Shown here piece after piece: positions 1-64,000 of a stretch of DNA of 64,000 bases; the first letter of the stretch is position 1, and the number at the start of each line of letters is the position of its first letter. The DNA is from an uncultured Lachnospiraceae bacterium (GTDB taxonomy: Bacteria; Bacillota; Clostridia; Lachnospirales; Lachnospiraceae). A program made the position numbers and the translations under genes. Under the pieces are notes generated by a model. It worked only from the letters and a program-made list of their open reading frames with translations. It did no database searches and was not told the DNA's origin. The stretch covers positions 1 through 64,000 of the forward strand of contig CANDAG010000003.1 in the NCBI GenBank assembly GCA_947382625.1, in the 5' to 3' direction.

Positions 1-41
1 TTAAACTTTTTTTGTTCATTTTTCGCAGAAAAATTTTGCAC
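1..41 (-). CDS. uvrB: UvrB, 5' end only (gene continues left of the window)
   Basis: First 13 codons of the excinuclease ABC subunit B, the helicase-like damage-verification subunit of nucleotide excision repair. The minus-strand GTG at 41-39 follows a strong GGAGGTGGC ribosome binding site at 47-55 and opens with [13 protein letters not shown]. The same start and site recur at 3236, where about 100 UvrB residues can be read, and this is what identifies the fragment. This copy is presumably the functional gene, because the copy at 2937-3236 is truncated. The remainder lies outside the window, so integrity cannot be checked. Confidence 0.8.
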   Translation of the reverse strand, partial: MQNFSAKNEQKKF

Positions 42-65
42 TAAAAGCCACCTCCGAAATCCATA

Positions 66-270
66 GTTAAAAGTTCGACTATTGGCACAAAATTCGCCGA
101 GGCACATCTTCCGTTTTTCAAAAAATGGCCTCACGACGAATTTTGTTATCTAAATCTGTTTTTTACAGATTGGATAAACGTAATAAAACTGACGTGTACT
201 TGATAACACCAAATATACAAAAGAACATTAGATTTAGGTATCTTTCATCCGGTGCAAAAGCAGTTCTGAT
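66..270. mobile_element. 205-bp MITE-like insertion in the uvrB leader
   Basis: Comparing the two uvrB upstream regions, the left copy carries 205 bp that the right copy (around 3260) lacks. The extra block is bounded by TA at 64-65 and TA at 271-272, and the right copy has a single TA at that point. This is the pattern left by an element that duplicates a TA target. The block contains an interrupted stem (ACAAAATTCG at 87-96 with CGAATTTTGT at 137-146; GAGGC at 99-103 with GCCTC at 128-132) and a second hairpin (AATCTGT 153-159, ACAGATT 165-171). Clear long terminal inverted repeats are not obvious and there is no ORF, so a simple deletion from the other copy cannot be excluded. Confidence 0.45.
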
Positions 271-320
271 TATATCATACCGATTTTAATTTGTACAGTG
301 CTTTTCAGAACATTTGTTCT
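269..320 (-). promoter_or_regulatory. uvrB promoter with LexA (SOS) box, left copy
   Basis: AGAACATTTGTTCT at 307-320 is a near-perfect Gram-positive LexA box (GAAC-N4-GTTC), expected for uvrB. On the minus strand a -35-like TGTACA (292-297) and -10 TATAAT (269-274) are separated by 17 bp. The last two bases of the -10 come from the inserted block described at 66-270. In the right copy the same hexamer reads TATATG. Confidence 0.7.
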
Positions 321-427
321 TTTCCATTTGTTAACACCTCTTATAAAGCATCACAACTTAAATGAAAAACTATGTGGTCCGGAATTTCACACAGTCAGAA
401 TGAGAGTTTTTATTTTTTGTATAGATT

Positions 428-455
428 TTGTACCGGTATGCTTGTAAGATATAAA
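428..455 (+). promoter_or_regulatory. Candidate promoter for the HD-domain gene
   Basis: TTGTAC (428-433), 16-bp spacer, TATAAA (450-455), about 120 bp upstream of the start at 573. No other gene lies between. Confidence 0.45.
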
Positions 456-540
456 AAGTGTTCCGTCAGGTAATCCACCTGTGGAAAGTTTTTGACAGAA
501 GGAAAAAGCCGGCGCCATTGATGAGGGTCGGCGAGAATGA

Positions 541-556
541 TATTCTAATTAGAATA
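541..556. promoter_or_regulatory. Perfect 16-bp palindrome in the HD gene leader
   Basis: TATTCTAATTAGAATA is a perfect inverted repeat lying between the candidate promoter and the ribosome binding site of the gene at 573. It could be an operator for a dimeric repressor. It resembles no box I can name with confidence. Confidence 0.4.
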
Positions 557-572
557 GGAAAGAGGAAGCCAA

Positions 573-1241
573 ATGAAAAAAACAACTTACAAATTGTTGG
601 AAGATTATATGAAATCCTGTATGGAGGACAGTGCTCATGACAAAGAGCATATTTACCGGGTTTTGTATAATGCACTTGCTATTGCGGATACAGAGAAAGG
701 TGTGGATTATGAGGTTTTGATCGCCGCATGCCTACTGCATGATATCGGAAGAGGGGAACAGTTTGCGAATCCAAATCTGGATCACGCAGAGGTGGGAGCC
801 CAGAAGGCCTATCGCTTTTTACGGGATAATCATTTTTCGGAAGAAATGGCTGGCAAAATCCGTGATTGCATTCGTTCCCACAGATTTCGGAATGACTGCC
901 TGCCGGAAAGTATCGAGGCAAAGATTTTGTTCGATGCGGACAAAATTGATGTGTCCGGAGCAATTGGCATTGCCAGAACTCTGATTTACAAAGGGCAGGT
1001 ATCAGAGCCTCTGTATTCTCTGATGCCGGATGGAACTGTCTCTGATGACGCTCCGTCTTTTTTTCACGAATACAAATACAAGCTGGAAAATATATACAAC
1101 CATTTTTATACGGAAAAGGGATCGCTGATCGCCAGGGAACGCCAATCGGCGGCTGTCAGCTTTTATCAGGATATTTTCCGTGAAGTCAGCGAAACCTGCC
1201 GGGATGGTGCAGAAAGGCTGGAAAAAAGAGTGGGGGAGTAA
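573..1241 (+). CDS. HD-domain phosphohydrolase
   Basis: A 222-residue soluble protein of the HD superfamily (YedJ-like), which are metal-dependent phosphohydrolases, often acting on nucleotides. The metal ligands are visible: H22/H26 in the first helix, the HD pair H56-D57 in LLHDIG, and D121/D123 in LFDADKID. Length is normal for the family. The ATG at 573 is preceded by the purine-rich GGAAAGAGGAAG. It stands alone on the plus strand between uvrB and a minus-strand toxin-antitoxin stretch, inside the segment bracketed by the duplicated uvrB ends. It may therefore be cargo of that segment. The substrate cannot be told from sequence. Confidence 0.85.
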   Translation: MKKTTYKLLEDYMKSCMEDSAHDKEHIYRVLYNALAIADTEKGVDYEVLIAACLLHDIGRGEQFANPNLDHAEVGAQKAYRFLRDNHFSEEMAGKIRDCIRSHRFRNDCLPESIEAKILFDADKIDVSGAIGIARTLIYKGQVSEPLYSLMPDGTVSDDAPSFFHEYKYKLENIYNHFYTEKGSLIARERQSAAVSFYQDIFREVSETCRDGAERLEKRVGE

Positions 1242-1255
1242 TCTTACTCCCCACT
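1222..1255 (-). terminator. Minus-strand terminator overlapping the HD gene 3' end
   Basis: AGTGGGG (1229-1235) pairs with CCCCACT (1249-1255), extended by AGTA/TACT inside. On the minus strand the hairpin is followed by a T-run (complement of 1222-1227). It would end transcripts coming from the SCP2/toxin-antitoxin stretch to its right. Confidence 0.6.
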
Positions 1256-1279
1256 GATTTCATGCAAAACATAACAAGC

Positions 1280-1512
1280 TTACTTAATCATATTCTTTAA
1301 TAGCAAAGCTTTTTCAATACTCCCATCTACTTTCAGCCTCCCTAATGTAAATGCAGCAACTGGGTCTGTTTTCCCTGAAGTAATCTTAAGCAGCACATCC
1401 GCCTTACAGGTAAACAGCGCATCTCTGTCATAATACTCATATGGCTCAATCGACAATTGGCCATCTTTTACTTCTGCATAAAACGCGCCGGTGCCCTCAC
1501 CGACAATATTTT
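1280..1512 (-). pseudogene. SCP2 sterol-carrier domain gene, 5'-truncated remnant
   Basis: Read on the minus strand to a TAA at 1282-1280, about 77 codons encode the C-terminal two thirds of a small SCP2-family lipid-binding domain. Typical features are GEGTGAFYAEVKDG, EPYEYYDRDALFTC and DPVAAFTLGRLKVDG. No start codon or N-terminal part is present: the frame runs back into a TGA at about 1537, inside the adjacent PIN-domain fragment. The gene was therefore cut by recombination. SCP2 minidomains of this type bind lipids; the fragment is unlikely to function. Confidence 0.65.
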
Positions 1513-1517
1513 CGCAT

Positions 1518-1736
1518 CTATTTACTTTTTTCCATCAATTCACAAAACTTTTCCGGCGTGATTGCCTTCGTCTCCGCTATTTCAAAATCCTTCTCATTTC
1601 TCGTCACAATATAGTCTGCCGCTACGCTGACAGCACATCTGTCCTGCAGGCAGTCCTTAAAGTCAGAATTTTCTATTGCCTGAACCACTTCTTCCCGATC
1701 TGCCCCCACAACGGTAAGTACCTTGCATATATTCAA
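1518..1736 (-). pseudogene. PIN-domain toxin, C-terminal fragment
   Basis: 72 codons matching the C-terminal half of a PIN-type ribonuclease toxin (ADYIVTRNEKDF, then ITPEKFCELM). The N-terminal half with the first catalytic Asp (DTN motif) is absent. The region around SDFKDCLQDRC also appears to lack the short acidic DFED-like stretch seen in relatives. The only start is a TTG overlapping the end of the upstream antitoxin-like frame. It is most simply a deleted toxin, fused by an internal deletion to the remains of its partner. Confidence 0.6.
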
Positions 1737-1987
1737 TATCTGGCTTCTTCCAATTCTCTGTCAGGATCAAAATCTGCAGGAAAAGTAAACTCTTTCCTCA
1801 ATTCTTCCATTCTCATAAGCGCTTTCTTCTTGTCAGATAATGGCTCTTGCAAATCCATTCTGCCGGCATCAGGATTTCCTATCTTTACAGACCGGACATA
1901 CGCCCTGATAATCTCCAGTAATGGCTCTCTATATGCTTCGCCTATCCCAGACACAGATTTAAGCACCTGAATTTCCCATGTAGACAT
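1733..1987 (-). CDS. Antitoxin-like protein of a decayed PIN toxin module
   Basis: About 84 residues. The C-terminal portion (ALMRMEELRKEF, PADFDPDRELEEARY) resembles the toxin-wrapping tail of antitoxins that precede PIN-domain toxins. The ATG at 1987 is preferred over an in-frame ATG four codons earlier, because AAAGGTGG lies about 8 nt upstream of it. The reading frame stops where the usual EARYEKYG continuation would be expected, right at the junction with the truncated toxin. It may still be translated, but its partner is broken. Confidence 0.45.
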   Translation of the reverse strand: MSTWEIQVLKSVSGIGEAYREPLLEIIRAYVRSVKIGNPDAGRMDLQEPLSDKKKALMRMEELRKEFTFPADFDPDRELEEARY

Positions 1988-2014
1988 CTTCCATACCACC
2001 TTTTAAAACATTCC

Positions 2015-2398
2015 TTACCATATCGCATCCACACTATACTTAGGGATAATAGAATCTCTGGTTACAATAGTCAGATTTTCCACAAGTGCTTGCGAAATAA
2101 TCAGCCTATCAAACGGATCACCATGAATATGTGGCAGATTTGCTATCTGATCAAGATGCAGTGGATTTATAGCCAACAATTCAATTTTATATTTTAAGCA
2201 TATTCCGGCAATCTCTTCTATTGAATTCTTTATTTCCAGTTTGCCTATACTGGATTTTATTGCAATTTCCCAAAGCGAAACAATGCTTACATATATCTGG
2301 TTCTGCTCATTATACACGATATCCAGAGCAGCCTCTGATAACTGCTCCGGACTATATAAATAAAAGATAAGCGCATTCGTATCTAATATATATTTCAT
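2015..2398 (-). CDS. VapC-type PIN-domain toxin
   Basis: 127-residue ribonuclease toxin of a type II toxin-antitoxin module, acting in the cytoplasm and typically cleaving RNA. The PIN acidic residues are all present: D6 in LDTN, E44 in SLWEIA, D94/D97 in HGDPFDRLI and D115 in VTRD, the pattern of the Sll0205-like PIN subgroup. I chose the ATG at 2398, seven codons inside the longest frame. It overlaps the antitoxin stop by one base (TGATG), as expected for a coupled pair, and has AAGGGG upstream. Unlike the module to its left, this one looks complete. Confidence 0.85.
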   Translation of the reverse strand: MKYILDTNALIFYLYSPEQLSEAALDIVYNEQNQIYVSIVSLWEIAIKSSIGKLEIKNSIEEIAGICLKYKIELLAINPLHLDQIANLPHIHGDPFDRLIISQALVENLTIVTRDSIIPKYSVDAIW

Positions 2399-2628
2399 CA
2401 CATATACCCCTTGAAGCAATCCGGAGTTTCATCAAAGTCATCCGCCATAAAAACAAGCCCTCCGGCCAATGGGCCAAGCTTTCTTCCGGAGCTTTTGTTC
2501 ACAGGATCTGTTTCGGATTTATTACCAGTCAACCCTTCAATGCCTTCAAGCAACTGTAATACATAATATACTTTATCTTCGGACATATGGCTGATAATAT
2601 CAATCGCTCTTTCTTTCGCAATTGTCAT
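2398..2628 (-). CDS. Antitoxin of the PIN toxin module
   Basis: 76-residue protein immediately upstream of, and translationally coupled to, the PIN toxin at 2015-2398. The C-terminal sequence LAGGLVFMADDFDETPDCF is the acidic tail that antitoxins of this class use to occupy the toxin active site. The N-terminal half is helical (AKERAIDIISHMSEDKVYYV) and probably dimerises or binds the operator. Antitoxins of this kind usually autorepress their operon; no clear operator palindrome was seen upstream. Confidence 0.75.
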   Translation of the reverse strand: MTIAKERAIDIISHMSEDKVYYVLQLLEGIEGLTGNKSETDPVNKSSGRKLGPLAGGLVFMADDFDETPDCFKGYM

Positions 2629-2936
2629 AATATTAATATCCTTCCTGTTTACGAAGTTTTATACTCATTTATTTTTACAATGCCATTGCCAATTTTTTGC
2701 AGTCAATCGCCCTATATTTATTATACCACGATTCCATACATCTGACACCTTGAAAGTTATCATTTCCCCACCAGAATCACTGCGTCAAATTTGGATCACT
2801 TCCGTTACGAATCCTGTTCACTGTTATGCCAAATCCACATCGTCCATTTACACTTTCAGAGTCCTTTTTAATACTATATATTGATTTTATCTTAAACTTA
2901 AATCTATATATTGTGTCTCCAAAAAATATCTATATA
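2629..2936. other. Gene-free spacer with a 27-bp dispersed repeat
   Basis: No convincing gene on either strand. At 2810-2836 a stretch beginning AATCCTGTTCACTG matches 11882-11908 with about four mismatches. The right edge, about 2940, is the point at which the truncated uvrB copy abruptly begins. Confidence 0.5.
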
Positions 2937-3236
2937 CTAGGAGACAAAATATTCAACGGCATTCTCCGGAAAATATTCTTTGAACTCACCATACAATTGG
3001 CCTGCCAGGGTTTTATTGTGCGCTATGACCAAAATGGGCTTGTTTAACGCCGCTATGACATTCGCCATGGTAAATGTCTTTCCGGAACCTGTTACCCCCA
3101 GCAAAGTCTGGAATTGGTTGCCTTCCTTGAAGCCTTTGACTAAGGCTTCTATGGCTGCGGGCTGGTCGCCGGTGGGTTGGTATTCAGAATGAAGTTTAAA
3201 CTTTTTTTGTTCATTTTTCGCAGAAAAATTTTGCAC
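2937..3236 (-). pseudogene. uvrB: Truncated duplicate of the uvrB 5' end
   Basis: Minus-strand GTG at 3236 with the same GGAGGTGGC site and first 13 codons as the true uvrB at position 41. It continues through the UvrB N-terminal motor domain: [14 protein letters not shown], the Walker A GVTGSGKT and [18 protein letters not shown]. It stops one codon after EYFVS, at a TAG (2939-2937) that is not part of uvrB, so homology ends at about residue 99 of some 660. The fragment cannot make a functional protein. It could yield a dominant fragment if expressed, since it keeps a LexA box and ribosome binding site. Confidence 0.9.
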
Positions 3237-3259
3237 TAAAAGCCACCTCCATAAATCCA

Positions 3260-3309
3260 TATATCATACCGATTTTAATTTGTACAGTGCTTTTTAGAAC
3301 ATTTGTTCT
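3260..3309 (-). promoter_or_regulatory. Second copy of the uvrB LexA box and promoter
   Basis: AGAACATTTGTTCT (3296-3309) and the adjoining sequence down to about 3260 repeat 271-320 almost exactly. This copy lacks the 205-bp insertion, so the promoter sits directly before the ribosome binding site at 3242-3250. The -10 equivalent reads TATATG. Confidence 0.65.
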
Positions 3310-3544
3310 CCATTCTGTTTATTTATATCTCTCATGAAAAAGTCACATACAAAGAAGATATCCGAATTGACAGGTTTTATAGTGACATGTACAATAATTT
3401 TAGAATCAAACGAAGGATTTGTTCCCAGAAAGTACATAAAGATACGATGGACATTAATAAACTTAACAACATTTGAATACGAAAAAAGAATGGCGTTTAT
3501 TGCATATATGGATACCACTGAAATCGATGCCCGGAGGGACTTAT

Positions 3545-3640
3545 ATGATTGATTTTATTGTAAATACACTTGCGGAAATTGCTGATTTTTTCATCAATTT
3601 GGGAGTAGACAAAATAATTGATAAGTTCATAAAGAAATAA
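3545..3640 (+). CDS. 31-residue hydrophobic peptide
   Basis: ATG at 3545, five bases after a clean GGAGGGA site, opens a 31-codon frame ending at TAA 3640. The product is one continuous hydrophobic or amphipathic helix (IDFIVNTLAEIADFFINLG) with a lysine-rich end (DKIIDKFIKK). This composition suits a small membrane-associated peptide, like type I toxins or leader peptides. It precedes the 144-aa gene by 63 bp and may share a transcript with it. No family was recognised. Confidence 0.5.
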   Translation: MIDFIVNTLAEIADFFINLGVDKIIDKFIKK

Positions 3641-3703
3641 AAAGCTTTCAGTTTTTGCACGGCCTGAAAAAATAAAAATCAGTATTTATTCGGAGCAATT
3701 ATA

Positions 3704-4138
3704 GTGAGAATAACAAATTTGTTTAAAAGAAAAAGAGACATAAAAAGCACTAACATGATACAGGTTAATCGTGACAGCGTATGTATGGCCGATGACTGTA
3801 ATTCTCATGAGGAAAATATGATTTTACCTGAAAATACACGGTTATCAGAGTTGCTGCAACGTCTTGCCCGTTATGTTCCCTCAATGGAAAATGTTATATG
3901 GGCGGTACGTTCAGATGCCGGCATGTGTGGATATATTATCACAGATTCTGATGCCAGTGCTTCATTTGAGTTATGCGGCATGGATATACCTGTAAAAGAA
4001 ATGAACATCAACAAAATCATGTGCAGATACTACTATCCTTCAATCTTCTCCTGGACGGATGGGCAGACCGGAAATCGGATTGAAAAATATCCAGAATGCA
4101 GCACATTTCTTGAAAAGGTTAAAAAGGATAATGAATAA
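3704..4138 (+). CDS. Uncharacterised 144-residue protein, left copy
   Basis: GTG start at 3704 with GGAG about 9 nt upstream. The N-terminus is basic (RITNLFKRKRDIK). Residues 45-140 form a compact acidic/aromatic domain with RLARYVPSMENVIWAV, GYIITDSDASASFELCG and CRYYYPSIFSWTDGQ. There is no signal peptide or membrane segment, and I do not recognise the family. Codons from about 40 onward, and the start of the following small gene, are repeated with few changes at 11294-11645 on the far side of the CBASS operon. In the right copy the following gene (40 aa) is intact; here its start at 4146 is kept, but the frame is lost after about nine codons. Confidence 0.65.
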   Translation: MRITNLFKRKRDIKSTNMIQVNRDSVCMADDCNSHEENMILPENTRLSELLQRLARYVPSMENVIWAVRSDAGMCGYIITDSDASASFELCGMDIPVKEMNINKIMCRYYYPSIFSWTDGQTGNRIEKYPECSTFLEKVKKDNE

Positions 4139-4173
4139 CAAAGAGATGATGTTCGCTTGGAATGCCTCAAAAA
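3822..4173 (+). repeat. 352-bp direct repeat, left copy
   Basis: Near-identical to 11294-11645, a constant offset of 7472 bp. It covers the last 104 codons of the 144-aa gene and the first codons of the 40-aa gene downstream. The two copies bracket the whole RloAB-CBASS operon. Confidence 0.9.
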
Positions 4174-4284
4174 TATTTACCATACAGCTTACTGCTCAAG
4201 CGGCTTACCCGTTTCTTTTTTATGTTTGCCAAATCATAAAGATACAGCTTGTCATATATTTATTTCAAACGCTTTTCCTTCTCA

Positions 4285-4788
4285 TTATTTCTCTACATAA
4301 TAATAAATATGATCGTTTTTGAATATAGACAGATTTATAACCTGACTTTTGGCAACTTCCCCCAAAACCATAAGAATTGGTTCTTTACAATTAAAGTTTT
4401 TATCCTGGGCTATTTTTTTCATCTGTGCTATATCTGCAGCGCTTGGATTTGGACTTGCCCCTGGATGTAAATGCCACTCACCTAAATAATATTCGTTCTG
4501 TTCTTTCCAATGTTGCCGTAATAGACTCTTTAATCCTTTTATGCCTCTGTAAAATCTAAACCTGTCAGCCTTAGAATCTTCAGGAGGCTTTGTACATTCT
4601 GTTATAACAGCATTTTGGCAATCAGCATCATAATGTCCAATAATTATGCCACCCGTTTCCAACTTATTCTTATTATCTGCAATGATTGACAACAACCTAT
4701 GATATGCTGCATCTTCTATAAAAATCTTTGACTTAAGTTCTATATTTTCATATTCTTTCATATCCAGCAAATAAACCATCCATTCCAT
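4285..4788 (-). CDS. cap3: Cap3, JAB/MPN-family isopeptidase of type II CBASS
   Basis: 167-residue JAMM metalloprotease. In type II CBASS, Cap3 removes the CD-NTase from the targets to which Cap2 has joined it, limiting activation. The zinc-site signature is complete: E44 (LETGG), H106 and H108 in EWHLHPG, S116 and D119 in PNPSAAD. The frame overlaps the end of cap2 by 41 nt if the first ATG (4788) is used, or by 14 nt from a second ATG at 4761; neither has a strong ribosome binding site, so translational coupling is likely. It is the last gene of the operon; no clear terminator follows. Confidence 0.9.
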   Translation of the reverse strand: MEWMVYLLDMKEYENIELKSKIFIEDAAYHRLLSIIADNKNKLETGGIIIGHYDADCQNAVITECTKPPEDSKADRFRFYRGIKGLKSLLRQHWKEQNEYYLGEWHLHPGASPNPSAADIAQMKKIAQDKNFNCKEPILMVLGEVAKSQVINLSIFKNDHIYYYVEK

Positions 4789-6520
4789 ATTTTTTTTGAA
4801 GGATATAATTATGCGAGCCTTCCTCTCCTCTGGCTATGAGCTGAATAAGCATCTCCACTGCAGATGTCGCTGCTAAATACATATCACAACCAAGTGCAGG
4901 AAAAACAGGATTCCAGCATCCAATACCATCCCACGGCAACCCATCTGCCAACATTTGTTCTTTATCCTGTTGTGTTAATTTTTCCAAACGGCTATCAAAC
5001 ACTGAACTATTAAAGTATTTCCCCTTATAGTATATAAAATACATCCTTTCCGCCTTATAGCCTACAGATACCGAAACAAAAGTTTTTCTTGCACTAATCT
5101 GTGATAACAGATTTATAATAGAATCTTTTGCTGTGCAATCTATAACCACATCATATGTGTTTAAGCAACTCAAATTATCGGTTGATAAATATTCCGTTAA
5201 AGCTTCCGCCTGTACATGACTATTGACTTCCTCTAAATGTTCCTGCAATGCAGCAGCCTTATTTTGATGCAGATTTCTAATGGATAAAGTATGTCTTGCA
5301 AGATTTCCTACTGCCAAACTATCTCCGTCTATAAGCAGAATTTTCCAAACTCCTGAACGTACAAGTAATTCTGCGATAATAGAGCCAATAGCGCCTACTC
5401 CGATTATCGCAAACTTCTTACTGGTTATTTCTCTATGAAACATTCCTCTATTCAATATCTGTTTCTGATTCCAGTTCTCTGAAAGACACCACTCTATTAG
5501 TTGATTATCTTTAAGAACCTTTAAGGAATCCCTATAGTGCCAGCCAGCCTCGTTTGCCCGAAATCCCTTTTGCGTTTTGTTGTGATGCGAAAGGATTGGA
5601 AGCATCCATGCCCACCAATGATAGTTTTCGGCCTCTCCTCCAAATTGTTTCGGAATAGGAAATCCAATTAAAAGTATATGCCGCTTACCATCCCTTATCT
5701 TATCCAAAAGACGTACAAAGTCTATATCCCATGACAGATTACTTTTTTCAAGTACCTCCTTCAGCTCTGCAACCGTATTTGGCGCTTGCCATCTGTTGAT
5801 GACTGGCACACGATCCAGCATGAGCCAAACTCCTTCATATAAATCTTTGTCATTTTTGCAAACATATCCGCCCCACACATTCTGAACACATAAGTTCCCT
5901 TTTTCATCCCAAAATGAATCAACAAAATACTGACTGTTTCCTTGGTAATACATCTTAAATATTCCCGATTTTGCTCCTGCATCTTCCCATTGCATAAAAG
6001 AAACACAATCTTCATCGAAAATTATTTGTGTCTTCTTTAATTCATTTACATCTGGTAATTCAAAATTGTCCTGTGTAGAAACTAAATTGTCATTCTCTGC
6101 CTTATCTATCCACTCCAAAAGCCGTATGACATTCCACTTTATTCTACCTGCTGCCTCAAGCGGTTCACTATTTATATCTGCCACAGATTCCAAAGGATCT
6201 TTAAGGCAAACATCTCCCTCTCTCCATAATCCATTTTCTGAAATCAGCCCATTATTAGATTGGTGATAAAATGTATCCGCAACTCCTCCAATCACAGAAG
6301 GGAATATTTTCACTTTTCCATAAGGAAAAATGTCCTCAAGCGTTATGTACCATACAGTCTCCTTGGGAATATTTCGCCCTACAAAGTTATGGTGTGCCTT
6401 AATACCCAAATACCATACTGAATCATTTTCATCCCATGCCAGATCCGTTATTAGCTCTACTTGACTAAATTCATCAATACAACGTCTACTTTCCAGCAAT
6501 ATTTCAGATGGTTTTTTCAA
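4748..6520 (-). CDS. cap2: Cap2, E1-E2 fusion ligase of type II CBASS
   Basis: 590-residue fusion of an E2-like domain (about 1-150, catalytic Cys candidate C105 in EGDVCLKDP), a linker, and an E1/ThiF adenylation domain (about 365-590). The latter has GVGAIGS at 374-380, LLIDGDSL for ATP, and the likely E1 cysteine C535 in GIGCWNPVFPA. Known Cap2 proteins adenylate the C-terminus of the partner CD-NTase and attach it to cellular targets, raising second-messenger output. The start is TTG at 6520, overlapping the CD-NTase stop (TTGA), with GGAGGAAGA placed inside the preceding gene. Both catalytic cysteines being present argues for an active enzyme. Confidence 0.92.
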   Translation of the reverse strand: MKKPSEILLESRRCIDEFSQVELITDLAWDENDSVWYLGIKAHHNFVGRNIPKETVWYITLEDIFPYGKVKIFPSVIGGVADTFYHQSNNGLISENGLWREGDVCLKDPLESVADINSEPLEAAGRIKWNVIRLLEWIDKAENDNLVSTQDNFELPDVNELKKTQIIFDEDCVSFMQWEDAGAKSGIFKMYYQGNSQYFVDSFWDEKGNLCVQNVWGGYVCKNDKDLYEGVWLMLDRVPVINRWQAPNTVAELKEVLEKSNLSWDIDFVRLLDKIRDGKRHILLIGFPIPKQFGGEAENYHWWAWMLPILSHHNKTQKGFRANEAGWHYRDSLKVLKDNQLIEWCLSENWNQKQILNRGMFHREITSKKFAIIGVGAIGSIIAELLVRSGVWKILLIDGDSLAVGNLARHTLSIRNLHQNKAAALQEHLEEVNSHVQAEALTEYLSTDNLSCLNTYDVVIDCTAKDSIINLLSQISARKTFVSVSVGYKAERMYFIYYKGKYFNSSVFDSRLEKLTQQDKEQMLADGLPWDGIGCWNPVFPALGCDMYLAATSAVEMLIQLIARGEEGSHNYILQKKYGMDGLFAGYERI

Positions 6521-7620
6521 GCAAATCTTCCTCCTGTCAAATTAACACTTGGCTCTTCTCTCTTGGTAAATACGGCTTGCTGTTGTTTCGGCGCCTCTGG
6601 GAATTTATTTCCAAACAGTTCTCTCCATAAATCTGCACTTTCCTGAACTGTTTCTGCATCATACGCATTTCTTGCTATGACAGCTGCTTCACAAACTGAT
6701 TCATAAAATGCATCATAGTCTTCTTCTGACAACCTGCCAAATACATCATGCTCTGGCACCCCTCTGTCATTCAATATTGGTTTCTTAGGATAATCAGAAA
6801 CTATTTTTTCAAGTGTCAATACTACTCCCTCTGCAATGGATTTAATTCCATCCGGACAGCAATCACCTACAAAATGTTCCAGAGGATAGCTTTTGGGATG
6901 CTTTATATCCGGGAATTTTTCTTTTCTCCACCACTTAATACATTTTACAACATTCACATAATGCCCATTACAGCTTGCATTCTTCTCATGAGTCCAACGT
7001 ATCTGCTCCAGCGGATGTGTTTTGTCCCAAAAATCGGCTTCCCTATCGGGAATAAACAATGGTTCATCCTTCCAGCTTGCATTGTCATCTGCTGCCATAA
7101 ATTCCGCAAATGCGGTTTTCCATGGATTATACACACTTTTTGTCAGCTCTGCAAACATCTCACTCATTACTTCCACGTCATCATTTGAAAGAACTGCCAT
7201 ATTCTCTAACAGTCCCTGTTCTGCCAATGAAGGAGCAGAAGTTGGAACAACATCCAAATCCACATGCGTCATCTCAATTCCCCACGAACGCCCCTGTTTC
7301 CTATATTTACCTTCATAATATTTCTCTAAAAACGGCTCAAAAACATCTAAAGCTTTTTCTGGGGTTACTTCTTCTTTATCCAGTTTTGTTACTACTACAA
7401 TATCCACATCTGACCGTTTTCCCTGTTTCGGCCTTACCGCAGTAGACCTTCTGTAACTTCCCTGCAGAAATGTTGTTACGATAATGTCTTTAAGATCCTC
7501 ATCGGCCATCAGCCTGTTTCTCAACGTCGTATGGGCAGACTTCAGTTCATTAACTTGATTATCAGTCAATCTGATATTCTTTAAAAAATCATTGAAATAA
7601 GTTACCATTTTCTGTGCCAT
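6517..7620 (-). CDS. CD-NTase (cGAS/DncV-like nucleotidyltransferase)
   Basis: 367-residue signal synthase of CBASS: on phage infection it makes a cyclic oligonucleotide that activates the effector. The polymerase-beta-type site is complete: GS at 54-55 in LQGSYRRST, DVD at 71-73, and a third acidic residue in HVDLDVVPTS (D121/D123). The C-terminal tail ends NLTGGRFA; a terminal Ala or Gly is what Cap2 enzymes conjugate. ATG at 7620 overlaps the effector stop by one base (TAATG) and AAAGGAG precedes it. The SAVED effector next door suggests clade C or D and a cyclic trinucleotide product, but the clade was not determined. Confidence 0.92.
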   Translation of the reverse strand: MAQKMVTYFNDFLKNIRLTDNQVNELKSAHTTLRNRLMADEDLKDIIVTTFLQGSYRRSTAVRPKQGKRSDVDIVVVTKLDKEEVTPEKALDVFEPFLEKYYEGKYRKQGRSWGIEMTHVDLDVVPTSAPSLAEQGLLENMAVLSNDDVEVMSEMFAELTKSVYNPWKTAFAEFMAADDNASWKDEPLFIPDREADFWDKTHPLEQIRWTHEKNASCNGHYVNVVKCIKWWRKEKFPDIKHPKSYPLEHFVGDCCPDGIKSIAEGVVLTLEKIVSDYPKKPILNDRGVPEHDVFGRLSEEDYDAFYESVCEAAVIARNAYDAETVQESADLWRELFGNKFPEAPKQQQAVFTKREEPSVNLTGGRFA

Positions 7621-9125
7621 TATAATTCTCCTTTCTGTGGAAACGAAATTGTCGGATAGTATGTATTCTCATTTGCATTAAACTCATAAATCTGTATTTT
7701 GCCATACATCATGGACTGCATTCCTAAATAAAACATCAAGGAATTAGGGCCTGCAATAAATAAATGCATGATCCCTTTCTTCAAAGTTCCTGAACGTCTG
7801 CTTATCTCAGCATTTATCTGTTTTGCAAGCTGCCATGCATGGGCTCCGTTTTTTACAGCATCCGTTCCAAAGTCCTCCAATAAGAAATTTTTATAAAGAC
7901 CTATTTTAAGTTTGCTATTTTCGATAAAGTCCTTAACATCTCCGTTGATATCATGCGTAATGCCTATAGACACTGCCATATCATTTCCCCCATCGCATAA
8001 TACTTCCTCCGATATAACAAATTTACTATATTCCGATTCATTGGTATCATTTCTTTTCCAATCAATGCAGCCGTCCAATGTCTTTTGCACAGGAATCACT
8101 TTTATCCCGGATTTGGGATTAAGTATACGCCCAACAGTAAAAGAAACCGATAACAATGTCTCTAAAGCCATATGATACTCTATCTCATAATTGAGCCTGC
8201 TGCTGACAAATTGTTCTATCGATTGAAAAACATCCTCCCAGGACTTCCCGGGTCTCAGCTCCCTCTGCTCCAGAACATCCGCCAAGTCCAGTACATCACT
8301 TGCCCAGTTCGTCAGCCATTCTGTATGTCTGGTAAAACTTTTTATAGCTATTGAAGCAACATCTTTGGCAGCAACAAAAAATCCTTCCCTATTACAATAA
8401 TTTCTTATATCGTCAACGTTTACCATATTAATGTCGCTTCGATTCCATGCACGTACCAAATCACAATATGGAAGTGTATCTATACTGTCCGGCCACGGTT
8501 TCAATCCATAATGGAGAAACTCACGACTTAATATCTCCTTTAAGTTTTCCATGCTTTCCTGCCCGTCTTTTATCCGGACCTGTTTTAAAATATCTATCAG
8601 TTCACTTTCACTCACAGACAAGCTTTCACAAAGTCTTTTACGGAGTCTCCCCATCTTTGAATTCACGGTTTTCCCTTTTTGCAACTCGTTAAGATCAAAT
8701 GTTTTATTCTCATTACTGATCAGCTTGTTTAATATATCTCCAGGACTAATTCGCCATACCGAATACATTGTAAAACGACTTCTTGAAAAATCTATTTTTT
8801 CATTTTTATACGCATTTACAACATTCTGTAGAAATGAATTTGTTTTCGCATTTATAAATGCCGGATCTAACAAATTGTCCATTGTAATCTCATCCGATTG
8901 TTTCACATGATACTTTACCTGAATATAATCAGTATCTATATAAGCATCTCTAAAACGCTGTTCTTTCTTATAGCAAATAACAATGTCGTCAAACGATTTA
9001 ACCTTTCCATATTCGTAGCCGATCTTCTCTATGTCTGAATTTCCAAACGTCTGTATTGCATATTTCCAAAACACCATTGCCTGATAGATATCCCCAAGTT
9101 CCCTTGCCGCTACAGCATTTCCCAA
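7620..9125 (-). CDS. cap4: Cap4-like CBASS effector: nuclease plus SAVED domain
   Basis: 501 residues. The N-terminal part (about 1-150) looks like the DUF4297 restriction-type nuclease of Cap4: RELGDIYQAMVFWKY opening, then an acidic D46-D47 followed by Q69-V-K71 in DYIQVKYHV, a PD-(D/E)xK arrangement. The C-terminal part (about 290-501) fits a SAVED ligand sensor, ending MHLFIAGPNSLMFYLG and YYPTISFP. In studied Cap4 proteins the cyclic oligonucleotide binds SAVED, the protein oligomerises and degrades dsDNA, killing the infected cell. The start is TTG at 9125 with AAGGTAGG upstream; no ATG fits. It lies 33 nt after the RloB gene. Confidence 0.85.
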   Translation of the reverse strand: MGNAVAARELGDIYQAMVFWKYAIQTFGNSDIEKIGYEYGKVKSFDDIVICYKKEQRFRDAYIDTDYIQVKYHVKQSDEITMDNLLDPAFINAKTNSFLQNVVNAYKNEKIDFSRSRFTMYSVWRISPGDILNKLISNENKTFDLNELQKGKTVNSKMGRLRKRLCESLSVSESELIDILKQVRIKDGQESMENLKEILSREFLHYGLKPWPDSIDTLPYCDLVRAWNRSDINMVNVDDIRNYCNREGFFVAAKDVASIAIKSFTRHTEWLTNWASDVLDLADVLEQRELRPGKSWEDVFQSIEQFVSSRLNYEIEYHMALETLLSVSFTVGRILNPKSGIKVIPVQKTLDGCIDWKRNDTNESEYSKFVISEEVLCDGGNDMAVSIGITHDINGDVKDFIENSKLKIGLYKNFLLEDFGTDAVKNGAHAWQLAKQINAEISRRSGTLKKGIMHLFIAGPNSLMFYLGMQSMMYGKIQIYEFNANENTYYPTISFPQKGEL

Positions 9126-9158
9126 TTTTCCTACCTTCTTTCAGTACATAATTTGCAT

Positions 9159-9809
9159 TTATCTAACATCCACTTTTTTCCTTATTTCCTCCACCAGCTG
9201 ATAAACCGTTGTACACGGACACATTAGGGATGGGATAGTCTTCCCTTCCCGTATACATTGTTCATACTTCTGCTTTGCTATTTGAAGTGCCTTTTGTTCA
9301 TTCCCTGTCCGGAAGATCTTTTCATACACTCCTGTATCAGATTTTGAATACTTCTGTCCTGTCTTTCTTTGAAAAATCTTTTCAAACTCACTACAGCATA
9401 CCCATGATTCCAAAATAGATGGCATTGTACCATAATAAGAATACATCCAAATTTCAAAACATGGATTTGACCAGCCCACCCTTATTCCAAAAGATTCTGC
9501 CTCTTTGATAATCTCGTCAAAATCTTTTACCTCATCTCTGTCAAACACAATCCATGGTATGCGGTATTGTGCATCATAAGCAGTCATTGCAAGGCATTTA
9601 TCAATCATTGCCCTTGTCTTAGTCTCTACTACCTTGATTACCAATTTGTTTTGTATTTCCTTTGGAAGTCCCTTATGCAATCCCTGGAAATAGCATCTCT
9701 CCGTCGCCTCCGTATCAGTAACAACCAGATAATAGCCCAGTTCTGGAACCATGATAGGAGGACGCTGTTCCCTGGGTTTTCGGTTCCCAGTCCTGTCTTT
9801 TCTTGCCAT
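9159..9809 (-). CDS. RloB-family protein (AbiLii-like)
   Basis: 216 residues of the RloB family, a TOPRIM-like presumed nuclease found with an RloA-type ATPase in abortive-infection systems such as AbiL. Conserved landmarks are the early acidic TDTEATERCYFQGL, the aspartate motif WIVFDRDEVKDF, and SNPCFEIWMYSYYG, which is characteristic of the family. It follows rloA by 5 bp and precedes the Cap4 gene by 33 bp in the same direction, so all six genes probably share one transcript. Whether it acts with RloA as a separate defence module or contributes to the CBASS response cannot be decided here. Confidence 0.85.
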   Translation of the reverse strand: MARKDRTGNRKPREQRPPIMVPELGYYLVVTDTEATERCYFQGLHKGLPKEIQNKLVIKVVETKTRAMIDKCLAMTAYDAQYRIPWIVFDRDEVKDFDEIIKEAESFGIRVGWSNPCFEIWMYSYYGTMPSILESWVCCSEFEKIFQRKTGQKYSKSDTGVYEKIFRTGNEQKALQIAKQKYEQCIREGKTIPSLMCPCTTVYQLVEEIRKKVDVR

Positions 9810-9814
9810 GCCAG

Positions 9815-11077
9815 TTACTCCTCCTTAAAGATATCAATACTTTTCAATGTCGGAATCGCACCATATTTACCAATCAGATAGTTTTTTTCGTAACTCTCAT
9901 CTTTTCGGATTCTTGATCCGGACTCATCTACAAAGTCTGCCAGCGAATATAATTTTGATATTCCCTGTTCATCTTTTTCGGTAAACCACACCTCATCCCT
10001 GCGCAAAAGCTGATTAGACAACTGCCATGTATCATGTGTCGTAAAAATCAGCTGTGCATGCTTTGTGTTGATTTCCGGATTCAGGAAAGTAAGCAGAAAA
10101 TTCCGTACCAGCAATGGGTGCAGACGGGCATTTAATTCATCTATAAAAAATACACTTCCTTTCTCCAGAACATCCTGTAGTTCCGGATACAAAGCAAACA
10201 TTTTCAGAGTACCTGCTGATTCCATGCTCAGCGGTATGGCAGCAAATGTATCCGAATCAATTTTTTTATGCAGCGAACTAATTTTATAGGTTTCTTCTTT
10301 ACTGTCTGCATCCTGCGGAAGTTTTTCTATCTCAAAATCTTTAATGTGTTCATCGAAGGATGCAAAATACTCAATGACTTTCTTTTGCACACTGTCATCT
10401 TCAACAAAACCTTTGGGCAAACGGCGAGATAAAAAGAAATTGGTAAATGGATCCCCGAAATCTGCAAACTCATTTGCCAGGAACCAGTCACGAATATCTT
10501 TGCACTTAGTTACCTTTAATTTCGCACCAAGAGAAACAATCAGAACCTGTTTTTCCAAAGCTACTTGAATATTGTCTCTGCTGCTTTTAGGAAGTCCGGA
10601 CAAATCCAACGTGTCTTCTTCAGTGGAACGGTAAAAAATGGAAGAATATTTACGTGCAGTTTTTGCCTTAACATTTAGCCATTCCTCGGTCACTCCGTGT
10701 CTGTCTATGCAAAAACCATAATTATATGTTTTTTCTGCTTTATCACCTGGAATGGTAAAATATACTTCAAAACTGGATTCTGCATCACTTGAAACACTGT
10801 CAAACAAAAATGGCGTAGGCCTGTATTCCTCAAATTTCTCTTCCTCATCCCCATATTTAAAAGATTCAATCACATAATCTGCCATATATTCGAATGCATT
10901 ATATATATTGGATTTTCCACTTGCATTTGCCCCATATATAGCCGCCATAGGCAATATCTTATCATTTCCTTCCGAAACTACTCGATCAGAAAACTCTGTC
11001 ATCTTTGCCGCAGATAAGTCTAATGTTGCCTCATCCCTAAATGATTTAAAATTCTTAAAATTAAATTGTATAAGCAT
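9815..11077 (-). CDS. RloA-family AAA/ABC-type ATPase (AbiLi-like)
   Basis: 420-residue SMC/ABC-like ATPase of the AAA_15/AAA_21 type. Walker A is at 49-57 (GANASGKSN), a signature-like region at MESAGTLKMF, Walker B at VFFIDELNARLHP and the switch histidine in IFTTHD. In RloAB/AbiL systems the ATPase is thought to be the sensor that controls the RloB partner. ATG at 11077 follows GAGGTG. It is the first gene of the defence operon and lies just downstream of a good promoter at 11107-11134. Confidence 0.88.
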   Translation of the reverse strand: MLIQFNFKNFKSFRDEATLDLSAAKMTEFSDRVVSEGNDKILPMAAIYGANASGKSNIYNAFEYMADYVIESFKYGDEEEKFEEYRPTPFLFDSVSSDAESSFEVYFTIPGDKAEKTYNYGFCIDRHGVTEEWLNVKAKTARKYSSIFYRSTEEDTLDLSGLPKSSRDNIQVALEKQVLIVSLGAKLKVTKCKDIRDWFLANEFADFGDPFTNFFLSRRLPKGFVEDDSVQKKVIEYFASFDEHIKDFEIEKLPQDADSKEETYKISSLHKKIDSDTFAAIPLSMESAGTLKMFALYPELQDVLEKGSVFFIDELNARLHPLLVRNFLLTFLNPEINTKHAQLIFTTHDTWQLSNQLLRRDEVWFTEKDEQGISKLYSLADFVDESGSRIRKDESYEKNYLIGKYGAIPTLKSIDIFKEE

Positions 11078-11106
11078 GTTTACACCTCGCTTCTTTCTTT
11101 ACGTCT

Positions 11107-11134
11107 ATTATACCGTATTATCCCCATTTTTCAA
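11107..11134 (-). promoter_or_regulatory. Promoter of the RloAB-CBASS operon
   Basis: On the minus strand TTGAAA (11134-11129), 16-bp spacer, TATAAT (11112-11107), about 30 bp upstream of the first ATG. No operator or regulator gene (such as CapW/CapH-P) is seen nearby. Confidence 0.6.
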
Positions 11135-11293
11135 TGCTTAAATTAGATTTTTTCTCAGTTAAATGTATTTTATGTGTGCATTTTGGCAATATACAATATA
11201 ATCCATGGAATAATCAACCCACCTTAAACGCAGGCATGCCCTCCAGCTTACCATCTGTGTTCAACAGTATAGAGAAATAAGGATATGCCTAAA

Positions 11294-11610
11294 TTTCACC
11301 TGAAAATACACGGTTATCAGAGTTGTTGCAACGTCTTGCCTGCTATGTTCCCTCAATGAAAAATGTTATATGGGCAGTACGTTCAGATGCCGGCATGTGC
11401 GGCTATATTATCACAGATTCTGATGCCAGTGCTTCATTTGAGTTATGCGGCATGGATATACCTGTAAAAGAAATGAACATCAACAAAATCATGTGCAGAT
11501 ACTACTATCCTTCAATCTTCTCCTGGACGGATGGGCAGACCGGAAATCGGATTGAAAAATATCCAAAATGCAGCACATTTCTTGAAAAGGTTAAAAAGGA
11601 TAACGAGTAA
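11294..11610 (+). pseudogene. Uncharacterised 144-aa protein, right copy, 5'-truncated
   Basis: Repeats the last 104 codons of the gene at 3704 (first changes: R to C in RLARY, E to K before CSTFLEK). The first 40 codons and ribosome binding site are replaced by unrelated sequence ending GCCTAAATTTC. No good start codon remains, so it is probably not translated in full. It marks the right edge of the inserted defence operon. Confidence 0.75.
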
Positions 11611-11620
11611 CAGAGAGGTG

Positions 11621-11743
11621 ATGTTCGGTTGGAATGCCTCCAAAGACTTACTTGATGAAAAAAGACTAACTTTTGAAGCCGCATATGCTATTTCCAATGT
11701 TATAGATACCGACATAAAAATTTTAATTAAAGGAATTAAATAA
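11621..11743 (+). CDS. Uncharacterised 40-residue protein
   Basis: ATG at 11621 with AGAGAGG immediately upstream, 10 bp after the stop of the 144-aa homologue. The product is charged and helical (FGWNASKDLLDEKRLTFEAA then DTDIKILIKGIK) and ends at TAA 11743. The left copy of this gene (from 4146) loses homology after NASK. The reading frame immediately after the stop, in another phase, continues for 45 codons without a start (see 11745), so the 40-aa form may itself be a frameshifted product. Confidence 0.45.
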   Translation: MFGWNASKDLLDEKRLTFEAAYAISNVIDTDIKILIKGIK

Positions 11744-11744
11744 A

Positions 11745-12165
11745 CACCCTGATCGGGAACTTGATTTGGACAAGTTAAAAGAATTGCCAAAAAGAAATGT
11801 CAGAAAATCCAACGACATATTTTACGCAATATCAAATGTACGGGTTTTAGAAGTATTTAAGCCTCCCTGTTCTCCCAAATAAATCCTGTTCACTGCTATA
11901 CTAAGTCCCCTTATCAAACACCGGAAATATGCGCTACGAACTGTCCGTATGTTAATAAATCAGGAGCATTTCCAAACAGAATACTCCTGCTTTCAACATA
12001 ATATCACAAACCTTCTTCAATGTTATATTATGCAATTTCCGACAACATCTTATATCATATTTACTGCAAATACCTTTTTTGGCTTTCCATACCATCAATC
12101 TTCTTTCATGTTCTTCACGCCTTAAACTAATCCAAGATAGTATATTTTTATACTAAAATAATAAA
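11745..12165. other. Remnant frame and repeat, otherwise no gene
   Basis: From 11745 to the TAA at 11882 a plus-strand frame without a start reads like a coding remnant (HPDRELDLDKLKELPKRN, then DIFYAISNVRVLEVF). It would join the 40-aa gene after one frameshift. At 11882-11908 lies the second copy of the 27-bp repeat seen at 2810. The remaining 250 bp are AT-rich and show no gene. Confidence 0.4.
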
Positions 12166-12166
12166 A

Positions 12167-12195
12167 GGCTCTTCATAATATGGAATCAAAGAGCC
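12167..12195 (-). terminator. Terminator of the glycerate-kinase operon
   Basis: GGCTCTT (12167-12173) pairs with AAGAGCC (12189-12195). On the minus strand the stem is followed by TTTTATTATTTT. It lies about 160 bp beyond the garK stop; a tighter GC-rich hairpin without a T-run (CCCCGGC/GCCGGGG, about 12304-12320) precedes it. Confidence 0.65.
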
Positions 12196-12351
12196 ATGCG
12201 TAAGAAATTTCATATTCTCTATTTTTGCCTGACATATAAGAATACAGTCTTTACTGATGGCTTCACCTACCTCTTTCCCAAAATCCCCAAACATCACTTT
12301 TCTCCCCGGCTCTGCCGGGGGAGGTTGGGTTTGTTTCCATCAAATAATTTT

Positions 12352-13581
12352 CTACCGGCACAGCAACACAGTCACGTCATTCACATTGGTACCTGTGGCT
12401 CCTGTCATAATCAGACCGTCCACGGCCTTCAGAGCATGATAAGAGTCATTGTTCCGAAAGGTCTGCTCTATATCAATTCCCTTCTGCTTCAATCGCTGCG
12501 CCGTGTTCCCATCCACAATTCCTCCGGCGGCATCGGTAGGCCCATCCGTGCCGTCAGAGCCCAGAGAGAAAAGAAGCACATCCTCCCGCCCGGCAAGCAC
12601 TTCCGCTGCCGCAAGGGCCAGCTCCTGATTTCTCCCTCCCATCCCGTTTCCCGTCACTCTCACCACAGTCTCTCCCCCCGCAATCAGGGCGAACGGCTTC
12701 TGATATTCCGGATCCTGCAAAGAAGCAATCCATCTCCCTGCCTTTCTGGCCTCGCATTGCAGCGAAGAGGTGAGGATATGCGGAGTATATCCCAGCTCCC
12801 TGGCGTGCACAGCAACCGCACGGCAAAGCTCTCCCACGCTTCCCACCACATGATTTTCCACCCAGATATCCCGGCAGGGCCGGCTGGAATAGAGCACTCT
12901 CTCCACCTTCGCGTCCAGCTCAAGCCGATAAGTGTCCACGATCCGGCGTACGTCCTCCGCCGTGGACTCATCAGGATAAGTAAGGCCGGAAGCGATCATA
13001 TCCTCGTTGCTTCCAATGATATCGGATAGAATCACGGAAAAGGCTTTCGTATGCTTCAGGTATCTTGCGAATTTCCCCCCCTTCACTGCAGAAAGCTTTT
13101 TGCGCAGTACATTGATCTCGGTAATTCCCGCCCCACAGAACAAGAGCTTCCTGGTGACCTCCTGAATGTCCTCCAGAGACAGACCCTCCATGGGCAGCTC
13201 CATCAAGGACGACCCTCCTCCAGACAAAAGCAACAGCACCGTGTCCTCAGGAGCAGCTTCCCTGACCAATGCAATGGCTGCCCTGGCTCCCCTCACCGAA
13301 TTATCATCCGGCGTGGGATGGCTCGCCTCGATAATCTCGAACCTGTCCAGTTTCCCCTTGGAGTGTCCATATTTCGTAAGAACAATGCCCTTTTTAAGAC
13401 GGTGAGAAAGGTACTGCGCCGCAGCCTCTGCCATGACCCACGCTGCCTTTCCGACAGCCACAACATACACACTCCCGGAAAGCTCCATTCCCCCCAAGGC
13501 CTCCCGGACCGCCCGATCCGGAAGGACGTCTGTTATTGTCTTCTGAATAATTGTTTTCGCATCCTCACGCATACATTTCAT
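12352..13581 (-). CDS. Glycerate 2-kinase (TtuD/MOFRL family)
   Basis: 409 residues. Phosphorylates D-glycerate to 2-phosphoglycerate, the exit of sugar-acid catabolism into lower glycolysis. The family signatures are clear: LLLSGGGSSLMELP in the N-terminal domain, and in the C-terminal MOFRL domain NGMGGRNQELAL, LGSDGTDGPTDAAGGIVD and TGATGTNVNDV. ATG at 13581 overlaps the reductase stop (ATGA), so the two are translationally coupled. It is the last gene of the long minus-strand catabolic operon starting near 24.1 kb. Family members differ from the GlxK/GarK fold, so the symbol is left empty. Confidence 0.93.
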   Translation of the reverse strand: MKCMREDAKTIIQKTITDVLPDRAVREALGGMELSGSVYVVAVGKAAWVMAEAAAQYLSHRLKKGIVLTKYGHSKGKLDRFEIIEASHPTPDDNSVRGARAAIALVREAAPEDTVLLLLSGGGSSLMELPMEGLSLEDIQEVTRKLLFCGAGITEINVLRKKLSAVKGGKFARYLKHTKAFSVILSDIIGSNEDMIASGLTYPDESTAEDVRRIVDTYRLELDAKVERVLYSSRPCRDIWVENHVVGSVGELCRAVAVHARELGYTPHILTSSLQCEARKAGRWIASLQDPEYQKPFALIAGGETVVRVTGNGMGGRNQELALAAAEVLAGREDVLLFSLGSDGTDGPTDAAGGIVDGNTAQRLKQKGIDIEQTFRNNDSYHALKAVDGLIMTGATGTNVNDVTVLLCR

Positions 13582-14477
13582 ACCTTTTTTACGATTGAAG
13601 TTCCGCTCATTCTCTCGTAGTAGCGGACAATATCATCGTGGTCGCAGCTGCCTTCGTCGTGGTTCTTGAGTTCCTGCATAATTTCCATCATCTGAGCAGT
13701 CATGGGAACGGGCATGTTGATCGCATGTGCTGCATTAAGGGCATTGGTAAGATCCTTGATGTGAAGGTCAATGCGGAAACCGGGGTTATAGTTTCCTGCA
13801 AGCATCATGGGAACCTTGGCATCCATGACGGTGGAACCTGCGAGGCCGCCACGGATTGCCTGATAAACAAGCTCCGGGTCAGTTCCTGCCTTCTTTGCGA
13901 ACGTAAAAGCTTCTGCGCAGGCGCTGATATTCGCTGCAACGATCATCTGATTTGCGAGCTTCGCCACGTTGCCGGAACCGATAGAACCGACATAGACAAC
14001 GCTGCCTGCCATGTTCTTAAGGAGATCGACGTACTTGTCCCAAATTTCCTTGTTGCCGCCGCACATGACAGAAAGCGTTCCGTCGATAGCCTTGGGCTCG
14101 CCGCCGGAAACAGGGCAGTCCAGGAGCTCGATACCGTAAGTGATGAGCTCTTTATAGATGGCTCTGGATTCGGTGGGATCGATAGAGGACATATCGATGA
14201 CAACCAGTCCTTTGTGTGCTTTGGAGACAATACCGTTCTCTCCAAGGCATACAGCTCGTACATGTGGGGAATTGGGAACCATGGTAATGACCACATTTAC
14301 CTTTTCTGCCACTTCACCGGGATTTGCTGCACATTCTGCTCCGAGAGCCCTAAACTCCGCAAGGATCTCCTCCTTGATGTCGTAGATCACCAGCGGGTAA
14401 CCGGCCTTGATAAGGTTCTTAGCCATGGGCTTGCCCATGATTCCGAGTCCGATAAATCCAATCTTGTTTGTTTCCAT
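13578..14477 (-). CDS. garR: 2-hydroxy-3-oxopropionate (tartronate semialdehyde) reductase
   Basis: 299-residue beta-hydroxyacid dehydrogenase reducing tartronate semialdehyde to D-glycerate with NAD(P)H. Seen: the Rossmann loop GFIGLGIMGKPMAKN, the substrate motif DCPVSGG at 120-126, and catalytic K173 in GNVAKLANQ. Length is normal. It precedes the glycerate kinase with an ATGA overlap, a pairing that supports the tartronate-semialdehyde assignment over 3-hydroxyisobutyrate dehydrogenase. The gene upstream encodes a metallo-beta-lactamase-fold hydrolase. Confidence 0.88.
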   Translation of the reverse strand: METNKIGFIGLGIMGKPMAKNLIKAGYPLVIYDIKEEILAEFRALGAECAANPGEVAEKVNVVITMVPNSPHVRAVCLGENGIVSKAHKGLVVIDMSSIDPTESRAIYKELITYGIELLDCPVSGGEPKAIDGTLSVMCGGNKEIWDKYVDLLKNMAGSVVYVGSIGSGNVAKLANQMIVAANISACAEAFTFAKKAGTDPELVYQAIRGGLAGSTVMDAKVPMMLAGNYNPGFRIDLHIKDLTNALNAAHAINMPVPMTAQMMEIMQELKNHDEGSCDHDDIVRYYERMSGTSIVKKV

Positions 14478-14498
14478 ATTATTCTCCTTTTCATTTAT

Positions 14499-15398
14499 TC
14501 AGATTTTCTTTTTACATTCGTTCAGCTCTCTGAGCAGCTCGCTGCTATCCTTCTGGACGGCATCGTCCATGTTGAGAATGAGTGCGCGGAGCGCCACATC
14601 TCTTGCAATACGAAGACCGGCAATGTTCATGCCCGGCAAATATCTGTGAAAAACTTCTAAACATTCCTCGTTGTAGATGACTTCCTTAAGGGGAGAGTAT
14701 TCCGAGATTATACCGGGTACGGTCTCCGGAATGACTTCATCGGGAGTGCTCTCCTCGTAGCGGTAGGCTGCAACATTAAAGTAATTACCGTGACCGGGAA
14801 TGATGTAGTCCGCAAGGGCAGCGGCTTTTTCAATGGTCTTGCAGGAAAGAAAAAGGTCTGCAGACCAGAAGTAGCCCCGTTTTGCGTGGAAATGTTCTTT
14901 TCCCATGATGGAGTCGCCGGCGGCAAGAATCTTTCCTTCCGGACCTTCAAAGAGAAGCCCATGAAGGCCAAGGGAGTGGCCGGGAAGAGAAACCAGGGTA
15001 AAACTGGGAACCAGTTCTCCGCTTACGCCAATCATACGGTCGATCTCCGTGCCGCGAACGCCGTCGTAGAGATCACGGTCTTCTTTAAGATACCAAAGGT
15101 CTGCTTCCGGAAGACAGAGCTTTGCGTGGGAAAAGGCTTCCGTTCCGGTCCAGTGGTCCAAATGATTGTGCGTGCAGTAGATGTAAGTCACTTCTTCCGG
15201 GCGGATACCGGTCTGGTCGTAAAGCTCTTTCGTAAGGAGCTCTGCGGGGAGAGAGGGATCAATGAGGATCACGCCGTATTCACTCCGAACGGCAGTGCAA
15301 GTGGCGATGCAGGAATGAACAGCTTTGCCGCTGCATTCGCCCCAGTATATGTTTCGGGTGAGATGACCGATGGTGATCAGATACCATTCATTTTTCAT
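14499..15398 (-). CDS. Metallo-beta-lactamase-fold hydrolase
   Basis: 299 residues. The metal-binding motif is THNHLDHW (H-x-H-x-D-H), followed by LPGHSLG, AAGDSIMG and IIPGHGNY, giving a complete two-metal site. No signal peptide, so the protein acts in the cytoplasm. It sits between the GHL6 hydrolase and the tartronate-semialdehyde reductase in the catabolic operon, with 17-21 bp spacers. A lactonase or thioester hydrolase role in sugar-acid breakdown is a reasonable guess, but the fold alone does not fix the substrate. Confidence 0.8.
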   Translation of the reverse strand: MKNEWYLITIGHLTRNIYWGECSGKAVHSCIATCTAVRSEYGVILIDPSLPAELLTKELYDQTGIRPEEVTYIYCTHNHLDHWTGTEAFSHAKLCLPEADLWYLKEDRDLYDGVRGTEIDRMIGVSGELVPSFTLVSLPGHSLGLHGLLFEGPEGKILAAGDSIMGKEHFHAKRGYFWSADLFLSCKTIEKAAALADYIIPGHGNYFNVAAYRYEESTPDEVIPETVPGIISEYSPLKEVIYNEECLEVFHRYLPGMNIAGLRIARDVALRALILNMDDAVQKDSSELLRELNECKKKI

Positions 15399-15415
15399 AT
15401 TCGTCCAATCCTCCT

Positions 15416-17401
15416 TCAGGCTTTGTAGTGGATCAGGTAGACCTTTGCATAAACAAGTTCCGACACGGCCAGTACACTTCCATCTGTCGGAACCTCCCTG
15501 CTTTCCTTAAGAGTCAGCTCCTCAATGAAATCGACTTCTCTGCGGAAGGTAAATGAAATCCCGTGTTGAGGGATGACCTCATCCAACATAACGCCGTTGT
15601 TTCCACTCACGTTAATAAGATGGAGGCAGGCGGTGTTGTCATCCAGCTTGTGGTAGGTAGTCTCAACGCTGGGATGAGCATTGGTCGTGTAGGGACGAAT
15701 CTCGTGATCCGATGACATGGCATCCAGAATATCAACAAGGGCCTTCCGGAATGCAGGATAGCCTTGCTTATAGTAGAGTTTGCCAATATCAAAGAGGACA
15801 TAAGTGCTCTGCTCACTGAAAAGAGCGCCGGGTGTGTCATTAAAGGTATGTCCGAAGGCACGTTCCGGAGGCCCGAAAGTGGCAGGATTTACCAACGGAA
15901 GAATACCGACCATACCGTTTGCGTAAGCACCGGCAGCTTCCAGCCTCGAACCGTTCAGGTAGAGCCATTCCTGTTTCGGGAAGGAAGTAAAGAGGGACTT
16001 GGGCTCGGTGCGGAAATAGGCGGCTTCGGTAATTTCCTCGTTCTTTTCAGAGAGGGAAAAAATGCCGAAGCGCTCCGCAAGGAGCTCCGGATCTTCGGAG
16101 AGGCTTCCGGCGGTTGCAAGGATCTTTGCCCTGGTATTCTTCAGCATGGAGCGGACTTTTTCGCTCTTAAACTTCCTGATGCCAGGGAGGATAACCAGGG
16201 AGTACTGCTCCATGTCCACACCGTAGTGATCAGCATCCACATCAATCAGCGTATCGAAGGGAATGTGCGCTTCCTTCAACATGCGGAAGATGCCGCGGAA
16301 TTCCTCGGAATACCCAAAACGATAGGGTGCCACCGGTTGAAGGAGGAGGATTTTGGCAGCTGGTGACAATTTATCATAAACATCCTGCCACTTTTCATGA
16401 AAACCAAAGATTTCTTCCACACCTTCCCAGTTGGAGGTATCTGTATAGCCGTCAAAGGAACCGATGATACACCAGTCCAGATTGCCGCGGTTCGCAATGT
16501 TCTCCATGAGGCGGACCCGATTCAGGGAATCGGAGACGCCCATGAAACGATAGCGTAGATCCACGGCGTTGATGCAGACGTTACTGGAGACTTTATCGGC
16601 AAAAGTGTCTTCCACGCAGGCCACATTGTCGGAAGAATTATAGATCCAGAGCGGAAGGGGACGGTCCACGGCGGTGTTGGACTCCATACGGATTATGTCT
16701 ATCCCCTTATCGAAATAGGTGCTGATCGCGACCTCTGGACGAGAGGCCTTTACGAAGTCGTGGATCTTTTCAAGGAGCTGATTCACAGTGACGCGCTTGA
16801 ATTCCTCGTACTTGTACCAGACGGGATCCCTGTGGTCTTCCTTAGTGGGAATCTCTTCCCCGTACATCTCCCGGAATCTTCGGATGCAGTTCTTGCAGTG
16901 GCAAAAGCCTACGTAACGACCACTGTAGTCGTTGCTTGGGTAGCCGAACATATTAAAGAAGATACCGTCTACCGGATACCGGTCAAGAATGTCCTTAAGG
17001 ATCTCCAAGGTACAGTTCTGCTCATAATCACTGTTTACGCAGGTGACTACCGTGTCGTTGTAATAGACGTGTTTTCCTTCTGCGGTAATCATGAGCCACT
17101 CGGGATGCGTCTTCTCAAAATCCACGTGGACCTTACTTACGTCAAAACGAGCAATGACCCGGATGTTGTTCTCGTGGCATTTCGTAAGGAGTTCACCAAA
17201 TTTATCTCCCTGCAGGAAGGGTGATTTTTTCTGACAGTCGAGCGTTGTCTGGCTAAATGCCGTAATGCCGCCACAGCCAAGCTGTACCACATTTGCATGG
17301 AGTTTTTTCAGCATAGCAACTTCGTAATCCACATCCATGCTTCCGTCAATGTCCCGCAAATTGTTCTGAATCATACGATATTTGTGTTCTGTCCACCACA
17401 T
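15416..17401 (-). CDS. Putative glycoside hydrolase, GHL6-like with trimerisation-type domain
   Basis: 661 residues, no signal peptide, so a cytoplasmic enzyme acting on an imported oligosaccharide. Residues 1-360 read as a TIM barrel of the 'hypothetical glycosyl hydrolase 6' type: NVVQLGCGGITAF, NNIRVIARFDVSKVH, THPEWLMITAEGK, YPVDGIFFNMFGYPSNDY, with a cysteine cluster CHCKNC. Residues 370-600 resemble the glutamine-amidotransferase-like trimerisation domain of beta-galactosidases (LVILPGIRKF). Catalytic acids were not assigned. Expression with a YtcQ-type importer and glycerate-forming enzymes suggests a uronate- or sugar-acid-containing substrate. Confidence 0.7.
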   Translation of the reverse strand: MWWTEHKYRMIQNNLRDIDGSMDVDYEVAMLKKLHANVVQLGCGGITAFSQTTLDCQKKSPFLQGDKFGELLTKCHENNIRVIARFDVSKVHVDFEKTHPEWLMITAEGKHVYYNDTVVTCVNSDYEQNCTLEILKDILDRYPVDGIFFNMFGYPSNDYSGRYVGFCHCKNCIRRFREMYGEEIPTKEDHRDPVWYKYEEFKRVTVNQLLEKIHDFVKASRPEVAISTYFDKGIDIIRMESNTAVDRPLPLWIYNSSDNVACVEDTFADKVSSNVCINAVDLRYRFMGVSDSLNRVRLMENIANRGNLDWCIIGSFDGYTDTSNWEGVEEIFGFHEKWQDVYDKLSPAAKILLLQPVAPYRFGYSEEFRGIFRMLKEAHIPFDTLIDVDADHYGVDMEQYSLVILPGIRKFKSEKVRSMLKNTRAKILATAGSLSEDPELLAERFGIFSLSEKNEEITEAAYFRTEPKSLFTSFPKQEWLYLNGSRLEAAGAYANGMVGILPLVNPATFGPPERAFGHTFNDTPGALFSEQSTYVLFDIGKLYYKQGYPAFRKALVDILDAMSSDHEIRPYTTNAHPSVETTYHKLDDNTACLHLINVSGNNGVMLDEVIPQHGISFTFRREVDFIEELTLKESREVPTDGSVLAVSELVYAKVYLIHYKA

Positions 17402-17477
17402 CTTTTTTTCCTCACAATAAACAACGGATGTCAGGCTTTGCCAGCCATCCTTATGTTAATAAAAGTTTACAGGATTC

Positions 17478-18464
17478 TTATTTCCTTCCGGAGAAGCAAT
17501 AATAGGACTTATATACATTTCGAAGGGGCTCTTCATTGTGATAGTTCTTGATATTATCAAGGATCACATTCAAAGACACTTCGTGCTTATCCGGCTGGGG
17601 CGGGGTGACATGAGGGGTCATCACCACGTTCGGAAGAGTCCAAAGAGGAGACTCTTTTTCGAGAGGTTCCTGTTCAAAGGTATCAAGACCTGCGCCGGCA
17701 ATTTTACCCTCCTGAAGATACTTGATCAGCGCTGGTTCATCGATGATGGAACCTCTGGAGATATTGACCACGTAAGAAGTGGGCTTAAGGAGAGAAAGTC
17801 TCTCTTCATTGAGAAGATGGTAAGTCTCATCGGTAAGCGCTACGGTGGAGATGATGAAATCGCTGGCAGTAAGGAGTTCTCTTAAGCCTTCTTCACCATG
17901 ACAGATCTTGTCCATTCCATTAAGCTCGGTGGTGTTCTTTGCAAAGCCGATGGTGTTCATGCCAAGCGCCTTAAGTCTCGGAGCAAGTTCTCTTGCAATG
18001 CTGCCGCACCCAAGGATGCCGGCGGTCTGGCCGAAGAGTGCCTTGGCCGTAGAGAGGAAAGGCATACTGTATTCGCGGTTCTTTCTGCTCTCCCAGATAT
18101 TATTTACCTGGTAATTCAGGGCAAGCATGAACATAATGACATGCTCGGAAAGAGCTTTGGAGGATCTGCCGGAGGAGCAGGTAACGCAGATTTCTTCTCT
18201 TTCTGCGAGAGCAGGGCGGAAGAGGAAATCAAGACCTGCAGCATCGCAGTGAATCCAACGCATGTCAGGGCCAAGGCTCTCCACAAGACCCGACAGGCCT
18301 TTGCCCAGAATCGCAATTTCAGCATCCTTCAGATTTGCACGGATGGTATCCGAATCCGAAGCAGAACAGCGGATGACGGTCGCTGCGTTAATGAGACGGA
18401 CCATTTCATCGACTTCTGTTTCCGGAAAATCAATGGCAACGATGGCCTTATTTATTTCTTTCAT
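17478..18464 (-). CDS. D-isomer-specific 2-hydroxyacid dehydrogenase
   Basis: 328 residues. The NAD-binding domain shows GILGCGSIARELAPRL, NISRGSIIDEPAL and AGAGLDTFEQEPL, and the catalytic His is in MTPHVTPPQ. The family reduces 2-oxoacids to D-2-hydroxyacids or the reverse (phosphoglycerate, hydroxypyruvate/glyoxylate reductases). Within this operon, next to tartronate-semialdehyde reductase and glycerate kinase, hydroxypyruvate/glycerate or a longer sugar acid is a likely substrate. It is 14 bp after the AraC sensor gene and 76 bp before the GHL6 hydrolase. Confidence 0.82.
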   Translation of the reverse strand: MKEINKAIVAIDFPETEVDEMVRLINAATVIRCSASDSDTIRANLKDAEIAILGKGLSGLVESLGPDMRWIHCDAAGLDFLFRPALAEREEICVTCSSGRSSKALSEHVIMFMLALNYQVNNIWESRKNREYSMPFLSTAKALFGQTAGILGCGSIARELAPRLKALGMNTIGFAKNTTELNGMDKICHGEEGLRELLTASDFIISTVALTDETYHLLNEERLSLLKPTSYVVNISRGSIIDEPALIKYLQEGKIAGAGLDTFEQEPLEKESPLWTLPNVVMTPHVTPPQPDKHEVSLNVILDNIKNYHNEEPLRNVYKSYYCFSGRK

Positions 18465-18478
18465 GATCGTTTTTCCTC

Positions 18479-20323
18479 CTAATTTAAAATAATTGGCTTT
18501 CCATTTCTATAGTCTGTAGGAGTGATTCCGTAATGAGTCCGGAATAACCTTGAGAAGTAACGGAAACTGGAGAATCCGCTGTTCTCGGCAATCTCACCTA
18601 CAGAAAGATTCGTGTTCTCGAGCTGACTCTTTGCATATTCCAGCCGCTTTACATTTACGTACTCGGAAAAACCGATGCCAATCTGGCTCTTAAAGAGCCG
18701 GCTTATAGTATAGTTAGAAACGTGGAGGGCATCGGCGACCATACTCTGACTGAGATTGGAATCCCGGAAGTTCTGATCAATGTATGTCCGAATACACTCT
18801 GTGGTCTGTACGCGGCGTTTATCCAGGTTCATGGCTTCCAGATCGTGCTGGATCTGCTCCTTATCCTTTGCGGCATCGTAGCAGGAGAGATAACTGTCCT
18901 TAAGGCAGTTCAGGTCATGGACCGGTTCGCCCTGGTGCAGTACTCTGGTCTCCTCGCATAGGTCTGCGGTCGTTTTAAAGAGCCACTCTATAAATTCCTG
19001 AAGTTTTTCTTCTTTGATGAATATAACCAGGAGATAACGATCCTCTCCCAGAAGATCGTTGACGTACAGCCTCCCACTGAAGATCGTGTTCACAGCGGAG
19101 CGAAGTTGTTCCTGCTCCTGTACGCGAAAGGCGAAGGACTTCAGGATGTATGTCTGGTAAACGTGGTTGGAACCGCTGGGAGTATCGAGTCCCTCTGTGG
19201 GGAAGGGAACATCATAGACCAGGTTGTTCAAGATAGCGTCCATGATGATGTTTTCCTGCTTGAGGATCTGCTGGCTGCGGATATCCAGCTCATTCTGAAT
19301 AAGAAGGAACTCATTGCCACTCTCGATTCCAAGTTTGGAAGTGATCCGGTGGACGGGGCGATAAGCCAGGAATAAGGCAAGGCCTACCATCAATAGCAGC
19401 AATATGGATAACAGCAGCAGGAAAATGGACTCTTTGTGGTAATAGGAAGCAATATCGTCCTGCAGGGAACCTTTACCTACGAAGATCATATAGGTAATCT
19501 CCCGTTTCTCATCGGTCTTTGTGTAGATATTGCGAATATTCTGCCGATTTGGCTCCGATTCCGAAGTATGATAGAAGGCATCGGAATCAAAGTTGTCACA
19601 TACAAGAGCCGTGGCAAACAGAATCACGCCATCCTTGTCAAAAACATAGTAGTCTGTACCGCGCTCAGAGGCCACTTTGCCAGCTTTCTGCAAATAGGTT
19701 TCCTTCCTGATGAGGTACAGGAGATTGATCTCGTCATCGTTCTTCCCGAAGCGGGCACTGTAGATAATTAGTATACTGGTGCTACCGTCTGCTTCCTGCA
19801 CCGGAACGTAGGTAAGGTTCGGAATCCTGAAGTTTACAGAATGAAGAGCCGAAGTGATCTTTGACTCGTTTTGCTCATCGGCATAATTCAGGTTTTCCCT
19901 GGAGTACTTGTCAAAGGTGAACTGTCCCTGTTTGGTGATGACAATATCCAGTTTCGGGTAGTACAGGCAAAAATCAGAAACCGGGAGATTGTAGTCCCGC
20001 TGGACCACCTGCATGACGCCAGGGTAAACCAGCGTGCTCTTTTCCAGTTCCCTGACACTATCGTACAGGGAATTGGAAGGGCCATCACTGTTCAGATACA
20101 ACTTGTAAGAGGTCGATTTTATGCGATCGATCTGTTCGGAAAAGTATGTGCTGAAGTCCTCAATGACATTGTTATAGTAAGCATTGTTGCTTTGCAGGAG
20201 CCGGTCGAAGGACTGACTGTGAAAAACGAATATACCAATCAGAACCGGTATGACAACGCACGAAATCACTGCCACCAGAAGAAACAAATATGAACGGTTG
20301 AGGAATCTTTTGATTTTCAGCAT
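18479..20323 (-). CDS. Membrane-anchored AraC-family sensor-regulator
   Basis: 614 residues in the YesN-like layout. Membrane segment at about 12-34, an extracytoplasmic sensor of roughly 260 residues, second membrane segment at about 300-322 (FLLLLSILLLLMVGLALFLAY), a cytoplasmic linker, and a C-terminal double helix-turn-helix (about 515-605: SQSMVADALHVSNYTISRLF, VGEIAENSGFSSFRYFSRLF). It probably senses the extracellular glycan or the loaded binding protein and activates this operon. It lies 16 bp downstream of the second permease gene. Confidence 0.88.
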   Translation of the reverse strand: MLKIKRFLNRSYLFLLVAVISCVVIPVLIGIFVFHSQSFDRLLQSNNAYYNNVIEDFSTYFSEQIDRIKSTSYKLYLNSDGPSNSLYDSVRELEKSTLVYPGVMQVVQRDYNLPVSDFCLYYPKLDIVITKQGQFTFDKYSRENLNYADEQNESKITSALHSVNFRIPNLTYVPVQEADGSTSILIIYSARFGKNDDEINLLYLIRKETYLQKAGKVASERGTDYYVFDKDGVILFATALVCDNFDSDAFYHTSESEPNRQNIRNIYTKTDEKREITYMIFVGKGSLQDDIASYYHKESIFLLLLSILLLLMVGLALFLAYRPVHRITSKLGIESGNEFLLIQNELDIRSQQILKQENIIMDAILNNLVYDVPFPTEGLDTPSGSNHVYQTYILKSFAFRVQEQEQLRSAVNTIFSGRLYVNDLLGEDRYLLVIFIKEEKLQEFIEWLFKTTADLCEETRVLHQGEPVHDLNCLKDSYLSCYDAAKDKEQIQHDLEAMNLDKRRVQTTECIRTYIDQNFRDSNLSQSMVADALHVSNYTISRLFKSQIGIGFSEYVNVKRLEYAKSQLENTNLSVGEIAENSGFSSFRYFSRLFRTHYGITPTDYRNGKPIILN

Positions 20324-20339
20324 TTAAACACCTGTGTAT

Positions 20340-21254
20340 TTATCCTTTCACGGAGCCAATAGTCACACCCTTCACGAAATATTTCTGAACAAACGGATAG
20401 AAGAAGAACAGAGGAACGACAGAAACCACAATGAGGGAGTACTTAAGGAGCAGCTTCATATTCTGAAGCGCAATGGCGGTCTCAGGGTCCATCATGTCTT
20501 CTGCGGAGAACTCGCCGGATACCAGTACATCTTTCAGAAAAATCTGCAGAGGATACAGGTTGTTGTTGCGCAGGTACAGGAAAGCATCCATATAAGAGTT
20601 CCAGTGGCCTACTGCATACCAGAGAATCAGAACCGCAATGATTGCCTTGGAAAGAGGCAGGACCACTTCGAAAAAGAAATGGAAGTCGTCACAGCCGTCA
20701 ATCCTGGCTGCATCTTTCAATTCGCCTGGAATATTCGTCTGGATGAAAGTTCTCGCGATAATCATGTTGTAAATAGTCATGGCGCCGGGGAGGAGAAGGG
20801 ACCAGATGGTATTCATAATTCCCAGTTTCTTAATAAGGATATAAGTCGGAATCATACCTCCGCTGAAAATCATGGTAAATGTAAAGTAAGCCATGATGAC
20901 TTTTCCACCGTAAAGGTCCTTTTGTGCCATGGGATAAGCACAGAGCAGGGTCATGGACACATTGATGACGGTACCTGCGATGACATAAAAGATGGTATTC
21001 CGATAGCCGATCCAGACCTTTGAGTAGTTAAAAACCGCTTTATAACCATCCACACTGAAATCTACGGGCCAGAGGACGACCTTGCCGGCTGCCAGGGCGG
21101 CAGGGGAGCTGAAGGAAGCCGAGAGGATGTAGACGATGATATAAAGAACCGTCAGTGTCAGGATTCCGATGACCAGGGCGCTGATTCCGTAGAATACAAG
21201 ATCGCATCCTGTCAGTTTATATTTCACTCGAGTAGTAGCATTCTCTGATTTCAT
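20340..21254 (-). CDS. CUT1-type sugar ABC permease (YtcP/LplC-like)
   Basis: 304-residue inner-membrane permease with six predicted helices. The EAA loop that docks on the ATPase is DAARIDGCDDFHFFFEVVLP. The C-terminal PFVQKYFVKGVTIGSVKG is typical of the LplC/YtcP branch. I start it at ATG 21254, which has AAAGGAA 6 nt upstream, rather than the in-frame GTG at 21272, which would overlap the previous gene. It pairs with the permease at 21266-22216. No ATPase gene is present; such systems share a multipurpose MsmX-type ATPase encoded elsewhere. Confidence 0.9.
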   Translation of the reverse strand: MKSENATTRVKYKLTGCDLVFYGISALVIGILTLTVLYIIVYILSASFSSPAALAAGKVVLWPVDFSVDGYKAVFNYSKVWIGYRNTIFYVIAGTVINVSMTLLCAYPMAQKDLYGGKVIMAYFTFTMIFSGGMIPTYILIKKLGIMNTIWSLLLPGAMTIYNMIIARTFIQTNIPGELKDAARIDGCDDFHFFFEVVLPLSKAIIAVLILWYAVGHWNSYMDAFLYLRNNNLYPLQIFLKDVLVSGEFSAEDMMDPETAIALQNMKLLLKYSLIVVSVVPLFFFYPFVQKYFVKGVTIGSVKG

Positions 21255-21265
21255 AGTGATTTCCT

Positions 21266-22216
21266 TTACCACAGGCTGGTCTCGCCGACTTTGTTGGCAA
21301 TTTTGTTTACAGTGACAATGAGGAGCAGATTGATAATGGAGTTGAACATTCCGATGGCGGTGGCAAGGGAGAAGTTGGAGACGCCATTACCGGAAAGGCC
21401 GACTTCATAAACGTATGTGGAAATAATCTGGCTTGCTTCCAGATTCAACGGGTTCTGCATCAGATAGATTTTTTCGAAGCCGATGCTCATGACCTGACCC
21501 ATGCGCAGAATAAGCATGATGACTACTGTGGGCAGGATTGTAGGGAAGTCCACATGAATCACTCTCTGGAAACGATTGGCGCCGTCCAGCTGCGCAGCTT
21601 CGTGATAGGTGGGATCCACACCTGCGAGGGCCGCAGTGTAGATAATGCTGTCCCAGCCGAAATTCTGCCAGATGCCACTCCAGACATAGAGAGAGCGGAA
21701 GGCAGAAGGGTCACCTAAGATGTTGTTTGGAGTGTGACCAGTAATCGCCTGAGCAATAATGCCGTAGAGACCGGTATTGATATTGAAGATCTGCAGGATA
21801 ATACCCACCATGACCGTTGTGGAAATGAAGTGGGGGAGTGTGACGATTCCCTGGATGGTCTTCTTTACCTTTCCGTCCGGCATACAGTTTGCCAGAAGGG
21901 CAAAAATGATCGGGAAAGGGAAACCCGCCAGAATTCCATAAAAGGAAATCAGCAGCGTATTCACCAGTACACGGCGGAACTGATAGGATTCGAAGAACTT
22001 AATGAACCATTTAAAACCGACCCAGGGGCTTCCGAAGATACCCGTCCTTGCCTTATAATCTTCGAAAGCAATGACAAGGCCTGCCATAGGAAGGTATTTA
22101 AAAATAAAGACATAAATCACCGGTAACAAAAGAAACAGATACATCTGCCAGTGACGCTTTAACTCGGCGCCAAATCTTCTCTTTTTTACGGCTTTATTTC
22201 CCTTGTACGTACGCAT
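21266..22216 (-). CDS. CUT1-type sugar ABC permease (YteP/LplB-like)
   Basis: 316-residue permease of the LplB/YteP type. Hydrophobic start after a basic N-terminus (LFLLLPVIYVFIFKYLPMAG), EAA loop YHEAAQLDGANRFQRVIHVDFP, and the end NKIANKVGETSLW usual for this branch. ATG at 22216 follows AGAGGAAAA. It forms the heterodimeric channel with the permease 11 bp downstream. Confidence 0.9.
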   Translation of the reverse strand: MRTYKGNKAVKKRRFGAELKRHWQMYLFLLLPVIYVFIFKYLPMAGLVIAFEDYKARTGIFGSPWVGFKWFIKFFESYQFRRVLVNTLLISFYGILAGFPFPIIFALLANCMPDGKVKKTIQGIVTLPHFISTTVMVGIILQIFNINTGLYGIIAQAITGHTPNNILGDPSAFRSLYVWSGIWQNFGWDSIIYTAALAGVDPTYHEAAQLDGANRFQRVIHVDFPTILPTVVIMLILRMGQVMSIGFEKIYLMQNPLNLEASQIISTYVYEVGLSGNGVSNFSLATAIGMFNSIINLLLIVTVNKIANKVGETSLW

Positions 22217-22314
22217 ATCATTTTCCTCTTGAACGGAGGAAGACGGCTCTTTTTTATTTCATAAATGGAACCGCCTTCTCCTTAAGTTAATTTCTACAAG
22301 TCTCTATAGATGAA

Positions 22315-24102
22315 TTACTTGTGCGCTCTGTCGTAACCTGCCTGATAATCAGCGATCAAAGTGTCAATGCCGATGGTCTCAAGCTGAGCAAGGTAGTTGT
22401 CCCACTCTGCATCGATATCTGCCTTGCCGGTAAGAAATGCAGCAGTCATTTCAGAAACATAGGCGTTTGCATTTACAAGAATCTCAGCGGTCTCAACCGT
22501 CTCGTCTGCAGTAAGAGGAGCAAAGTCAAGAACCTTGGGAGGCTTGTTTGCGATACCGGCATCCTTACTGGTAAGAGAGATGGTAGTCTTGTCAATGTTC
22601 AACTCACCTTCAGGTGTGTCAGCACTGATCTGTCTTGCTCTCACATACTGGATTGCTTTGTTGCGAATGAAGGGACCACACTGGAGCCAGCTCGCATCCG
22701 TAGTCTGAGTAGAAGACCAGAAATCATCATTCTTATAAGTAGAGATCCACTCAATAGCGTAGTCTTCACCGCCCTGTGCTGCGTAGTCATCAGGGTTAAG
22801 GACATCTTCTGCTATGACCTGATCCCAATATGCCCAGTCCTCGCCTTCCTTACCATATCTGGTGAAGAGACCGTAGTACTCGTCGCACATGGTGTCGCAT
22901 ACAAGGAATGCTGCTTCCGGATTCTCACAATCTGCAGACATAACTGCTGCTACCGAAGGAAGGACGGGCTTATAATAGGAATAGCCGTTCTCACCATCCG
23001 GATTCGTGAGGTGCGTCCATACATACTGGTTACCAACTTCCAGATCACTGCCGAAGTAGTCATAACCAGACCAGGAGAAGACGATAGGACCATCCGTAAG
23101 GATCTGAGCCTTAGTATCATCCTCAGTGCCAGTGAATATACTGGAATCGATGATACCTTCATCAAAGAACTGTTTAATGTATTTAAGACCTTCCTTCCAC
23201 GCATCAGTGGTGTATGCAAGACCGACAACGTCGTTCTCATCAACCGTGAAAAAGTTCACATCCCAGGAATAAATGAATGCGCTCATCAGTCCGGGAAACC
23301 ACTCGTAGCCCTGACTGGAATTGTCGTTGAAGCCGTAGCCAACGAGAGCCTTCTCGTCAGAAGTGCTGCCATTGCCGTTCATATCGGTATTGATGACCTG
23401 TCTGCAAATCTCAAGATATTCATCAATGGAAGTAGGAACATCTACGCCCAGTTGGTCGCACCATGGCTTGTATACCCAAAAACGAATCTTGCTGTCGAAA
23501 CCATAGGACTGCTCCAGTCCGGGAAATCCATAGATCTCACCGTCACCATTTCTCATGTACTCAATGATGTCGTAGCCTGCGCCTTCAGAAGCGATACGGA
23601 TGTTTGCAGAAAGGTTTTCATCAGCATACAGATCGGAAAGTTCACGGATCGCGTCTTCACTGATCCAGTTAACATAGTTGCTTCCAGGGCTGAAAATCAG
23701 GTCAGGCAGCTTATCGCCCGCGGTGACCATGGTGTTGATCTTAGTAGTAAAGTCAGCGGAAGGGTAAACTTCGAACTCAAGGTTTACGCCCAGCTTTTCT
23801 TCAATATATCTGCAGCTATCGTTATTCTTCCAATCGGAAATTCTGGTGTTCTCAGGAACTGCAATGGTAATGGTAACGCCATCACAAATGGTGTGGGGAT
23901 CGAATTCTCCGGAAGCTTCGGCTGCTGCAGTATCAACAGTATCAGTAGAGGCGGAGGCTGCGGGGTCGGCTTCTTTTTCTGTGGTGGCAGCAGAAGAAGA
24001 ACTATTCGAAGCATCAGATGCCGCCTTGTTTTGGCCGCAACCCATAAGTGAACCTGCTAAAATCGCAGAAACAAGGATTGCGGAAACAACTCTTTTTTTC
24101 AT
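22315..24102 (-). CDS. Sugar-binding lipoprotein of the ABC importer (YtcQ/LplA-like)
   Basis: 595-residue extracellular solute-binding protein. Lipoprotein signal MKKRVVSAILVSA with lipobox SLMGC (C22), a Ser/Thr/Ala-rich tether of about 45 residues, then a large binding domain (FDPHTICDGVTITIAVPEN onward). The size is that of the 550-600-residue YtcQ/LplA subgroup, which bind complex oligosaccharides such as pectin fragments. ATG at 24102 has AGGAGG just upstream. It is the first gene of the catabolic operon; one promoter precedes it at 24169-24197. Confidence 0.92.
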   Translation of the reverse strand: MKKRVVSAILVSAILAGSLMGCGQNKAASDASNSSSSAATTEKEADPAASASTDTVDTAAAEASGEFDPHTICDGVTITIAVPENTRISDWKNNDSCRYIEEKLGVNLEFEVYPSADFTTKINTMVTAGDKLPDLIFSPGSNYVNWISEDAIRELSDLYADENLSANIRIASEGAGYDIIEYMRNGDGEIYGFPGLEQSYGFDSKIRFWVYKPWCDQLGVDVPTSIDEYLEICRQVINTDMNGNGSTSDEKALVGYGFNDNSSQGYEWFPGLMSAFIYSWDVNFFTVDENDVVGLAYTTDAWKEGLKYIKQFFDEGIIDSSIFTGTEDDTKAQILTDGPIVFSWSGYDYFGSDLEVGNQYVWTHLTNPDGENGYSYYKPVLPSVAAVMSADCENPEAAFLVCDTMCDEYYGLFTRYGKEGEDWAYWDQVIAEDVLNPDDYAAQGGEDYAIEWISTYKNDDFWSSTQTTDASWLQCGPFIRNKAIQYVRARQISADTPEGELNIDKTTISLTSKDAGIANKPPKVLDFAPLTADETVETAEILVNANAYVSEMTAAFLTGKADIDAEWDNYLAQLETIGIDTLIADYQAGYDRAHK

Positions 24103-24168
24103 GTGTTAATCCTCCTAATAAGTGATATTCATTTGATATTCATTTTTGCAACGCTGCTTGTATCGATG

Positions 24169-24197
24169 AGTTTAGAACTGTGATTTTTTGTTGTCAA
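24169..24197 (-). promoter_or_regulatory. Promoter of the 12.3-24.1 kb catabolic operon
   Basis: On the minus strand TTGACA (24197-24192), 17-bp spacer, TAAACT (24174-24169), about 65 bp before the first gene. An 11-bp direct repeat (ATGAATATCA, twice, within 24125-24146) lies between it and the ribosome binding site and might bind the AraC-type regulator. Confidence 0.6.
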
Positions 24198-24212
24198 TAT
24201 TTTTGCAATTAT

Positions 24213-24491
24213 TTACACATTCAGGCAAGATTCTGCACACATTTCCATCAAAATGCCAAAACATGCAGGCGGAAACATCCTTTTTTTTACGCAGTAACGG
24301 TCATATTGATTCCAGATTACCCTGGACAAAGGTATTACTCTATGCTTGTTGCCCTTGCCACAAAAATGGACATCTGCATTCTTCTTTATCTCACGGATCA
24401 GACCGTCATGGAATATAATGTGATCCTGTGTGATCCCATTTTCCTCAAATATGTCATTGAGTATTTCCAGTTTCGTTGACCCCTTATACAT
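24213..24491 (-). pseudogene. Possible tyrosine-recombinase fragment
   Basis: A 92-codon minus-strand frame whose middle (FCGKGNKHRVIPLSRVIWNQY) resembles the beta-hairpin region of phage-type integrases, where GKGNKxRxIPL is conserved. The catalytic Arg, His and Tyr boxes are not present and the rest is not recognisable. If correct, it is a scar of a lost element between two sugar-uptake operons. The likeness is short, so the call is tentative. The rest of 24110-24640 shows only promoters. Confidence 0.3.
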
Positions 24492-24649
24492 GTCTACACG
24501 CGCATTATCACAATCGTTATAGAATAGTTATATCAAGCGGCATGCAAAAAAGGGGCCCTCGTCAGCAATATCAATTTGTGCAAAATCACCAAAAACATCA
24601 TTTTCATTTTGAGTAAATCCCCCAAAATGAAATATATGAAAATTTCCTC

Positions 24650-24678
24650 TTGCATATTTTTTTCAGCAAGAGTATTAT
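24650..24678 (+). promoter_or_regulatory. Promoter of the plus-strand sugar-uptake operon
   Basis: TTGCAT (24650-24655), 17-bp spacer, TATTAT (24673-24678). Transcription would begin just before the tandem operators at 24690. Confidence 0.65.
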
Positions 24679-24689
24679 GTAAGCATATC

Positions 24690-24725
24690 GGAAACGTTTT
24701 CGGTAACGTTTCTGGTAGCGTTTTC
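24690..24725 (+). promoter_or_regulatory. Three tandem 12-bp LacI-type operator repeats
   Basis: GGAAACGTTTTC, GGTAACGTTTCT and GGTAGCGTTTTC lie end to end. Each has the central CG flanked by A/T-rich arms typical of LacI/GalR operators (and of cre sites). They sit just downstream of the -10, where a repressor would block initiation. The LacI-family gene at 28072, last in this operon, is the obvious candidate ligand. Confidence 0.65.
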
Positions 24726-24760
24726 AATAATCAAATTTCACAAAGTAGGAGGATACTAAA

Positions 24761-26155
24761 ATGAAAAAGACCAAAAAGTTTTTGGCTCTGGCTCTTGGAA
24801 CAGCTCTTTCCCTGTCTATGCTGGCAGGTTGCGGCGGAAACACAGATGCCCCGTCAGAGAACACGGCGGAAGCAACTGACGAAAGCAAAGAGAGTGCAGA
24901 GAACTCAGAGAGCGCAGAAGCTCCCGCAACAGAGGATACAGAGGCTCCGGCTGCAAGTGGTTCCGGTTCTGTTTACTGGTTGAACTTTAAACCGGAATCT
25001 GATGAAGTGCTGCAGGACATTGCGGCAATATACAAAGAGAAAACCGGCGTAGATGTAAAAGTAGTTACAGCAGCTTCCGGTACCTATTCTCAGACACTGT
25101 TGTCAGAAATGGACAAGTCCGCGCCCCCGACACTGTTTGTAATCGGAAATCAGGCAGGCGTAAAAGACTGGACAGATTACGCGTTAGATTTAACCGACAC
25201 GCCAATTGCCAATGAATTGAGCACAGACGCTTACAACCTTTATGACGAAAACGGCAAGCTGGTTTCCATCGGTTACTGCTATGAGTGCTACGGCATCATC
25301 GTAAATCCTGATCTGATCGTAAAAGCCGGTCATACCATGGATGAGATCAAAGATTTTGACAGCTTAAAGGCTGTTGCAGAGGATATCCACTCCCGCGCAG
25401 GCGAACTTGGCTTTGACGCATTTTCTTCCTCTGATATGGATGCTTCTTCTTCCTGGCGTTTCACAGGACATATGGCAAACCTTGAATATTATTACGAGCA
25501 GGAAGGTTCCACCTGGACAGAGTGCCCGGCAACTATTTCCGGCAAATACATGGATAACTTCAAAAATCTGTATGATCTTTGCATCAACAACAGCCTGACA
25601 GATCCAAAAGAACTGGCAACCGGCGGACATGATGCAGAAAACGAGTTCAAGACAGGACAGGCAGCATTCTTCGTAAATGGTTCCTGGGAATATGAAGCAG
25701 TGAAGAATGATGTACCCAATGCTACCATGATTCCTTATTACTGCGGCGTTGACGGCGAAGAAAAAGCAGGCTTAAACTGCGGTACAGAAAACTGCTGGGC
25801 AATCAACTGCAAGGCTTCTGAAGAAGATCAGCAGGCAACCATGGATTTCATGGTTTGGTGTGTAACAGATCCTGATGCTTCCCGTAAATTAGTGGATACA
25901 TTTGGCGTTATGCCTTATAAACAGGCAGCTGAATCCACAAACGGCTTCCTTGCAGCAGCTGATGCTTACACGGCTGACGGATGCTATGTTATGAACTGGG
26001 CAACCAACTTCCAGCCTAACGTAGATTCTTACCGCGCTACTTTAGTAAGCGCCCTGAACCAGTATAATGCGGATCAGTCCGATGCAAACTGGGAAACAGT
26101 ACGCACCGCTTTTGTAGATGGATGGGCTGCAGAATATAATGCAGTAAACAACTAA
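24761..26155 (+). CDS. Sugar-binding lipoprotein of a CUT1 ABC importer
   Basis: 464 residues. Lipoprotein signal with lipobox SMLAGC (C24), a low-complexity acidic tether (about 25-65), then a family 1 solute-binding domain (SVYWLNFKPESDEVLQDIAAIYKEKTGVDV onward in pieces: VYWLNFKPE, YKEKTGVDVKVV). The size is that of MalE/MsmE-type proteins, which bind mono- to oligosaccharides. ATG at 24761 follows TAGGAGGATACTAAA. First gene of a four-gene operon with two permeases and a LacI regulator; no glycosidase or ATPase gene accompanies it. Confidence 0.92.
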   Translation: MKKTKKFLALALGTALSLSMLAGCGGNTDAPSENTAEATDESKESAENSESAEAPATEDTEAPAASGSGSVYWLNFKPESDEVLQDIAAIYKEKTGVDVKVVTAASGTYSQTLLSEMDKSAPPTLFVIGNQAGVKDWTDYALDLTDTPIANELSTDAYNLYDENGKLVSIGYCYECYGIIVNPDLIVKAGHTMDEIKDFDSLKAVAEDIHSRAGELGFDAFSSSDMDASSSWRFTGHMANLEYYYEQEGSTWTECPATISGKYMDNFKNLYDLCINNSLTDPKELATGGHDAENEFKTGQAAFFVNGSWEYEAVKNDVPNATMIPYYCGVDGEEKAGLNCGTENCWAINCKASEEDQQATMDFMVWCVTDPDASRKLVDTFGVMPYKQAAESTNGFLAAADAYTADGCYVMNWATNFQPNVDSYRATLVSALNQYNADQSDANWETVRTAFVDGWAAEYNAVNN

Positions 26156-26245
26156 CTAAAGAGTATCAAACAGGAGGCGGACATTTGCCCGCCTCCAATT
26201 CATAAATTGGCGCTTATTAAATGCTTCAAAACCGGGGGTATTACC

Positions 26246-27151
26246 ATGAAGAACAACAAAAATGCCAATAGTAATTCTATCAAAAAGGCCACCAGACGCT
26301 GGGGATTTTTGTTTTTGGGTCCTGTGCTTATTGCTTTTACTATTGGTTTTATATGGCCTTTCATTCAGGGAATATGGCTGTCCATGTGCCAGTTCCGTTT
26401 AATTTCTGACGCAAAGTTTACCGGATTTGACAACTATATTAAAGTCTTTCAGGATGCTTCGTTCCGTCATGCATTCTGGTATACAGCACTGTTTGCTGTC
26501 GTATCCCTTGCCATCATCAATGTATTGGCATTCACGGTGGCATATATTTTGACACTGGATATTAAAGGGAGCAATTTGTTCCGTACCGTATTTTTTATGC
26601 CGAATCTGATTGGCGGTATCGTGTTAGGCTATATATGGTCAATGATCTTCGATGGTATTCTCGGTCATTACCAGACATCCATCCTGTTGGAGAGTAAATA
26701 CGGTTTCTGGGGGCTGATCATCTTAATGTGCTGGCAGCAAATTGGTTATATGATGATCATTTATATTGCAGGATTGCAGAATGTGCCCGGAGATATTCTG
26801 GAGGCAGCACGCATTGACGGCGCGACTTCTCTGCAAACGCTCTTTAAGGTAACGATCCCCAATGTAATGAGTTCCTTTACGATCTGTATATTCCTTTCCC
26901 TGACCAACGGCTTTAAACTCTTTGATCAAAACCTGGCCCTGACCGGAGGGCAGCCATTCGTGATCCAACAGGGCGGCACAACGATCAAGACAACAGAAAT
27001 GCTGGCACTCAATATCTACAATACATTCTATAGCTCCAACACCACTTCACAGGGTGTTGCACAGGCAAAAGCGGTTGTATTCTTCGTTCTGGTGGCAGGA
27101 CTCGGACTGCTCCAGTTAAGCTTCACACGCAAAAAGGAGGTACAGCAGTAA
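26246..27151 (+). CDS. CUT1 sugar ABC permease (MsmF/UgpA-like)
   Basis: 301 residues with six predicted membrane helices, starting GFLFLGPVLIAFTIGFIWPF. The EAA loop is LEAARIDGATSLQTLFKVTIP. I place the start at ATG 26246, 13 codons inside the longest frame, because a GGGGG tract precedes it at a normal distance and the product then begins with the usual basic N-terminus. It overlaps the next permease by one base (TAATG), giving coupled translation of the channel pair. Confidence 0.9.
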   Translation: MKNNKNANSNSIKKATRRWGFLFLGPVLIAFTIGFIWPFIQGIWLSMCQFRLISDAKFTGFDNYIKVFQDASFRHAFWYTALFAVVSLAIINVLAFTVAYILTLDIKGSNLFRTVFFMPNLIGGIVLGYIWSMIFDGILGHYQTSILLESKYGFWGLIILMCWQQIGYMMIIYIAGLQNVPGDILEAARIDGATSLQTLFKVTIPNVMSSFTICIFLSLTNGFKLFDQNLALTGGQPFVIQQGGTTIKTTEMLALNIYNTFYSSNTTSQGVAQAKAVVFFVLVAGLGLLQLSFTRKKEVQQ

Positions 27152-28008
27152 TGAATAAGAAAAAAATTTCCGCTGAGAAAAGAAAAAAAGCGATACTTTC
27201 CGTAATATTAGCCCTGATCAGCGTTATTTACATACTGCCTGTACTGGCAGTGATCATCAACTCTTTTAAACAGAATACTTATGTAAAGACAGATACGTTT
27301 GCACTTCCCACCGGGGAGATGAGTGCCGGTTTCGATAATTTTATCAAAGGCATGACATTCGGCAACTATCCCTTTATAAAAAGCGTGACATACAGCGTTG
27401 TGATCACATTGCTCTCCACGCTGTTGATCCTGCTCTGTACATCTATGGCGGCATGGTATATTGACAGGGTGGATTCACTTTTCTGCCGGCTCATCTACTT
27501 CCTGTGCGTTTTTTCCATGGTCGTACCATTCCAGATGGTAATGTTTACCCTGTCTAAAACGGCGGACAAGCTGCATTTAAATACGCCCTGGACGATTCCC
27601 GTTGTTTATCTGGGCTTTGGGGCAGGACTTGCAATTTTTATGTTTGTGGGCTTTGTAAAGGCGATTCCGTTGGAAATCGAGGAAGCGGCTTCCATCGATG
27701 GATGCGGACCGGTAAGAACATTCTTTACAGTAGTCATGCCCATGCTAAAGCCAACGATGATTTCCGTAGGCATTCTGGAAATCATGTGGGTATGGAATGA
27801 CTACCTGCTTCCGGTACTGGTACTTGATATCAACGAATACCGGACAATTCCCATTCACATTCAGTATTTGAAGGGAAGCTATGGTACAGTAGATCTTGGT
27901 GCAACGATGGCATTGATCCTGATGAGCATCATACCGGTCATCATCTTTTATCTTGCCTGCCAGAAGCATATCATCAAAGGTGTTGCAGCAGGAGCGGTGA
28001 AAGGTTAA
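27151..28008 (+). CDS. CUT1 sugar ABC permease (MsmG/UgpE-like)
   Basis: 285 residues, six predicted helices, EAA loop EEAASIDGCGPVRTFFTVVMP, and the C-terminal KHIIKGVAAGAVKG typical of MsmG/MalG-type partners. AAAGGAGG lies upstream inside the preceding gene. It completes the importer; the ATPase must be supplied in trans. Confidence 0.92.
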   Translation: MNKKKISAEKRKKAILSVILALISVIYILPVLAVIINSFKQNTYVKTDTFALPTGEMSAGFDNFIKGMTFGNYPFIKSVTYSVVITLLSTLLILLCTSMAAWYIDRVDSLFCRLIYFLCVFSMVVPFQMVMFTLSKTADKLHLNTPWTIPVVYLGFGAGLAIFMFVGFVKAIPLEIEEAASIDGCGPVRTFFTVVMPMLKPTMISVGILEIMWVWNDYLLPVLVLDINEYRTIPIHIQYLKGSYGTVDLGATMALILMSIIPVIIFYLACQKHIIKGVAAGAVKG

Positions 28009-28071
28009 TATAAATAATATTCCGGTATCCGCAGGTGTGTGTCCAATACACCGGAAATGAAAGGAGCAAAA

Positions 28072-29079
28072 ATGACTATTAAGGATGTTGCAAAACTTTC
28101 CGGTTGCAGTGTGACAACAGTATCAAGAGTCCTGAATGACCGTCCAGATGTCAGCGAAGAAACCCGCCGGAAAGTGATGACTGTGGTGGAGCAGTATGGG
28201 TTTATGCCCAATGACAATGCCAAACATTTAAAAAAGCAATCTGTCAGCAGTATTGCAATCATTGTCAAAGGAACAAAAAACCTGCTGTTCGCCGATCTGG
28301 TAGAAGAAATTCAGACGCTTTTGCTGGATGCAGGGCAGGATGCCGCGGTCTACTATCTGGATGAGGATGCCAATGAGGTGGTTTATGCGCTGAAGCTTTG
28401 CCGTGAACGAAAACCCCGAGGGTTTTTATTTCTGGGCGGTGACCTGGAGCAATTCAGGGAAAATTTTTCATCGATTACGGTTCCATGCGTACTGCTTACA
28501 AACAGCGCAATAGAACTGGGATTTGACAATTTGTCTTCCGTTACAACTGATGATGAACAGGCAGCAGAACAGGTGGTTGAGCTGTTGACGCGTCTGGGAC
28601 ATCGTAATATTGGCGTTCTGGGCGGAAATCTTTCCTGTTCCCAGATCAGTTACAGACGTTTGATGGGCTGTATGAAGGCATGCGAGCGGTTAAACATTCC
28701 GTTTGATTCGGAACAGCAATGCGAACTATGCCGTTACTCCATGCCGGATGCCTACGAGGCTGCCAAACGGCTTTTGCTGCGCAGACCTGATCTGACAGCA
28801 GTTTTTGCACTGAGCGATGTGATGGCGCTTGGCGCGATCCGGGCTTTTTACGATATGGGCAAACGGGTGCCGGAAGATATTTCCGTGGTTGGATATGACG
28901 GTGTTGTCAGTGGACAGTATTCTCTGCCGAGATTGACAACGATCAGGCAGGATACAGAACAGCTTGCAGAACAGGGAGTAGATTCCCTGCTTCGGGCGTT
29001 CATCCGCGGCGGACATCCTGTTCATAAGGTTATACCCTTTCAGCTTGTGCCCGGAGAGAGCGTGGCAGAAATCCATTGA
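28072..29079 (+). CDS. LacI-family transcriptional regulator
   Basis: 335 residues. N-terminal helix-turn-helix TIKDVAKLSGCSVTTVSRVLND with hinge region VSEETRRKVMTVVEQYGF, followed by a periplasmic-binding-protein-like sugar sensor (VVGYDGVVSGQYSLPRLTTIRQD). ATG 28072 is chosen over an upstream in-frame ATG at 28039, since GAAAGGAGC lies 6 nt before it and the HTH then starts at residue 2, as usual. It likely represses its own operon through the three repeats at 24690-24725, with the imported sugar or a derivative as inducer. Confidence 0.92.
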   Translation: MTIKDVAKLSGCSVTTVSRVLNDRPDVSEETRRKVMTVVEQYGFMPNDNAKHLKKQSVSSIAIIVKGTKNLLFADLVEEIQTLLLDAGQDAAVYYLDEDANEVVYALKLCRERKPRGFLFLGGDLEQFRENFSSITVPCVLLTNSAIELGFDNLSSVTTDDEQAAEQVVELLTRLGHRNIGVLGGNLSCSQISYRRLMGCMKACERLNIPFDSEQQCELCRYSMPDAYEAAKRLLLRRPDLTAVFALSDVMALGAIRAFYDMGKRVPEDISVVGYDGVVSGQYSLPRLTTIRQDTEQLAEQGVDSLLRAFIRGGHPVHKVIPFQLVPGESVAEIH

Positions 29080-29124
29080 GCGTGACAGATACAATACCAA
29101 AAACCAGAGAATACCATAGCAATC

Positions 29125-29151
29125 AGGGCCACCCGCAAAACGGGTGGCCCT
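29125..29151. terminator. Strong hairpin between convergent operons
   Basis: AGGGCCACCCG (29125-29135), loop CAAAA, CGGGTGGCCCT (29141-29151): an 11-bp stem between the lacI-type gene and rtcB, which converge here. No long T-run follows on either side, so termination may rely on the stem. Confidence 0.6.
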
Positions 29152-29166
29152 GCAACCTTTCTCCTG

Positions 29167-30276
29167 CTATTTCCTGCTCCCCGCCTTATAATTGTAGACG
29201 GGCTTAAGGATTTCCGTCACTTCCACCGTGTCTGTTATCTGCTCTGCTATCTCACTCATGGCACGGTAGGCAAAGGGTGCCTCATCTAAGGTATCTGCCC
29301 CGATACAGCTGCTGTAAATGCCCTCCATCTCCTTTTTAAATTCGGACACGGTATGCCTTGCCTTTACGTCTTCCCGTTTTAACCTCCTGCCGGAGCCATG
29401 AGGGGCGGAACAGTTCCACTCCCTGTTCCCTTTCCCAATCCCCAGAATCATTCCCTCTTTCATATTAACCGGAATAAGCGCTCTCTCCCCCTCCCCGGCG
29501 GAAATAGCGCCCTTGCGGAGCATCCCCAGGCTGTCTACATAATTATGAGGCACCGAAAACTGTTCTGCTGCCTTCCATTTCATCCCTTTTAAAATTTCTC
29601 TGACGATGACCTGGCGGTTCCATTCCGCATACTGTTGGATAATCTGTACATCCTCCAGATACTCCTTCCTGTTCCTGCCCTCCAGATAACTCATGTAATA
29701 GGGGATTTCCTTCCCCTGCTCTTTCAGGCACATACTGGCAAGCTTCGTGTAATATTCCGCCACTTCCTCTCCTAAATGCCTGCTTCCCGTATGCACTACC
29801 AGGTACAGGAATCCATCCCCGCCTTTGTCAAGCTCTATGAAGTGGTTGCCGCCGCCCAGCGTGCCCAGGCTCCTTTCCGCTTTCTGCCTGTTGATATGCC
29901 CAAGGCAGTGAAGGCTCTCATAGGGAAATTCTCCTGCCATGGAATGGGGATTTTTCCTGATAGAAAAACCTGATGGCACATTTTCCCGGATCACCCGATC
30001 CAGCTTCTGGAACTCCCTGTTGCTTTTACTTAATTTCACGCAGGTCATGCCGCATCCGATATCCACACCAAGAATCTGGGGGATTACTTTATCCGGCACC
30101 GTCATGGAAAGCCCTATGGGCCCTACCTTTCCGGGATGGATGTCGGGCATCAGGCGTATCCTGCTCCCGGACGCCGCTTCACTGTCACATATCATTTTTA
30201 CCTGCGCTTCCGCATAGGCCTCCACATCATCCGTAAGGATTTCCGCTTCGGCATAAATACCTTTTACTGTTTTCAT
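29167..30276 (-). CDS. rtcB: RtcB-family RNA ligase
   Basis: 369 residues. RtcB joins 2',3'-cyclic phosphate or 3'-phosphate RNA ends to 5'-OH ends using GTP and Mn2+, in RNA repair. Diagnostic motifs: LGVDIGCGMTCV (metal Cys), GTLGGGNHFIEL, VVHTGSRHLGEEV, and SAPHGSGRRLKRED with the guanylylated His. Somewhat shorter than the E. coli enzyme, as in the RtcB2-like group. No archease or RtcA is adjacent; the gene is alone on its strand. Confidence 0.92.
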   Translation of the reverse strand: MKTVKGIYAEAEILTDDVEAYAEAQVKMICDSEAASGSRIRLMPDIHPGKVGPIGLSMTVPDKVIPQILGVDIGCGMTCVKLSKSNREFQKLDRVIRENVPSGFSIRKNPHSMAGEFPYESLHCLGHINRQKAERSLGTLGGGNHFIELDKGGDGFLYLVVHTGSRHLGEEVAEYYTKLASMCLKEQGKEIPYYMSYLEGRNRKEYLEDVQIIQQYAEWNRQVIVREILKGMKWKAAEQFSVPHNYVDSLGMLRKGAISAGEGERALIPVNMKEGMILGIGKGNREWNCSAPHGSGRRLKREDVKARHTVSEFKKEMEGIYSSCIGADTLDEAPFAYRAMSEIAEQITDTVEVTEILKPVYNYKAGSRK

Positions 30277-30505
30277 TATCCTGTTATCTCCCTGAAAATG
30301 GGTACAAAAAAAGCACCCAAAGGCGCTTTATACCTTCTTCCTTTACTGTTTCCACTTGCAACGAAAAGATGATAGCATAAGGGAGGCAAATTTGCAAGCA
30401 TTTTCTGCCAACATCATAGACTTGACCTCCTCCCAATTCCCTTATATTATAGTGGACAGGCAACAAAAAGTAATAAGCTTGCAGGAACTGCATAGGAGGT
30501 GCATG

Positions 30506-31174
30506 ATGGCAAATATCCTGATCGTAGAGGATGAAAAAAATATGCAGGACATTATTGCGGAGTATATGCAAAAAGGCGGTCATACCTGCTTTACTGCTGA
30601 TGACGGCGTAGATGCTCTGATGTCCTTAAAGAATAATCCTGCGGATTTAATGATACTGGATGTAATGATGCCGCATCTGGATGGTTTTGCTGTCTGTAAG
30701 CTGGCACGGGAAATGAGCAATATGCCTATTATTATACTGACCGCGAAATGTGGTGAGGACGACAAGCTGAAGGGCTATGAATATGGTGCGGACGACTATA
30801 TGACCAAGCCGTTCAGTCCCAGAATTTTGTTAGCAAAAGTAACCGCGCTGCTGCGCCGTACCTCATCAGCGCCGTCTGACAGCATACAGGCCGGCAAGAT
30901 CACATTACTGCCTGCCTCACATAAAGTCTGCCTGGATGGACAGGAAATCAGCCTTACTCACACCGAGTATGAACTGCTCTATTTTTTCATGGTAAATCCC
31001 GGACAGATCTTTACCCGTGACCAACTCCTGAATCGCATTTGGGGCTATGACTTTGAGGGAACCACACGTACAGTAGATGTCCACATCAAAAATCTGCGTC
31101 AAAAGCTGGGAGATGGGGGTAAATATATTGTCACTCTTATTCGTTCCGGCTACAAATTCGAGGTAACAGTATGA
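30506..31174 (+). CDS. OmpR/PhoB-family response regulator
   Basis: 222 residues. Receiver domain with phosphoacceptor D52 in LMILDVMMPHLDG, T79 and K101 (YMTKPF); C-terminal winged helix ending TRTVDVHIKNLRQKLGDGG. ATG 30506 is chosen because AGGAGG sits 6 nt before it; the ATG three bases earlier is too close. It overlaps the histidine kinase gene by ATGA. Likely target: the 11-bp repeats at 32231 in front of the transporter genes. Confidence 0.94.
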   Translation: MANILIVEDEKNMQDIIAEYMQKGGHTCFTADDGVDALMSLKNNPADLMILDVMMPHLDGFAVCKLAREMSNMPIIILTAKCGEDDKLKGYEYGADDYMTKPFSPRILLAKVTALLRRTSSAPSDSIQAGKITLLPASHKVCLDGQEISLTHTEYELLYFFMVNPGQIFTRDQLLNRIWGYDFEGTTRTVDVHIKNLRQKLGDGGKYIVTLIRSGYKFEVTV

Positions 31175-32226
31175 AAAAAGACAATATCTTTAGTCTGCGG
31201 ACAGTACGAAGAAAAATCCTCCTGCTATCAAAAACAGCAGGCGGTATCTTAATTTTTTCTTATATCATTTTAGCCAAATTCATGGAGAACACAGACCTTT
31301 CCTCTTTTCTTTGGCTATTGATCGTGGTTGTGCTGGTCCTGGCAGTAGATTACATGGTAGGGTGTTTTATCTCAAAACCTGTGGCAGCTCTCAACGAGGC
31401 TGCCCATCAGATGGCAAACCTCGACTTTTCCACATACTGCAATATAAAAACAGATGACGAATTCGGGGAACTGTCAAACAGCCTGAACAGTCTGGCGGAT
31501 AATCTGCAACAGGCTCTTTCAAAACTAGAGCAGGAGGTTACACGGGAGCGGTTATTGCTGAACGAGCGGAAAGAACTGGTGGACAGCCTTTCCCATGAAA
31601 TGAAAACCCCGCTGGGTGTAATACGGGCTTATGCCGAGGGCCTGCAGGATGAAAACGATCCTGCAAAGCAGCAGAAATACACTGATGTTATTATTTCAGA
31701 AACAGAACGCATGAACGCCCTGATCAATACTTTGCTGGATTTATCTGCACTGGAAACAGGAGCGGTGGAGCTTATGCCGGAGCGATTTGAATTTGTAGAA
31801 TTTGTGGAAACAGCAGCCGGACGGCTGTTAGTGGATGTGCCGAATGCTGATTTCGAACTACAATACGAACTGCCGGAGGAGAAACATTTTATCTATACCG
31901 ATAAGGCCCGTATGGAGCAGGTATTGGACAATCTGATTCTCAATGCCAGAAAAAATGTACGCCCCGACGGTATTCTGAAACTATATTTGACGGTAGAGAA
32001 TGACTCATTGCGATTTTCCATTTTTAATCAGGGAACGCCCATCCCGGCGGAAAATATGGATAAAATCTGGACAAAATTCTATCGCGGCAGCCGCCCCGCA
32101 TATAGCGGATCCGGCCTGGGTCTTGCTATTGTCGCACAAATTTTGTCTATGCAGAATTTTACTTATGGAGTACGCAATTTATCAGACGGCGTAGAGTTTT
32201 ACTTTGTGATCCCTTACGTTTCCTGA
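31171..32226 (+). CDS. Sensor histidine kinase
   Basis: 351 residues. Two membrane segments (about 16-36 and 47-68) separated by only about 10 residues, so there is almost no extracellular sensor, as in kinases that sense within the membrane or through a partner transporter. HAMP domain about 68-120, phosphoacceptor H142 in LSHEMKTPLG, and ATP-binding domain with DNLILNARKN and SGLGLAI. Translationally coupled to the response regulator. The exporter genes immediately downstream fit a drug- or peptide-responsive detoxification circuit. Confidence 0.93.
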   Translation: MKKDNIFSLRTVRRKILLLSKTAGGILIFSYIILAKFMENTDLSSFLWLLIVVVLVLAVDYMVGCFISKPVAALNEAAHQMANLDFSTYCNIKTDDEFGELSNSLNSLADNLQQALSKLEQEVTRERLLLNERKELVDSLSHEMKTPLGVIRAYAEGLQDENDPAKQQKYTDVIISETERMNALINTLLDLSALETGAVELMPERFEFVEFVETAAGRLLVDVPNADFELQYELPEEKHFIYTDKARMEQVLDNLILNARKNVRPDGILKLYLTVENDSLRFSIFNQGTPIPAENMDKIWTKFYRGSRPAYSGSGLGLAIVAQILSMQNFTYGVRNLSDGVEFYFVIPYVS

Positions 32227-32230
32227 AATC

Positions 32231-32258
32231 TTTACATCATCTTTACCTCACCATTACA
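32231..32258 (+). promoter_or_regulatory. Candidate response-regulator box: three 11-bp-spaced repeats
   Basis: TTTACA (32231), TTTACC (32242) and ATTACA (32253) recur with an exact 11-bp period, the arrangement bound by OmpR-family dimers. They lie just after the kinase gene and before the transporter genes. A weak promoter TTACAT-17 bp-TCTAAA (32254-32282) overlaps the last repeat. Confidence 0.5.
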
Positions 32259-32284
32259 TGAGCTTCACAGCGTTTTTCTAAACT

Positions 32285-32312
32285 CTCCTTATCAAAAATA
32301 AGGAGGGTTTTT
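32285..32312 (+). promoter_or_regulatory. Hairpin covering the ribosome binding site of the 50-aa gene
   Basis: CTCCTTAT (32285-32292), loop of 5, ATAAGGAG (32298-32305), then GGTTTTT up to the ATG at 32313. The right arm contains the AAGGAGG site itself, and the stem plus T-run has the form of an intrinsic terminator. It could attenuate transcription or block translation of the following genes. Confidence 0.5.
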
Positions 32313-32465
32313 ATGTTTTCAGAATTAGAATGGTACTGGTGGCTGGCAATCGCGGCGGTTTTGATCATCTCCATTCCCATTAAGGTCAAGTTTATGAAGT
32401 GGTGGAGCAAACGAAATCAGGATCAGAAACAAAGTAAGCATGGCAAATGGGGGGATGAAGAATGA
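32313..32465 (+). CDS. 50-residue single-pass membrane peptide
   Basis: ATG at 32313 after AAGGAGG; 50 codons to TGA at 32465. A Trp-rich N-terminus (ELEWYWWLAI), one membrane helix (AIAAVLIISIPI) and a basic, Gln-rich tail. The stop overlaps the ATPase start (ATGA), so it is translated with the exporter. Small subunits of this kind can modulate an ABC transporter or its sensor kinase; no family was recognised. Confidence 0.6.
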   Translation: MFSELEWYWWLAIAAVLIISIPIKVKFMKWWSKRNQDQKQSKHGKWGDEE

Positions 32466-33310
32466 TCGAGGTAAAGAATCTGACATTTTCATACAAAAAA
32501 GGCAGGCAGGCTCTCCACGGCCTGAACTTCACCGTAGAGGATGGAGAGATCTTCGGTTTCCTGGGGCCAAACGGCTCCGGGAAATCCACAACCCAGAAGA
32601 TACTCACCGGGATATTGAAAAGGCATGGCGGAGACGCATCCTTGTTCGGCCAGGATATTTCCGCCGCCCACAGCCGGGAGTTTTTTCAGAAAATCGGCGT
32701 CCTGTTTGAGTTTCCCTACCTGTACGCCAACCTAAGCGCTATAGACAATTTGAACTATTTTTCTTCCTTCTATCCCAAAGAACAACGGAGAGATATAGGA
32801 GAACTGTTGGAAATGCTGGAATTTAAACCGGACTTTTTGAAAAAACCGGTCTCCTCTTACTCCAAAGGGATGCGCCAGCGGGTAAGCATGGCACGGGCGC
32901 TCTTAAGCAATCCACGTCTGCTGTTCCTGGATGAACCCACAAGCGGCCTTGATCCCTCCGGCGCAGTACTGTTCCGAAACATTATTGAGCAGGAGCGCCA
33001 AAAGGGAACAACCGTTTTTCTGACCACCCACAATATGATGGATGCCGATCTGCTGTGTGACCGGGTGGCATTTATTTCTGACGGGAATATTGTTGCCCTG
33101 GACACACCCAGACATTTGAAAGAGAAAAACAGCAATCGCCGGGTAATCATCGACTATTTGTATCAAGGGCGGCGGGAAGCAACAACAATCGAGGCTCCTG
33201 CGCTGGAAACGGGTATTCCCTTTGCCCATGACGAGGTCATCAGCATCCACTCCCAGGAGCCGACGCTGGAGGATATGTTTATCCAATATACCGGAAGGAG
33301 GTTGACCTGA
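32462..33310 (+). CDS. ABC transporter ATPase
   Basis: 282 residues. Walker A GPNGSGKST, Q-loop region FEFPYLY, signature YSKGMRQRVSMARAL, Walker B LLFLDEPTSGLD and H-loop TTHNMMDADL. The order and the C-terminal extension fit exporters of the ABC-2 type, with drug or lipid substrates. It overlaps the small membrane gene before it and the permease after it (TGATG), so the cassette is tightly coupled. Confidence 0.94.
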   Translation: MIEVKNLTFSYKKGRQALHGLNFTVEDGEIFGFLGPNGSGKSTTQKILTGILKRHGGDASLFGQDISAAHSREFFQKIGVLFEFPYLYANLSAIDNLNYFSSFYPKEQRRDIGELLEMLEFKPDFLKKPVSSYSKGMRQRVSMARALLSNPRLLFLDEPTSGLDPSGAVLFRNIIEQERQKGTTVFLTTHNMMDADLLCDRVAFISDGNIVALDTPRHLKEKNSNRRVIIDYLYQGRREATTIEAPALETGIPFAHDEVISIHSQEPTLEDMFIQYTGRRLT

Positions 33311-34299
33311 TGAAAGGTTTTTACTCTCTGCTAAAAAAGGATATCCGGCTTATGGCGGCAGGAAAATTCTTTGTGATGTCGCTTATTTTTTTAATCCTTT
33401 ACACATTGTATGTGAATTTTGGTTATGTCCGTTTTATGAATATGCAGATATACAGTGTGTATCTGTATGACCCGGCAGGAACACAGAAAACGGTTTCTCC
33501 GCTGATACACTCTGTCTCTTCCAGGAAGGAGCTCGATGCGGCATTACTCCGTGATACCAGCAGTGTTGGCATGGATGCCAGTACCGGGGAGGTAAAAATT
33601 GTGCTTTACGATGCAACGGAGCAGACCAATCTTCACCGGGCTGATTATGCGCTGTCCTTACTGCGGTCCTCTGCCAGCCGTTCCCCGGAAATCATCGGCA
33701 CGAACACGCCGGAGCAAAAGGCTCGAAAGGAGATCACTTGCGAATTGCTGTTTTTTGAGCTGACCGCTGTGGGATTTTTAGGGATCGCTGCTGTGCTATT
33801 TAAGGAAAAGGGCATGGGGGTTATTCGTGTCCACGCAATTCTCCCTGTGCAAAAAAAGCTGTTCCTTCTGTCCAAGCTGGTGGTGTTCCTGCTCTCCGAT
33901 CTATGCTTTGCGGTTTTGCTTACCTTGCTGAACACAGGATTTTCTGATGGAGTGGTGCTTCTGCCTGCTGTATTGCTCCAAACGGCTGTTTTATCACTGA
34001 TTATGGCTTTGGCAGGTTTGCTCTGTGCCCTGTTATTGAAAGGCTTCCGGCAGTTTACACTGGCCTATTTAGTAATCGCTGTTTTTGCCGCAACACCTGT
34101 TTTTCTTTCTGCAAATACACCAGTTAAATTTGATTGGATAAACCTGCACCCGTTCTATCATATTTATATGGGACTGAAAAACGCCTACTTTGAAACGACA
34201 GTTTCCCCAGCCTACTATATCAGTTCTGCCTGTGCGATCGCTCTGCTGTTCTTCGTTGTACAGCTTGCATTTCACCGGGAAATGGAAAAGGAGGGTTAA
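33310..34299 (+). CDS. ABC-2-type permease, first of two
   Basis: 329 residues. One N-terminal membrane segment (about 16-36), a large extracytoplasmic loop of some 110 residues, then five hydrophobic segments to the C-terminus (TAVGFLGIAAVLF, LLSKLVVFLLSDLCFAVLL and others). This is the topology of ABC-2 permeases. It starts on the base where the ATPase stop ends. With the permease 3 bp downstream it probably makes a heterodimeric channel. The arrangement resembles the fluoroquinolone/antibiotic exporter family, but the substrate is unknown. Confidence 0.85.
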   Translation: MKGFYSLLKKDIRLMAAGKFFVMSLIFLILYTLYVNFGYVRFMNMQIYSVYLYDPAGTQKTVSPLIHSVSSRKELDAALLRDTSSVGMDASTGEVKIVLYDATEQTNLHRADYALSLLRSSASRSPEIIGTNTPEQKARKEITCELLFFELTAVGFLGIAAVLFKEKGMGVIRVHAILPVQKKLFLLSKLVVFLLSDLCFAVLLTLLNTGFSDGVVLLPAVLLQTAVLSLIMALAGLLCALLLKGFRQFTLAYLVIAVFAATPVFLSANTPVKFDWINLHPFYHIYMGLKNAYFETTVSPAYYISSACAIALLFFVVQLAFHREMEKEG

Positions 34300-34302
34300 G
34301 GT

Positions 34303-35310
34303 ATGAAAGGCTTGAAATATCAATTGAAAAGCATTTACAGAGACAAGTTTTGTTTAATGACGTTCCTGCTCCCTATCCTTGTCGCAGTGACACTGAACTT
34401 CACAGGTTCCATCGACCTGTCCCCGCAGGGAGAATTTCACTTTGGTATACTGGAAAATGATCTCTCCCCTCAGGTTCTTTCATGGCTGAAACAATATGGC
34501 TCTGTAGAGCACTTTGAAACGATGGAAGAGCTGACTGCAGCCATCAACGAACCGTCTACCGTTGTAATTGGTGTAAAAGCAGACGGACAGAGTATCAGAA
34601 CAATCATTTCCGGAGACGAACTGGACATATTCCGTCAGGCGGCAAGTAATTTCCCCATCCTCTATGAACAGCGGGAAGCTGTCCGGAGAACAGAGATTCA
34701 AGTAATGAAACAGCCCGATGTATTGGCCGGCTTTCAGGATATGTTTATTGCCATTACGCTGATCGTTGCCATGTTCATGGGATGCACTTTCAACGCTATG
34801 AATATGATTTCCGAAAAGGAGGACGGCGTTGCATTTGTTAATGAAATCCTGCCAATGACGCCCAGCCAGTATATCGTTCAGAAAATTGCTGTGGGCTTTC
34901 TCTGCGGGTGCCTGTCCTCCGTGATAACAGCCTGTATCTGTTATCGGCTCTCCTGGCAAAGTGCAGGCGGTATGCTGGCGCTGATCGTTCTATCCTCCTT
35001 TGTGGCGGCGCTCTTTGGTCTGTTTATCGGCAGATTTTCCAACGGGCTGATGGCAGGCGTGGGTTACATTAAGATCGTCATGCTACTGTTTATCGCTGTG
35101 CCGATCGCATGCGCTTTGATTGATGTGAGCGGGCCGCCTGCACTGCTTTGTTATCTCGTGCCGTCACGCCCGGCTCTCGAGGGCATCATGGCTCTGTCCT
35201 CCGGGAATGCTGGAACAGCGCTGAAAGATGTTGGCATCCTTACAATTCACTGTGCCGCATGGTTTGTGTTGTACATTTGGATTTCTGCCCGCAAACGCAG
35301 GCAAGTCTGA
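34303..35310 (+). CDS. ABC-2-type permease, second of two
   Basis: 335 residues with the same topology as its neighbour: N-terminal helix (FCLMTFLLPILVAVTLNF), extracytoplasmic loop of about 130 residues, then five segments (MFIAITLIVAMFMGCTF, IVQKIAVGFLCGCL and others). The conserved cytosolic-facing NMISEKEDGVAFVNEILPMTPSQYI in parts (EKEDGV, LPMTP) is typical of ABC-2 proteins. Its last 147 bp overlap, on the opposite strand, the end of the AraC-type gene. Confidence 0.85.
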   Translation: MKGLKYQLKSIYRDKFCLMTFLLPILVAVTLNFTGSIDLSPQGEFHFGILENDLSPQVLSWLKQYGSVEHFETMEELTAAINEPSTVVIGVKADGQSIRTIISGDELDIFRQAASNFPILYEQREAVRRTEIQVMKQPDVLAGFQDMFIAITLIVAMFMGCTFNAMNMISEKEDGVAFVNEILPMTPSQYIVQKIAVGFLCGCLSSVITACICYRLSWQSAGGMLALIVLSSFVAALFGLFIGRFSNGLMAGVGYIKIVMLLFIAVPIACALIDVSGPPALLCYLVPSRPALEGIMALSSGNAGTALKDVGILTIHCAAWFVLYIWISARKRRQV

Positions 35311-36159
35311 AATCCGAATATTAATAAGACAGGACGGAGCCATTCCGGTCTCTCTCTTAAACGCCCGGGAAAAATAACTCTGACTGCTGAACCCCAGCTT
35401 TCCTGCCACCGCAGAAACGCTTTCTCCATCCTGGAGAAGCTTTAAAGCCGCATTGACCTTCATTTTTAGCAGATACTTATGCACGCCAATACCGGCATAC
35501 TTCTCAAAGATCCTCTTCAGCCCGGCCTCACTGATATTGCAGTACCGGGCTATCTCCGGTACAGAAGGCTGTCTGTGGACGTTGCTGTTCAGATAATTGA
35601 TCGCCTGGCCAAAGATAACCGCATCCGCAGCCGATGATACAGAAAAGACAGACCCTTCCTCGGCAAAGGAAAGCATTAACTGCTCCAGATAAGTGGTCAC
35701 CATCTGCGAATAAACAGGAATGGTGCGGAAGGGCTCCAGATACCGGCAATACCGGCTTGATGCAACCGACTCCTCTTTGATGTGAGCATGCACAAAGGAC
35801 AACATGGAGGCAATCACCTGCCTCTGAAATGCTGAAGCTTCAAAAACCTTTTCCCTCAGATAGTTTGTCAAAGCCCCTTCTGCGGAAAAAGAAAAGATCA
35901 GCAGATCTGCGCCCTCCTTGTCATTTACATAAAATTTGTGGAGCTCCAGAGGCTTATGAAAGATGATGGTTCCCTGTGAGAGGTTATAAACACGCTCATC
36001 ACCGGACACACAGATCCCACCGCCAAGCACATAGACACATTCCCAGAAATTATGGCTCTCTCCCATAAACGCATATCCCTCGTCATAATGTACCTCAAAC
36101 AAAGAATACATATTTTTAATGCGTATCTGCTCCTTTATATCATAAGTTGTCCAAACCAT
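35164..36159 (-). CDS. AraC-family transcriptional regulator with overlapping 3' end
   Basis: 331 residues from ATG 36159 (GGAGGA just upstream). An N-terminal cupin-type sensing domain (YAFMGESHNFWECVYVLGG, GTIIFHKPLELHKF) and a C-terminal AraC double HTH at about 185-285 (SVPEIARYCNISEAGLKRIF, SAVAGKLGFSSQSYFSRAFKRETG). The HTH ends near 35310; the remaining roughly 48 codons run antisense through the 3' end of the ABC permease gene and look non-native. Divergent from the oxidoreductase at 36307, which it may control. Confidence 0.85.
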   Translation of the reverse strand: MVWTTYDIKEQIRIKNMYSLFEVHYDEGYAFMGESHNFWECVYVLGGGICVSGDERVYNLSQGTIIFHKPLELHKFYVNDKEGADLLIFSFSAEGALTNYLREKVFEASAFQRQVIASMLSFVHAHIKEESVASSRYCRYLEPFRTIPVYSQMVTTYLEQLMLSFAEEGSVFSVSSAADAVIFGQAINYLNSNVHRQPSVPEIARYCNISEAGLKRIFEKYAGIGVHKYLLKMKVNAALKLLQDGESVSAVAGKLGFSSQSYFSRAFKRETGMAPSCLINIRISDLPAFAGRNPNVQHKPCGTVNCKDANIFQRCSSIPGGQSHDALESRA

Positions 36160-36306
36160 AGGATGTCCTCCAGGGCGTAGGTGTTGAGCCAAAAAGACAT
36201 ATTGTTGAGCCTTTTTGCTATGGATATATACTTTTCCCAATGCTATCATAGCATAAAGAAAAGATGCCGTAAACGAAATTACATTCTGGAAAGGAAGACA
36301 GGCAAA

Positions 36307-37503
36307 ATGGAAAATATCAAAGTCGGATTTATTGGTTTGGGGTGCAGGGGATATGAGTTGCTGCGAAACGATGTCCTGAAACAGGGAGAGCAGGTAACTG
36401 CTGTGTGCGATACCTATGATGATCGGGCACAGAAGGGCGCTGACGCCGTGGAAGCAGCCGGGCAATGTCGGCCTGCCGTATATCTGGATTATCATGATGT
36501 GATAGATGACGAAAACGTTAACACGATTATCATTGCTACCGCATGGGAGAGCCACGTGGACATCGCTTTGGCAGCCATGGAGGCCGGTAAGCCTGTGGCT
36601 ATGGAGGTTGGCGGAGCCTATGAGCTGCGGGATTGCTATAAATTGGTAGAAGTTTACGAAAAAACAGGTACACCCTTTATGTTTCTGGAAAACTGCTGCT
36701 TTGGCAGACGGGAGCTGATGGTGCTTAATATGGTAAAGAAGGGGGTCTTTGGAGAGGTGGTACACTGTGCCGGCGGATATCAGCATGACCTGCGGGATGA
36801 AATCTCCTTCGGAAAAGAAAACAGGCATTACAGGCTTCAGAATTATCTGAGCCGTAACTGCGAGAATTATCCCACCCATGAGCTGGGTCCTATCGCAAAG
36901 GTTCTGGATATCAATCACGGCAACCGGATGCTGACACTGAGCTCTACAGCTTCCAAATCTGCAGGACTTAAGGACTTTATCCAGAAGAACAAGCCCGATG
37001 ACGAATCCCTGAAAAACCGGACCTTCGCCCAGGGTGATATTATAACTACGGTGATCAAGTGCGCCCGTGGAGAAACCATTGTACTGACCCTGGACACCAC
37101 TCTTCCCAGATATTACAGCCGCAATTTTACAGTAAGAGGAACTAACGCCATGTATGAGGAAGTCACAGATTCCGTATTTCTTGATCGGGAAGAAGACAAA
37201 AAGCATGACTTCAACTGGCTGAAAAACTGTGTGGGTAACGCAAAGAACTATGAGGAAGAGTACGATCATCCCATCTGGAAAAAATACATCGAAGAAGGGG
37301 TCAAAGGCGGGCACGACGGAATCGACTGGCTGGAATTTGAAGTATTTTTCAGAAATCTGCGGGAGGATAAGCCCATGCCGGTGGATGTATATGATGCTGC
37401 CAGCTGGATGGCGATCACTGCTCTTTCGGAAATGTCCATAGCCCGTGGCGGCGCCGTGGTGGATATCCCTGATTTCACCAGTGGAAAGTGGCATTTGAGA
37501 TAA
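36307..37503 (+). CDS. Gfo/Idh/MocA oxidoreductase (GH109-like branch)
   Basis: 398 residues. Rossmann start KVGFIGLGCRGYELL, then VNTIIIATAWESHVDIALAAMEAGKPVAMEV, LENCCFGRRELMVL and the catalytic-region motif NYPTHELGPIAKVLDI. This branch includes NAD-dependent glycosidases (GH109) as well as sugar dehydrogenases; the YPTH(E/G)LGP motif favours the former. ATG 36307 was taken because the Rossmann strand starts four residues later; the frame is open for 42 codons upstream without homology. Divergent from an AraC regulator. Confidence 0.85.
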   Translation: MENIKVGFIGLGCRGYELLRNDVLKQGEQVTAVCDTYDDRAQKGADAVEAAGQCRPAVYLDYHDVIDDENVNTIIIATAWESHVDIALAAMEAGKPVAMEVGGAYELRDCYKLVEVYEKTGTPFMFLENCCFGRRELMVLNMVKKGVFGEVVHCAGGYQHDLRDEISFGKENRHYRLQNYLSRNCENYPTHELGPIAKVLDINHGNRMLTLSSTASKSAGLKDFIQKNKPDDESLKNRTFAQGDIITTVIKCARGETIVLTLDTTLPRYYSRNFTVRGTNAMYEEVTDSVFLDREEDKKHDFNWLKNCVGNAKNYEEEYDHPIWKKYIEEGVKGGHDGIDWLEFEVFFRNLREDKPMPVDVYDAASWMAITALSEMSIARGGAVVDIPDFTSGKWHLR

Positions 37504-37504
37504 C

Positions 37505-37614
37505 ATCAAACGCTAGCATGCTCCGCAAGCCAGCTTATTGAATCAAACGCCGGCATGCTCCGCAAGCCAGCTTATTGAATCAAACGCGGCATCCTTGTTC
37601 TATAGGGATGCCGC
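37505..37614. repeat. 37-bp tandem repeat (2.2 copies) plus hairpin
   Basis: Two head-to-tail 37-bp units (37505-37541, 37542-37578; starting ATCAAACGC and ending CAGCTTATTGA, two differences) and the first 9 bp of a third. The partial copy leads into a hairpin, GCGGCATCC (37586-37594) with GGATGCCGC (37606-37614). A diverged unit occurs at 50753. The block separates two convergent genes and may also terminate transcription. Confidence 0.75.
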
Positions 37615-37621
37615 TTCCAGA

Positions 37622-38728
37622 TCATATCATTTCATCCTGTCTGTGCAGTTCGGGAGCCTCATATTTATCCATAAAGTCGCTTCCGAGAAAGACAGTTTCA
37701 TCCGCAAAGCGGATCGCGTCCGGCACTGTAAACACAGAAATCACTCTTCTGAAACGCAGCCCCGGAATAAAATTCAGCATCTCCATGGGGAACATTCCGT
37801 TTAATACGATGTGCTCCGAAAATTCCTCTGCATAATCCAATACATCCCTCGGATGGGGCTTGATCAAAATCTGTCCTCTGTGTCCGTCAATTTCTCCATA
37901 CTCTTCAATAATATCCGAAAAGATCTGTTTTCTTATATCCAGGCTGCAAAGAGGCTCTGAAAGCACCAGAATCTTATCCTCAGCCCCGCAATCCAGCTTC
38001 TGCTGCAGCTCATCCATATCTTCAATGAAAAGGTGGAGCAAAACATCCTTGTCCCCTTCCGATAAATGTTCCACAAGCTCTACTCTGGGCTGCTCAATAT
38101 ATTTGTCACAGGGATAAGGGACAACGCTTTTATCGTTGATTTCCATATCCAGACAGTATTTTCCATATCCATTTTGTATAAATATAAGATTATGGGCGGC
38201 CATCCAGGCTTTTAATCCAAAATGTCCTCTGTTATCATATCGCGCCGTATCATAATACTGGATGCAGTTCAGCCCATCCTCCACCGCATGGTAATATATT
38301 TTTTTGTAGCTCAGATAGTAGCCGATGGGGTCAGAATCGCAAAAAACGTAGATATCCTTATATTCTCTGAAATCTATGGGGACATAAGGCTCCTGCAGCT
38401 TCCCCAGGAGCTTTGTATATTTGATCCGGGCAAGCATATTTATGGCGATATTTCCTCTGTCCTTATGATATTTCTGAAGCTCCGGGAAGAAAACATCCTC
38501 CTTCTCCTCAAACATATATACCGCCTCAAAAAGACCACACCTCCCGGCACGCTCCTTCAGATTGCCGAAATCATTGGACATTGTGCTGAGCACCAATGTG
38601 GCATGTCCCTGTTTTTCTTTGGGAAGATACAGCTCCTTCAGGCACGCCACATATACATGATAAAAGGTATGGCAGACATAAACCCTTTCCTTTGCCAAAG
38701 CTGTGTTATCCTTTACCGAAATCTTCAT
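37622..38728 (-). CDS. Sialyltransferase-like glycosyltransferase (GT52/polysialyltransferase type)
   Basis: 368 residues, no signal peptide. Two motifs of bacterial sialyltransferases are visible: the acidic (D/E)-D-G in YYHAVEDGLN and the HP motif in ILIKPHPRDVLDY, followed by RVISVFTVPDAIRFAD. That suggests a CMP-sugar-dependent transferase decorating a surface glycan, though no CMP-sugar synthesis gene is near. ATG 38728 overlaps the stop of the fumarase beta gene (TAATG), an odd pairing. The exact GT family was not resolved. Confidence 0.6.
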   Translation of the reverse strand: MKISVKDNTALAKERVYVCHTFYHVYVACLKELYLPKEKQGHATLVLSTMSNDFGNLKERAGRCGLFEAVYMFEEKEDVFFPELQKYHKDRGNIAINMLARIKYTKLLGKLQEPYVPIDFREYKDIYVFCDSDPIGYYLSYKKIYYHAVEDGLNCIQYYDTARYDNRGHFGLKAWMAAHNLIFIQNGYGKYCLDMEINDKSVVPYPCDKYIEQPRVELVEHLSEGDKDVLLHLFIEDMDELQQKLDCGAEDKILVLSEPLCSLDIRKQIFSDIIEEYGEIDGHRGQILIKPHPRDVLDYAEEFSEHIVLNGMFPMEMLNFIPGLRFRRVISVFTVPDAIRFADETVFLGSDFMDKYEAPELHRQDEMI

Positions 38729-39276
38729 TATCCTCTATACGCCTCTATCGCTGTTTCATAAAGATTATTTCCTTCCCCGTCGATCACTACGATCACAGGA
38801 AAATTCTTAACCTCAAGTCTGCGGACAGCTTCCGTTCCCAGGTCATCATATGCAATCACCTCTGAGCTGACAATTGCCTTGGAAAGCAGGGCTCCGGCAC
38901 CGCCTACCGCCGCAAAATATACTGAACCGTTACGGACAATTGCCTCCTTTACCGCATCTGTTCTCTTTCCCTTACCGATCATTCCTCCCAGCCCAAGATC
39001 CAAAAGCGCCGGAGTATATTTATCCATTCTGCTTGCCGTAGTAGGACCTGCAGAGCCGATAGGACGCCCCTCCCTTGCAGGAGAAGGCCCCATATAGTAG
39101 ACGACTTGATCCTTTATATCAAAGGGCAGACTCTCTCCCTTTTCCAGAGCTTCGTACATTCTTTTATGGGCCGCATCCCGGGCTGTATAAATTGTGCCTG
39201 TTATATATACATAATCACCGCTGTGCAATTCTCTTACTGTTTCTTTATCATATGGCGCCGTAATATGTTTCTCCAC
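38728..39276 (-). CDS. fumB: Fumarate hydratase class I, beta subunit
   Basis: 182 residues, the C-terminal-domain subunit of two-subunit Fe-S hydro-lyases. Motifs: GDYVYITGTIYTARDAAHKR, YYMGPSPAREGRPIGSAGPTTASRMD, LGLGGMIGKGKR. The start is GTG at 39276 with GGAGAGG upstream. It follows the alpha subunit by 21 bp. L-tartrate dehydratase has the same architecture; the absence of tartrate-uptake genes nearby slightly favours fumarate. Confidence 0.88.
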   Translation of the reverse strand: MEKHITAPYDKETVRELHSGDYVYITGTIYTARDAAHKRMYEALEKGESLPFDIKDQVVYYMGPSPAREGRPIGSAGPTTASRMDKYTPALLDLGLGGMIGKGKRTDAVKEAIVRNGSVYFAAVGGAGALLSKAIVSSEVIAYDDLGTEAVRRLEVKNFPVIVVIDGEGNNLYETAIEAYRG

Positions 39277-39297
39277 GATTATCCTCTCCTGTTGCTG

Positions 39298-40140
39298 TTA
39301 TATGACCCTGACACAATGACGGTTTACATGGCAGCACATATTGACAGCCACCGGCAGGCCTGCTATATGTGTCGGATAAGTATTGATATTCACCGCCAGG
39401 GCCGTCGTGCTTCCGCCTAACCCTCCGGGTCCGATCCCGGATTGGTTGATCCCGGCAAGAAGCTCTTCCTCCAGCTCTCTCACATAGGGAATATGGGAAT
39501 GCTCATTTACCGGCCTTGTAAGAGCTTTCTTAGCCAGAAGGGCACATTTCTCAAAGGTTCCCCCGATCCCGACACCTACTACCACCGGAGGACAGGCATT
39601 AGGTCCCGCCTCTCTTACTGCCTCAAGAACAGCGTTTTTTATTCCTTCTATTCCATCTGCCGGCTTCAGCATAAAAATCCTGCTCATATTTTCGCTGCCA
39701 AAGCCTTTGGGCGCTACGGTTATCCGGATCTGCTCTCCTTCTACAATATCATAGTGGATCACCGCCGGGGTATTATCCTTTGTGTTCTCACGGATCACCG
39801 GATCCCCAACCACCGACTTGCGCAGATACCCCTCCTGATATCCCTGCCTGACGCCTTCGTTTACAGCATCCGTAAGCCCGCCGCCTTCCATATGGACATC
39901 CTGCCCGATCTCCATGAATATCACCGCCATACCTGTATCCTGACAGATCGGTATCCTGTCCTTTGCTGCAATCTCCAGGTTATCCTCCAGCTGCTGCAGT
40001 ATCTGCCTGCCCAGAGGAGATTTCTCTGTTTCCCCTGCCGCCCTCAGAGCCTGCTCCATATCTTCTGTAAGATAGTGATTGGCTTCAATGCACATTTCCT
40101 TTATATTTTTGATGATTTCCTCTACTCTGACCGTCCTCAT
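39298..40140 (-). CDS. fumA: Fumarate hydratase class I, alpha subunit
   Basis: 280 residues, the iron-sulphur subunit converting fumarate and malate. The three cluster cysteines are recognisable in IPICQDTGMAV, GGTFEKCALLAKKAL and AVNMCCHVNRH. Other conserved stretches: KDNTPAVIHYDIV, VAPKGFGSENMSR and GIGPGGLGGSTTALAV. ATG 40140 follows AGGGAGAA. Oxygen-sensitive enzymes of this type are standard in anaerobes. Downstream of a HIT gene, probably one transcript. Confidence 0.9.
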   Translation of the reverse strand: MRTVRVEEIIKNIKEMCIEANHYLTEDMEQALRAAGETEKSPLGRQILQQLEDNLEIAAKDRIPICQDTGMAVIFMEIGQDVHMEGGGLTDAVNEGVRQGYQEGYLRKSVVGDPVIRENTKDNTPAVIHYDIVEGEQIRITVAPKGFGSENMSRIFMLKPADGIEGIKNAVLEAVREAGPNACPPVVVGVGIGGTFEKCALLAKKALTRPVNEHSHIPYVRELEEELLAGINQSGIGPGGLGGSTTALAVNINTYPTHIAGLPVAVNMCCHVNRHCVRVI

Positions 40141-40212
40141 AGCAAGCGATTCTCCCTATGGCATTTATCTGTGTCATATACCTGTATCTGTTCCGATAAG
40201 CCGATCCTGTGC

Positions 40213-40629
40213 TTACACTTCATCTGTCAGCACTTTTTTAATCCGCTCCAGCTCTTCCTGACCAGGCTCTCCGGCAATATATTTTAAGATTTCTCCGTCA
40301 TTTTGGTATCTGGGGATCAGATGCATATGAAAATGGAATACGGTCTGCCCCGCAGGCTCTCCATTGTTCTGCACAATATTAAAGCCGTCACAGTTTAACC
40401 GTTCTGTCATCCTCTTCATCATTTTTTTGGCTAGCCTCATGGTATCTGCAGCTGTATCCTCCGGCAGCTCATAAAGATCTGCATAATGGCTCTTTGGAAG
40501 GATAAGGGCATGTCCCTTTGTGGCCGGACTCACATCAAGGATCACCTTAAACTGCTCGTCCTCATATAACGTATGGGACGGGATCTCTCCTCCAATAATT
40601 TTACAAAAAATACAATTATCCTGCTTCAT
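40213..40629 (-). CDS. HIT-family nucleotide hydrolase
   Basis: 138 residues of the Hint branch: purine nucleoside phosphoramidate hydrolase. Zinc-type CIFCKIIGGEIPS at the N-terminus, KGHALILPKSHY, and the catalytic histidine triad VFHFHMHLIPRY. I use ATG 40629, which has AAGGAGAG upstream and lies one base after the stop of the flavodoxin-like gene, rather than an ATG nine codons earlier. Confidence 0.93.
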   Translation of the reverse strand: MKQDNCIFCKIIGGEIPSHTLYEDEQFKVILDVSPATKGHALILPKSHYADLYELPEDTAADTMRLAKKMMKRMTERLNCDGFNIVQNNGEPAGQTVFHFHMHLIPRYQNDGEILKYIAGEPGQEELERIKKVLTDEV

Positions 40630-40630
40630 C

Positions 40631-41638
40631 TTATCTCTCCTTTTTCTGAAAATCAAATATCTGATCCAGGGTACGCAGTACCCGGAAGTCTCCCTTCATC
40701 TTCATGGCGCCGCTCATAAAGGCTCTCTGGAAGGTCATTCTTGCAAACAGGATATCATCCATTGCCTCCCTGCTCATCTGTATTTCCACATCAGGATCAT
40801 CTGCGTTTCCATAATAATAATTGTGCCCGGGACCGTCAACCTCTATGATAAAAGGCTTTTTCTTTCCGTCTACCATGATCCTGTAAACTGCCCTGAAGCC
40901 CGCCTGGGGTACAAAATGCTCCCGGAATTCCCTGATCAGATCATCCTCCCTCTCCTCCTGCTCGGCCTCTCCCATCAGATTCCTGAACAGACTGGTAAGC
41001 TCCTGGATATCTTCCTTTTGTCTTTTTACATAGCTGTCATCGGACGCATACTGGGATAGCTGCTCAGACTCCTGGGGTGTAAGATCCGTGTTTTTGGTGA
41101 TGGCGATCTTTTGTTTTACCGCCTGATTGCTGGCCGGCAGGCATACCATCTTCTGATTGATGGTACGGTACATATTCTCCGCCTTTTTTTCTATAATCTT
41201 AATGTATTCCTCGTTGTCTTCAAAAATAGACGCATCCGCAATATATCCGCAGATACCGCTGCAGGGAAGCCCCCCTAAGATTTCCCATGCCCCGGTGAGC
41301 GCCAGCTTTCCTTCCCTTTCCCCATAGGTAGTAGACATCACGATAGGACACATATAAGTAGCCGCAATTTTTTCTTTATCACCGTAAAGCCAGCAGGCAT
41401 CCAAAAACTGATACATATACCCGCCGATCCCAAACCACTCCACTGTAGAAGCCAGTATAATACCGTCTGCCGACTTAATGGTCTGAGGCAGTGTTGTGAT
41501 CGTGTTTCTTAATTCATAAAGGTTAAATCTCTCAACTGTAACATGAAGTTCCTCTAATACCATCTGCATTCTGTTGATCACATACAAAGTCGGATCACCC
41601 AGCAGTCCCCTGCCGCCGTAATAAATATTGATTTTCAT
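40631..41638 (-). CDS. Flavodoxin-like reductase fused to an SCP2 domain
   Basis: 335 residues. Residues 1-165 are a flavodoxin/NADPH-FMN-reductase fold (MKINIYYGGRGLLGDPT, SADGIILASTVEWFGIGGYMYQFLD, GALTGAWEILGGLP region). The C-terminal 110 residues resemble an SCP2 lipid-carrier domain (PFIIEVDGPGHNYYYG, FMSGAMKMKGDFRVLRTLDQIF). A reductase acting on, or delivered to, a lipid-soluble partner such as a quinone is an inference. Start at ATG 41638 with AAAGGCGGG upstream. It sits 54 bp after the tad-locus FHA gene. Confidence 0.75.
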   Translation of the reverse strand: MKINIYYGGRGLLGDPTLYVINRMQMVLEELHVTVERFNLYELRNTITTLPQTIKSADGIILASTVEWFGIGGYMYQFLDACWLYGDKEKIAATYMCPIVMSTTYGEREGKLALTGAWEILGGLPCSGICGYIADASIFEDNEEYIKIIEKKAENMYRTINQKMVCLPASNQAVKQKIAITKNTDLTPQESEQLSQYASDDSYVKRQKEDIQELTSLFRNLMGEAEQEEREDDLIREFREHFVPQAGFRAVYRIMVDGKKKPFIIEVDGPGHNYYYGNADDPDVEIQMSREAMDDILFARMTFQRAFMSGAMKMKGDFRVLRTLDQIFDFQKKER

Positions 41639-41692
41639 ACTGTCCCGCCTTTCACTAAACTGCATGCTGTCTTTAGTATAAAGCGGTTTGGC

Positions 41693-43012
41693 TTATCTGT
41701 AAATAAATTTTAGTTTTCCCAGACGAATTTCATCGCCCGGTTCGATCTCCTCCGACGCATTCGGCATCAGCCGCATTCCATTCCTGAAGGTACCGTTTGT
41801 GGAATTGAGATCGGTAATATAAACACTGGCCCCGTTTCTGGAAAATTTGGCATGCATCCGGCTGATGCTCTTTTCATTGATGACCATATCCACTGCTCCG
41901 GCAAGCTTCCCTACTGTAAGCGGAAGCCTTCCAAGGTCTATATGGCATTTATTCTTCTTGTCCATACTGTAAAGCTTATTTTCACAATTTTCCGACCATG
42001 GGATATAAACCGTATCTCCTGTATCAGACGCAGGAACCGGAATATCATTTTCATTAGTAAATATGTACCGCCCCTTTGATCCCTCTTCCTTTATTTTCAG
42101 CTCCCGGCTTTTCCTCCCAAAGCAACAGTGATAGATGGACCATAACGTTGCCCCTGCAGCAATCACCCCTAAACCGATCATTCCAATGATAAGATACAGT
42201 TCCTCCTGATAGGAAAGCTGATAAGACATCCTGATATAATACAAAAGGCCTGCTGCCGGCAACGCAACGCCCCAAACCGGGATCAGCCTTTTAAGCAGCT
42301 TTATCCTGTCCGCTCCGTCCCTTTCTTCTGCATTGTCCACAGGATCTATGAAATCATAATCCTCATCCTCTGCCTCCCTGCTGCCCGAAAGATCCATGTC
42401 ATCTCTTTCTGTCTCAGCATAAAAGGCCTGTTCACGCCCTGCCGTCTCCCCCTTCCTCCTGTCATCGCCAACTGACACGTCATCCTGAAACCATTTCAAT
42501 ACCTCGTCCAGCACAAACTGCTCTCTGCCCACCAGATCGGCTATCTTGTATACGGTTTCCACCGCATCTGCATCCTCATTATCCACCCTGTCCATCAAAA
42601 AATCCAAAAGCAGGGGAAAACCACCTTCCTCCGGATCAGGGTAATACAAAAATGAATATTCCCCCGTTTCAATATCCTGAAATATATACTCCGGCTGCAG
42701 AACCAGACAGCCTGCATCCAGCAAATATTTCTGCAGCAGGTCATTTACCAGCTTAAGCTGCAGGAAAAATTTTTTCAGCGGCTCCATTCCGATACTTCTT
42801 CCGTCATAAATGCTGAAAAGACTCTGCCGGGAGGTGATCTCGCAGTATAGCAGGATCTCCCCATTGATAAATCTCTCCTGGCTGCTCAGTAATCCTCTGA
42901 TCTTATTTTCTGTCACCATTTTTCTTTGATAAACATTTTCTGACAGGCAGCCATTGTCCTTCAGGATCAGATAGTTATGCCTGTAATCCTTATAATATTT
43001 TACATCAAGCAT
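41693..43012 (-). CDS. FHA-domain protein of the tad locus (DUF6382-type N-terminus)
   Basis: 439 residues. N-terminal cytoplasmic domain about 1-175 (DYRHNYLILKDNG, LFSIYDGRSIGMEPL), an acidic linker, two membrane helices at about 240-290, and a C-terminal FHA domain at about 350-439 (INEKSISRMHAKFSRNGASVYITDLNSTNGTFRNG). FHA domains bind phosphothreonine, so the protein may link pilus assembly to Ser/Thr phosphorylation. Its start overlaps the TadE-like gene by 8 bp; it closes the tad operon. Confidence 0.85.
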   Translation of the reverse strand: MLDVKYYKDYRHNYLILKDNGCLSENVYQRKMVTENKIRGLLSSQERFINGEILLYCEITSRQSLFSIYDGRSIGMEPLKKFFLQLKLVNDLLQKYLLDAGCLVLQPEYIFQDIETGEYSFLYYPDPEEGGFPLLLDFLMDRVDNEDADAVETVYKIADLVGREQFVLDEVLKWFQDDVSVGDDRRKGETAGREQAFYAETERDDMDLSGSREAEDEDYDFIDPVDNAEERDGADRIKLLKRLIPVWGVALPAAGLLYYIRMSYQLSYQEELYLIIGMIGLGVIAAGATLWSIYHCCFGRKSRELKIKEEGSKGRYIFTNENDIPVPASDTGDTVYIPWSENCENKLYSMDKKNKCHIDLGRLPLTVGKLAGAVDMVINEKSISRMHAKFSRNGASVYITDLNSTNGTFRNGMRLMPNASEEIEPGDEIRLGKLKFIYR

Positions 43013-43436
43013 TTCCTTTTCCCCTTCCTTCTCTTATCCGGTCAACCGGATTTAATCTCTGCACCTTTTTGGCAATCACCCCCTTTAAGGCCTTCTGTCC
43101 TGTTTGTACCAGAACCGCCTCCATGCTCATTCTGCATTCTCCTCCTACAGAAGGAAAAAAGGGATAAAAGCTTCTTTTATAATTCAGTCTTTCTTTTACA
43201 TAGTCCTCCGCCTGCCAGCCACCCTTCTCTGCTTCCCCATAAATAACCTCCCCATAATTCTCCTCACCCAGGGTAAAACTCCCCGCCCGCATTCCCAGAA
43301 GGAAATTATCCTGGGAGATCACACATCTGCAATACAAAAACAATGCTGCCAGAATGATCAGCAAATACAGAAACAATACAACAGGCATAATAAAGGAAGC
43401 CTCCACCGTAAAGTAACCCTTCATTCTTCTACGCAT
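43005..43436 (-). CDS. TadE-like pseudopilin
   Basis: 143 residues. Short basic start, then GYFTVEASFIMPVVLFLYLLIILAA in pieces (GYFTVEASF, VVLFLYLLII): the prepilin-like Glu followed by a membrane helix seen in TadE/TadF minor pilins. The rest (about 40-143) is exported. GGAGGTGG precedes ATG 43436, which overlaps the prepilin peptidase end by 8 bp. Confidence 0.75.
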   Translation of the reverse strand: MRRRMKGYFTVEASFIMPVVLFLYLLIILAALFLYCRCVISQDNFLLGMRAGSFTLGEENYGEVIYGEAEKGGWQAEDYVKERLNYKRSFYPFFPSVGGECRMSMEAVLVQTGQKALKGVIAKKVQRLNPVDRIREGRGKGNA

Positions 43437-43839
43437 AAAAAAGCACCACCTCCATTCCCAAAAGCAAAAAAGGCATAAACGGGATCAATTCCCTCTTTTT
43501 TCTTAAAAGCATGATCATCCCCCAGACTCCTGCAAGCATGGTCCCTGCCATGGCCGCCCTCATGGCAAACCATCCTCCCGTCCACAATCCCAATACCGCA
43601 ACCGCGGCTCCATCACCATACCCGATACTTTCCCGGGTAAAAAATGCCAGCAAAAGCAACAGTCCTCCCGGAAGCAATCCTCCTATGACCGCCTGCCATC
43701 CGGACTGTTTTAAAACCAGCAGATATAACACTGCCGCCACTCCAAACAGGACCAATTTATAGAAGGATATTCTTTTGTCCCTGATATCCTCTGCTGTAAG
43801 CAAGGCAAGAAACAAAAGACCCACACAATATTCTGTCAT
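43429..43839 (-). CDS. A24 prepilin peptidase (TadV/CpaA-like)
   Basis: 136-residue membrane aspartyl protease that removes the leader of Flp pilin and pseudopilins. The two catalytic aspartates are in TAEDIRDKRIS and in the GxGD motif SIGYGDGAAV. About four to five helices, the short form lacking a methylase domain, as in tad loci. Confidence 0.88.
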   Translation of the reverse strand: MTEYCVGLLFLALLTAEDIRDKRISFYKLVLFGVAAVLYLLVLKQSGWQAVIGGLLPGGLLLLLAFFTRESIGYGDGAAVAVLGLWTGGWFAMRAAMAGTMLAGVWGMIMLLRKKRELIPFMPFLLLGMEVVLFYA

Positions 43840-43870
43840 CTAAAGCCCCGTCCTTTCTGTTCCCGGGAAT

Positions 43871-44701
43871 TTATCCCCCGCATTTACTGCAGGCACCATA
43901 TCCGGCAGCTTCGCTTAAGGGAATCATATAAACTGTTCTTTTCAGGGCAGAGCAATCCGCCTTTCCATGATAGCTGCTTCCCGCTTCCGTAATATAAACC
44001 GTCCCTCCCCTGGCCGGTCTGCACCTCTGACAGGCATGATACTTTTCTCCCGAAGCATTCCGAAGGGAAGAGATACCGGCGTAGTCCGTTGCCCGGGGTT
44101 GCACTCCGAGATAAGTACACTCATGAGACAAATGATATTTGCCGCCTGTTTTCGTCACATAAACATAGGTTTCCCCCTCTGCCCCGTCCCGGACGGAAGC
44201 GCCGCCATATCCGATCCAGGGATGGCTGATAAAGCAGTCCCTGAACCTGACCTGTCCAATGGGGATCCATCCGATAAAGGGCTTTATCGCGTATTCCACC
44301 CGGATCTCGATGCGGCCGTTTCCCTCTGACGAAGACAGATCCTGCACCATAACTCCGTCCTCTCCGCCTGCTGTACACAGATAGGGATAGAGCTGGCTTC
44401 CCAGATATTCCCTGATCTGCCCTTCCGGCTCAGATGCTTCCCCACCCAGATAGCGGGCCTGATATTCCGACAATGCCCGGAGATTTCCTGCCTGATGCAG
44501 CGCCTCCTGCACATTGGATTGAAAGCGTACCGTCTCCAGGCTAAGTAACACTGTCATCATAAAAAACAGAAAAACCGGCAATACCAGACTCCCCTCCAGC
44601 GCCATGCTTCCTGCCAGCTTAACGGAAGAGAGAAAAGGCGCTCTCTTACAAAACGATATTTTATTGGTTTTTACCTCTTTGAGAGAAGGGATTTTCATCA
44701 T
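43871..44701 (-). CDS. TadE-like protein with two C-terminal Cys modules
   Basis: 276 residues. Membrane anchor at about 35-58 preceded by the TadE-like GSMALEGSLVLPVF, an exported middle domain, then two similar modules at about 180-228 and 233-276. Each has the plan V(Y)(V/I)T-x-x-G-x-x-YH-x4-C, then a terminal CxxC (ACQRC; ACSKC), with YHLSHEC and YHGKADC. The pattern resembles small zinc- or disulphide-stabilised modules found at the ends of secreted Firmicutes proteins. Start at ATG ATG 44701/44698 with GGAGAAC upstream. Confidence 0.7.
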   Translation of the reverse strand: MMKIPSLKEVKTNKISFCKRAPFLSSVKLAGSMALEGSLVLPVFLFFMMTVLLSLETVRFQSNVQEALHQAGNLRALSEYQARYLGGEASEPEGQIREYLGSQLYPYLCTAGGEDGVMVQDLSSSEGNGRIEIRVEYAIKPFIGWIPIGQVRFRDCFISHPWIGYGGASVRDGAEGETYVYVTKTGGKYHLSHECTYLGVQPRATDYAGISSLRNASGEKYHACQRCRPARGGTVYITEAGSSYHGKADCSALKRTVYMIPLSEAAGYGACSKCGG

Positions 44702-44774
44702 GTTATTTTTTGTTCTCCGTCAAAAAGACAGCGCCTTTCCTTTCTTCCGCAAGCCAAAAAGAAATATCCCTGCA

Positions 44775-46163
44775 TCAGAAATAACCGTATTTCCGCCTCA
44801 GTGTGTATCTGTTTCCGCCGCTTCCTCTGCCGGAGACCTCAGCCTCCAGCCTTTCTATGCACCAGTCCATACAAAAATTCTCATTTCCGTCATGGCGGCG
44901 GATATCCATTTCTATAATATCCATTGTCCGCAGATTTAGTGTTTCTTTCCCCACCATCAGGAGCATTCCGGCAAGATATTGCCCATAGGTCATACCTCCA
45001 TCTCCTCCGTTCTGATAAAGGCTGCCAGCAAGCACGCGTTCCACTGACATATGATGGTCTGATTTCCGTAAGGGAACCGCCCTACCTTCATAAATGGCCG
45101 CGACATCGGCAACGCTTTCCAGAAAAGCACAGGCATATAAAATACTTTCCGCCACCGGCTGCTGAAATTCAGCCTTTAAAATCACTGCCAGAAGCTGTGC
45201 TGCCGCCGAAAGTGCCTGAGAACGCAGATCTCCGTCTGCCAGAGCGCGGGAGGCATTATCGGCAAAGCGCCACTTCAGGAGCTTTTCGGCAGTGCTCCTC
45301 ATATTTTCCAGATCCGAATCCTGTCCATGGGCAAGGTATTCCAGCTGGCAGGAAAGCAGAGCGCCTTCCTTAGCATTGCCAAAATACCCCATTTTTTCAT
45401 ATAGATATGAGAGAAATAGTTCCTGCTCATCCCTGTACTCTCTTCCACCGCCCGCAGTATTCTCTCTTTTCCTGTGTGAAATGTATCTTTTCAGATCGAT
45501 CTTTGCAGGGCTCATATACCGGGCGTTTACCCTGGCCAGATACAGAATATCGCTTCCCGCCAGACCAAATACCCAATCCGCCGGATTAGAAAGAGGCACC
45601 TCCTCCCAGTCTCCTTTTTCGTTCCGGATCATGGGAAGCTCCATTCCTGCGAGCTGCTCCATAATCCCCATCCAGCTTCCCATAGGATCCGCCGAATCCA
45701 ACGCATAGATTTCGTCCATCCGGCCAATAACCTCCTGCTCGCTTCCTGACAGTCCACAGTCCTGTGCATAACAGATTGCCTGACTTCTCATAGAAGCCCC
45801 CATATCTGCAGCCGCAGTTTCCAGGGACAAAATGGGGACCTCATCGATCTCCAGTACTCCCCATGGCGCATTCCCATCCGCCAAAAGCCGTGACGTATTC
45901 TCTTCTATATAATATCTCAGCCGCTCCTCCACATTAGCAGCTGCCGGGGTGCGGTTCAGATAGGAGGCGTCCACATAGATCAGCCCATATCTTTCCAGAA
46001 GCTCCCTGTGAAACTCTGACAATACTGCATTCATTCCTGTATCCACCGCACATTCCAGCCTTACCTTTCCTGCATTCCTGACTGCGCTTCCTGTAAGCAG
46101 CAGTATAAATCCGGACAGAAAGGACAGGGATAAGGCCAGAAATACGGTTAAATACCCTTTCAT
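44775..46163 (-). CDS. TadG-like pilus-locus protein (DUF5702-type)
   Basis: 462 residues. N-terminal membrane helix (YLTVFLALSLSFLSGFILLLTG region, first about 28 residues) and a long exported part, starting with the TadG-like CAVDTGMNAVLSEFHRELLERYGLIYVD in parts (AVDTGMNAVLSEF, LLERYGLIYVD). ATG 46163 overlaps the Flp stop by one base (TGATG), so it is made with the pilin. Proteins of this kind are thought to act in pilus assembly or surface anchoring. Confidence 0.72.
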   Translation of the reverse strand: MKGYLTVFLALSLSFLSGFILLLTGSAVRNAGKVRLECAVDTGMNAVLSEFHRELLERYGLIYVDASYLNRTPAAANVEERLRYYIEENTSRLLADGNAPWGVLEIDEVPILSLETAAADMGASMRSQAICYAQDCGLSGSEQEVIGRMDEIYALDSADPMGSWMGIMEQLAGMELPMIRNEKGDWEEVPLSNPADWVFGLAGSDILYLARVNARYMSPAKIDLKRYISHRKRENTAGGGREYRDEQELFLSYLYEKMGYFGNAKEGALLSCQLEYLAHGQDSDLENMRSTAEKLLKWRFADNASRALADGDLRSQALSAAAQLLAVILKAEFQQPVAESILYACAFLESVADVAAIYEGRAVPLRKSDHHMSVERVLAGSLYQNGGDGGMTYGQYLAGMLLMVGKETLNLRTMDIIEMDIRRHDGNENFCMDWCIERLEAEVSGRGSGGNRYTLRRKYGYF

Positions 46164-46357
46164 CACGAAAGGATCGCAGAGCTGTCTGCGGAAATCTTTT
46201 GAAAGATCGTTCCCGCCAGCTCCTGTATCTGGGTCTTAAAGATCAGCACCAGCCCGATCAGCACCACGATGATCAATATCATTTCCACCGTTCCCATTCC
46301 ATCGTTGTTTTTCCAAAAGCTGTTTTTGCAGAAATTTCTGTTTACTTTTTTTCTCAT
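46163..46357 (-). CDS. Flp-type major pilin
   Basis: 64 residues. Leader of 20 residues ending in Gly, predicted cleavage G20|M21 in NNDGMGTVE, giving Glu at +5 (E25), followed by the hydrophobic helix ILIIVVLIGLVLIF. These are the hallmarks of Flp/type IVb pilins. ATG 46357 is chosen because GGAGG precedes it; an in-frame ATG 13 codons earlier would overlap the tadC-like gene. Confidence 0.85.
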   Translation of the reverse strand: MRKKVNRNFCKNSFWKNNDGMGTVEMILIIVVLIGLVLIFKTQIQELAGTIFQKISADSSAILS

Positions 46358-46382
46358 TTTTCCTCCATTCCGGCATTTTAGC

Positions 46383-47756
46383 CTAAACATTTCCAAATCC
46401 CATATAAGCCGGCAGCAATACCAGAAACATAACTACTACCATCATCAGCATCATGGGAAGAAGCAATTTGGTCCCTGCCTCTTCTCCCGCCTTTCTTGCC
46501 ATACCTCTCCGGTCCTCCTGGGCATTGTCCGCCTCCTGGGACAAAAGCGTAAGAAGCTGCTTATTTCCCTGCTTTAAATGTACCGAAAGCAAAAAGCTCA
46601 GTCTCCGATATCTCATTTCTCCACATCTTCTGCCGAATTCCTGGTATGCCTGCTCCTCTGCCACCCCGTTTTCCATCTGATAACAGGCCAGCTTTATTTC
46701 CTGGTACAGATACCGTTCTTTTCCTGCAAGCTGTTGCTCCCGATAATCTGCCAGCATGCGGAACAGGGCATTTTTTACCGTGAGCCCTGCTGACAGATAA
46801 AGCCTGAGCTTACTGACGAATTCCGGATAGTCCGCAAGCAGCTGCCGGTTTCTCTTTTTGCAGCTTCTTTCCAGATCATTTTCCATCCCTCTGCAGATAA
46901 GCACTACGCAAAGTAATGTCAATGCCAGCACCACAGCTGCAGCCTGTCCCTCTGCTTTCTTTTCCTTCCATTCCAGCTTCTCTCCCATCAGGGTATCAGG
47001 AAGCTGTAACTCCCGGCTGCTCCTTTGACGAAAATCCGCCTCTTTCAGCTCCTCCTCCAGCCGCCTGCGCAGCCTCTCTTCCCTGCCCGGCTCCTCCGGA
47101 AGGAGAAATACATCGTAAACATGATCGCTGCTTTCTTCACCATAAGAGATCCTCACCGTCAGCCGGATCCATTCCCCCTGGTCCTCCAGCCCTGTTCTGT
47201 CTACCTTTCCGTTGCTGCTGATTCTCCGGCTGTTTTCACTGCTCCAGGTAAGCCGGAACGGATATCCATTCACGGATGCAGGAAGGCTCAGATCACGGGT
47301 TACGGCATTTAGTCCTGCATTATCTCCCTTTATGAGCTCCGACAGTTCCTCTGTGAGCCCCCGGAGCATGTCCTCTCTTTCCTCCCCCGATAATTCCCTT
47401 TCTTTTACCACGAAAGGAATGTCACCGCTCCAGCTCTCTGTTTTGGCCTGCAGCATTACTCTGTATTCCCCCGCGTCCCATTCATTTCTGAAAAGGCGCC
47501 CCCCTTCTGCCAACAGTCCTTCTCCCTTGCTGCACAGAGGAAGAACTGCCGCAGACACGATCCCCATGATCAGAACTGCAAACACCAGAGAGAGTCTGCC
47601 GATCTGAAATCTGTCATATACCTTTTCTATATCCTCTGACGGATAAAGCTGTGACAATACCCTGCACAGCCTGGGATTCCTTTTTCTTCCCAACACCGGC
47701 CCAAGCTTCCTGTACAGCCTTTCCCCAAAAGGAAATAATGGATTTTTCACTCCCAT
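46383..47756 (-). CDS. TadC-like pilus platform protein with inserted exported domain
   Basis: 457 residues. The C-terminal part (about 300-457) is a T2SSF/GspF domain (DYPEFVSKLRLYLSAGLTV, GNKQLLTLLSQEAD, final membrane helix LLLPMMLMMVVVMFLVLLP). Before it, between helices at about 54-74 and 271-289, lies an extra segment of roughly 190 residues. Residues 135-219 look like an atypical bacterial Ig-like domain: LSLPASVNGYPFRLTWSSEN, ISSNGKVDR, EWIRLTVRISYG. Standard TadC proteins lack such an insert. Starts 6 bp after tadB. Confidence 0.82.
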   Translation of the reverse strand: MGVKNPLFPFGERLYRKLGPVLGRKRNPRLCRVLSQLYPSEDIEKVYDRFQIGRLSLVFAVLIMGIVSAAVLPLCSKGEGLLAEGGRLFRNEWDAGEYRVMLQAKTESWSGDIPFVVKERELSGEEREDMLRGLTEELSELIKGDNAGLNAVTRDLSLPASVNGYPFRLTWSSENSRRISSNGKVDRTGLEDQGEWIRLTVRISYGEESSDHVYDVFLLPEEPGREERLRRRLEEELKEADFRQRSSRELQLPDTLMGEKLEWKEKKAEGQAAAVVLALTLLCVVLICRGMENDLERSCKKRNRQLLADYPEFVSKLRLYLSAGLTVKNALFRMLADYREQQLAGKERYLYQEIKLACYQMENGVAEEQAYQEFGRRCGEMRYRRLSFLLSVHLKQGNKQLLTLLSQEADNAQEDRRGMARKAGEEAGTKLLLPMMLMMVVVMFLVLLPAYMGFGNV

Positions 47757-47762
47757 TCCTCC

Positions 47763-48527
47763 TTAAATCTCGATAGAAACCATCCTTTCTGACATGGCAT
47801 AAGCTCCCAGATAAATGAAAAGACAAACACTCATGATCAGCATTCCCGAAAAAGAATGATACAGCCCCTCAAAATACCCCGGTGACGTAATGCTGATATA
47901 CAGCATGATCAAAAAGGGCATCACATTCATAATTTTCTGCTCCAGCCTCCGCGCACTGAGCAAAACGGCAATTTCTTTTTCTGTTTCGATCTTATGGATA
48001 ATAATAGCCGCTGTCTTCTCCATGACCGACGCCATGTTGCCGCTGCTTTCGTGGGAGATCTCATAAATCTGTGCGAACTCCCGGATCTCGGGAATATCCA
48101 GCCTGCTCCCGATCTGTTTCCACAGCTTCGGGAATGGTATATTATTTTCCCTGCCGGATTTGAGCATACTGATCATCCGACAGGCGCTGCTGTCCCTTCC
48201 GTAGAGCGCCTTCATATCCCCATAGCTGGAAACGAAGGCGTTCTCCGCCGAAAATCCGGCCTTTTGTCCGGCCGACACCAAAAGTAGCAATTCCTTAAAC
48301 TGTTCTCTCGCCTGCTCCCTCTTCTTCTGCAAAAGCATCTTTTCCTCCCTGCGGTAATACAGATACCCCACTGCGGACAAAGGGATCGCCGCCCACAGAG
48401 ACCGATAGAAGAAATAATCTAAAAGAAGGATTACCAAAATACTTTTTGCAGCCAGAAATCTCCTTTCTGCCGCTGTAACCGGCAAAAGACTGTTTTGTTC
48501 AGCCAGACGGCCAAAGCCTTTTTTCAT
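47763..48527 (-). CDS. tadB: TadB-like pilus platform protein
   Basis: 254 residues with a T2SSF domain: helices near residues 25-60, then the cytoplasmic four-helix bundle (EQFKELLLLVSAGQKAGFSAENAF, ISHESSGNMASVMEKTAAII) and C-terminal membrane segments. It anchors the CpaF motor in the membrane. ATG 48527, overlapping the cpaF end by 29 bp and preceded by GGGGGAG, is preferred to the ATG 23 codons earlier. Confidence 0.85.
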   Translation of the reverse strand: MKKGFGRLAEQNSLLPVTAAERRFLAAKSILVILLLDYFFYRSLWAAIPLSAVGYLYYRREEKMLLQKKREQAREQFKELLLLVSAGQKAGFSAENAFVSSYGDMKALYGRDSSACRMISMLKSGRENNIPFPKLWKQIGSRLDIPEIREFAQIYEISHESSGNMASVMEKTAAIIIHKIETEKEIAVLLSARRLEQKIMNVMPFLIMLYISITSPGYFEGLYHSFSGMLIMSVCLFIYLGAYAMSERMVSIEI

Positions 48528-49704
48528 GCGCAAGCTCCCCCGCCTTTCTGAGTTCTCCCTGTATCCTCCCGTCTTCTGTTGTTCCCAGCTGTTCAAACTG
48601 GTAGATCGTCCGGATCAGAACCTCGCCGTCCGCAAACCCCACCGGCTCTGCAATCTCCAGGATCCGCCTGCTGCCATCCTTAAGCCTTCCCAAATGGATC
48701 ATCAGGCCAAAACCGGAAGCAATCTGTTTCCGTATGGCGGAAAGAGGCATTTCCATTCCCATAAGGACCATGGTCTCCAGGCGGCTGACCACATCGCGGA
48801 CAGAGTTGGCATGTACCGTCGTCATGGCGCTGTGCCCTACATTGACGCTTTGTAGCATATCCACCGCCTCCTTGCCCCGCACCTCCCCCACAATGATCCG
48901 GTCAGGCCGCATTCTTAAGGATGCCTTGATCAGATCACGGATCGTAATTTCCTTGCATCCCTCCACATTGGCGTTTCTGGTTTCAAGGCTGACCAGATTG
49001 GGAATATTCCGGATCTGCAGCTCTGCGCTGTCCTCAATGGTGATCACCCTCTCTGTTTCAGGGATAAACTGAGAGAGAACATTTAGAAATGTTGTTTTCC
49101 CGGAGCCGGTGCCGCCGCTCACTAATATATTGCAGCCTGCCCGTACCAGCCCTACCAGCTGATCCTTGCACTCCTCTGTCAGGGCACCCATGGTCAGAAG
49201 CTGCTCCATGGTAATGGGCTGCGGCGGGAACCGCCTGATGGTAAGGATCGGTCCGTTAATGGCCACAGGATCCAGCACCACATTCACTCTGGCTCCATCA
49301 GGCAGTCTTGCATCCACAATAGGAGAAGCCTCATTTACCACTCTGTTGCAGCCCGCCGTGATCTGCCAGATCACCTGCCTGAGCTTTTCTTTTGAGTCAA
49401 AGGCGATTTCCAGCTTTTTAAGCCTTCCCTCCCTCTCTATAAAAATGCCGTCAGTTCCGTTTACCATAATCTCTGTGATCCGGGGATTTTCGATGAGCTC
49501 CTGCAGAATCCCCAGCTGTCTGATGGAATGAAAAATTTCCCGCCGCAGCTGCTCTCTGGCTCCCACCTCCAGAGAGCGCCTCTTGCTTTCCTGCCGGATC
49601 TGTTCATCAATAAGCTCCCTGATCTCCTCCTCTGTCATTTCCCTGGAAAGATCCAGTCTTCCAATGATGATCTCCTGTAAACATCTGCCTTCCCCTTTAT
49701 TCAT
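48499..49704 (-). CDS. cpaF: CpaF/TadA secretion ATPase
   Basis: 401-residue hexameric motor of the tad pilus. N-terminal helical domain, ITEIMVNGTDGIFIEREGRL, then Walker A at 197-205 (GGTGSGKTT), the Asp box ERVITIEDSAELQI, Walker B DRIIVGEVRGKEAVDML and the His box TTVHANSVRDVVSRLE. ATG 49704 overlaps the CpaE-like gene by 8 bp. Confidence 0.94.
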   Translation of the reverse strand: MNKGEGRCLQEIIIGRLDLSREMTEEEIRELIDEQIRQESKRRSLEVGAREQLRREIFHSIRQLGILQELIENPRITEIMVNGTDGIFIEREGRLKKLEIAFDSKEKLRQVIWQITAGCNRVVNEASPIVDARLPDGARVNVVLDPVAINGPILTIRRFPPQPITMEQLLTMGALTEECKDQLVGLVRAGCNILVSGGTGSGKTTFLNVLSQFIPETERVITIEDSAELQIRNIPNLVSLETRNANVEGCKEITIRDLIKASLRMRPDRIIVGEVRGKEAVDMLQSVNVGHSAMTTVHANSVRDVVSRLETMVLMGMEMPLSAIRKQIASGFGLMIHLGRLKDGSRRILEIAEPVGFADGEVLIRTIYQFEQLGTTEDGRIQGELRKAGELAHEKRLWPSG

Positions 49705-50716
49705 TTGTTCCCTCCTTAAACAGCTCCGGAAAAACCTCTGACTTAATGTACCTTGCCAGCTCTCCGTATGTCAGTTCCTCAAACTGGCGGGGAAGCTGTT
49801 TAAACACCGGCAGCTTCCACCTGGTAGTCCTGGCTGTGATCTCTCCGTATTCCATTTGCTCCAGCGCCTTTTCGTACTGTTCTATTTTGGCCATGGCAAC
49901 TCCGTCATCTCTGGAAATGGTATAAATGTGGTCGCACCCCTTTAAGACCTCCCACAGGTCTGCAATGCCGTCCGACAGATCCAATATCAGGTATTCATAC
50001 TCACTGTTTTTTTCTATTTCCCGAAACAGATCCATCCACTGGCTTCCCCTGATCCCCGCCAGATTCTGATAGATCTCTGCCGGCGGGATAAAATCCAGTC
50101 CGTTTACCGTCTCTACCATGCTCTCCATCCGATAAGCCAGCTTTTCACGGGCACAGGAAAAATAATACATCAGATCCGATATGTCACTGTCAAAGCTGCG
50201 GCTGAGCAGCCTGGAAAATCCGGAATAAATCTCGAAATTCAGATAAAGAGTCTTGAAACGCCTGGCAAGCATCTGTCCCAGGGTCAGGGAAAAGGTAGTC
50301 TGAAGGCATCTCCCTATGGGAGTATAGATCCCGATGATACGCATTCTGGAAAGGCCGGTGCGCAATGCTGCCGGCACCGCCTCCGATCGGTCCGTATAGT
50401 ATTCCATGACTTCGTGGAGAATGTTTTCACATGACTGGTACTTATTGACATGATGAAGAGCTTTGTTCAGATTTTCTCCGTTTTCACTGAGAATGATGAT
50501 GTGTGAAATTTTTAAGGTATCCACTTCCTGTTTATAAGCGCTTTCTGAGACAAGGAGACATTCAATGTCCGTATCTTTGGCACAGGAATAAAATTTATTT
50601 TCATCAGTGAATACATAGACCTCAAAAGGCAGATTCCGCTTTTCACTGATAAACTCCATAAGCCGATAGGCATAACTCTCCTCGCAGTCAAAAATCGCAA
50701 GGATTCTTTTATCCAA
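49697..50716 (-). CDS. CpaE/TadZ-like localisation protein with degenerate P-loop
   Basis: 339 residues: receiver-like N-terminal domain (RILAIFDCEESYAYRL, HIIILSENGENL) and a ParA/MinD-like C-terminal domain (MRIIGIYTPIGRCLQTTFSLTLGQML, YEYLILDLSDGIAD). These proteins position the pilus machinery. At the Walker A place it has PIGRCLQT instead of KGGVGKT, so the usual lysines are missing and ATP hydrolysis is doubtful, as reported for some TadZ proteins. First gene of the tad operon; the 5' spacer carries the 50753 repeat. Confidence 0.8.
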   Translation of the reverse strand: MDKRILAIFDCEESYAYRLMEFISEKRNLPFEVYVFTDENKFYSCAKDTDIECLLVSESAYKQEVDTLKISHIIILSENGENLNKALHHVNKYQSCENILHEVMEYYTDRSEAVPAALRTGLSRMRIIGIYTPIGRCLQTTFSLTLGQMLARRFKTLYLNFEIYSGFSRLLSRSFDSDISDLMYYFSCAREKLAYRMESMVETVNGLDFIPPAEIYQNLAGIRGSQWMDLFREIEKNSEYEYLILDLSDGIADLWEVLKGCDHIYTISRDDGVAMAKIEQYEKALEQMEYGEITARTTRWKLPVFKQLPRQFEELTYGELARYIKSEVFPELFKEGTNE

Positions 50717-50752
50717 AAATAACCCCCTTTGCTTCTGTGATAGTTGTTTACG

Positions 50753-50789
50753 TCAAACGCTGTCACGCTTCGCGAACCAGCTTGTTGAT
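50753..50789. repeat. Diverged copy of the 37-bp dispersed repeat
   Basis: Matches the unit at 37505-37541 at 29 of 37 positions over the same length (TCAAACGCT and CCAGCTT shared). It lies in the leader of the tad operon. A nearby hairpin (GGAAGG at about 50805 with CCTTCC) may form. The rest of 50790-50969 shows no gene. Confidence 0.6.
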
Positions 50790-50969
50790 TAAAGTTGATT
50801 TTCGGAAGGATCCCTTCCAAATGAACTTAAAATGAATGTTTGACCAAGACCCTGCAATGCGTCTTGTAATGTTGATCAATCAGAACGTTCTGTTTGTAAA
50901 GTGAATTATATAGAAAATGAAACGGATTGTCCAGTAGAAATCCGGAACTTTTTTAACTTTGGTACTATT

Positions 50970-51242
50970 TCACAATAGCATGTAAAAATTTATGCCGTAA
51001 AGCATGGCAACCCCCGGAAATCCAAGGATTCCGGATGTCAAAAAAGTGATCAGGTTATAGCCCAGCGCCATCCCCGGCGCCGCATTTGCCAGCAAAATAT
51101 TCCCGAAATAAATGGACATCATACCCAGCACTCCCCTGAGCAGGAAATTGACGATCCACTCTCCCCGATTTTTCAGTGCACCCATCATCAGCACCAGAAT
51201 CAATATCCCAATGATAAAAAAAGCCCCCATACTATTATCCAT
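50970..51242 (-). CDS. bofA: BofA-family sporulation protein
   Basis: 90 residues from the ATG at 51242, with hydrophobic segments at the start and middle and the family ending GILGFPGVAMLYGINFYML. BofA in Bacillus inhibits SpoIVFB processing of pro-sigma-K at the forespore membrane. The frame is open 17 codons further upstream, but the extra residues are hydrophilic and unlike BofA. Next to a yaaL-type gene, as in many Firmicutes, though here divergent from it. Confidence 0.85.
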   Translation of the reverse strand: MDNSMGAFFIIGILILVLMMGALKNRGEWIVNFLLRGVLGMMSIYFGNILLANAAPGMALGYNLITFLTSGILGFPGVAMLYGINFYMLL

Positions 51243-51368
51243 GCAGCAATCCGTATCCTTTCCCCCGCGGCCTTTCCTTTCCGCCTGATTCAATATATGT
51301 CCTGTCTTTTTGGCTTATACCGGAATAAACGGATTTATTTTGCCTATACTCTTAGCAAAAGGTAATTA

Positions 51369-51397
51369 TTGGATATTTTCGGAATATTATGTAATAA
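51369..51397 (+). promoter_or_regulatory. Promoter of the DUF2508 gene
   Basis: TTGGAT (51369-51374), 17-bp spacer, TAATAA (51392-51397), 27 bp before the start. Confidence 0.55.
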
Positions 51398-51423
51398 GAT
51401 GACCGCTGGAAATGAGGAACGCT

Positions 51424-51726
51424 ATGAAAATGTATTTTAGTCAAAGCTCCCGTGAAAACCGCACTCTGTCGGAAAAAGAAATTGCACGAAACGCACTGCT
51501 GTCAGACCTTGAAAAGACCAAGCAGGCGCTGGAGGTTGCCTATGCCGGTTTTGACAATGTGATCGAGCCGGATCTGATCGACTGTTATATTTATGAGGTG
51601 AATTCTGTACTGAAGCGCTATAAGTTTCTGCTGGAACAGGCAGCGGCGCTAAGTCCGCTGCCTGAAGAAAATACTCATCCCAGTCCCCTAAACACGGAAG
51701 CCCCTCTCACTTCCCTGATTGGCTAG
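51424..51726 (+). CDS. DUF2508 (YaaL-like) protein
   Basis: 100 residues; family members lie beside bofA in many Firmicutes. Typical core: LLSDLEKTKQALEVAYAGFDNV, EPDLIDCYIYEVNSVLKRYKFLL. The tail after residue 75 is Pro/Thr-rich. I start at ATG 51424, with GAGGA five bases upstream; the ATG 12 bp earlier lacks a site. Function unknown. Its last 39 bp overlap the end of fliS on the other strand. Confidence 0.75.
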   Translation: MKMYFSQSSRENRTLSEKEIARNALLSDLEKTKQALEVAYAGFDNVIEPDLIDCYIYEVNSVLKRYKFLLEQAAALSPLPEENTHPSPLNTEAPLTSLIG

Positions 51727-52164
51727 GTTTTCCACCAGAGAATTTTTTCCGTAGGTAAGCCCGGCGTACACTGTCTGTGTATTCGCCATCACAGGGCCGG
51801 AGGTATCCGTCTCTGCAATTTTTTCATAGGCCTCATGGAGCTTTTCCATCATCCCTTTTACATGGTCAAGCTCCTTTTTGCTTTTGCGGACGCTTGCCCT
51901 GGTCAGCTCCTGATTGGCAAAAACATAGAGCTGCAACAGATTCCTTGACGGTTCATATTCAAAATGCAGAGAATCCATCAGCTCCCTGATACATCCTCTG
52001 GCTTTTTTGATGCTGTCCTTAAACCCGCCTTCATTCCCTTCATCATAGGCCTTCCCGGCCTCTTCCAGATAGGTGATCGTCATCTCATAAAGGATGACGA
52101 TCAGCTGGGTCTTATTCGCCTGGGTGATCCTGAGCGTATATTCCTGCTTCAGTTCCTTTGTCAT
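51688..52164 (-). CDS. fliS: Flagellin export chaperone FliS
   Basis: 158 residues. FliS binds the C-terminal helix of flagellin and prevents premature polymerisation. Family features: ANKTQLIVILYEMTITYLEEA near the N-terminus, a helical bundle, and the C-terminal TVYAGLTYGKNSLVENL. It is 42 bp downstream of the flagellin gene. The end overlaps the DUF2508 gene convergently. Confidence 0.88.
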   Translation of the reverse strand: MTKELKQEYTLRITQANKTQLIVILYEMTITYLEEAGKAYDEGNEGGFKDSIKKARGCIRELMDSLHFEYEPSRNLLQLYVFANQELTRASVRKSKKELDHVKGMMEKLHEAYEKIAETDTSGPVMANTQTVYAGLTYGKNSLVENLANQGSERGFRV

Positions 52165-52206
52165 AGTTCAGGCTCCTTCTCCTTATAACAATTCAGACCA
52201 AATTAC

Positions 52207-53349
52207 CTACTGCAATAGCTGAAGCACCTGCGCCGGCCTCTCGTTGGCCTGGGCCAGAATAGAGGTGCTGGCTTGTGACAATACCTGAAGGGTGGTGTAT
52301 TCGGTCATTTCCTCCGACATATCCGTATCCATGATACGGGAATATGCCGCCGTTACATTTTCGCTGATGATATCCAGATTGTTCACAGTATGATCCAGAC
52401 GGTTTTCATAGGCGCCCAGACGGCTGCGCACGGAAGAAACATACTTAATGGCTCCGTCCACCTTACCTATGCACTCCTTTGCGCCTTCCTCTGTTTTGAT
52501 GGTCTCATCGACCCTGGAAATTCCCATAAGCATTGTGGATACCTTGGGGATACGTGCCTCCAGCTGCTGTCCCTCGTTGGAGCCGATCTGCATATCCAGA
52601 GAGCCAAAGCCGGGAATTGTAAATTTGATGGGATCTGCAGCGGAAGGTCTTGTATAGTTCTCCTTTACTACCTCAAGCTTGATCTCTTCCCCCCGCTCTC
52701 CCATGATGGAAACGATATTTCCGTCCCATGTAACCATTGCATTGGAAGCCTGTGGATTTCCTGCCTCATACTCCAGAAGTCCCGGAATGGAAACCTTATT
52801 TACCTCCTTGATCTCGCCGTTATCAAAGACAACATCAAGCTCTGCGATCTCGTAATCCTTGCTGACTACCTGATCACTGTAGTAGGCCACCTTCACATCC
52901 ACAGTATTCGTTGTATAGGCCTTCATGTCAAAGGAGCCGTCCAGAAGCTTCTGGCCGTTAAACTCAACCTCCGAGGCTGTCCTGTCAATCTCCTCCTTAA
53001 GCTCCTTTACTTCCTCTGAAATGATCCTCCTGTCATCTTCAGTCAGGGTTCCGGTACTGGCCTTCACGGAAAGCTCATTGATCCTCTGAAGCATCTCATG
53101 GATCTCAGACAACGCTCCGTCTGCGATCTGCATGATGGAGATTCCGTCATTGGAATTATCGGTTGCCTGATCCAGCCCTTCAATCTGAGCGTTCATTCGC
53201 TTGGCCATGGCCAGGCCTGCGGGGTTATCCTTGGCATTGACGATCTTGAGTCCGGAGGAAAGCCTTGCCATAGACTCCTGCAGCTTATTGTCGGATCTGT
53301 TTAAATAATTGTTGGCAACTACTGCCGATACGTTGTAATTAATTCTCAT
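52207..53349 (-). CDS. Flagellin
   Basis: 380 residues. D0/D1 core at the N-terminus (MRINYNVSAVVANNYL, ARLSSGLKIVNAKDNPAGLAMA) and C-terminus (RSRLGAYENRLDHTVNNL, STSILAQANERPAQVLQLLQ) around a variable centre of about 170 residues. It starts 11 bp inside the preceding large gene, with AAAGGAAAT upstream of ATG 53349. Its translation is thus tied to that gene rather than led by a private flagellin promoter. Confidence 0.95.
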   Translation of the reverse strand: MRINYNVSAVVANNYLNRSDNKLQESMARLSSGLKIVNAKDNPAGLAMAKRMNAQIEGLDQATDNSNDGISIMQIADGALSEIHEMLQRINELSVKASTGTLTEDDRRIISEEVKELKEEIDRTASEVEFNGQKLLDGSFDMKAYTTNTVDVKVAYYSDQVVSKDYEIAELDVVFDNGEIKEVNKVSIPGLLEYEAGNPQASNAMVTWDGNIVSIMGERGEEIKLEVVKENYTRPSAADPIKFTIPGFGSLDMQIGSNEGQQLEARIPKVSTMLMGISRVDETIKTEEGAKECIGKVDGAIKYVSSVRSRLGAYENRLDHTVNNLDIISENVTAAYSRIMDTDMSEEMTEYTTLQVLSQASTSILAQANERPAQVLQLLQ

Positions 53350-56300
53350 CTTCTATATTTCCTTTCTTTAACCCTGTCTCCTGGACAAATTCTATAAATG
53401 CTCTGGCTGCCCGGTAAAGCAGTCCCGTATCCTGCCCTGATCCCTCTCGCAAGGCGCTTTCCTTCAGTGAAAATTCTTCCAGATCCAGCTTCTCTCCTGT
53501 TGCAAAATAAATATTGCCCGCCTTGATCTCTTCTTTTTCAAATTTCTCTTCCAGAATTCTCTGATCATCCTTGAGGAATCCGCAGCCTTCCTCCTTACTG
53601 CAGATGCAGAAGCCTTCCAATCCCTGCTTTGTCATCCGGAATTCAGCCGCAGTCTTTCCAAAAATCTCTGTCTCAAAGGCTACGGCAGCCTTGCTCTCCT
53701 TCTGCCCGGTATGTACGATCTTCAGATTAATAGAGGTCAATGTGCCGCCGATCTTAGCCGGGATCTCATAGTTTTCTTCCCTTGCCATGCTGCCCATAAA
53801 GGAAAACTGCTTATACAGCACGCTCATCGCCCTGATATCCAAGGCCCCGACAGAAGAACCAAAGGCCGCCCTCTCCAGCATATCCTGCACACTCTTCTGC
53901 AGGCTTCCATAGGCCTTCTGTGCGTTTTCTCTGCCATCCAGGGCCCGAAGGACTTCTTCCCCTGCCTCTTCCAGAGAACCCTCCGGGTCTGTCTTTTGCG
54001 GGATCCGGGTATCCTCCTGTTCCTGCCTTTGCAGTCTCTGGAGTCTTTTCCAGATTTCCCCGGGATCCTTAAGAAGGGCTCCGGCTGCCAGAAGATGATC
54101 CGCTGTCACAGGCATCTCGTAATCAGAAAGCTGCTTAAGCACTTCATCCTCGGATTTCATTGCGCCACGGACCTGCTCGTACAGCATATGGTCAAATTCC
54201 TTTCCTGCCGCCTCATCTCCCGCTTCCTCCAGAAGCTGTTCCAGAAATTCCTGATCCGGCACATTACCGGAAAACCCTTTGGCGATCTGGCTGGTAATGC
54301 TCTCTGTCTGTGTTTCCTTTGCATCCACGCCGCCGAAACCATCGTCCACGGAGTAGTCCATGCTTCCCCGCCTGCTGCTCCTTAATGCGCTTAAAAGATT
54401 GCCCAGCGTAAACTCTGCCCCGGTCTGCCAAAGGGCCCCTACTGCTGCATCGTCCGCTTTTTCAATCTGACGTACTAACCGGTAAATACCGATATATGCA
54501 CTTTTTTCTTCTTCCGAGATTCCTTTTTGCTTCTCCAGCTTATAAAGAAAACGGCTGTAGGATTCCATCTGTCCTGCCGGATCCCTCTCCTGGCCGCTGA
54601 AGTAATTTCCCAACTCCTCCAGTGGCATGATCAGAGGATTCACGCCCTCCCGGATCATATTCAAAACCCGTCCCGGATCCATTTCCTTCACTACATCTTT
54701 CAGAAGTTCATCCTTTTCTTTGATCCGCTCTATATTCTCTTCCGTGATCTCCAGACTATTGTATCCCAGAATACGGACTGCCCTGCGGTTTTCCTCCGAG
54801 GCCTCCAGGTTCATGCTTTCCAGAATATCATCCACATTCCGGAACGCCTTCTGCATGGAATCCCCTAAGTCCTTCCGGGGTTCTGTCATCATCGTCTCAT
54901 AGCTCTGGCCTGCCTTTTCGTAGGCAAGGCGTTCCCTGCTGCCCTGTTCATATACAATCCTCAGGGTATCTGTTACAGACACCTTCGCTACTACAGAAAC
55001 CGGCGCCCTGCGTATTCCCTGCAGCACATCCAGAGTTTCCTCATAAAGGGAGGCCTTTTCCTTTGCCGAGGATCCATCCACCTGTCCGGTCAGGGCCTTC
55101 AGATAATTGCTCTCCGCCTCCTTAAGCTTATCCACCAGAAGCTCTAAGGAAGCCGTATCGATCTGGAAGCCGCTCCGCAAAAGCTTCAGATTCGCCTCCA
55201 CCGTCATAGACAGCCTGACCTCTTCCAAAAGCCTTCTCCCCCGCAGATTTTCTGCCAGACCCGCTTCTGCCGTTATCTCCTGTGTCTGCGCCGTACCTTC
55301 CCGGACATCCTGCTGAAGTCCCTGTTCGTTTTGCTGGTTTCGGGCCTGAAGCTCATTCTGAACTGCTGTCAGATTTCTCAGGGTAAGGGGGAGATCCCTC
55401 GCTATGATGATATCCACTGCCTCATCCTGAATCTGTGCCGTCTGCTCCATAATGGAAACAGCCTGCCGGGCATAGGTCTGCTTTCTGCCCAGATCTGCCC
55501 TGGCCGGGTCTATCCCGTCCGCCGCCGCGCAGGCGGCAGAAGCCATAAAATCCTCCATCCTTACGGGATATTGATGGCTTTGGATATCCTTTAAAAGAGA
55601 AAAGGTTTCTTCGTTTAAGGGAATTCCCTTTTCTACCAGCCATTTGGCGCTTTCCAGATTTTCCTGATCTGCTTCGTAGCCGGCCTGACTGATCACCTTT
55701 TCCATCTGGGGACGCAGCCTGTCAAAATCGATCTCCTCCGGTTTTTTGGCATAATAACCGGCCACCGAACCGGCTGCATAGTAGCCCTTCCCCTGACGGC
55801 CCGGATCACCGGATGCCGAATACTTCGCCGTATATAAATTTTCAGGTGCAGGTGCAAGGTCATTCTCCACCATATATTTCACGCTGCCCTCTGTAGGCTC
55901 ACCCGCCTGTTCAAGCAGCTTCCATGCCTCTGTCACGGAAGCAATATTTTCTTCCGTCAAAGGAATATCCTTTTCGGCAAACTGTCTCTTCAATTCATTG
56001 GCAAAGGCCTCGCTTCCGGTAATGTCCTTAAGAGCCTCGTCATCCACCGTATCCGTATAGCCTGCCACCTCTGTTCCGCCTTTTGCAAGGGCTACCTTTA
56101 TCTGATCAACAATGGTGACAACAGTCTCTATCTCTGTACTTCCCGGATGAAAGCCTTCCTTCTGCAGCTTCGCGAAATCCTCGTCCGATACGGAATTGGA
56201 CATCACTGCCATATAGTCGCGGCGAACAGCAACATCCTCCTGCTCGATCTGCCGTATCAGTTCCTCTGCGGTCCGTCCGTGACCTGCATATGCGCTGTTA

Positions 56301-56449
56301 TCCATAACTGTGCCAGAAATGTCCAATACAAACCCGCTCCTGCCGGCTGCCGCCTCATTCTGCGGGGTACGATATGAAATTGTATCCCTGCCTGCCTTTT
56401 CATATTCCTGAGCGCCTCTGATATTGGCGCTCTCCACTAAAAGGTTCAT
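53339..56449 (-). CDS. Large flagellar-locus protein (DUF6240-like)
   Basis: About 1036 residues, rich in Glu/Lys/Leu helices; no signal peptide and no membrane helix. Repeating motifs of the form (L/I)T-x-E-N-(L/I) or PLTxENI occur (DIPLTEENIASV, GIPLNEETFSLL, DLPLTLRNLTAV, PVTADHLLAAG), suggesting tandem alpha-helical repeats of roughly 100 residues. The C-terminal 150 residues (GSMAREENYEIPAKIGGTLTSINLKIVH in parts, FEKEEIKAGNIYFATGEKL) resemble a FliK-like hook-length domain. I believe this is the DUF6240 family. ATG 56449 has GGGAGC 6 nt upstream. Confidence 0.6.
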   Translation of the reverse strand: MNLLVESANIRGAQEYEKAGRDTISYRTPQNEAAAGRSGFVLDISGTVMDNSAYAGHGRTAEELIRQIEQEDVAVRRDYMAVMSNSVSDEDFAKLQKEGFHPGSTEIETVVTIVDQIKVALAKGGTEVAGYTDTVDDEALKDITGSEAFANELKRQFAEKDIPLTEENIASVTEAWKLLEQAGEPTEGSVKYMVENDLAPAPENLYTAKYSASGDPGRQGKGYYAAGSVAGYYAKKPEEIDFDRLRPQMEKVISQAGYEADQENLESAKWLVEKGIPLNEETFSLLKDIQSHQYPVRMEDFMASAACAAADGIDPARADLGRKQTYARQAVSIMEQTAQIQDEAVDIIIARDLPLTLRNLTAVQNELQARNQQNEQGLQQDVREGTAQTQEITAEAGLAENLRGRRLLEEVRLSMTVEANLKLLRSGFQIDTASLELLVDKLKEAESNYLKALTGQVDGSSAKEKASLYEETLDVLQGIRRAPVSVVAKVSVTDTLRIVYEQGSRERLAYEKAGQSYETMMTEPRKDLGDSMQKAFRNVDDILESMNLEASEENRRAVRILGYNSLEITEENIERIKEKDELLKDVVKEMDPGRVLNMIREGVNPLIMPLEELGNYFSGQERDPAGQMESYSRFLYKLEKQKGISEEEKSAYIGIYRLVRQIEKADDAAVGALWQTGAEFTLGNLLSALRSSRRGSMDYSVDDGFGGVDAKETQTESITSQIAKGFSGNVPDQEFLEQLLEEAGDEAAGKEFDHMLYEQVRGAMKSEDEVLKQLSDYEMPVTADHLLAAGALLKDPGEIWKRLQRLQRQEQEDTRIPQKTDPEGSLEEAGEEVLRALDGRENAQKAYGSLQKSVQDMLERAAFGSSVGALDIRAMSVLYKQFSFMGSMAREENYEIPAKIGGTLTSINLKIVHTGQKESKAAVAFETEIFGKTAAEFRMTKQGLEGFCICSKEEGCGFLKDDQRILEEKFEKEEIKAGNIYFATGEKLDLEEFSLKESALREGSGQDTGLLYRAARAFIEFVQETGLKKGNIEDEN

Positions 56450-56483
56450 ATTTGCTCCCATCAATCTCAAAATGTCGTATTAA

Positions 56484-56514
56484 AAAGGGTGAATGCTCCA
56501 CACATTCACCCTTT
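56484..56514 (-). terminator. Terminator after glgB
   Basis: AAAGGGTGAATG (56484-56495) pairs with CATTCACCCTTT (56503-56514): 12-bp stem, 7-nt loop. On the minus strand it is followed by TTTAATA, ending the glgB transcript before the flagellar genes. Confidence 0.8.
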
Positions 56515-56548
56515 ATTTCGGCTTATCTGCCCTTTTTCTTAACCATAC

Positions 56549-58462
56549 TCAAAAAACAAATATGGCAGCGCTGTAAGGAGGAAGATCCAAAGTAATACTG
56601 TAATCCCTGTAATCGCATTGTCCCTTCACCGCCGTGATCTCCTTAGGTATCACGCCTCCGCTTCCACCAAACCGCTCCTCCGCGCTGTTCAAAAGCAGCT
56701 TATATTTTTTCTTTTTCGGTACGCCCAGCTTATAATTCTCCCATGCAATAGGAGTCATATTAATGATAAAAAGCAGATTGTTCCTGCCGCTGGAGGCCTT
56801 TCTGATAAAGCTGTAGGTACTTCTGTCCTTATCGTCGCAATTGATCCATTCAAACCCGTTCCAGCTGTTGTCAAACTCATACATGCAGGGATACTTCCTG
56901 TAAATCTTTAAAAGCTCCTTCATATATTCATGAAGCCCTTTATTCAGATCCTCTCCCAGCAGAAACCAGTCAAGCTCTCTCTCCTCGCTCCACTCCCGTT
57001 CCTGTCCGAAGTCCTGTCCCATAAAAAGAAGCTTTTTGCCTGCATGGCCGAACATATAAGCATATCCGCAGCGCAGATTTGCATACTTGTCGATCTGATA
57101 CCCCGGCATCTTATTGACCATGGAGCATTTCAGGTGAACCACCTCATCGTGGGACAGGGGCAGGATATAATTTTCATATTCATTATAGGACATGGCAAAG
57201 GTCATAGCATAATGATTGTCCTTCCGGAAGTAGGGATCCAGCTTCATATATTCACAAAAATCATGCATCCAGCCCATATTCCATTTAAAGGAAAAACCAA
57301 GGCCATCCTCCTCCACCTTACCTGTTACCATAGGCCATGCCGTGGATTCCTCGGCAATGGTCAAAAAGCCCGGATAAGTGCCAAGCACCACGGAATTTAA
57401 ATGCTTGAAGAATTCAATGGCCTCCAGGTTCTTATTTCCGCCGTATTTATTGGGCACCCACTGCCCGTCCTTCTTTCCGTAATCCAGATAAAGCATGGAA
57501 GCCACCGCATCCACACGGATACCGTCCACGTGAAATTCCTTGATCCAGAACAGCACATTGGCGATCAGGTAATTCTTCACCTCTGTCTTGCCATAATTAA
57601 AGATCTTGGTTCCCCAATCGGGATGCTCGCCTCTGCGCGGATCGGGATGTTCAAAAATACACTGACCGTCAAACCGCCCCAACCCATGAGCGTCCGTAGC
57701 AAAATGAGCCGGAACCCAGTCCAGGATCACGCCGATCTTGTTTTTGTGAAGCTTGTTCACAAGATACATGAAGTCCTCCGGCTCTCCGTAACGGGAGGTG
57801 GGCGCATAATATCCGGTAACCTGATATCCCCAGGAGCCGTCAAAAGGATGCTCTGCGATCCCCATCAGCTCCACATGGGTATACTTCATCTCCTTCAGAT
57901 ACTCTACGATCCTGTCCGCAAATTCCCGGTAGTTGTAATAGCCCTGCTCCTCCGGCCTTGGATGACGCATCCAGGAACCGATATGGCACTCATATATGGC
58001 AAGGGGCTCCTTATTGTAATCCTTCCCGCTGCGCTCCTTCATCCAGAGATCGTCTGTCCATTGAAATCCCGATATATCCACGGTCCGCGAGGCTGTACCC
58101 GGGCGCAGCTCCGCACTGTTTGCAAAGGGATCTGCCTTATACAGCTTTTCTCCTGCAGGGGTGGTGATCAGAAATTTATACAGCTCATGAGTACCAACGC
58201 CCGGAATAAATACCGCATGGATCCCCCCCTCTCCCAGCTTTTGCATGGGATGAGCGGTTTCATCCCATCCGTTAAAGGTCCCTATCACATGGACACTCGC
58301 CGCATTAGGAGCCCACACGCCGAAAAACATGCCCTTTTTCCCATCCTGGATACTGGGATGAGCTCCAAGCTTCTTGTAGATGTCATAATGCGTCCCCTGG
58401 GCAAACAAATACTGATCCGCCTCTGAAATAAATACTTCCCCTTCTGTTCTTTTACCTTCCAT
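56549..58462 (-). CDS. glgB: 1,4-alpha-glucan branching enzyme
   Basis: 637 residues. Creates alpha-1,6 branches in glycogen. CBM48-type N-terminal domain (about 25-130, FFGVWAPNAASVHVIGTFNGW in parts), GH13 barrel with nucleophile D318 (HVDGIRVDAV), acid E371 (LTIAEESTAWP) and D439 (LPLSHDEVVH), then the C-terminal beta domain. No other glycogen genes are adjacent. It lies 17 bp after the TPR gene and shares its transcript. Confidence 0.95.
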   Translation of the reverse strand: MEGKRTEGEVFISEADQYLFAQGTHYDIYKKLGAHPSIQDGKKGMFFGVWAPNAASVHVIGTFNGWDETAHPMQKLGEGGIHAVFIPGVGTHELYKFLITTPAGEKLYKADPFANSAELRPGTASRTVDISGFQWTDDLWMKERSGKDYNKEPLAIYECHIGSWMRHPRPEEQGYYNYREFADRIVEYLKEMKYTHVELMGIAEHPFDGSWGYQVTGYYAPTSRYGEPEDFMYLVNKLHKNKIGVILDWVPAHFATDAHGLGRFDGQCIFEHPDPRRGEHPDWGTKIFNYGKTEVKNYLIANVLFWIKEFHVDGIRVDAVASMLYLDYGKKDGQWVPNKYGGNKNLEAIEFFKHLNSVVLGTYPGFLTIAEESTAWPMVTGKVEEDGLGFSFKWNMGWMHDFCEYMKLDPYFRKDNHYAMTFAMSYNEYENYILPLSHDEVVHLKCSMVNKMPGYQIDKYANLRCGYAYMFGHAGKKLLFMGQDFGQEREWSEERELDWFLLGEDLNKGLHEYMKELLKIYRKYPCMYEFDNSWNGFEWINCDDKDRSTYSFIRKASSGRNNLLFIINMTPIAWENYKLGVPKKKKYKLLLNSAEERFGGSGGVIPKEITAVKGQCDYRDYSITLDLPPYSAAIFVF

Positions 58463-58479
58463 TGCCTTAAACCCCCAAT

Positions 58480-61335
58480 TTAATAATGCATAAAATCATT
58501 TTCTCTTAAGACGATCATATCCTCTTCATCATATCTTTTTCCAAGAAGGATATCAAAGAAATGCTTCGGCGTCTTTTTATCCGCATAATAGATGGCTTCA
58601 TCCACCAGCTCTTCTATTTCTGTCAGGGTAACCTCATGATCGCTGGTCTGCATATCCGCAATCCTTGTATGCAACGCCAAAACCCCAAGCTCATCAATGG
58701 CATATTCCTGCTCAAGGGCGTATTTTCTTGCATACCTGACAAGAGTCTGGTCATCTAAGGCCTCCACATCCACTCTCAGATTGAAGGTATCCTGAAGGTC
58801 CGGATACTGAGCCAAAAGCTCTTCCATGACGGTCTTTGTATCCTCCAGTATTACGATCAGTCCCTTTCCTTCCTGATTCAGCGCCTTCAGAAGCTGCTCG
58901 ATGGAAGCCTTCTTCATGGATGAGGCCGCTTCTATGATCAGCGCTCCGCCTGAAAGCTTTCCCAAGGTAACCGCCACATCCTTCTTGTTCATGGTTGCCC
59001 CGGAGATCTTAGCCACCTTACCGGAAAAATTACTGTCCGAAAGCTGCACTTCCTTCACCAGCAGCTTGGCAAGCGCTATGGTCCCTGTTCCCTCCTCTCC
59101 GGTAATGATCACATTGCCGGTAAAGGACGCCATGCTGATATTATCAATCGCCTCCACGATCTGCCTTCTGGTCCGCTTATGGTGGATGAACGGGGCGAAC
59201 ATCTCTCTTTCGGCATTTGTCATTTCCCGGACATTATGCTTATCCTCATTTTCCTCCGGTTCAGGCGCAGGCCTTTCTTCCTTCTGCTTCTTTTCTTTTG
59301 GCCGATCTTTTTCAGATTCCCGGCTGTCAGGATCAGCAGCTTCTTCCTCTTCGTATCCCGCTTCCTGACCGCTCCCGCCGGACTCAGCCTCCTCACCAGC
59401 CAGTTCTGCTTCCGCTTCCTGCCATAGCCGCTCCTCCAGTTCCTCCAGGGTAAGATTTTCTTTGGTCCACAAGGACTCTGTCCTGGGTGTTTCCTCCGGC
59501 TGCTCTTTCACAGACGGCTGCTCCTCCGGCACCGGAGTCTGCTCTGTCCCAGGCTCTTCCCCGGGCTCTTCCTCCAAAAGCTCCATTTCTTCCATTTCCG
59601 GTTCTGAAGTCTCCGGTTCCTTCTGTACGGACGCTTCCGCCTTCCTGTCCTTACCGGAATCCGCCCTCTTTAAAAGCCCCAGCCGTTCTTTGGCGATCTT
59701 TAGCTTTTCTTCCTTCAGGGCCGCCGTTACCATGGCCTTTTCAAGCTCTTCCAAAAGCCCGGACTTGGTAGCCTCATCGAAATCTGCAAAAAGCGTGTCC
59801 GTCTGCTGATGTACCCTTTTGCGGATCTCATCCATCCGTTTCCGCTCATTGTCCTGCTTCATCTTTTCCCACTCGGCCATGATATCCTCAATGCTGAGCT
59901 GGCCGGTGATCTGCTTTTCAATCTTGTCCTCCTCAGGCACCACCAGGGACAATTGCCCGTCGTATTCCTGCGTAAGGATATTGTCATAGCCGGAGGATTT
60001 ATGGAAGGTTCTGATCACACCTGTATTACTCAGATCCGGATCCGCACTTGCCACCGGCTCTCTTTTGGCGTTCTCCTCCTCCGAAGCCTGCTCCCCGATG
60101 GGCGTGAACAGGCTTTTGGCCCCGTTTCTCTGCTCCAGCTCGGAAACCACCTCCTGGATATTGACCTCCTCCGTGTTCCCGAAAAAGACCTCCTCATTGG
60201 CATTGCTGCCGGCAAAGTTCTGGGGTCTGAGCCGGGGCACCGGTCTGGGCTCCGGCTTTGGTTCCTGCACCGGTTTTTCGGGATAGGCCCGCTCATCCAG
60301 TCCCTTTACAGGCTCATAAACCAAAGTCCTCTGGCTGCTTACCGCCTCCTGCGGCATGCTCTCCTGCTCAACCAGAAAATTCCCGGAAGCCTTCGCAGAA
60401 GAGTTCTGCTCCGCAGGCCCTGACGGCTCCTCCGGTTTTCTTTCCGGCGGCTCCGGCGCCTTATGGTCATCTAAAATTTCCTTCATGCTTTCTGCCAGCT
60501 CTTTTTGCAGATTCATGGTATTATACTGGCTCACATCTATGGTCTTGACCTGTATATCAAGTTCATCCTTCCCCGGTACCTCCTGGGTATCATCTGTAAG
60601 GATATTTTCCTGAAGGCTGAACTCGTCCTCCTCTTCCTCCTCGGTTTCCTTTTCGGCAGCCTCCTGGATCGCCTTTTGATCCGCAGCAAAATCAGAGGTG
60701 ATAAAACCACCTCCCTGCTTCATCTGTTCATATTTTGTCTGCTGCTCCTCCGTCAGGGGCTCATGAAGCATCTTAAGCTCTAAAGCCTTGACCACATAAC
60801 GGCCTTCCCCGAACCAGAGCGCCATCTCATTGCATTCCTCCACACATTTAGAGGCCAGTCCCACCCTGTGATAAAGATAGGCGAGCTCGTAGGCCCATTT
60901 TTCACGGTAATCCCGCTTCTTAAGCTCCTCTAATACCTCTATCCTCTCTTCCAGGCTTACCTCCTGGGCTTCATATAATTTATACTGAAGCACATATCTT
61001 CCACTGTCCTTGGGAGCCAGGTGCACAAATTCCTTATAATATTCCAGCGCCTGCACATACTCGCCCAGCTTGATGGATAATTCACATAAGGAATAGACGA
61101 TCATCCGGCCTCCGGCATGCCGCTCATAGGCAAGCAGAAGGATATCCCTGCTGTCTTCATATCTTCTGTTGATCTTGTACAGATCGCTGATGGTGCAGAG
61201 CATCATGGTGCTCTTGACCCTGCGCCAGTCAATGGCGTCTGCGATCTTTACCGCGTCCGCATATCTCCCTTCCGAGATCAGTGATTTTATTTCATCCGCC
61301 CGTACTTTGTACTCATATTTATCCAAGGTAGCCAC
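58480..61335 (-). CDS. TPR protein with degenerate AAA domain
   Basis: 951 residues in three parts. TPR-like helices at about 1-215 ([28 protein letters not shown] in parts). A long acidic, Pro/Glu-rich linker, about 230-690, probably disordered. A C-terminal AAA-like domain at about 705-930 ([21 protein letters not shown] region). Its Walker A position reads [12 protein letters not shown], lacking the P-loop lysine, and Walker B reads ALIIEAASS, so ATPase activity is unlikely. Possibly a scaffold related to the SpoVK/CbbX group. Confidence 0.7.
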
Positions 61336-61395
61336 CTCATATATCTTTTTGTTTAGGACATGTAAAAAGGCATAATTAGCCTATTATCATCTGTA

Positions 61396-61424
61396 AGTTT
61401 ATCACATGGTTTTTGGTATGTAAA
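61396..61424 (-). promoter_or_regulatory. Promoter of the TPR-glgB operon
   Basis: On the minus strand TTTACA (61424-61419), 17-bp spacer, TAAACT (61401-61396), about 60 bp before the TPR gene. Confidence 0.55.
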
Positions 61425-61471
61425 ATACAATTTTTGTAAAAACAGGGGAATTTGGCCGAATTGTTACCATT

Positions 61472-62350
61472 TTACAGCAGCCCGGAAAGCCGGGCAAACT
61501 GATCCAGCGTAAGGGCTTCCCCCCGGATCGTCCTGCTAAGCTGCATCTGATCAAGAGCTTCATATACCTTTTCTCTGGCCACCGTCACATGCCTGCCGCC
61601 ATCTCCCGCAAGGACAGGGGCATTGGCAAGGGCATTGGCAAGGGTCTTTCTCCGCTGGTTAAAGGCGGCCCGTATCACAGAAAAAAGCAGCCTCTCATCC
61701 CTTACCTCCACCGGCTTTTCCCTGCGCCCTGTGAGACGGATGACTGCACTGCCCACACCCGGCCTTGGCATAAAGCAGGCAGGAGGAACGTTCATGGCGA
61801 TCTCCGGTTCCGCATAGTACTGCACGGCAAGGCTCAAAGCTCCGTAATCCTTGGTGCCGGGTCCTACCTGCATCCTGTCTGCCACCTCCTTCTGTACCAT
61901 AACGGTCATGCTCTGAAGGGGAGCATGACTTTCAAACAGCCCCATGATGATGGGCGTGGTAATATAATAAGGGAGATTGGCTACCACCTTAACAGGACGT
62001 CCGCCATTTCTTTCTTCGGACAGCTTTCTGATATCCACCTTCAGGATATCCTCATTGATAATGGTCACATTATCATAATCCCCCAGAGTTTCTTCCAATA
62101 TGGGGATCAGCTTTTTGTCAATCTCCACTGCGATCACACTTCCTGCGCTTTCCGCCAGATATTGGGTCAGAGAGCCGATCCCCGGACCTATTTCTATTAC
62201 GCAGTCTTCCCTGGTGATCTCTGCAGAGGCTACGATCTTTTGCAGAATATTGGCATCAATAAGAAAATTTTGTCCGTACTTCTTCTGGAAGCAAAAATTA
62301 TATTTCCGTATGATCTCCGCCGTTGCTGTGGGCGTTCCCAGATATGCCAT
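61472..62350 (-). CDS. rsmA: 16S rRNA dimethyladenosine transferase (KsgA)
   Basis: 292 residues. Dimethylates two adjacent adenines near the 3' end of 16S rRNA. Motifs: KKYGQNFLIDANIL, SAM-binding VIEIGPGIGSLTQYLA, catalytic NLPYYITTPII, and FNQRRKTLANAL in the C-terminal domain. ATG 62350 follows AAGGAAGG; 30 upstream codons in the same frame have no homology. It lies 32 bp after tatD, the usual pairing. Confidence 0.95.
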   Translation of the reverse strand: MAYLGTPTATAEIIRKYNFCFQKKYGQNFLIDANILQKIVASAEITREDCVIEIGPGIGSLTQYLAESAGSVIAVEIDKKLIPILEETLGDYDNVTIINEDILKVDIRKLSEERNGGRPVKVVANLPYYITTPIIMGLFESHAPLQSMTVMVQKEVADRMQVGPGTKDYGALSLAVQYYAEPEIAMNVPPACFMPRPGVGSAVIRLTGRREKPVEVRDERLLFSVIRAAFNQRRKTLANALANAPVLAGDGGRHVTVAREKVYEALDQMQLSRTIRGEALTLDQFARLSGLL

Positions 62351-62382
62351 CTCTATTATCCTTCCTTTCTGCTTTAGTCCTG

Positions 62383-63171
62383 TCAGACTGCCTGTGCCTT
62401 GCGGGGTATTTTTGAATAAAAATCCAGGGCATTCTGCCATGTCTGTGCCAGCACCTCTTCCTTTGTAAGCTTCTTAAGCTCTGCCAGCCGCTCCGCCACA
62501 AGTTCAATGTGGCCGGATTGATTTCTCTTTCCTCTGTAGGGCTCCGGCGAAAGATAGGGACAGTCTGTCTCCAGCAGGATGCGCTCCATGGGAATATAAT
62601 CTGCCGCCTCCAGAAGCCTTCTGGCATTTTTAAAAGTAAGGACTCCACCGATCCCAAAATAATAATCCATATTAAGATACTCTCTGGCCATCTCCTTCGT
62701 ATAAGCAAAGCAATGGATCACGCCCTTTGTCTTCTCTTTCTGCCAGCCCTTTAGAATATCCAGTGTATCCCTGGCCGCATCTCTGGAATGAATGATCACC
62801 GGAAGCCCTGTTTCCCCGGCCAGAGCAAGCTGTCTTTCAAACCATTTTTTCTGGATATCCTTCTCCGGCGTCTCCCAGTGATAATCAAGTCCGATCTCAC
62901 CGATAGCTACCACCTTAGGATCCGCCGACCTCTCCTTCAGCCACTGCATGTCTTCTTCTGTAAGATTCTCCGTCTCGGAAGGGTGTACTCCGATGGCCCC
63001 ATAGATAAACGGATACTCTGCTGCCAGCGCCATGGTCCTTTGGCTGGATTCCATACTGGCTCCTACATTTACAATATATCCCACTCCCTTTTGGTGCATT
63101 CCGGAGAGCAGCTCTTCCCTGTCCTGATCAAAGGCCTCGTCATCATAATGAGCGTGTGTATCGAAGATCAT
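62383..63171 (-). CDS. tatD: TatD-family metal-dependent DNase
   Basis: 262 residues. Metal ligands: FDTHAHYDDEAFD (HxH), VAIGEIGLDYHW, VIIHSRDAARD, GVIHCFAYT and LLETDCPYLSPEP. GAGGTGAC precedes ATG 63171. Acts as a 3'-5' exonuclease on DNA or RNA. First gene of the tatD-rsmA unit. Confidence 0.94.
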   Translation of the reverse strand: MIFDTHAHYDDEAFDQDREELLSGMHQKGVGYIVNVGASMESSQRTMALAAEYPFIYGAIGVHPSETENLTEEDMQWLKERSADPKVVAIGEIGLDYHWETPEKDIQKKWFERQLALAGETGLPVIIHSRDAARDTLDILKGWQKEKTKGVIHCFAYTKEMAREYLNMDYYFGIGGVLTFKNARRLLEAADYIPMERILLETDCPYLSPEPYRGKRNQSGHIELVAERLAELKKLTKEEVLAQTWQNALDFYSKIPRKAQAV

Positions 63172-63225
63172 TTTGTCACCTCAAATAAAAAAAATAAATT
63201 TTTCTAAATTTTTTTCAAAAAACAC

Positions 63226-63254
63226 TTGCAAACTAAAAGACATTATACTATAAT
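63226..63254 (+). promoter_or_regulatory. Promoter of tRNA-Lys
   Basis: TTGCAA (63226-63231), 17-bp spacer, TATAAT (63249-63254), 39 bp before the tRNA. Confidence 0.75.
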
Positions 63255-63293
63255 AAGATTCGCGTTGTAAATGAATTAAATAATAAATCTTAT

Positions 63294-63366
63294 GCGCCTT
63301 TAGCTCAGTTGGTAGAGCACCTGACTCTTAATCAGGGTGTCCAGGGTTCGAGCCCCTGAAGGCGCA
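63294..63366 (+). tRNA. tRNA-Lys (anticodon CTT)
   Basis: A 73-nt cloverleaf: acceptor GCGCCTT/AAGGCGC, D-arm GCTC...GAGC, anticodon arm CCTGA-CTCTTAA-TCAGG with anticodon CTT, T-arm CAGGG-TTCGAGC-CCCTG, discriminator A. CCA is not encoded. Confidence 0.96.
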
Positions 63367-63370
63367 GGCG

Positions 63371-63417
63371 AGTACCATTTTTGAGGACGTATGAGCCTTG
63401 GGGATGGTGCTTTTTTT
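63371..63417 (+). terminator. Terminator of tRNA-Lys
   Basis: AGTACCAT (63371-63378) pairs with ATGGTGCT (63404-63411, one G-U), followed by TTTTTTT. The loop is long (25 nt). Confidence 0.7.
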
Positions 63418-63447
63418 GTCCGTTGTCAACCAAAAGGAGGAGACCAC

Positions 63448-64000
63448 ATGCGTGAAACAATCAATGTCAAAGTAACCGAGCCCACTTATTATGCTGCAAC
63501 AGATGTTGCCTTTTCCCAGGTGGACGCCTGGTTCGGGCATACCCGCAGAGACTTAAAGATGGATATCATTTATCCTGAGGATTCCCAAAAAAGCTACCCC
63601 TGTATTGTCTGGATCTGCGGCGGCGCCTGGCTGCAGATGGATCGTTCTGCCCATCTGCCTTATCTGGCCTGGCTGGCCCGAAAAGGCTTTGTGGTGGCAA
63701 GCCCGGAATACCGCACCAGTAATGAAGCACAGTTTCCTGCCCAATTGATGGATATCAAGGCCGCCATACGATACCTGCGGGCCAACTGTGATCGTTATCG
63801 GATCGATACATCCCATTTCGGCGTAATGGGTGAATCTGCAGGCGGTTATCTGACTGCAATGGCGGCACTGGCAAGCGACCCCTGTTATGATACCGGGAAC
63901 TATCTGGAATATTCCAGCAAAGTGCAGGCCGCATGTCCCTGGTATCCCCCCACGGATGTCACCGCCTTTCCATATCCCTCTCCCCTGGAGGCGGCCGCTT
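63448..64000 (+). CDS. Alpha/beta hydrolase, 5' part (runs off the window)
   Basis: ATG 63448 after AAAGGAGGAG opens a frame still open at the window end (184 codons). Hormone-sensitive-lipase/BD-FAE-type esterase. The oxyanion motif is WICGGAWLQ (usual HGGGW, with Cys for His), and the nucleophile is in MGESAGGYL, preceded by FPAQLMDIKAAIRYLRAN. The rest of the catalytic triad is outside. A likely role is in short-chain or carbohydrate ester cleavage. Confidence 0.85.
   Translation, partial: MRETINVKVTEPTYYAATDVAFSQVDAWFGHTRRDLKMDIIYPEDSQKSYPCIVWICGGAWLQMDRSAHLPYLAWLARKGFVVASPEYRTSNEAQFPAQLMDIKAAIRYLRANCDRYRIDTSHFGVMGESAGGYLTAMAALASDPCYDTGNYLEYSSKVQAACPWYPPTDVTAFPYPSPLEAAA

Follow-up and report, generated by a model that had tools for sequence, protein, structure and literature searches.

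An RloAB cassette with a putative operator heads a type II CBASS and other exchangeable defence cargo

The position of an RloAB pair directly in front of a CBASS raises the question of whether the two belong to one dedicated defence system, or whether RloAB stands at the head of whatever happens to follow it. We analysed a 64,000-nucleotide stretch of DNA from an uncultured Lachnospiraceae bacterium (the window), in which six intact genes follow each other in the order RloA-RloB-Cap4-CD-NTase-Cap2-Cap3 on the minus strand (11077-4285; Table 1). The original prediction described six co-directional genes read from a good promoter, and the coordinates agree: the intergenic gaps are 5 bp (RloA/RloB) and 33 bp (RloB/Cap4), and the later junctions overlap by 1, 4 and 41 bp. 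Neither a separate promoter nor a terminator was found between RloB and Cap4 (the consensus scan listed no terminator in the 33-bp gap), and a single transcript probably spans the operon. The catalytic residues claimed for the encoded proteins are present on inspection.

Table 1. Positions of the operon genes, regulatory elements and island repeats in the window
Feature	Position	Strand	Description
RloA	9815..11077	-	AbiLi-like ABC ATPase, 420 aa; Walker A G49-S56, Walker B D313 E314
RloB	9159..9809	-	AbiLii-like, PF13707, TOPRIM-type E...DxD residues, 216 aa
Cap4	7620..9125	-	PD-(D/E)xK nuclease-SAVED effector, 501 aa, TTG start; first cargo gene
CD-NTase	6517..7620	-	nearest solved relatives are cyclic AMP-AMP-GMP synthases; C-terminus GGRFA
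Cap2	4748..6520	-	E1-E2 ligase
Cap3	4285..4788	-	JAMM isopeptidase
Operon promoter	11107..11134	-	TTGAAA, 16 bp, TATAAT; conserved in relatives
Putative RloA operator	11132..11166	-	imperfect palindrome overlapping the -35 box
Head alone	about 9159-11176	-	common to loci bearing other cargo
Stretch alignable to L038	4296..11176	-	begins ~100 bp before RloA and runs almost to the Cap3 end
Direct repeat, left copy, 352 bp	3821..4172	+	flanks the island; part of a 144-aa ORF
Direct repeat, right copy	11293..11644	+	96%; ORF truncated at its 5' end

The genes behind RloB comprise a complete type II CBASS, as predicted, with CD-NTase, effector, Cap2 and Cap3 all bearing their active-site residues. 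Family scans assigned Cap4 to SAVED_PDDEXK (7e-129), the CD-NTase to cyclase (4e-155), Cap2 to E1-E2 (2e-174) and Cap3 to JAB (2e-48), and solved relatives were matched by the CD-NTase (7ljl/7d48, E about 1e-101), Cap4 (7yib, 5e-47) and Cap2 (7to3, 7e-67). The GS...DVD motif of the CD-NTase was read by eye; C105 and C535 of Cap2 are kept in 4/4 aligned Cap2 sequences, and C211 and C462 are equally kept. The CBASS of the window is of the ordinary type II kind, with a cAAG-synthase-like CD-NTase and Cap4, for which cAAG is the product predicted from similarity. All four proteins are shared with the known type II CBASS (cAAG synthase, Cap4, Cap2, Cap3), to which the window adds a same-strand RloAB in front.

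The RloA-RloB-Cap4 adjacency recurs in other genomes and is not unique to this strain: Cap4 stands behind RloAB in 6 of the 80 RloB loci fetched, three of which possess all four CBASS genes. The proposed union of RloAB with CBASS holds as an adjacency but not as a special partnership, because the same RloAB precedes proteins of seven or more further kinds of system. A SAVED CBASS without RloAB also exists (L118). A general head with exchangeable cargo is the better reading, and a CBASS-specific pairing was rejected. In the mostly Lachnospiraceae clade, the cargo proteins behind the cassette come from no fewer than eight kinds of defence system: CBASS of two kinds, 6A-MBL, Qat-like KAP, bSEFIR, Gabija, Lamassu and dCTPase. 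Some RloAB loci carry unrelated cargo or none. Cultured strains with an RloAB-headed operon include L080 (Anaerostipes, 6A-MBL) and L113 (Claveliimonas monacensis, CBASS), the latter with a frameshift at the end of RloB; Gabija is the cargo of L083. Behind RloB, PADLOC matched SAVED in 6 of 64, QatA in 5, bSEFIR in 3, cyclase in 3, LmuA in 3 and GajA in 2. SAVED was found over the cut-off in 4 of 392 genomes of the order, with only the window's own genome having it beside RloB, a frequency whose comparison with 6/80 RloB loci is indicative only, as the sampling units differ. Mapped onto the RloAB tree, in which 33 of 75 rows have a cargo label, the labels require 19 changes, where the minimum is 9 and shuffling gives a mean of 23.1; the starred branches force at least four changes for SAVED CBASS.

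The exchangeable head can be delimited as a cassette of promoter plus RloAB, roughly 2.0 kb long and found mainly in Lachnospiraceae. Among 838 ordered pairs of loci, the 5' limit of head DNA homology falls 20-140 bp ahead of the RloA start (ATG) in 732, and the 3' limit lies no more than 40 bp from the RloB stop codon in 779. A same-strand gene lies within 60 bp after RloB in 50/78 loci vs 5/70 before RloA; in the remaining loci the next same-strand gene after RloB is 61-200 bp away (14/78) or further (4), or the following gene is on the opposite strand (10/78). Among more distant RloABs of the order, only 5/24 have so close a same-strand neighbour (60 bp or less). Cargo often follows so closely behind RloB that there is no room for a promoter of its own. 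The cassette, its sharp 3' edge, the exchange of cargo between shared flanks and the conserved putative operator are, at the level of sequence, facts, drawn from loci many of which are metagenome assemblies.

Such exchange might also reflect a hotspot only, in which RloAB is a fixed left flank within mobile elements, homologous recombination swaps the cargo, and RloAB and cargo act as two independent layers. Loci sharing both head and right flank carry different cargo or none, several right flanks start at a recombinase-like gene, a gene of the recombinase-like cluster (c2) occurs in 22/80 loci, and in two loci (L036, L039) an intact RloAB stands beside a damaged CBASS, all of which would fit this explanation. 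However, many unrelated cargoes are tightly spaced on the same strand right behind RloB, the neighbours upstream of RloA are poorer in defence genes (PADLOC matches before RloA reach at most 2/70 per family), and the window unit has different flanks, with no recombinase adjoining. We regard the hotspot as somewhat unlikely to be the whole explanation. Hotspots of variable antiviral systems are described in P2/P4 phages and their satellites in the available text of PMC9122126; unlike these, one of the fixed flanks here encodes a defence module whose promoter reads on into the cargo.

A phage or plasmid origin was rejected. Viral contigs yielded no relative of Cap4 and a single RloB (47%), RloB occurred in only two plasmid records and one phage record (all under 29% identity), and Cap4 relatives in 31 plasmid records reached about 28-32% among the matches listed. 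An empty site for the window's island was not found among the 60 genomes searched, the flanking ORF being present only in the window's own genome.

The promoter scan of the window is no evidence by itself (31 found vs 29.7 expected); the good promoter claimed ahead of RloA is borne out by the same -35 and -10 boxes upstream of RloA in relatives. The palindrome overlapping its -35 box has the core TGAGA-N5-TCTAA and degenerate outer half-sites in the window; in relatives the core reads TGAGA-N5-TCnCA. The core is present at 8/10 or better in 68/75 near RloABs (counts that are not independent of one another), in 14/25 distant RloABs and in 21/159 control upstreams, and it also fronts RloABs without cargo. 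A search of the window's own genome with the 24-base operator pattern gave 12 strand-hits vs 5 for the reversed control; the RloA promoter is the only place within two mismatches, and the nine others, at three mismatches, all lie inside called ORFs. The exact short core occurs in that genome at three places, all inside ORFs, vs four for the control. A host-wide operator regulon is thus not supported, the sole promoter-placed site found being that of RloA. An RNA hairpin is likewise not favoured: the -10 box comes after the palindrome, most half-site positions are fixed, and there is little covariation. Over 20 positions tested, p was 0.0075-0.0525 at 11-13 bases from the centre and 0.03 at 20 bases, with 0 of 2000 shuffles at 22 bases, relatedness not being controlled.

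The proteins themselves are AbiL-like. RloA matches AbiLi (4e-91), the RloB match to AbiLii is 4e-22 and RloB matches PF13707 (1e-33), so that an ABC ATPase with Walker A and B adjoins an RloB-domain protein, as in AbiL (AbiLi/AbiLii) and RloA/RloB, which are likewise two-gene pairs of ABC ATPase and RloB/TOPRIM protein. Unlike AbiL as described in the accessible part of its literature, RloAB here stands in front of other defence systems, with a conserved putative operator. RloA also matches the AriA model of PARIS (7e-29), whereas RloB has no AriB match (its sole PADLOC match is AbiLii) and no PDB sequence match. PARIS combines a separate ABC ATPase sensor (AriA) with a TOPRIM tRNase (AriB), and a role at the head of other systems is not described for it in the available text of PMC12409363. 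The best mechanistic description is an AbiL/PARIS-like pair of putative ABC-ATPase sensor and probable TOPRIM-type nuclease effector.

We tentatively favour, as possible rather than probable, that this pair controls its own promoter and hence whatever docks behind it. RloAB would be a self-contained cassette of ~2.0 kb that brings its own operator-promoter and directly behind whose RloB diverse defence systems dock (in the window, the complete cAAG/Cap4 type II CBASS). At rest, the operator would be occupied by RloA and/or RloB and expression of the whole operon kept low; on an encounter between RloA and a phage trigger, the pair would leave the operator, the RloB nuclease would be released and the promoter would open, so that the cargo dose would climb with infection. 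Operator binding by RloA or RloB, autoregulation, the single transcript, infection sensing and RloB activity are inferences. At 1e-3, Pfam found only AAA/SMC-type domains in RloA and only the RloB domain in RloB, with no DNA-binding domain in either, which counts against this reading, as do the loci with wider spacing or an opposite-strand gene behind RloB and those with unrelated or no cargo. Defence genes could also gather in a cargo slot next to a recombinase with no regulatory link at all. The broader proposal, a general-purpose sensor-switch in which one pair senses infection and uses its operator to activate any docked system (one front end for at least eight kinds), is unlikely.

The cargo-free docks (L086, L092) bear on another explanation, that RloAB is a guard as in PARIS, detecting phage inhibitors of the neighbouring defence and responding to a disabled cargo by killing the cell. 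The AriA match and the diversity of cargo would suit a general guard, but docks without cargo exist and inhibitors of eight or more kinds of system would all have to be recognised by a single guard, and we consider this very improbable. Damaged cargo behind an intact RloAB would also fit an addiction module, in which RloA neutralises a toxic RloB and cells losing the locus die, stabilising what follows; the available text of PMC10440598 reports TOPRIM_OLD toxins that are neutralised by AAA proteins and discusses AbiL as such a system. By itself, addiction does not account for cargo sitting in the operon, and it is quite improbable.

For the favoured reading, that RloAB controls its own promoter, parallels in arrangement are BrxR, a repressor for which inverted-repeat binding is stated in a section heading (PMC9122601), and CapW, described as a WYL regulator in the available text of PMC9122588. 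As proposed for RloAB, one regulator family fronts diverse defence systems in these accounts. BrxR and CapW are WYL regulators, whereas RloAB is an ATPase-nuclease pair in which Pfam at 1e-3 found neither a WYL domain nor a helix-turn-helix. RloAB and CBASS are each known, and we found no description in the literature of an RloAB cassette heading exchangeable defence systems. The arrangement touches on how bacterial immune systems switch on and how mobile DNA recombines them, and a conserved head with its own putative operator and exchanged CBASS, Gabija, Lamassu, 6A-MBL and other cargo would make both questions testable in one construct. It also offers a discovery rule: six genes docked behind RloAB have no Pfam or PADLOC match at the thresholds used and, owing to their position, are candidate new defence genes.

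The six genes RloA, RloB, Cap4, CD-NTase, Cap2 and Cap3 occupy 4285-11077, where they were originally predicted, and all lie on the minus strand; the first three are separated by 5 and 33 bp, the later ones overlap by 1, 4 and 41 bp, and family scans support the identity of each protein. The catalytic residues named in that prediction are present (GS...DVD of the CD-NTase was recognised by eye); Cap2 has ten cysteines, and C105, C211, C462 and C535 are conserved in 4/4 aligned Cap2 proteins. Because the solved relatives of the CD-NTase are cyclic AMP-AMP-GMP synthases (E about 1e-101), and Cap4 and Cap2 also match solved relatives (5e-47 and 7e-67), the window CBASS is by homology an ordinary type II system, probably making cAAG. 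Among solved structures, RloA gave weak profile matches to PtuA only (0.04), and RloB gave none.

The RloAB-CBASS association proposed from this operon holds as an adjacency, however CBASS is not what RloAB generally heads, and the genes behind RloAB vary between loci. A scan of genome contigs for RloB gave 144 related stretches, of which the best 80 were retained (mostly Lachnospiraceae where a family is named); in a tblastn search with the six window proteins, 6 of these 80 showed Cap4 following RloAB (L036, L038, L039, L050, L065 and L113), so the pairing is not unique. The full set of four CBASS genes is present in L038 (Cap4 split over two frames), L050, and L113 from the cultured Claveliimonas monacensis DSM 108991 (RloB frameshifted across about its last 25 residues), while L036 has an internal deletion, L039, from a named strain, a truncated Cap4, and L065 is cut by a contig end. 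In L050 and L113, Cap4 is about 40% and CD-NTase about 69% identical to the window's. SAVED is rare in the order (4/392 genomes above the cut-off), whereas RloB is common (68/392; 19/398 in a phylum-wide draw). RloB matches occur in 13/37 genomes of the genus and reach at least 68% identity in only 4, own genome included, so the RloAB module is, by this comparison, accessory in the genus. The own genome, 88% complete, holds a second RloAB (L116), 57/53% identical to the window's, with its own palindrome before RloA and the next gene 273 bp away, and a third, distant RloB (L117, contig C2). A SAVED CBASS without RloAB (L118) lies behind a gene resembling a recombinase by eye, and a Cap4-like nuclease-SAVED protein in L119 (G155), 37% identical to the window's, is surrounded by genes resembling a type III CRISPR locus (names by eye).

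RloA stands directly upstream of RloB in 79/80 loci, some contigs holding just its 3' part; in L087 tblastn showed no RloA upstream of RloB. Excluding L037, which lacks an RloB gene call, a gene was called after RloB in 78 loci, on the same strand in 68, with a median gap of 24.5 bp and at most 60 bp in 50/78; the gene before RloA is on the same strand in 51/70, with a median gap of 158 bp and at most 60 bp in 5/70. Many loci come from metagenome assemblies, and near-clade counts, from related loci, are not independent. Among 25 of 43 PADLOC families listed, the genes just before RloA (n=70) gave at most two matches per family, and mad2, ZorD/DpdE and restriction proteins occur, as expected for a defence neighbourhood. 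Among distant RloABs of the order, only 5/24 are followed by a gene on the same strand at 60 bp or less, and in 12/24 the next gene is on the opposite strand; tight docking is therefore characteristic of the near clade, mostly Lachnospiraceae RloABs close to the window's.

A head of promoter plus RloAB (about 2.0 kb) is delimited by its DNA edges: homology to the window starts some 96 bp upstream of the RloA ATG and, where the cargo differs, stops in the last RloB codons; in L038 it continues to near the end of Cap3. Across 838 ordered, non-independent locus pairs with heads aligning at least 80% over at least 1.5 kb and room on both sides, 779 have a match that stops no more than 40 bp from the end of RloB (30 extend further), and in 732 it begins 20-140 bp upstream of the ATG (106 extend further).

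PADLOC at 1e-10 was run on the first gene after RloB wherever it is on the same strand and no more than 200 bp away (64 genes) and, among 25 of 104 families listed, gave SAVED effectors (6/64), QatA (5; Qat-like cargo is called from the QatA-type protein alone), bSEFIR, cyclases and LmuA (3 each) and GajA (2). Cargo includes 6A-MBL in L080, both proteins exceeding NCBIfam cut-offs, and by clustering in L053, L055, L087, L097, L098 and L099; Gabija (GajA+GajB, L083); Lamassu LmuB (L048, L074); a non-SAVED CBASS cyclase (L056); dCTPase (L049 and, by clustering, L105); and PDC-S72 (L085). Weaker or partial matches link L062 to DrmC, L089 to a type II restriction enzyme and L082 to an OLD/AriA-like ATPase, and the L093 cyclase match falls under its NCBIfam cut-off. 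GGDEF (L071) and BlaR1-like (L040) cargo has no clear defence role and counts against defence-only docking, as do six further docked proteins without Pfam (1e-4) or PADLOC (1e-10) match; these six are also candidate new defence genes.

Coordinates of cargo proteins and other features
Feature	Locus or contig	Position	Remark
Docked protein, no match	L047	10768-12819	
Docked protein, no match	L060	857-2641	
Docked protein, no match	L075	9985-12090	
Docked protein, no match	L084	11090-12715	
Docked protein, no match	L095	3762-4949	
Docked protein, no match	L106	11794-13227	
Cap4-like protein	L119	5979-7496	G155
RloB of second RloAB	L116	1676-2302	contig C76
Direct repeats, flank island	window	3821-4172 and 11293-11644	352 bp, 96%
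ORF-end remnant	window	4177-4246	70 bp
Copy of remnant	C24	41526-41596	85%
Copy of remnant	C12	16155-16221	76%
UvrB-like short ORF	window	2937-3260	

Homology resumes beyond RloB in 28 locus pairs. The clearest exchange involves L079, L083 and L086, with heads 92-93% identical, a right flank common to all three and, in L079 and L083, 4.6 kb of left flank in common (89%); the slot holds Gabija in L083 (4.2 kb), a different set in L079 (2.6 kb) and nothing in L086 (98 bp). Another right flank, which opens with the start codon of a gene resembling a recombinase (named by eye and from its cluster, c2), is common to L049 (dCTPase), L050 (SAVED CBASS), L056 (another cyclase), L059 and L072 (bSEFIR). 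Further cases pair 6A-MBL in L080 and L099 with cargo matching no named family in L106, and 6A-MBL in L053 with such cargo in L075. Some pairs, among them L040/L044 and L047/L051, were rejected as swaps, homology resuming within related cargo. In L079 and L086 the ten bases GTAACAGAAC follow the RloB stop and recur before the recombinase-like gene, flanking the slot; they may mark a recombination site or have arisen by chance. In a quick LG+G4 tree (75 RloA+RloB rows, 33 labelled, ten cargo labels), the labels require 19 changes (minimum 9; shuffled mean 23.1; 0/200 shuffles as low). SAVED CBASS requires 6 changes, at least 4 forced by starred branches; 6A-MBL and KAP require 3 each, more clustered than shuffles; the window's smallest starred set has six rows, four SAVED, one KAP and one BlaR-like.

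Upstream of RloA (consensus AAAATACAtntAAATGAGAAAAAATCaCATTTanaTGTTGATT...TATAAT), a putative operator, an imperfect palindrome, overlaps the -35 box, the position expected for repression. Inverted repeats scoring at least 10 occur in 21/73 upstream regions vs 0.7% of shuffles, 16 at the operator and 5 further upstream (L063, L065, L069, L077, L081); in the window itself the best stem is a weak one (score 6). The core TGAGA-N4-7-TCTCA, scored in 160-base stretches for near loci and 120-base stretches for distant RloABs and controls, reaches at least 8/10 in 68/75 near loci, 14/25 distant RloABs of the order and 21/159 control upstreams, and 10/10 in 6/25 distant RloABs vs 0/159 controls (Fisher p, distant vs control, 7e-6 and 4e-6). 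A further set of 25 loci, chiefly of other orders, included 19 that were scorable, and 11/19 reached 8 (150-base stretches, without separate control), mostly without tight cargo. Searching the own genome with the longer pattern gave 12 strand-hits vs 5 for the control, all inside ORFs except the RloA promoter, and the three exact core sites also lie inside ORFs. Since it is present without tight cargo and its other own-genome places are inside ORFs, the operator is apparently part of the RloAB module rather than of the cargo or of a host regulon.

From operator and operon order we infer that RloAB may control its own promoter as a sensor-effector pair, and docked cargo would come under the same control; these roles, like every function proposed here, are predictions from sequence. 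The strongest rival explanation is a plain hotspot, with RloAB and cargo as independent layers. RloA and RloB have no recognised DNA-binding domain in Pfam. Among the papers listed, full-text searches of open-licence PMC found none that places RloA/RloB or AbiL in a single operon with CBASS, no description of RloAB as head of defence operons, and none on '6A-MBL' by name. The closest functional precedents for an RloAB head are the WYL regulators BrxR (PMC9122601) and, reportedly, CapW, with RptR cited alongside. The sensor and effector roles are suggested by analogy with AbiL and PARIS; in PARIS, AriA is described as an ABC ATPase sensor and AriB as a TOPRIM tRNase (available text of PMC12409363); OLD_TOPRIM domains and AbiLii count among the relatives of RloB (available text of PMC10440598), and the available part of a review of OLD nucleases contains neither RloA nor RloB (PMC10568477).

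In the window, the left copy of the direct repeat lies within a complete 144-aa ORF of unassigned family, and the right copy lacks its 5' end and runs on into different sequence, an arrangement that might fit a single-crossover insertion. The remnant adjoining the left copy matches the end of an uncharacterised ORF family present at two other places in the own genome, and the short ORF resembling the N-terminal part of UvrB is, by eye, apparently a fragment.
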